A DNA stretch of 16,171 nucleotides from an uncultured Prevotella sp. (lineage in GTDB: Bacteria; Bacteroidota; Bacteroidia; Bacteroidales; Bacteroidaceae): positions 1-16,171 of the forward strand of contig CAMYZK010000019.1 of assembly GCA_947303825.1 (NCBI GenBank). The letters are read 5' to 3'. Positions 1 through 16,171 of this stretch are shown piece after piece; the stretch's first letter is position 1; each line of letters starts with the position of its first letter. The notes beneath the pieces are model-generated. The model saw only the letters and a list, made by a program, of their open reading frames with translations. It made no database searches and was not told the origin of the DNA. The translations under genes and the position numbers were made by a program.

Positions 1-140
1 GGAGCGGAGAGAACAACGCTCAGACAAGCACTGCCGCCTATCCCGACTTCTACAAGTGGGTGCAGGACAAGACAAAGAACCTGGACTGGTACAAGAACTA
101 CACTCCCGGACTGGTATATAACCGCACTCCGGCACAGTAA
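1..140 (+). CDS. C-terminal fragment of an unidentified protein (5' end outside the window)
   Basis: A frame open from base 3 ends at a TAA at 138-140 and gives about 45 residues, rich in aromatic residues and lysine, ending in YNRTPAQ. The pattern YPDFYKWV…DWYKNY…LVYN reminds me of the extreme C-terminus of LruC/DUF4842-type Bacteroidetes cell-surface proteins, but this is a weak resemblance recalled from memory on a very short piece. It lies 10 bases upstream of the methyltransferase gene on the same strand, so the two could share a transcript. That it is coding rests on the open frame, the codon-like composition and the close junction with the next gene. Confidence 0.5.
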   Translation, partial: SGENNAQTSTAAYPDFYKWVQDKTKNLDWYKNYTPGLVYNRTPAQ

Positions 141-150
141 CGCTTTGTAG

Positions 151-1419
151 ATGATAAGCAGGGAGACCATGCTCTATGCACTGGCACACGTCAACGACGA
201 CGTGTGCCAGCTTGCTTTGAAGGGCACGCGAGCCGACGGTGTTGACATGGCTGCGGCACTGCAGCAGATACAGGGTAGGCAGAAGGCACGGGTCAAGCTG
301 CCCGAATGGGCTGCCATCGATGCCATTCTCTACCCGCCACAGCTGTCCATGGAGCAATGCTCCAGTCAGCACACAGCACAGTACAAGGCCCGACTGGCAG
401 CTTCTCTTCAATCTTCACTCTTTACAAGAGTCTCTCAACTCTCCGCTCGGCTCTGCCGCTTGCAACAAGCAAGAACTCTCAACTCTCAACTCGTAGACAT
501 CACGGGAGGCTTTGGCGTGGACTTTGCCTATATGTCGAAAGCATTCACCCACGCCGTTTATGTGGAGCGTAACGAGGCTCTGTGCCAGTTGGCAGAGACC
601 AACTTCAAGACGCTGGGACTGCACGCCCAGGTGGTGTGTGGCGACGGCGTGGACTATCTGCACGCCATGACTGACCAGGTTGACCTGCTCTTTGCCGACC
701 CAGCACGGCGCGACGACAAGGGTGGCCGCACTTACGGCATTGGCGACTGCACGCCCAACCTGCTGCCGCTCATCGGCGAGATGACAGCCAAGGCCAGACA
801 CGTTGTGCTGAAGCTCTCGCCCATGCTCGACTGGCGCAAAGCCATGGCCGATGTGGGTGCTGCCCATGTCGAGCAGGTACACATCGTGGCCGTGGGCAAT
901 GAATGCAAGGAGCTGCTTCTGGTACTGTCGGCAGAGGGGACGTCCCAGCCGCTCATGGTCTGTGCCAACGATGGGCAGCTGTTCACGGCACCCATCGACT
1001 TTGGAACTTTGGAAAACCGTATGCCACCGGCCTGTGGGACACCGGCACCGGGCACCTATCTATATGAGCCGAATGCTGCATTGATGAAGTCGGGCATGTT
1101 CTCCCAGTTGGCCGCAAGCTACGGGGTGCAGCCGCTAGCCCCTGATAGTCACCTGTTCCTCTCAATAGAGCCAGTGGAGCACTTCCCAGGTCGCTCATTC
1201 GTCGTAGACCTTGTGACGACCATGAACAAGCAGGAGCTGAGACAACACATCCTGCCACTGCGTCGTGCCAACATCAGCGTGCGTAACTTCCCCCTGACGG
1301 CCGACAAGCTACGTGCCCGTCTTAAACTCTCCGACGGTGGCGACAACTACCTCTTTGCCACCACACTGGCCTCAGGGCACCACGTCCTGATAAAGGCAAG
1401 AAGAGCTTTTTTGAGTTAA
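151..1419 (+). CDS. THUMP-like domain / class I SAM-dependent methyltransferase family protein
   Basis: The 422-residue product resembles the Bacteroidetes family typified by Porphyromonas gingivalis PG_1098, a class I SAM-dependent methyltransferase fold with a C-terminal ferredoxin-like/THUMP-like part. It is probably an RNA modification enzyme with unknown substrate. Visible signals are the N-terminal helical region with QGRQKARVKLPEW (about 41-53), the SAM-binding glycine loop VDITGGFGVDF (about 115-125), the acidic YVER (137-140) and FADPARR (181-187). The start is fixed by an in-frame TAG directly before the ATG; Met7 is an alternative. The odd part is residues 84-114, between QYKARL and the SAM loop: they are encoded by a reverse-oriented copy of the intergenic double-hairpin repeat seen also at 1417 and 2437. 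The frame stays open through it. Family assignment is fairly sure; the target RNA is unknown. Confidence 0.88.
   Translation: MISRETMLYALAHVNDDVCQLALKGTRADGVDMAAALQQIQGRQKARVKLPEWAAIDAILYPPQLSMEQCSSQHTAQYKARLAASLQSSLFTRVSQLSARLCRLQQARTLNSQLVDITGGFGVDFAYMSKAFTHAVYVERNEALCQLAETNFKTLGLHAQVVCGDGVDYLHAMTDQVDLLFADPARRDDKGGRTYGIGDCTPNLLPLIGEMTAKARHVVLKLSPMLDWRKAMADVGAAHVEQVHIVAVGNECKELLLVLSAEGTSQPLMVCANDGQLFTAPIDFGTLENRMPPACGTPAPGTYLYEPNAALMKSGMFSQLAASYGVQPLAPDSHLFLSIEPVEHFPGRSFVVDLVTTMNKQELRQHILPLRRANISVRNFPLTADKLRARLKLSDGGDNYLFATTLASGHHVLIKARRAFLS
401..493 (-). repeat. Double-hairpin repeat, copy A, translated in frame inside the methyltransferase gene
   Basis: Read on the minus strand this stretch matches the intergenic copy at 1417: heptamers of the type GAGTTGA (on the plus strand 473-479, 480-486, 487-493), then GTTCTTGC, a stem-loop CTTGC/GCAAG (plus 459-473, loop of 5), abutting a second stem-loop CGGC-AGA-GCCG (plus 448-458). 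More 7-bp-like units, of the type CTTCAAT/CTTCACT, follow on the far side (about 405-425). It codes for residues 84-114, just before the SAM-binding loop. Confidence 0.8.
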
Positions 1420-1506
1420 GAGTTCTTTGCAAGCAAAGCGGCAGAGCCGAGTGCTTCGACGAGCGAAGCGAGAAGACTTCTAAAATCTAAATTCTAAAGT
1501 TAAGAG
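1417..1506 (+). repeat. Double-hairpin repeat with flanking heptamers, copy B (methyltransferase-nadK gap)
   Basis: The repeat begins at the TAA stop codon of the methyltransferase gene (GTTAAGAGTTC) and nearly fills the 104-bp gap to nadK. Hairpin 1 is CTTTGC/GCAAAG (1425-1438). Hairpin 2 is CGGC-AGA-GCCG (1439-1449) and starts at the very next base. A third stem-loop GCTTCG/CGAAGC (1453-1469, loop of 5) follows, then AT-rich 7-bp units of the type AAATTCT at about 1477-1500. No Bacteroidetes promoter is visible here, so nadK is probably read through from upstream and the structure lies in the mRNA between the two genes. Confidence 0.8.
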
Positions 1507-1523
1507 ATAACAGATATAAGGTA

Positions 1524-2441
1524 ATGGAAAAGAAAACCCTCAGCTTTGCCCTTTTCGGCAATGTCTACCAGAACGAGAAGTCGGCAGCTGTGCACCATGT
1601 GCTTGCTGTCCTGCGTGATAACGGTGCGCATATTCTCATTGAAGAAGAGTACAACGACTTTCTCCGCCGGGAGAGCCTCATTGCCGATGAATACATTGAG
1701 ACCTTCAGCGGCAGTGACTTCACCAGCGACTTTGCCATCTCTATGGGCGGCGACGGCACCCTGCTGATGACGGCCAGCAGGGTGGGTAGCAAGCCCATAC
1801 CCATTATTGGCGTGAACATGGGGCGGCTGGGGTTCCTGGCCGATGTCTCTCCCAGCGACTTCGCTGCAACCGTCGATGCCTTATACAGCGGCAGCTATAC
1901 CGTGGAAGACCGCGCCCTGATAAAGGTGGAGAGCGGCGGCGAACCCATTACCGGCTACCCCTGTGCGCTGAACGACGTGGCCATACTGAAGCGCGACACC
2001 GCCTCGATGATTAGCATTCGCGCCAGCATACACTCGGTTGACAGGCGCGAGCAGGGCGAGGACAGTGAGCTGCTCACCACCTACCAGGCTGACGGTCTCA
2101 TCGTCTCCACGCCCACCGGCTCCACCGCCTACTCGCTGTCTAATGGCGGCCCTATTATTGTGCCGCGCACCGGAGTGCTGCTGCTCACCGCTGTGGCTCC
2201 TCATTCGCTCAACGTGCGCCCCATTGTGATTCCCGACACAGCCGTGGTAGAGCTGACCGTCTCCAGCCGCAGCCACAGCTTCCTCGTGGCCATCGACGGA
2301 CGCTCGCAGTCGCTGCCCGAGGGTACCACCCTGACCCTGAGTCGGGCACCCTACGTGGTGAAGGTGGTGAAGCGCGCCGGGGCACGCTATTTCACCACCC
2401 TGCGCGAGAAGATGATGTGGGGGGCAGACAGGAGGAGTTAG
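1524..2441 (+). CDS. nadK: NAD kinase
   Basis: ATP-dependent phosphorylation of NAD to NADP in the cytoplasm, the committed step of NADP synthesis. The 305-residue product has the full set of family motifs: GGDGTLL (75-81), whose aspartate is the catalytic residue of the family; GVNMGRLGFL (96-105); NDVAI (150-154), which binds NAD; and the glycine/threonine-rich DGLIVSTPTGSTAYSLSNGGP region (190-210), where most family members have SAGGP and this one SNGGP. FLVAIDG near residue 255 is also typical. Length is normal. It lies 104 bp after the methyltransferase gene on the same strand with repeat B in between, and its TAG stop is the first part of repeat C. Start chosen at the first ATG that gives the family N-terminus (FALFGNVYQ). 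Confidence 0.96.
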   Translation: MEKKTLSFALFGNVYQNEKSAAVHHVLAVLRDNGAHILIEEEYNDFLRRESLIADEYIETFSGSDFTSDFAISMGGDGTLLMTASRVGSKPIPIIGVNMGRLGFLADVSPSDFAATVDALYSGSYTVEDRALIKVESGGEPITGYPCALNDVAILKRDTASMISIRASIHSVDRREQGEDSELLTTYQADGLIVSTPTGSTAYSLSNGGPIIVPRTGVLLLTAVAPHSLNVRPIVIPDTAVVELTVSSRSHSFLVAIDGRSQSLPEGTTLTLSRAPYVVKVVKRAGARYFTTLREKMMWGADRRS

Positions 2442-2477
2442 GAGTTCTTCGCTGAGCGAAGCGGCATAGCCGAGCGC
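2437..2477 (+). repeat. Double-hairpin repeat, copy C (3' end of nadK)
   Basis: The nadK stop codon is embedded in GAGTTAGGAGTTC, the same lead-in as copy B. Hairpin 1 is CTTCGC-TGA-GCGAAG (2447-2461); hairpin 2 is CGGC-ATA-GCCG (2462-2472), again exactly adjacent. Relative to copy B, stem 1 carries a T-to-C change matched by an A-to-G change on the other side, so pairing is kept. The third hairpin and AT-rich heptamers seen in copy B are missing here. Confidence 0.75.
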
Positions 2478-2509
2478 GTGTATCCTTAAACACCTCGGGA
2501 AGGAAGTAA

Positions 2510-2547
2510 GACTCCCGGTCGGAGAGCATTGTCTCAGACCGGGAGTC
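2510..2547. terminator. Terminator-like hairpin between convergent genes
   Basis: A perfect 11-bp inverted repeat, GACTCCCGGTC (2510-2520) and GACCGGGAGTC (2537-2547), encloses a 16-base interval that can pair further (GAGA with TCTC). It lies between nadK (+) and the secreted-protein gene (-) and could serve both. No clean run of T follows on either strand, so the terminator call is by position and stem strength only. Confidence 0.6.
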
Positions 2548-2566
2548 AAATGTGTTTGTATTGTCT

Positions 2567-2742
2567 CTTCGCTCACTTAATCACGACCTTGAGCTAAAGC
2601 TCGAGCTCGTTCACGTTCGGAAGAAATCAAGCGAGCTTGTTTCTTCGCTCACTTAATCACGACCTTGAGCTGAAGCTCGAGCTCGTTCACGTTCGGAAGA
2701 AATCAAGCGAGCTTGTTTCTTCGCTCACTTAATCACGACCTT
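2567..2742. repeat. 76-bp tandem repeat, 2 full copies plus a 24-bp partial, covering the end of the secreted-protein gene
   Basis: Copies at 2567-2642 and 2643-2718 differ at a single base (A at 2596, G at 2672); a third partial copy at 2719-2742 contains the true 3' end of the minus-strand gene (codons for KVVIK and the TGA stop). Each full unit therefore holds, on the minus strand, the last codons, the stop codon and a strong hairpin. The hairpin is GAAGAAA/TTTCTTC with an inner CAAG/CTTG stem, at 2620-2646 and 2696-2722. Each unit also has a small inverted repeat GAGCT/AGCTC whose loop holds the one variable base. Confidence 0.95.
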
Positions 2743-5142
2743 GCGGCCATTGATGATGTAGAGACCCTTCTGGGCATTCGTCACCTTCTGTCCCTGGAGG
2801 TTGAAGATGGTGTTGCTGGTGGTTGTTGCAGCCTTGACGGTGCTGATGCCCGTGGTGACATCGTAGACGAAGTCGAAGCCGAAGAATCCGAGCTTAGAGC
2901 CAGCGCAGTAAATCTTGTAGCTCTTGCCAGCGGTCACGTCGAAGGAGTAAGTGCCATAATACTTCGGGTCAACGGTGATGCCGTCGTAGTTGCTCAGAGC
3001 TGTGCCGTCTTCCAAAATGTAGAATGCCTTGTTTGCATTGAGCACAACAGCTACGTCGATGGTTCCACTATACAGAGGATTGATGGTGTAGAATGTTCCA
3101 CCAGCCTTGTTGCCGTTGGTGCCATTACCAGATGTGAATGCTGTATAGCCCTCTATGCTACCGTTAGCAGCTGCTGCATTGAAGTCGGCACCACCGTCTT
3201 CACCGTAGGTGATGGTAGCCACGGTGAGGTCGCCGTCTTTCACTTCCACGGTCTGTCCAGACTTAAAGACGTCACCCTCCTTCAAGCTGTAGATAGGAGC
3301 CTTGACATACTTGGCAAACTTCACGTTCTTGAACGAGAGCCAGCTGATGTTGTTGTCGGCAGCGACGTTGAACTTAATCTTCAGCACGCCGTCATCGCCC
3401 ACGGTGCCCCTTGCGGTGAACTCTCCAATATAGAAGTTGTTGTCCTTGTCGAGTGTAATCTTTAAGGCGCCCTTAGTAACGTCAGCAGCTTCGCCATCGT
3501 TTGCCTGCAGCGAAATGCCGTAAGCATTGGTATCGGCACCAGTATTATTCTTTGTACGTACACGCACGAGGGCGGTAACGTCGTATTCGCCAGCCTTAAG
3601 GTTCTCCATAGTGGCAGTAAGAGTTCTCTCGCCAAGCGAAGTGTCATCGCCAGTCCAGTACTCGAAGAAAGGAACCCTGAATTCCGAGCCGTCGTTGTTG
3701 CCCTCTACCGACCAGGTATTAATGTAGTAAGGAGCATTCTGGAAGTCAGGATTGGTGTCCCATGCGCTGAGCAGGAAGTTGTCGCAGGTAATGGGGGCAT
3801 GCCATCCGGTTCCTGCAAACGGATCTTCCAGTGCAGAAGCCTCGGCTGTGGTGAGAGTGCCCTCCTTGTATTTGGCAGCCCATGTGCCGTAGTAGTTGTC
3901 GTAAGCCTCCTGAGTGTAGACGTTGGTGCTCTCTACGAGTTGCTTCATCTTAGCCAGGATGTCCTTGGCACTAGCGAAGGCTTTACCTTTGTTGATAGCA
4001 TCTTTCAGATTGTTTATAGCTTGCTGTGCAGCGGTAAGGTCGCTGATGCCGTCGGTGGTGTCGTAAATGTTCTGCAGCTCGGTCTTGACGGCCTCGATTT
4101 CGACATCGCCTGAAGCGAGGAGGCTGGCCAGCTCTCCGCGAAGCTCCTCGAGCTGTGCAAAGATGGCAGCGTTCTTGGCAGCGTCGATGGTGCAGTCGCC
4201 ATAATAGGTAAGCTCGAAGTTGTCCCATACGGCCCAGATGTCGGCACGCTCGCTCTTGGCACCGATTTTCAGGATGCCGTCGTCGCCCACGAGGATATAG
4301 ATGGGTTCAACCTGATACTTGCCAGCACCGAACTGGTTGCTGAGCTGTGTCTGACTAGTCAGTTGGTCGGCAGTGAGCATGATGGCGAAGTCAACAGTCT
4401 CGTCGTTGGCATAGATAACGGGAGCGCCCTGTCCGTCATATTCCTTAACGGCGCGGTCGTCGTGATAGGTAACGGCAGCCTGTGCATCGAGCTTGTACAC
4501 ACCCTTGGGAAGCCCTGTCAGCGTCTGGTTAACGTCGAAGGCAGCCATGTATGACTCTGTGTTAAAGTTTTTGTTGTCACCTCCCTTATGGAGTCCGGTG
4601 CCTTCCCACGCGCTGGCGTTGCGGTTGTTGCGTCCGAAGTTGGGGTCGAGAATCATAAAGGTGGCATCGCGTGGCTCGGTGACCTTGGCCACCTTCAGCG
4701 ACTCGGCCAGCTCTTCGTGCGTAAAGACGTTCCACAGCGCATTGTCGCCGGTGATGTTCTTGCCAAGTATGGTTGAGCTGCCGTCATAGCCGTAGAGTTG
4801 TCCATCGTCATGGGCAATTGTAAAAGACCCTCCATCAATGGCGAAGGTGAGGGGCTTAGCATTGACGTTGTCCATATAGTCTCCCTCGAAGTAGTATTCC
4901 CCATCACCATTGGCCACCTGTGTCTCCATCTTGTATTTCCCGTCATCTATTTTGTATAGCATGACGTACTCAGGATGTTTCACGAGAGAAGCACGTGTGC
5001 CCCAGTCGTTGCCGCAGCCCCACCAGAGGCTGGTGTTGACGTTCTGCAGGTAGTACTTCCCGTCTTCAAGCTGTGCCTGCGCACTTACACCCATAGCCAG
5101 CATGCCGGCCAGGAGCATTGATTTGAGTAAAGTTCTTTTCAT
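2725..5142 (-). CDS. Large secreted protein with tandem carbohydrate-binding-like modules and a C-terminal sorting-type tail
   Basis: The product is 805 residues from the ATG at 5142. A longer frame upstream to 5394 runs over the promoter and the end of proA and is rejected. Residues 1-24 form a classic signal peptide (MKRTLLKSMLLAG…SAQAQ). Residues 25-155 are a beta-rich domain that starts with LEDGKYYLQN. Residues about 160-315 look like a galactose-binding-fold module (ILDPNFGRNN…WDNFELTYYG). Residues 319-435 are a predicted helical linker rich in Ala, Leu and Lys. A second module of the same general type follows (about 440-620, ending ISWLSFKNVKFAKY), then a beta-rich region. The last 45 residues (TGISTV…IFNLQGQKV…KGLYIINGRKVVIK) are a tail common on Prevotella/Bacteroides secreted proteins and similar in style to type IX secretion C-terminal domains. 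No catalytic domain is recognised; the role is likely glycan binding or surface association. It has its own promoter at 5191-5224. Confidence 0.88.
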   Translation of the reverse strand: MKRTLLKSMLLAGMLAMGVSAQAQLEDGKYYLQNVNTSLWWGCGNDWGTRASLVKHPEYVMLYKIDDGKYKMETQVANGDGEYYFEGDYMDNVNAKPLTFAIDGGSFTIAHDDGQLYGYDGSSTILGKNITGDNALWNVFTHEELAESLKVAKVTEPRDATFMILDPNFGRNNRNASAWEGTGLHKGGDNKNFNTESYMAAFDVNQTLTGLPKGVYKLDAQAAVTYHDDRAVKEYDGQGAPVIYANDETVDFAIMLTADQLTSQTQLSNQFGAGKYQVEPIYILVGDDGILKIGAKSERADIWAVWDNFELTYYGDCTIDAAKNAAIFAQLEELRGELASLLASGDVEIEAVKTELQNIYDTTDGISDLTAAQQAINNLKDAINKGKAFASAKDILAKMKQLVESTNVYTQEAYDNYYGTWAAKYKEGTLTTAEASALEDPFAGTGWHAPITCDNFLLSAWDTNPDFQNAPYYINTWSVEGNNDGSEFRVPFFEYWTGDDTSLGERTLTATMENLKAGEYDVTALVRVRTKNNTGADTNAYGISLQANDGEAADVTKGALKITLDKDNNFYIGEFTARGTVGDDGVLKIKFNVAADNNISWLSFKNVKFAKYVKAPIYSLKEGDVFKSGQTVEVKDGDLTVATITYGEDGGADFNAAAANGSIEGYTAFTSGNGTNGNKAGGTFYTINPLYSGTIDVAVVLNANKAFYILEDGTALSNYDGITVDPKYYGTYSFDVTAGKSYKIYCAGSKLGFFGFDFVYDVTTGISTVKAATTTSNTIFNLQGQKVTNAQKGLYIINGRKVVIK

Positions 5143-5190
5143 TTGATTACAATTAGTTAGTAAAAATAGGTTTATAGGAAAAATATTTTG

Positions 5191-5224
5191 CAAAAATACA
5201 CATTTCGTTTCATATATGCAACAA
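5191..5224 (-). promoter_or_regulatory. Bacteroidetes-type promoter of the secreted-protein gene
   Basis: On the minus strand a -7 box TATTTTTG (plus 5191-5198) fits TAnnTTTG exactly. Twenty bases upstream is TTGTTG (plus 5219-5224) as the -33 element. The predicted start lies about 45 bases before the ATG at 5142. Confidence 0.65.
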
Positions 5225-5296
5225 TTGTCAAATCTTTTTTTCGATAAAAGTGATATCAAGTACCTGAAAGGCACGCATGTTCCGCCACCTATATAG

Positions 5297-5328
5297 CAGC
5301 CGAACAGTCGTGCCTGCGGCATCGGCTG
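5297..5328 (-). terminator. Nested hairpin after proA (possible terminator)
   Basis: CAGCCGA (5297-5303) pairs with TCGGCTG (5322-5328), and an inner stem TGCC-TGC-GGCA (5311-5321) abuts the outer right arm. It lies about 30 bases beyond the proA stop and upstream of the next promoter, where a terminator is expected. No T-run is seen, so this is tentative. Confidence 0.3.
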
Positions 5329-5357
5329 TACAGTGCTTGACAAAGATAGAATTCTGA

Positions 5358-6632
5358 TTATGGTCTTGTCTGTCCTTCGCCCTCGATGAGCCACTTGTAG
5401 GTGGTTATCTCTTCAAGGGCCATAGGTCCTCGCGGCCCCAGCTTCTGGGTGCTGATGCCTATCTCTGCTCCTAGGCCGAACTGTGCGCCGTCGGTAAACG
5501 ATGTCGGAGCATTCCAATAGACACATGCAGCGTCAACATGCTGCTGGAACTTGCGGGCAGCAGCCTCGTTGCTGGTTATGATGGCCTCGCTATGGCCGGA
5601 GCCGTAGCGGTCTATATGAGCCAAGGCCTCGTCGAGCGATTCCACCGTTTTCACTGCCATCTTGTAGTCCATAAACTCGGTGCCGAAGCTCTCGGCTGTG
5701 GCGTGCTTGATAAATGAAGAGTGAAGGGCGAAGAGTGAAGAGTTTGCTATTGCTGAGTAGGCTTCCTCGTCGGCATAGATGGTGACAGCGGGCTTCCCCC
5801 CAGTGGGTGACAAGAGGGGAGCTATGAGTTCGGCAAGGTCGCCCAGCCTGCCTTGATGGATAAGCAGGCAGTCGAGGGCGTTGCACACGCTGACGCGGCG
5901 CGTCTTGGCATTTGTCACGATGGCCTTGCCCATCTCCAAGTCGCCGTCTAGGTCGAAGTAGGTGTTCACAACACCTGCCCCCGTCTCTATCACTGGCACA
6001 CGGGCTGTGTCGCGCACATAGTCTATTAGCTTGCGCCCTCCACGGGGTATGCACAGGTCAATATATCCCACAGCGTTGAGCATCTCGCCCGTGGCCTCAT
6101 GGGTGGCTGGAAGCAGTGCAACGACATCTGGCGATACACCATATCGTTGCAGCACGCTGTGTATCAGTGCCACACCGGCACGGTTGCTGGCATCGGCATC
6201 CCTGCCGCCCTTCAGCACGCAGGCATTGCCGCTCTTGAAACAGAGTGAGAAGACATCGAAGGTCACGTTGGGACGGGCCTCGTAGATCATTCCTATCACA
6301 CCGAATGGCACGCTGACACGCTTCAGCCTCAGACCGTTGGGCAGTGTTTTCTGCTTGGTGACATGTCCCAGCGGTGAGGGCAGCGTAGCAACATTACGCA
6401 TGTCGGAAGCTATGGCACTAAGCCGCTCAGGGGTGAGCATCAGTCGGTCGTACAGTGGGTTTGTCCTCTCCATACGGGCAAGGTCCTGGCTATTAGCTTC
6501 CAGCAGCTGGTCTTTGTTGTCCTCAATGGCCTGGGCCACGGCATTCAATATCTCGTTTCTCTCTTCATTGCTTAACAGCGGCAATTGGCGGCTGGCAGTC
6601 TTCACACGTTCAAAAGTCTCTTTCAGTTGCAT
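5358..6632 (-). CDS. proA: Gamma-glutamyl phosphate reductase
   Basis: NADPH-dependent reduction of L-glutamyl 5-phosphate to glutamate semialdehyde, the second step of proline synthesis, in the cytoplasm. The start at 6632 gives [10 protein letters not shown] and 424 residues; a longer frame to 6686 would lie within the leader. Family motifs seen: [16 protein letters not shown] (109-124), KGGRDA (141-146), PRGG (196-199), ETGAG (216-220), the active-site cysteine region [12 protein letters not shown] (Cys250), [13 protein letters not shown] and the end [17 protein letters not shown]. The usual partner proB is not in this window. Residues 297-306 ([10 protein letters not shown]) are encoded by four 7-bp tandem repeats in a region where family members usually have a short variable loop. 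The promoter lies at 6695-6728, divergent from trxA. Confidence 0.96.
5716..5743. repeat. Four 7-bp tandem repeats translated inside proA
   Basis: On the plus strand the units are GAAGAGT (5716-5722), GAAGGGC (5723-5729), GAAGAGT (5730-5736) and GAAGAGT (5737-5743). They are of the same kind as the heptamers flanking the double-hairpin repeats. They encode proA residues 297-306 on the minus strand without breaking the frame. Confidence 0.8.
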
Positions 6633-6666
6633 GGTGTTTGGTGATTTGGTGGGTTTTCGTTTGGTG

Positions 6667-6685
6667 TGTGTGTTCGTGACACACA
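6667..6685 (-). promoter_or_regulatory. proA: Stem-loop at the 5' end of the proA mRNA
   Basis: TGTGTGT (6667-6673) pairs with ACACACA (6679-6685) around a 5-base loop. With the -7 box at 6695-6702 the transcript should begin near 6689, so this stem would be at the very 5' end of the message, about 35 bases before the start codon. It may protect the mRNA or affect translation; function is inferred from position. Confidence 0.4.
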
Positions 6686-6694
6686 ATTTGGGGG

Positions 6695-6728
6695 CAAAGT
6701 TACGCTTTTTTCTTCAAAAAACAGCAAA
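6695..6728 (-). promoter_or_regulatory. proA: Bacteroidetes-type promoter of proA
   Basis: On the minus strand TAACTTTG (plus 6695-6702) matches TAnnTTTG exactly. TTTG (plus 6725-6728) lies 22 bases upstream as the -33 box, slightly longer than the usual spacing. Confidence 0.6.
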
Positions 6729-6751
6729 GACAGCAAGAAAAAGCCTAAAAG

Positions 6752-6783
6752 TTTGGTCGTTTAAGGAAATATCGTTATCTTTG
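6752..6783 (+). promoter_or_regulatory. trxA: Bacteroidetes-type promoter of the trxA operon
   Basis: TTTG (6752-6755), a 20-base spacer and TATCTTTG (6776-6783) match the Bacteroidetes sigma-factor consensus at both boxes and in spacing. It is divergent from the proA promoter, with only 23 bases between the two -33 elements. Confidence 0.8.
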
Positions 6784-6859
6784 CCCCACAAATCACAAAA
6801 ACTCAAAAGCTTATAAACTCAAGAACTTATAAACTAACAAACTAATAAACCAAAACAAC
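6784..6859 (+). promoter_or_regulatory. A-rich, repeat-containing leader of trxA
   Basis: The leader of about 70 bases is nearly free of G and repeats an ACTTATAAACT-like word (AGCTTATAAACT at about 6808, GAACTTATAAACT at about 6823, then ACAAACT and AATAAACC). It has the look of the AT-rich heptamer tracts elsewhere in the window. An unstructured A-rich leader is also what Bacteroidetes genes without a Shine-Dalgarno sequence commonly use for efficient initiation. Confidence 0.5.
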
Positions 6860-7177
6860 ATGGAAGTAACAATCACAAATGAGAACTTTGAGTCGTTGAA
6901 GAACGGACAGCTTCCCCTCGTAGTAGATTTCTGGGCAACATGGTGCGGCCCCTGCCGTATTGTGGCTCCTATCATATCGGAGATGGCAGAGAAGTACAAC
7001 GGCAAGGTGATAGTGGGAAAATGCGACGTGGAAGAGTGCGAGGATCTTGCCGAGGAGTTTGGAATACGCAACATCCCCACCGTGGTCTTCATGAAAGACG
7101 GTGTTATCGTAGACAAGCTGATAGGGGCTGTTTCCAAGCAGAAATTCGAGGAGAAATTTGATGCACTACTCGCATGA
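6860..7177 (+). CDS. trxA: Thioredoxin
   Basis: Cytoplasmic dithiol-disulfide oxidoreductase of 105 residues, the normal length. It has the active site WCGPC (28-32) in DFWATWCGPC, the buried aspartate equivalent (Asp23), the cis-proline loop NIPT (71-74) and the late glycine after VIVDKLIG. There is no signal peptide. It is first in a likely three-gene operon: its TGA overlaps the ATG of the next gene by four bases, so the two are probably translationally coupled. A strong promoter lies 76 bases upstream. Confidence 0.96.
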   Translation: MEVTITNENFESLKNGQLPLVVDFWATWCGPCRIVAPIISEMAEKYNGKVIVGKCDVEECEDLAEEFGIRNIPTVVFMKDGVIVDKLIGAVSKQKFEEKFDALLA

Positions 7178-7497
7178 GCATAGATGACGAACTGCTTCTT
7201 GACGAGCAAGAGACTCAGCGCGAGATGAAATACATCCGTGCTGTGCTGCCCAACGGAATGAAGGACAACTATGCTACCGACGACGCCCTGCTGTCGTGGG
7301 TGCTTGAAGCCATTGCATCCTACTACTACGAAAGCGGAGTGCTGGAAAGCGGAGCCGAGGAGGTGAGCATCGACATGGACGAGGTGGCAAAATATGTGTG
7401 CAGCCTGGCAGAGCAGGAGGGACGGTCGTCTCTCGACATCCAGGAAGTGAAACTGATAGCCGAGACCGACCTTGACTTCTTGGAGCAGGACGCATAG
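7174..7497 (+). CDS. Conserved small acidic protein coupled to trxA, function unknown
   Basis: The product is 107 residues, strongly acidic, with no signal peptide or membrane segment. I see no known domain. Features are MKYIRAVLPNGMKDNY (about 18-33), a predicted helical part with SWVLEAIASYYYESGVLE (about 41-58), an acidic strand-like VSIDMDEVAKYVC and a C-terminal ETDLDFLEQDA. I recall similar small acidic proteins (…YYxESGVL…) beside thioredoxin genes in Bacteroidales, but cannot name a function. The ATGA overlap with trxA and the 18-base gap to the lipoprotein gene place it within one operon. A cytoplasmic partner or substrate of thioredoxin is possible but not shown; it has a single cysteine. 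Confidence 0.85.
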   Translation: MSIDDELLLDEQETQREMKYIRAVLPNGMKDNYATDDALLSWVLEAIASYYYESGVLESGAEEVSIDMDEVAKYVCSLAEQEGRSSLDIQEVKLIAETDLDFLEQDA

Positions 7498-7515
7498 CGA
7501 GATTCTTTTTCTACT

Positions 7516-8331
7516 ATGAACAATATCAGATTACTATTTCTTTCCACACTGGCGAGCTGCCTGCTGTGGTCATGCTTCAACAACGACAACTCAGGTGAAC
7601 TAGACATCACCAGCGCTTTCAAAAACAGGTGGAACATCAGGGAGAGTGTAAGGCAAGACGGCGAAAACGGCATCATCTACGATGCAGTGAAGTGGGGAGG
7701 CATAATAGGCGACTTCGTGGTTGACGACAAACCCGCCGACTGGTCGCAGTATGGCAAGGTGGTCGTGGATTTCTCCAAGCCTACCCCCGCTAACACTCAG
7801 CTGATGCTTAACGAAAAGGTCTTTGCCTGGGGCAAGCGCGGCATAACCTCCCTTGAAGGCAACTTTGCGGGCCTCGAAATAGCTGAAGTGAAACAGCTTA
7901 TCATGCAGTGTGACAGCGATTGTACTATTAACATCAAGCGCATCTATCTGTTGCCTGCCAGCGAGCTTGACCTTTCCACTACCCTATGGGAGGGTAGGTG
8001 TGTGTTTGGCAACTGGACCAACGGCTTTGAGGTGAAGCCCGATAAGTTTGCCGATGCTAAGGAAGGCGACATGCTGGAAATAGTCTACACCACCGATACA
8101 AGCAAGAGCGACGTCACCTATTGGCAGATAAAGACCATCTATGCCGCTACAGATGTCCCGTTGGAAGGAAATGCGAAGATGCTGAATGAATGGGGATGTG
8201 CTACTGTGGGAAAAGGGACTACACTGATACGTATCACACTGACCAAGAACGATGCCGCCAAGCTAAAGGAGAAAGGACTCTATGTAAACGGATACTTCAC
8301 TGTAGCTACGCAGTGCAATCTGCTGCAGTAG
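7516..8331 (+). CDS. Lipoprotein with two beta-rich, carbohydrate-binding-like domains
   Basis: The product is 271 residues. The N-terminal signal carries two possible lipoboxes, LASC (Cys15) and LWSC (Cys20). The run FNNDNSGE after Cys20 resembles the Asn/Asp-rich stretch behind the lipidated cysteine in surface lipoproteins of Bacteroidetes, which favours Cys20. Residues about 30-155 form one beta-rich domain (IIYDAVKWGGIIGDFV…INIKRIYLLP). Residues about 160-271 form a second, with LWEG…FGNWTNGFEV, TYWQIKTIY and GLYVNGYFTVATQCNLLQ, a pattern I recall at the ends of Bacteroidetes polysaccharide-associated lipoproteins and glycosidases. No catalytic signature is seen. It is last in the trxA operon and is followed by a strong hairpin. 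Confidence 0.88.
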   Translation: MNNIRLLFLSTLASCLLWSCFNNDNSGELDITSAFKNRWNIRESVRQDGENGIIYDAVKWGGIIGDFVVDDKPADWSQYGKVVVDFSKPTPANTQLMLNEKVFAWGKRGITSLEGNFAGLEIAEVKQLIMQCDSDCTINIKRIYLLPASELDLSTTLWEGRCVFGNWTNGFEVKPDKFADAKEGDMLEIVYTTDTSKSDVTYWQIKTIYAATDVPLEGNAKMLNEWGCATVGKGTTLIRITLTKNDAAKLKEKGLYVNGYFTVATQCNLLQ

Positions 8332-8357
8332 GAAGAGAGTTAGGAGTAAAAAGCACA

Positions 8358-8393
8358 ATGCGGGGAGGCTGTTTCCATTCAGCCTCCCCGCAT
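8358..8393. terminator. Bidirectional terminator hairpin between lipoprotein and lpxA genes
   Basis: A perfect 14-bp inverted repeat (8358-8371 with 8380-8393; GC-rich, loop TTTCCATT) lies between convergent genes. On the minus strand a run of five T follows nearby (after CATTGTGC), making it a better intrinsic terminator for the efflux-lpxA operon than for the lipoprotein gene. Confidence 0.8.
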
Positions 8394-8424
8394 CGTACTT
8401 CATACGCCTGTCACAGCCTCATTG

Positions 8425-9201
8425 CTAAATCTTGGAAATGATGCCTATCTCTGTGCTGCGCATAAACTCGATGATATGGCGTATCTCGGGGCTGTCAGGC
8501 ACCTGCTGCTCTATCTGCAGCACGGCGTCGAAGACCGATGTCTTGCCATGGAACACCAAACGGTAGGCATTGGCAATATGCTTCAGTGTCTTTTCATCAA
8601 CACCGTAACTGCGGCCCATGGTAAAGTTCACACCACCGTATTCCGACTTCTTGGTGCAGATGATATACGGCGGGACATCCTTCGAAAACGTTGTTCCTGC
8701 CTGTATCATGGCTCCCTGTCCCACCCTAGTCTTGGCGTTCTCTATGACGCTTGACGAGAAGATGGCACCATCCTCAATGACACAGTCGCCGGCAATCTTC
8801 GTGCCGTAGCCAAAGACGCAACGGTTGCCCACTACGGTGTCGTGGCTTATATGGGCACCCTCCATCAGCACATTGTCGTTGCCAATGACGGTCTGCCCGC
8901 CAGTGTGCGTAGCACGGTTGATGACAACATTCTCACGAATGATATTGTTGTCGCCAATGATACACTCCGACTTCTCACCACGGAAGTCAAAGTCCTGCGG
9001 CAGGGCACTGATAACACTGCCCTGGTGCACCTTGTTGTGACTGCCCATACGTGTACCGTCAAGGATGCTGACGAAGGGGAAGATGATGCAGTTGTCACCA
9101 ATGACAACATCGTCTTCGATGTATACGAAGGGGAATATCTTACAGTTGTTGCCGATTCTCGCCTTGGGGCTTATCTCGGCTCGGGGACTTATTTCGCTCA
9201 T
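8425..9201 (-). CDS. lpxA: Acyl-ACP--UDP-GlcNAc O-acyltransferase family protein (LpxA-type, possibly a divergent paralogue)
   Basis: The 258-residue length fits LpxA, which transfers a 3-hydroxyacyl chain from ACP to UDP-GlcNAc in lipid A synthesis. Hexapeptide repeats of the left-handed beta-helix (ARIGNN, VVIGDN, IIGDNN, TVIGND, VVGNRC) run from about residue 14 to 175. The catalytic-histidine motif HISHD (His120) is present, with RATHTGG nearby. The C-terminal part DVPPYII…LKHIANAYRLVF is the usual helical domain. By alignment from memory, the histidines corresponding to E. coli His144 and His160 are Asp139 and Asn155, and the chain-length glycine (Gly173) is Ala168. The usual neighbours lpxD, lpxC/fabZ and lpxB are absent; it lies last in the efflux operon. 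It may be a second LpxA-like enzyme rather than the main one. Confidence 0.85.
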   Translation of the reverse strand: MSEISPRAEISPKARIGNNCKIFPFVYIEDDVVIGDNCIIFPFVSILDGTRMGSHNKVHQGSVISALPQDFDFRGEKSECIIGDNNIIRENVVINRATHTGGQTVIGNDNVLMEGAHISHDTVVGNRCVFGYGTKIAGDCVIEDGAIFSSSVIENAKTRVGQGAMIQAGTTFSKDVPPYIICTKKSEYGGVNFTMGRSYGVDEKTLKHIANAYRLVFHGKTSVFDAVLQIEQQVPDSPEIRHIIEFMRSTEIGIISKI

Positions 9202-9209
9202 TGCTTATG

Positions 9210-9334
9210 CCCCCTATGTTAGGGGGATGGGGGTCTGAACAAGCGTTTTCAGAGCCCATTTAGAATAATAATACTAATTAGAGGGAGATGGAGTGTTTGC
9301 GCTTGTTCAGACCCCCATCCCCTAACTTAAGGGG
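9210..9334. repeat. Inverted-repeat element 1 filling the gap between the outer membrane channel gene and lpxA
   Basis: Arms of about 35 bp (9210-9245 and 9300-9334) are inverted copies ending in a shared TCTGAACAAGCG and C/G-rich at the outer ends, with a few mismatches and a one-base shift. The spacer is 54 bp and AT-rich. On the minus strand the element begins at the base after the channel-gene TAG stop and ends 9 bases before the lpxA ATG. The lpxA-side arm contains its own small hairpin, CCCCCTA-TGT-TAGGGGG (9210-9226). In mRNA the whole could fold into one long stem between the two genes. Confidence 0.85.
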
Positions 9335-10759
9335 CTAGCGAGAGCCTCCTCCCAGTGCCTGGTAGAGGTTCACCACGGCCTGCATCTTCGAGAAGTCGTC
9401 GGTCACCTTAGATATCCTGGCATTGAGCAGGCTCGACTGAGCCTGTATCACCTCGAGGTAACTGGAACCTTTCGATGTGTAGAGCTTGCGGGTATCCTCA
9501 ACGTTTTGCGTGTAGAGCTCCACTTGTTTCTGGTCCAGCTGGCTCTTCTCGCTGCTGCTGTTATATGCCAGCAGCGCGTTTGACACCTCGTTGCCAGCCT
9601 TGAGCACAAGGTTCTGCCATGTGTTGAACGCCTGTTCCTGCTGTGCCTGGGCCACCTTGAGTCCTGCCACTATCTGTCCGTGCTGGAAGATGGGCTGGGT
9701 GAGGCTTCCCACTGCAGAGAGGAGCCATTTACCAGGGTTGACTATCTGACCCAGGTTATTGGTAAACATAGCATTTCCGCTAATGGTGATGCTAGGATAG
9801 AAACGCGAGCGCGCTGTCTCCACGTCGTAGAAGCACTGTGCCAGCTGCATCTCAGCAGCATGAACGTCGGCACGGTTAGAGAGCAGCTGAATGCCCACTC
9901 CCGCAGCAAACTTCTCAGGCAGGTACTGTCCGTAGAATGTTCCACGGTCTATGCGGTGCCCGGCCTCGTTCATCAACAGCGACATGGAGTTCTCCACCTC
10001 GCGTATCTGGCGTTTGATGTCCACGCTCTTGGCCTGTATCTGATAGTAGCTCGCCTCGGCACTCTGCACGCTGGTAGAGCGGGCTCGCCCCAGCTGCATC
10101 TGCAGCTTCATCATCTCCCAGGTCTCCTTTGTCAGTCCCTCCATGTCGGTAAGAATGGCCTGCTGCTCATCGAGCATCATCAGGGTGTAGTAGAGGTTGG
10201 CAATGCCACAGATGATTTGCGTCTGTACAGCCACCTGGTAGTCTTTCGTCATAAGCAGCTTCACCTGTGCTGAGCGTTTCTGCGACAGGATGTTGCCAAA
10301 GAGGTCTACCGACCACGATGCCGAGAGAGGCAGCTGGTAGGTCTTTGTTGTCGCACCCCCTTCTGTCACCACATGGCTGATGGTACCACTGGGAGCAATG
10401 GCCACACTGGGCAGGAAGGCAAGCTTGGCCACCTTCAGCATGTCCTCCATCATCTTTACATTGAGGGCAGCATTGCGCAAGTCGGTGTTGTTCTCCAGAG
10501 CTTTCTCGATGAGCAACTGCAGCTGCGGGTCGGTAAAGACCTCACGCCAAGGTAGCTGACCGAAATTGGCATCGGTGTTGGTGACAAGCGTGTCAACGTC
10601 GCTCTGCACGTCACGTATCAGACCCGACGTGTTGACATCGGGACGTTCGTATTTGTCGTATACACCGCAGCTGGAAAGGAGCAACAAGCACAAGCCCACC
10701 CCCACCCCTCCCCAAGGGAGGGGCTTTAAGATACTTCTTACTATATTTTTTACATTCAT
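9335..10759 (-). CDS. RND efflux outer membrane channel lipoprotein (NodT/CusC/OprM family)
   Basis: The outer membrane exit duct of the tripartite pump encoded by this operon, a TolC-fold trimer. The 474-residue length is typical. It has a lipoprotein signal ending LLLLSSC (Cys31), followed by GVYDKYERPDV. The family motifs are LPWREVFTDPQLQLLIEKAL near 68-87, then ALENNTDLRNAALNV, and the repeated second half with LLSNRADVHAAEMQL and VEDTRKLYTSKGSSYLEVIQAQ. It lies 69 bp downstream of the pump gene. Residues 12-22 of the signal peptide (PLPWGGVGVG) are encoded by one arm of inverted-repeat element 2, which lengthens the part before the hydrophobic core. Substrates cannot be told from sequence. 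Confidence 0.94.
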   Translation of the reverse strand: MNVKNIVRSILKPLPWGGVGVGLCLLLLSSCGVYDKYERPDVNTSGLIRDVQSDVDTLVTNTDANFGQLPWREVFTDPQLQLLIEKALENNTDLRNAALNVKMMEDMLKVAKLAFLPSVAIAPSGTISHVVTEGGATTKTYQLPLSASWSVDLFGNILSQKRSAQVKLLMTKDYQVAVQTQIICGIANLYYTLMMLDEQQAILTDMEGLTKETWEMMKLQMQLGRARSTSVQSAEASYYQIQAKSVDIKRQIREVENSMSLLMNEAGHRIDRGTFYGQYLPEKFAAGVGIQLLSNRADVHAAEMQLAQCFYDVETARSRFYPSITISGNAMFTNNLGQIVNPGKWLLSAVGSLTQPIFQHGQIVAGLKVAQAQQEQAFNTWQNLVLKAGNEVSNALLAYNSSSEKSQLDQKQVELYTQNVEDTRKLYTSKGSSYLEVIQAQSSLLNARISKVTDDFSKMQAVVNLYQALGGGSR

Positions 10760-10830
10760 AGATGGTTCATTTTTTTGTTTTGCAAATGTAACCGACCTCC
10801 CCTCCCTTAGGGAGGGGTCGGGGGTGGGCT
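10693..10830. repeat. Inverted-repeat element 2 spanning the pump stop codon and the channel-gene signal peptide
   Basis: Arms at 10693-10723 (31 nt) and 10799-10830 (32 nt) are near-perfect inverted copies, differing by one inserted base and one C/T change. Each arm contains its own GGGAGGGG/CCCCTCCC stem around a three-base loop. The right arm overlaps the TAG stop of the pump gene; the left arm lies inside the next gene and encodes residues 12-22 of its signal peptide. The start codon of that gene (10759) is in the loop between the arms. Confidence 0.88.
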
Positions 10831-13800
10831 ATTTCTCTATTTCATATTCTACTGGACGTTTAGCATACTGCTGCAGCTCTGTGGTCACATCGGGGTTCTC
10901 TTCTTCGCCCTCGAACTTCATGGGTTTGAACTTCTCCTGTAGCGACTGGAAGATGACGAACAGTGCTGGCACCACGAATATCTGACAGAGCGTACCAATG
11001 AGCATGCCACCCACTGCAGCAGCACCCAGTGTCTGGTTGCCATTCTTGCCTACTCCGCTTGCAAACATCATAGGCAGCAGTCCGATAATCATTGCCAGCG
11101 ATGTCATGAGGATAGGTCTCAGACGTGCTGCTGCACCCAGCACTGCCGACCACGATATGGCCATACCCGTCTGTCGGCGTTCCAGTGCGAACTGCACAAT
11201 GAGGATGGCGTTCTTTGCCAGCAGACCAATAAGCATAATCATTGAAATCTGCATGTAGATATCGTTGGAGTGGTCGAACAGCCATGTAAAGAGGAAACAG
11301 CCTGCCAGTCCAAACGGAATGGACAGCATCACTGCCAGGGGCAGTATATAGCTCTCGTACTGAGCCGAAAGGATAAGGTAGATGAAGATGAAGCACAGCA
11401 GGAAGATGATTGCTGTAGAGTTGCTGGCCTTTGCCTCCTCACGTGTCAGACCCTGATAGTCGTATGTATATCCCGTAGGCAGTGCCGTCGCAGCCACCTC
11501 CTGAGCGGCTTTTAGTGCATCGCCCGTAGAGTATCCGTCGGCCACCGTTGCCGTGACGTTGATAGAGGTAAAGAGGTTGAAGCGGTTAATGTTCGACGGG
11601 CCGTACACTCGCTCCAGCTGGCAGAACTCCTGTACTGGCGACATTCCCGCAGGCGTGCGTACATATACATTATTAAGGCTCTCAGGAGTCATGCGTGTCT
11701 CTGGCGCGCCTTGTATCATCACCCTGTACAGCTTTCCGTAGGCATTGAAGTTAGAGGCATACAGTCCACCGTAGTATCCCTGCAACGTGGTAAGCACAGT
11801 GTTGGGCGATATTCCTGCCTGCTTACACTTTGCCACGTCAACATGTATCATGTACTGCGGATAGCTGGGGTTGTAGCTCGTCATGGCCATCTGTATCTCT
11901 GGCCTCTTGTTCAGCTCTGCCAGAAAGTCCTTCACTACGCCGAAGAACTTGTTCAGGTCGCCGCCGGTGCGGTCCTGCATCACAATGCTCAGTCCGCTGT
12001 TGGCCGAGAAGCCTGGAATCATTGGTGGCTGGAAGGCAAGTATCTGAGCGTCTTTGATGTGAGCTGTCTTGATGTATATCTGTGCCAGCACGCCCGATGC
12101 ATCGCTGGGGTTGAGGAAGAACCTGTATGGTCCGTCGCCCTGCCACAGTCCGCTCATCTTCCACCACAGTCCGGAGAAGAATCCCTTCATTCGCTCGGAG
12201 AAGGGTTTCAGCTTGAGAATAAAGGTTGCCTGGTCGGAGCCGGCACCGGCAATGAAGTTGTATCCCTGTATCTGCTCACGGCTCTGTATGGCAGGATCGG
12301 CAGCCAGTATAGAGTCTACCTCACTTATTATCTGCTTGGTGCGGGCCACCGATGTTGCCGGCGGCATGGAGATGGTGCAGAAGAGCGTTCCCGTGTCCTC
12401 GCTGGGCACCAGTCCGGTCTTCGTTATCTGCATGCTGCCTATCAGTGCTGCTATGCCCAGCACCACTATGACACCTATTAGCATCGGTTTGCGCACTGTC
12501 TTCTCTATGCGTTTCTTGTACTTGCCCAGTATCTTGTCGTAGGCCGTGTTGAACGACTCATGGAAGCGGTCCACACGGCTCATCTTGCGCTCAGTGCCAT
12601 CCTCGTTCTTCGGCTTGAGGAAGATGGCACACAGAGCCGGCGAGAGTGTCAAGGCGTTAAGGGCCGAAATGAAGATAGACACAGCCATCGTCACACCGAA
12701 CTCTCGGTAGAACGTACCTGTGGTACCTCCCAGGAACGACACGGGGATGAACACCGAAGCCATGACCAGTGTGATGGAGATGATGGCTCCCGAAATTTCG
12801 TTCATGGCATCGATCGATGCCGTCAGTGCACTCTTGTAACCCTGGTCCAGCTTGGCGTGCACCGCCTCTACCACCACAATGGCATCGTCCACCACAATGG
12901 CAATGGCCAGCAGCAATGCCGACAGTGTGAGGAGGTTAATGGAGAAGCCGAACACACTTAGGAAGAAGAACGCACCTATGAGCGACACTGGCACGGCGAT
13001 GAGCGGGATAAGCGTGGAGCGCATGTCCTGCAGGAAGATATACACTACGATGAACACCAGTATGAGCGTCATCAGCAGGGTGAATATCACCTCCTCGATA
13101 GAGGCATAGAGGAACTCGGTGACATCGTAGTTTATCTTGTATTTCATCCCCGGCGGGAACAGTTTGGCCTGCTCTTCCAGTTCCTTCTTCACCTGCTTGG
13201 CTATCTCGTTGGCGTTGGAGCCGGCTATCTGCTGCACCATACCCATCACCGATGGGATGTTGTTGTTCTTCATCGACACCGTGTACTGCTGTCCGCCCAG
13301 CTCTATCTTGGCCACATCTTTCAGCTTCAGTGTATTGCCGTTGCCATCGTTGCTGATGATGATGTTGCCAAACTCCTCTGCCGACTTCAGTCGTCCGGTG
13401 TAGCGCATGGCATACTCGAAGGCTACATCGCTCCGCTCACCGAAGGTACCCGGAGCTGCCTCAATGTTCTGCTCGGCCAGCACACCGCTGATGTCGCTAG
13501 GCATCAGGTTGTACTGCTTCATCACATCGGGCTTCAGCCAGATACGCATGGAGTAGGTCTTCAGACCAGGGCTCTGCACATCGCCCACACCCTGTATACG
13601 CTTTATGGCAGGAATGATGTTGATGTTGGAGTAGTTGGTAAGAAACTCGTCGTCATACCGCCCGTCACTGGTCAGGGTGAACATCATCACCTGGCTGGTC
13701 TGGCGCTTCATCACCGTCACACCTATGCGTGTCACCTCGGCAGGCAACAGAGCCAAAGCCTGCTGAACGCGGTTCTGCACGTTCACCGCACACATGTCGG

Positions 13801-14098
13801 CGTTCATGCCCTGACGGAAGAGGATGCTGATGTTTGCTGAACCCGACGATGCTGTAGAACTCATGTAGTCCATGCCCTCCACACCGTTGATGCTCTCTTC
13901 AAGCGGAGCAAGCACTGAGTTCTTCACCGTCTCTGCATCGGCTCCAGGATAGCTGGTGTAGACCACCACCGTGGGAGGAGCGATATCTGGATACTGCTCT
14001 ATGGGCAGCGAGAGCAGACCTATGACACCCAGAATGACGATGACTACCGAGATCACCGTCGAGAGTACCGGGCGCTTTATAAAGTTTGTAAATGTCAT
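10829..14098 (-). CDS. RND efflux pump, hydrophobe/amphiphile (HAE1, AcrB-type) inner membrane transporter
   Basis: Proton-driven exporter of the inner membrane, 1089 residues. The N-terminus FIKRPVLSTVISVVIVILGV is the first membrane helix, followed by LPIEQYPDIAPPTVVVYTSYPGA. The proton-relay aspartate pair of helix 4 is present as Asp404-Asp405 (IAIVVDDAIVVVEAV), and the helix 10 lysine as GLLAKNAILIVQF. The periplasmic porter and docking loops and twelve helices are all in place, and RLRPILMTSLAMIIGLLP near the end is typical. It is the middle gene of the adaptor-pump-channel operon. The C-terminal tail is charged (EGEEENPDVTTELQQY) and its TAG stop lies within inverted-repeat element 2. 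Substrates likely include drugs, bile salts or detergents, by family only. Confidence 0.96.
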   Translation of the reverse strand: MTFTNFIKRPVLSTVISVVIVILGVIGLLSLPIEQYPDIAPPTVVVYTSYPGADAETVKNSVLAPLEESINGVEGMDYMSSTASSGSANISILFRQGMNADMCAVNVQNRVQQALALLPAEVTRIGVTVMKRQTSQVMMFTLTSDGRYDDEFLTNYSNINIIPAIKRIQGVGDVQSPGLKTYSMRIWLKPDVMKQYNLMPSDISGVLAEQNIEAAPGTFGERSDVAFEYAMRYTGRLKSAEEFGNIIISNDGNGNTLKLKDVAKIELGGQQYTVSMKNNNIPSVMGMVQQIAGSNANEIAKQVKKELEEQAKLFPPGMKYKINYDVTEFLYASIEEVIFTLLMTLILVFIVVYIFLQDMRSTLIPLIAVPVSLIGAFFFLSVFGFSINLLTLSALLLAIAIVVDDAIVVVEAVHAKLDQGYKSALTASIDAMNEISGAIISITLVMASVFIPVSFLGGTTGTFYREFGVTMAVSIFISALNALTLSPALCAIFLKPKNEDGTERKMSRVDRFHESFNTAYDKILGKYKKRIEKTVRKPMLIGVIVVLGIAALIGSMQITKTGLVPSEDTGTLFCTISMPPATSVARTKQIISEVDSILAADPAIQSREQIQGYNFIAGAGSDQATFILKLKPFSERMKGFFSGLWWKMSGLWQGDGPYRFFLNPSDASGVLAQIYIKTAHIKDAQILAFQPPMIPGFSANSGLSIVMQDRTGGDLNKFFGVVKDFLAELNKRPEIQMAMTSYNPSYPQYMIHVDVAKCKQAGISPNTVLTTLQGYYGGLYASNFNAYGKLYRVMIQGAPETRMTPESLNNVYVRTPAGMSPVQEFCQLERVYGPSNINRFNLFTSINVTATVADGYSTGDALKAAQEVAATALPTGYTYDYQGLTREEAKASNSTAIIFLLCFIFIYLILSAQYESYILPLAVMLSIPFGLAGCFLFTWLFDHSNDIYMQISMIMLIGLLAKNAILIVQFALERRQTGMAISWSAVLGAAARLRPILMTSLAMIIGLLPMMFASGVGKNGNQTLGAAAVGGMLIGTLCQIFVVPALFVIFQSLQEKFKPMKFEGEEENPDVTTELQQYAKRPVEYEIEK

Positions 14099-14106
14099 CT
14101 TCTTTA

Positions 14107-14309
14107 TAAGTTTAGAGTTTATAATTTAGAATTTAGAAGTATTCTTGCGTCCCTGCGGTAGCAAGCGACCAGAGGTCGAGCGCTCGCTTCGCTGCGATTA
14201 AGACATAAGAATATAGAATTATTATTGTATGCACACATTATTTCTTATTTCTTAATTCTTACTCGGCAAAGCCGATACATCTTAATTCTTAACTCTTAAT
14301 TCTTAATTC
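14107..14309 (+). repeat. Composite repeat region between adaptor and pump genes, with double-hairpin copy E
   Basis: The 211-bp gap is almost wholly repeats. From left there are 7-bp units such as AATTTAG/AGTTTAG (about 14109-14137), then copy E: hairpin 1 CTTGC/GCAAG (14144-14165, 12-base loop) abutting hairpin 2 CGACC-AGA-GGTCG (14166-14178). An AT-rich spacer follows, then a lone CGGC-AAA-GCCG hairpin (14264-14274), flanked by 7-bp units of the type CTTAATT that run up to the adaptor stop codon at 14310. It lies in the middle of the efflux operon mRNA, in antisense orientation to copies B and C relative to the genes. Confidence 0.75.
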
Positions 14310-15509
14310 TTATTTTTTCATTGCACCCACGATGTCTCCGGCACTCATCTCCTTGGCCTGCTCGCCAATCTTCTGCTGGTAGCGCTGCGGGGTGATGGGC
14401 ACTATCTTCATCTGGTCGGTAAGCTTGGTAATGCCGTTGGTAACATACTTATCGCCCACCTTCAAGCCGCTTGCCACTATGTAGTTGTTGCCATCGTTCT
14501 GCGGGTCAACGGTAATCTCGGTGTAGACCACCTTGTTGCTGTCGCCCAGCACATAGACAAACTTCTTGTTCTGCACCTCGCTCACCACCGACTGTGGTAT
14601 CTTTATCACTCCCTCGCTGCTGCGTGGCACTATCACGGTGCCGCTGCCGCCGCTCTTGAGCAGACTCTCAGGGTTGGGGAAGTGTGCCTTCAGCTGCACG
14701 GCGCCCGTTGCCTGGTCTATCACGCCGCTCATTGCTGCCACATGTCCCTCCAGCGGATAGATGGTGCCGTCGGCCAGCTGCAGCTTTACTGGCGGGAACT
14801 GTGCTATGGCAGCATTGACACCGCCTTCCGCCTTGGCCATCGTCAGCATGTCTTTCTCGGTAACGCTGAAGAATACCTCCATCTGACTCACGTCAGACAC
14901 ACGGGTAAGCACGTTGGAAGCACTCACCAGGGCACCCTTCTTAAAGGGCAGGTTGCCCACCACGCCACGGGCGGGGCTCTTCACATAGCAGTAGCTCAGC
15001 ATCTCGCGGGCCGAGGCCAGTGCTGCCTGTGCCTGGGCCAGCTGTGCCTGTGCACTCTTGTAGGTGTTCTCGGCAGTCTGCAGCTCATATTCGCCAATGA
15101 CGTGGCTGTCAAAGAGCTGCTTCGAGTTCTCGTATGTCAGTTTGGCGGTGTTTACTGCACTTTGCGCTGTGTTTACAGAAGCCTGAGCCTGACGCACCTG
15201 AGCCTGATAGGTGGCGTTGTCCAGCACGAACATCAGCTGTCCGGTCTGAACGGTCTGTCCCTCGGTAACGTTAATCTGGGTAAGGAAGCCCTGTACCTTC
15301 GGACGTATCTCCACATCCTGAATACCGTTTATCACGGCAGGGTAAGAGGTCTGCATCTCTGCACCTTGAGCCTTCACCGTGTCAACGGGATACTCATTGT
15401 CGCCAAATTCCGGACGCCCGCCGCCACTGCCGCCGCCCATGAACTTGGGCACTATCAGTATGGCCAGGACTACCACAGCAATAATGATTAAAACTAATTT
15501 CTTTACCAT
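14310..15509 (-). CDS. RND efflux periplasmic adaptor subunit (membrane fusion protein, AcrA-type)
   Basis: Bridges the inner membrane pump to the outer membrane channel. The 399-residue product begins with an uncleaved-looking membrane anchor (about 5-24, LVLIIIAVVVLAILIVPKFM) and no lipobox, so it is probably anchored by a helix rather than by lipid. The lipoyl-like half motif is at about 58-97 (VINGIQDVEIRPKVQGFL, then EGQTVQTGQLMFVLD). An alpha-helical hairpin rich in Ala and Gln runs about 98-168, and the second lipoyl half starts at LSYCYVKSPARGVVGN (171-186). The beta-barrel and membrane-proximal domains follow to the end (GDKYVTNGITKL). First gene of the efflux operon, with its own promoter and a leader of about 105 bases. 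Confidence 0.95.
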   Translation of the reverse strand: MVKKLVLIIIAVVVLAILIVPKFMGGGSGGGRPEFGDNEYPVDTVKAQGAEMQTSYPAVINGIQDVEIRPKVQGFLTQINVTEGQTVQTGQLMFVLDNATYQAQVRQAQASVNTAQSAVNTAKLTYENSKQLFDSHVIGEYELQTAENTYKSAQAQLAQAQAALASAREMLSYCYVKSPARGVVGNLPFKKGALVSASNVLTRVSDVSQMEVFFSVTEKDMLTMAKAEGGVNAAIAQFPPVKLQLADGTIYPLEGHVAAMSGVIDQATGAVQLKAHFPNPESLLKSGGSGTVIVPRSSEGVIKIPQSVVSEVQNKKFVYVLGDSNKVVYTEITVDPQNDGNNYIVASGLKVGDKYVTNGITKLTDQMKIVPITPQRYQQKIGEQAKEMSAGDIVGAMKK

Positions 15510-15620
15510 AATCTAATACTTTTATTTTTAATTGATTTCTGTGTTCTTTGCACACCTAACAGCCATGCCAGGTCTCCATTTTTGGAAAACTATAGCACGG
15601 ATACAATGGTTTTTAGAGTG

Positions 15621-15649
15621 CAAAAATACAAAAAAACAGGCTAAGACAA
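15621..15649 (-). promoter_or_regulatory. Bacteroidetes-type promoter of the efflux operon
   Basis: On the minus strand TATTTTTG (plus 15621-15628) matches TAnnTTTG. TTG (plus 15647-15649) lies 18 bases upstream, one or two bases shorter than usual. The predicted leader is about 105 bases, longer than for the other promoters here, which leaves room for post-transcriptional control. Confidence 0.6.
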
Positions 15650-15852
15650 GCCATTACACATTATTTTTTACACTTTATTAGCAGAACGTGTCACTCGCAC
15701 AGCCGGCTTTTTCACAGATGAGCCTTGGCCCTTTGACAGTTCAACAGTCCACTGCATGGCTCTCGCCTCGTTTTTTTTCAGAAGTCTACAAATGGTTCTG
15801 GGCTTCCTGCTAGTCCATACGCGCGCGTGTGAGTAATACTCGGAAAGATGTT

Positions 15853-15952
15853 GCTACTGATGCTACAGGTGCTACTGGTATCTGATTATCAGCAGGTTAC
15901 GGTGGTGCATCGTAATGCTACTGGTGCTACTGCTGTTGCTGTTGGTGCTACA
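15853..15952. repeat. Degenerate 9-bp repeats of GCTACTGGT type
   Basis: Three units at 15853-15879 (GCTACTGAT, GCTACAGGT, GCTACTGGT) and about four looser units at 15917-15952 (GCTACTGGT, GCTACTGCT, GTTGCTGTT, GGTGCTACA) are separated by 37 bases with a small CTGA-TTA-TCAG inverted repeat. The 9-bp unit would encode Ala-Thr-Gly, but the frames of the two blocks do not join and stops intervene. Confidence 0.6.
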
Positions 15953-16007
15953 GCAGGCCTTTTGCCGAGAGGAGCGGCTTCTCTGGACTATCGGGGAGGG
16001 AAAAGGT

Positions 16008-16029
16008 GTTGCTGACCTAGGTCGGCAAC
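16008..16029. other. 22-bp near-perfect palindrome
   Basis: GTTGCTGACCTAGGTCGGCAAC reads as an inverted repeat of two 11-base halves with one T/G departure, which would be a G-U pair in RNA. It sits between the 9-bp repeats and the 21-bp array. It could be a protein-binding site or the foot of a hairpin; nothing here decides. Confidence 0.5.
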
Positions 16030-16043
16030 GGAAAAGGGAACGA

Positions 16044-16171
16044 CTTTTGGTAAAAAGAAGCCCCCTTTTGGTAAAAGGAAGCCCCCTTTTGGTAAGAGGA
16101 AGCCCCCTTTTGTTAAAAGGAAGTCCCCTTTTGGTAAGAGGAAGGCCCCTTTTTGGTAAAAGGAAGGCCCT
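16044..16171. repeat. 21-bp tandem repeat array, each unit a small hairpin, running off the right edge
   Basis: A partial unit (16044-16060) is followed by units at 16061-16081, 16082-16102, 16103-16123, 16124-16144 and a 22-bp unit at 16145-16166, then the start of another. The consensus is CCCCCTTTTGGTAAAAGGAAG. Each unit holds CCTTTT-GGT-AAAAGG, a 6-bp stem. Two units have AAGAGG in place of AAAAGG, which keeps pairing as U-G only in plus-strand RNA. Units touch without spacers. Confidence 0.9.

Follow-up and report, generated by a model that had tools for sequence, protein, structure and literature searches.

A 30-base stretch of DNA that folds into two back-to-back hairpins, with no bases between them, is dispersed through the genome of an uncultured Prevotella sp. 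The element is mobile, and the pairing of its first stem is kept through sequence change. It is probably a non-coding, non-autonomous mobile element of 28–30 nt (37–41 nt in its long-loop classes) that has spread through the Prevotella-type lineage, and its presence can be accounted for without assigning it a role in the cell. The element represents a very small mobile DNA for which empty and filled sites can be compared directly. With junctions this clean and sequence changes that preserve the fold, it lends itself to studying the minimal requirements of a mobile element, and it bears on the mechanism by which very small hairpin elements move in bacteria and organelles. Throughout, the window is the whole 16,171-nucleotide stretch of DNA that was analysed, which is contig C19 of a 2.63 Mb assembly comprising 385 contigs and 71% complete.

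Anatomy of the element

The layout of the element is CTT-x-loop-x'-AAG, followed by CGGC-NNN-GCCG and then by AGCG. Its anatomy was studied in 80 stretches amounting to 1.07 Mb, the window included, and the coordinates given here are those of the whole CTT...GAG[CT]G unit. The sample contains 72 stem-bearing copies, these being the members of a set of 96 cores that are abutted by a stem starting with C, and they fall into classes by the length of the stem-1 region: 15 nt (n = 30), 22 nt (n = 23), 14 nt (n = 10), 26 nt (n = 4) and other lengths (n = 5). The 28 distinct copies that were aligned start with CTT and end with AGCG, AGTG or AGCA; a GT[AG]G foot is found at neither end of them, and CTT at one end bears no inverted-repeat relation to GAGCG at the other.

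The original prediction placed four copies in the window, each folding as two adjacent hairpins; all four are present and DNA folds agree. Copy 1 (444..473, minus strand, 30 nt) has the stems CTTGC/GCAAG, with a loop of 5, and CGGC/GCCG, and lies in frame inside ORF 151-1419. Copy 2 (1425..1453, plus strand, 29 nt; stem 1 CTTTGC/GCAAAG, loop 2) starts 5 nt past the stop codon of the same ORF, and directly behind it lies a truncated second unit (1454..1468, plus strand) consisting of stem 1 only, CTTCGACGAGCGAAG, which may be compared with a two-unit array at L091 598ff. Copy 3 (2447..2476, plus strand, 30 nt; stem 1 CTTCGC/GCGAAG, loop 3, with an ATA loop in stem 2) likewise starts 5 nt past a stop codon, that of ORF 1524-2441, which by the look of its sequence is NAD kinase-like. 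Copy 4 (14144..14182, plus strand, 39 nt) belongs to the long-loop class, with CTTGC/GCAAG enclosing a 12-nt loop and a stem 2 of the CGACC/GGTCG subfamily; it is located between ORFs 10829-14098 and 14310-15509, both on the minus strand and putatively of efflux type judging from their translations. Folding energies of the four copies correspond to z values of -1.3 to -1.6. As a single copy is thus unremarkable by energy, the evidence for the element comes from the family.

Several other repeats were seen alongside. Tandem arrays of two or three units, spaced by ~20–37 nt and with stem 1 partly shortened or missing, occur at L091 598ff, L072 10295ff, L062 14950ff and L073 10172ff. In the same genome (for example at L109 7631, L131 5833 and L072 5949), the element is abutted or hosted by members of another dispersed hairpin family, CACCCCTGCCTGTGGTCTGTCGCCCCTTCGGGGC with its variants, and composite arrays of several hairpin types also occur. 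In the window itself, roughly 80 bp around TTCTTCGCTCACTTAATCACGACCTTGAGC are duplicated in tandem at positions 2560-2730, where ORF 2725-5394 (minus strand) has its 3' end.

Conservation of stem pairing

Both stems had been predicted to change by paired substitutions, and for stem 1 this is borne out, also in the further copies. At position 4 of stem 1, 37 of 42 copies of the 14–15 nt class are paired (T-A in 15, C-G in 12 and G-C in 10), against a permutation expectation of 14.1 and with none of 2000 permutations as high; the remaining five are unpaired by Watson-Crick rules, mismatched copies such as CTTTGCAGAGCCAAG being included in the count. When all length classes are taken together, 29 of 33 distinct sequences pair at this position, compared with 11.4 expected. 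For the permutations the stem was taken as the best over TTCTT sites, and the sample comprised 66 of the 69 cores (from a total of 94) with TTCTT no more than 40 nt upstream; among the 25 cores lacking it, several are later units of tandem arrays and some are chance cores. One and the same loop can be found with different stem-1 pairs, as in CTTCGACGAGCGAAG and CTTGGACGAGCCAAG, or CTTTGCAGAGCAAAG and CTTCGCAGAGCGAAG.

The covariation score on the named structure is 0.171, against 0.043 in shuffles, and is reached by none of 500 shuffles; of two weaker measures, the number of pairs changed on both sides is matched in 31 of 500 shuffles and that of additional pair types in 27. The 99.6% pairing of the 28-copy alignment is partly a matter of construction, only copies with at least four pairs having been admitted. 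For stem 2, the predicted paired change holds in one subfamily only: the stem is invariant in the 28 distinct copies and, because it never varies there, is uninformative on pairing, but the CGACC/GGTCG form, of which 1.07 Mb contain four exact copies including window copy 4, does represent a paired change.

Copy number and distribution

A genome scan was expected to find more than chance numbers of copies, and it did so. The pattern AAGCGGCANAGCCGAG is found at 218 places in the genome of origin when up to two mismatches are allowed, against four for a reversed-pattern control, and at 194 places with up to one mismatch, against none. In the window, up to three mismatches yield five matches where 0.57 are expected, with none of 200 shuffles giving as many; three of the five are exact and correspond to copies 1–3, the two with three mismatches are non-members, and copy 4 is missed by the pattern.

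In a wider set, the pattern matches 56 of 119 genomes, the genome of origin included. Within the genus, 45 of 72 genomes match, with 0 to 40 copies besides the 194 of the genome of origin, whilst in other families 11 of 47 genomes match with 1–3 copies each, and the control pattern matches 7 of these 47. The scan of related genomes with a covariance model, as had been proposed, gave matches at E ≤ 0.01 in 121 of 200 genus genomes, again including the genome of origin, and none in the other 79; counts from this model saturate, with at most ~36 places scored per genome. Contigs classed as viral (the label is that of the collection) also carry the element, 14 of them in the 30-nt form, including six longer than 100 kb, and three in the 29-nt form. 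Nothing was found in plasmid and phage reference collections, weak negatives given the short queries of 41 and 56 bases. Around NAD kinase-like genes, 80 loci kept of 405 relatives contain the core pattern twice, in neither case preceded by stem 1; 27 of these 80 loci were inspected by eye around the two window sites, and the neighbourhoods are too distant to provide clean empty sites. A pair of copies in opposite orientation, ~127 bp apart and in similar surroundings, is common to two genomes (L327/L328 in G164 and L034 in G023).

Filled and empty insertion sites

Genomes G041 and G028 have in common a 180-bp stretch, 92% identical, in which the element is found at the same place but with a different stem 1. 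A search with this stretch gave matches in 54 of 119 genomes, and from all matches a selection of one locus per genome in 30 genomes was taken, of which 29 cover the site. The host of the site is an IS1380-type insertion sequence, which carries it in its 5' end; in L313, an IS1380 transposase ORF adjoins the empty site. Of the 29 aligned loci, 16 are filled and 13 empty. In the filled loci the insert, CTT...GAGCG of 28–30 nt, directly follows GTT in most cases, and comparison with the empty loci reveals that no target bases have been duplicated and none lost. The empty form reads ...CCTGAGCAACAAAAAGTT|GCTCAGG..., a palindrome, with the filled form having CTT...GAGCG at the bar; the bases beside the junction differ in filled loci L297 and L305 and in empty loci L309 and L317. 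Since an intact palindrome is broken up by the insertion, the element was more likely gained than lost. The IS1380-type elements of the genus (L308, L313, L320 and others) carry a palindrome, CCTGAGCAAC-AAAAA-GTTGCTCAGG, upstream of the transposase, and it is interrupted by the element in 16 of the 29 loci.

Filled and empty loci are mixed on a tree of the flanking sequences, with eight changes in the best tree, at least two of them forced. The filled/empty label is hardly clustered: shuffles average 9.8 changes, and 88 of 500 are as low as eight. A single clade for the filled copies is marginally rejected (p-AU 0.048, two long rows left out). As this rejection is only marginal, a single insertion, with later spread of the IS and exchange between its copies by recombination, may also have produced the pattern; such recombination could mix filled and empty states on the tree.

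A second host repeat, within the genome of origin, offers five filled and nine empty sites, and two filled and two empty ones match exactly as CAGGGGTT[element]TCACCCCTG and CAGGGGTTTCACCCCTG. More generally, TT forms the left flank of 65 of 72 copies (GTT in 46 of them), whereas TT makes up 5.5% of the genome, and TT was not required in the selection of these copies.

Copies inside genes

Longest-ORF proxies, which were used here in place of a gene caller, cover 89% of the 1.07 Mb yet contain only 18 of 82 copies, the other 64 lying outside. Whether a copy lies in an ORF proxy differs with its length class: 14 of 30 copies of class 15 (the 30-nt element) do so, compared with none of 12 of class 14 (29 nt; p = 0.003). 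Four of 20 copies of class 22 (37 nt) and one of four of class 26 (41 nt) are also found in ORF proxies, here in putative ORFs of 465–1608 nt, though neither length is a multiple of three, so that a reading-frame rule is no more than suggestive. In the 30-nt class, 15 of 23 distinct copies are free of stop codons in all six frames, as are 56% of shuffles; six-frame openness is therefore not special and was rejected as an adaptation to genes.

The host gene of copy 1 (151..1419, plus strand) encodes a PG_1098-type protein with a THUMP-like domain, both of its Pfam matches (PF22013 and PF18096) lying behind the element. Residues about 85–112 of the protein are encoded by 7-bp repeats together with the element; in several relatives the alignment covers residues 3–84 and 113–418 only, and others have a different linker. 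The translated stretch recurs in a SprA-type gene. The linker of PG_1098-type proteins varies in length and content among relatives, with L384 and L392 having other stretches of repeat-derived appearance in the same place. A priA gene carrying the element in frame exceeds the form usual in relatives by ~12 residues, in a loop that itself varies in length. With respect to Pfam matches, the element is situated within the match in priA (L072) and in a DUF6298 gene (L080), and between two matches in a glycoside hydrolase gene (L070). It follows the best match in the SprA-type gene (L086) and precedes all matches in L126, L131 and ORF 151-1419. Copies are tolerated inside some genes, and insertions in priA and other genes are a source of short protein inserts.

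Seven-base repeats

Intergenic regions commonly contain tandem 7-bp repeats, AAGAGTT and AAGAGTG among them, which often start right behind stop codons, the unit differing by species; examples include window positions 14230-14315 and sites behind NAD kinase-like genes in L141, L142 and L159. Among perfect runs of periods 4–12, period 7 is the commonest (n = 99), followed by period 8 (n = 35). Such repeats were predicted to flank most copies, which proved an overstatement: perfect 7-bp runs adjoin 13 of 40 short-class copies and one of 32 others. The association itself is real, since 6% of random intergenic positions adjoin such runs, about five times fewer than short-class copies do. In other species other heptamers are seen, and there too the element can follow a heptamer ending in GTT; 7-bp arrays are also present without the element in relatives.

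How the element might move

Clean insertion next to TT looks like single-strand transposition. The moving form would be a folded single strand, recognised by the shape of stem 1 together with the fixed stem 2 and GAGCG. The element, CTT...GAGCG, is inserted directly 3' of TT, mostly GTT, without target duplication or loss where filled and empty sites could be compared, and would be joined to the 3' end of the TT target as happens in single-strand transposition of the HUH/IS200-IS605 type. The enzyme would be supplied in trans and, in several carriers, would be something other than a resident Pfam Y1_Tnp protein. We tentatively propose, with less than even confidence, that the element may be a bacterial counterpart of the double-hairpin elements of mitochondria. 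In this reading the mobile unit would be the folded single strand of 30 bases, whose shape and not its stem-1 sequence is recognised, and non-Y1 machinery would insert it after TT. That machinery might be an unrecognised recombinase or a host enzyme of repair or replication. In G164, the one complete genome examined, no strand preference was apparent: 12 of 21 usable copies are on the leading and nine on the lagging strand, a small number set against a coarse skew (22 copies were found at up to one mismatch, one being dropped for its missing stem 1, and the origin and terminus were judged from twenty 16-kb samples).

An unlikely alternative is a REP/REPIN family whose mobilising RAYT (a TnpAREP, perhaps of the Bacteroidetes subclass 2.6) has been lost or missed in some genomes. 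The size, hairpins and copy number of the element would fit, as would insertion without target duplication, and subclass 2.6 provides, in the excerpt available, a precedent for atypical structures without GT[AG]G (PMC6006769). Of 20 hand-chosen copy-rich genomes, 14 have some Y1 match, 13 of them over the family cut-off. The other six have none, and four of these are 92–99% complete: G141 and G225 (both 99%) have 25 and 19 model matches, and G203 and G196 (93% and 92%) have 30 and 35. A linked Y1/RAYT transposase gene, which the original prediction suggested looking for, is unsupported in the genome of origin, the 119 genomes, 20 Y1 neighbourhoods and the 20 copy-rich genomes. The genome of origin (assembly 71% complete) has no Pfam Y1_Tnp match. 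Over 72 genus genomes the correlation of copy number with Y1 count is weak if it exists (rho 0.21, p 0.07), a Y1 match being found in 16 of 22 genomes with at least five copies and in 27 of 50 with fewer. Among the 20 Y1 neighbourhoods, which come from 13 genomes and in several cases end at contig ends, a copy by the strict pattern is present in one; by rough estimate this is about what copy density would give by chance. The one case, G025 (L230 3039-3518), is a short IS200-like Y1 gene that matches the NCBI IS200/IS605 model and has a copy ~100 nt upstream. The YIKGQEEHH motif of this gene resembles the motif given for subclass 1.2 in the available part of PMC6006769. No autonomous partner with the ends of the element was found in 1.07 Mb; an autonomous form whose gene would be bracketed by stem 1 on one side and stem 2 on the other was considered and rejected, the short stem-1-like hairpins without stem 2 in this sample looking degenerate or unrelated.

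Spread without any dedicated enzyme, either by hairpin-mediated template switching or by recombination via 7-bp arrays and IS copies during replication, we regard as rather improbable. The roughly fivefold enrichment of short-class copies beside 7-bp arrays and the occurrence of tandem units would be expected from it, and paired stem changes are an outcome of quasi-palindrome correction, in which template switching could generate them without selection. The same ends and the same TT target are, however, found at unrelated, array-free sites, namely the IS1380 site, priA and the second host repeat.

Also improbable, in our estimation, is a function at the RNA level, with terminators or hairpins for processing or stability being retained near gene ends by selection. 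The kept stem pairing and the two window copies 5 nt past stop codons speak for such a role, as does a same-strand stop codon no more than 50 nt upstream of the core in 14 of 60 listed distances. Outside ORF proxies, however, copies show no orientation preference (30 of 64 have a same-strand gene upstream and 26 of 64 an opposite-strand gene downstream), and the copy listing has no T run directly behind the hairpins, which together rule against an intrinsic terminator; moreover, copies sit within an IS and, on both strands, within genes, and Rfam covariance models run against the window gave no match at the copies, with four sub-threshold microRNA-type hits elsewhere. Finally, a MITE of a DDE insertion sequence is rejected, there being neither terminal inverted repeats nor, across 16 filled and 13 empty loci, any target site duplication.

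Comparison with known systems

Miniature elements derived from IS200/IS605 have no target duplication, a short fixed left target and hairpins. The Prevotella element is like them in lacking a target duplication and in having hairpins and a fixed left target, TT, but is much shorter and has no autonomous partner in the sample described above. PINSR, a 188-bp repeat of the Prevotella intermedia/nigrescens group, has been described only in a few related species (PMC4755523); it too is a high-copy non-coding Prevotella repeat without terminal inverted repeats, but is set apart by its size. Rickettsia palindromic elements are similarly inserted in frame in protein genes, but measure about 150 bp and have their own ORF, as stated in the excerpt at hand (PMC10969869), compared with 30 bp here.

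The original prediction likened the copies to REP/BIME elements of Proteobacteria. The likeness stands as regards short palindromic units dispersed in more than 100 copies, REP-like size and an extragenic preference. It fails on two defining features of REPs, the GT[AG]G foot and the flanked Y1 gene, several carriers lacking any Y1 match, and the Prevotella element also differs from REP, BIME and REPIN sequences moved by RAYTs in having two different hairpins per unit and some copies in genes. The prediction further held that no named family of this kind is known in Bacteroidetes. Here, TnpAREP subclass 2.6, which in the portion of the paper available is mostly from Bacteroidetes and is flanked by atypical structures without GT[AG]G (PMC6006769), has to be set against the claim; for double-hairpin elements, no named Prevotella or Bacteroidetes family, and no bacterial one of this kind, came to light in the open-access literature, a body of work that mostly does not include subscription journals. 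Small palindromic, high-copy repeats tagged with GTAG or CGTC have also been described, the CGTC class being said, in the text available, to occur in Bacteroidetes (PMC3733652); the ends of the Prevotella element carry neither tag.

By architecture, the nearest analogue appears to be the double-hairpin elements of fungal mitochondria. The original paper on these is reportedly that of Paquin et al. in 2000. They are tiny, GC-rich and potentially mobile, consist of two hairpins and are mostly intergenic, with some in genes, in the account available to us (PMC10085805). Both comprise two adjacent stem-loops of variable sequence, although in the Prevotella element only stem 1 varies much, and the latter differs in residing in bacterial chromosomes and an IS and in having a fixed stem 2, a GAGCG end and a TT target. 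On this likeness, the Prevotella element would work as a mobile double-hairpin element does.
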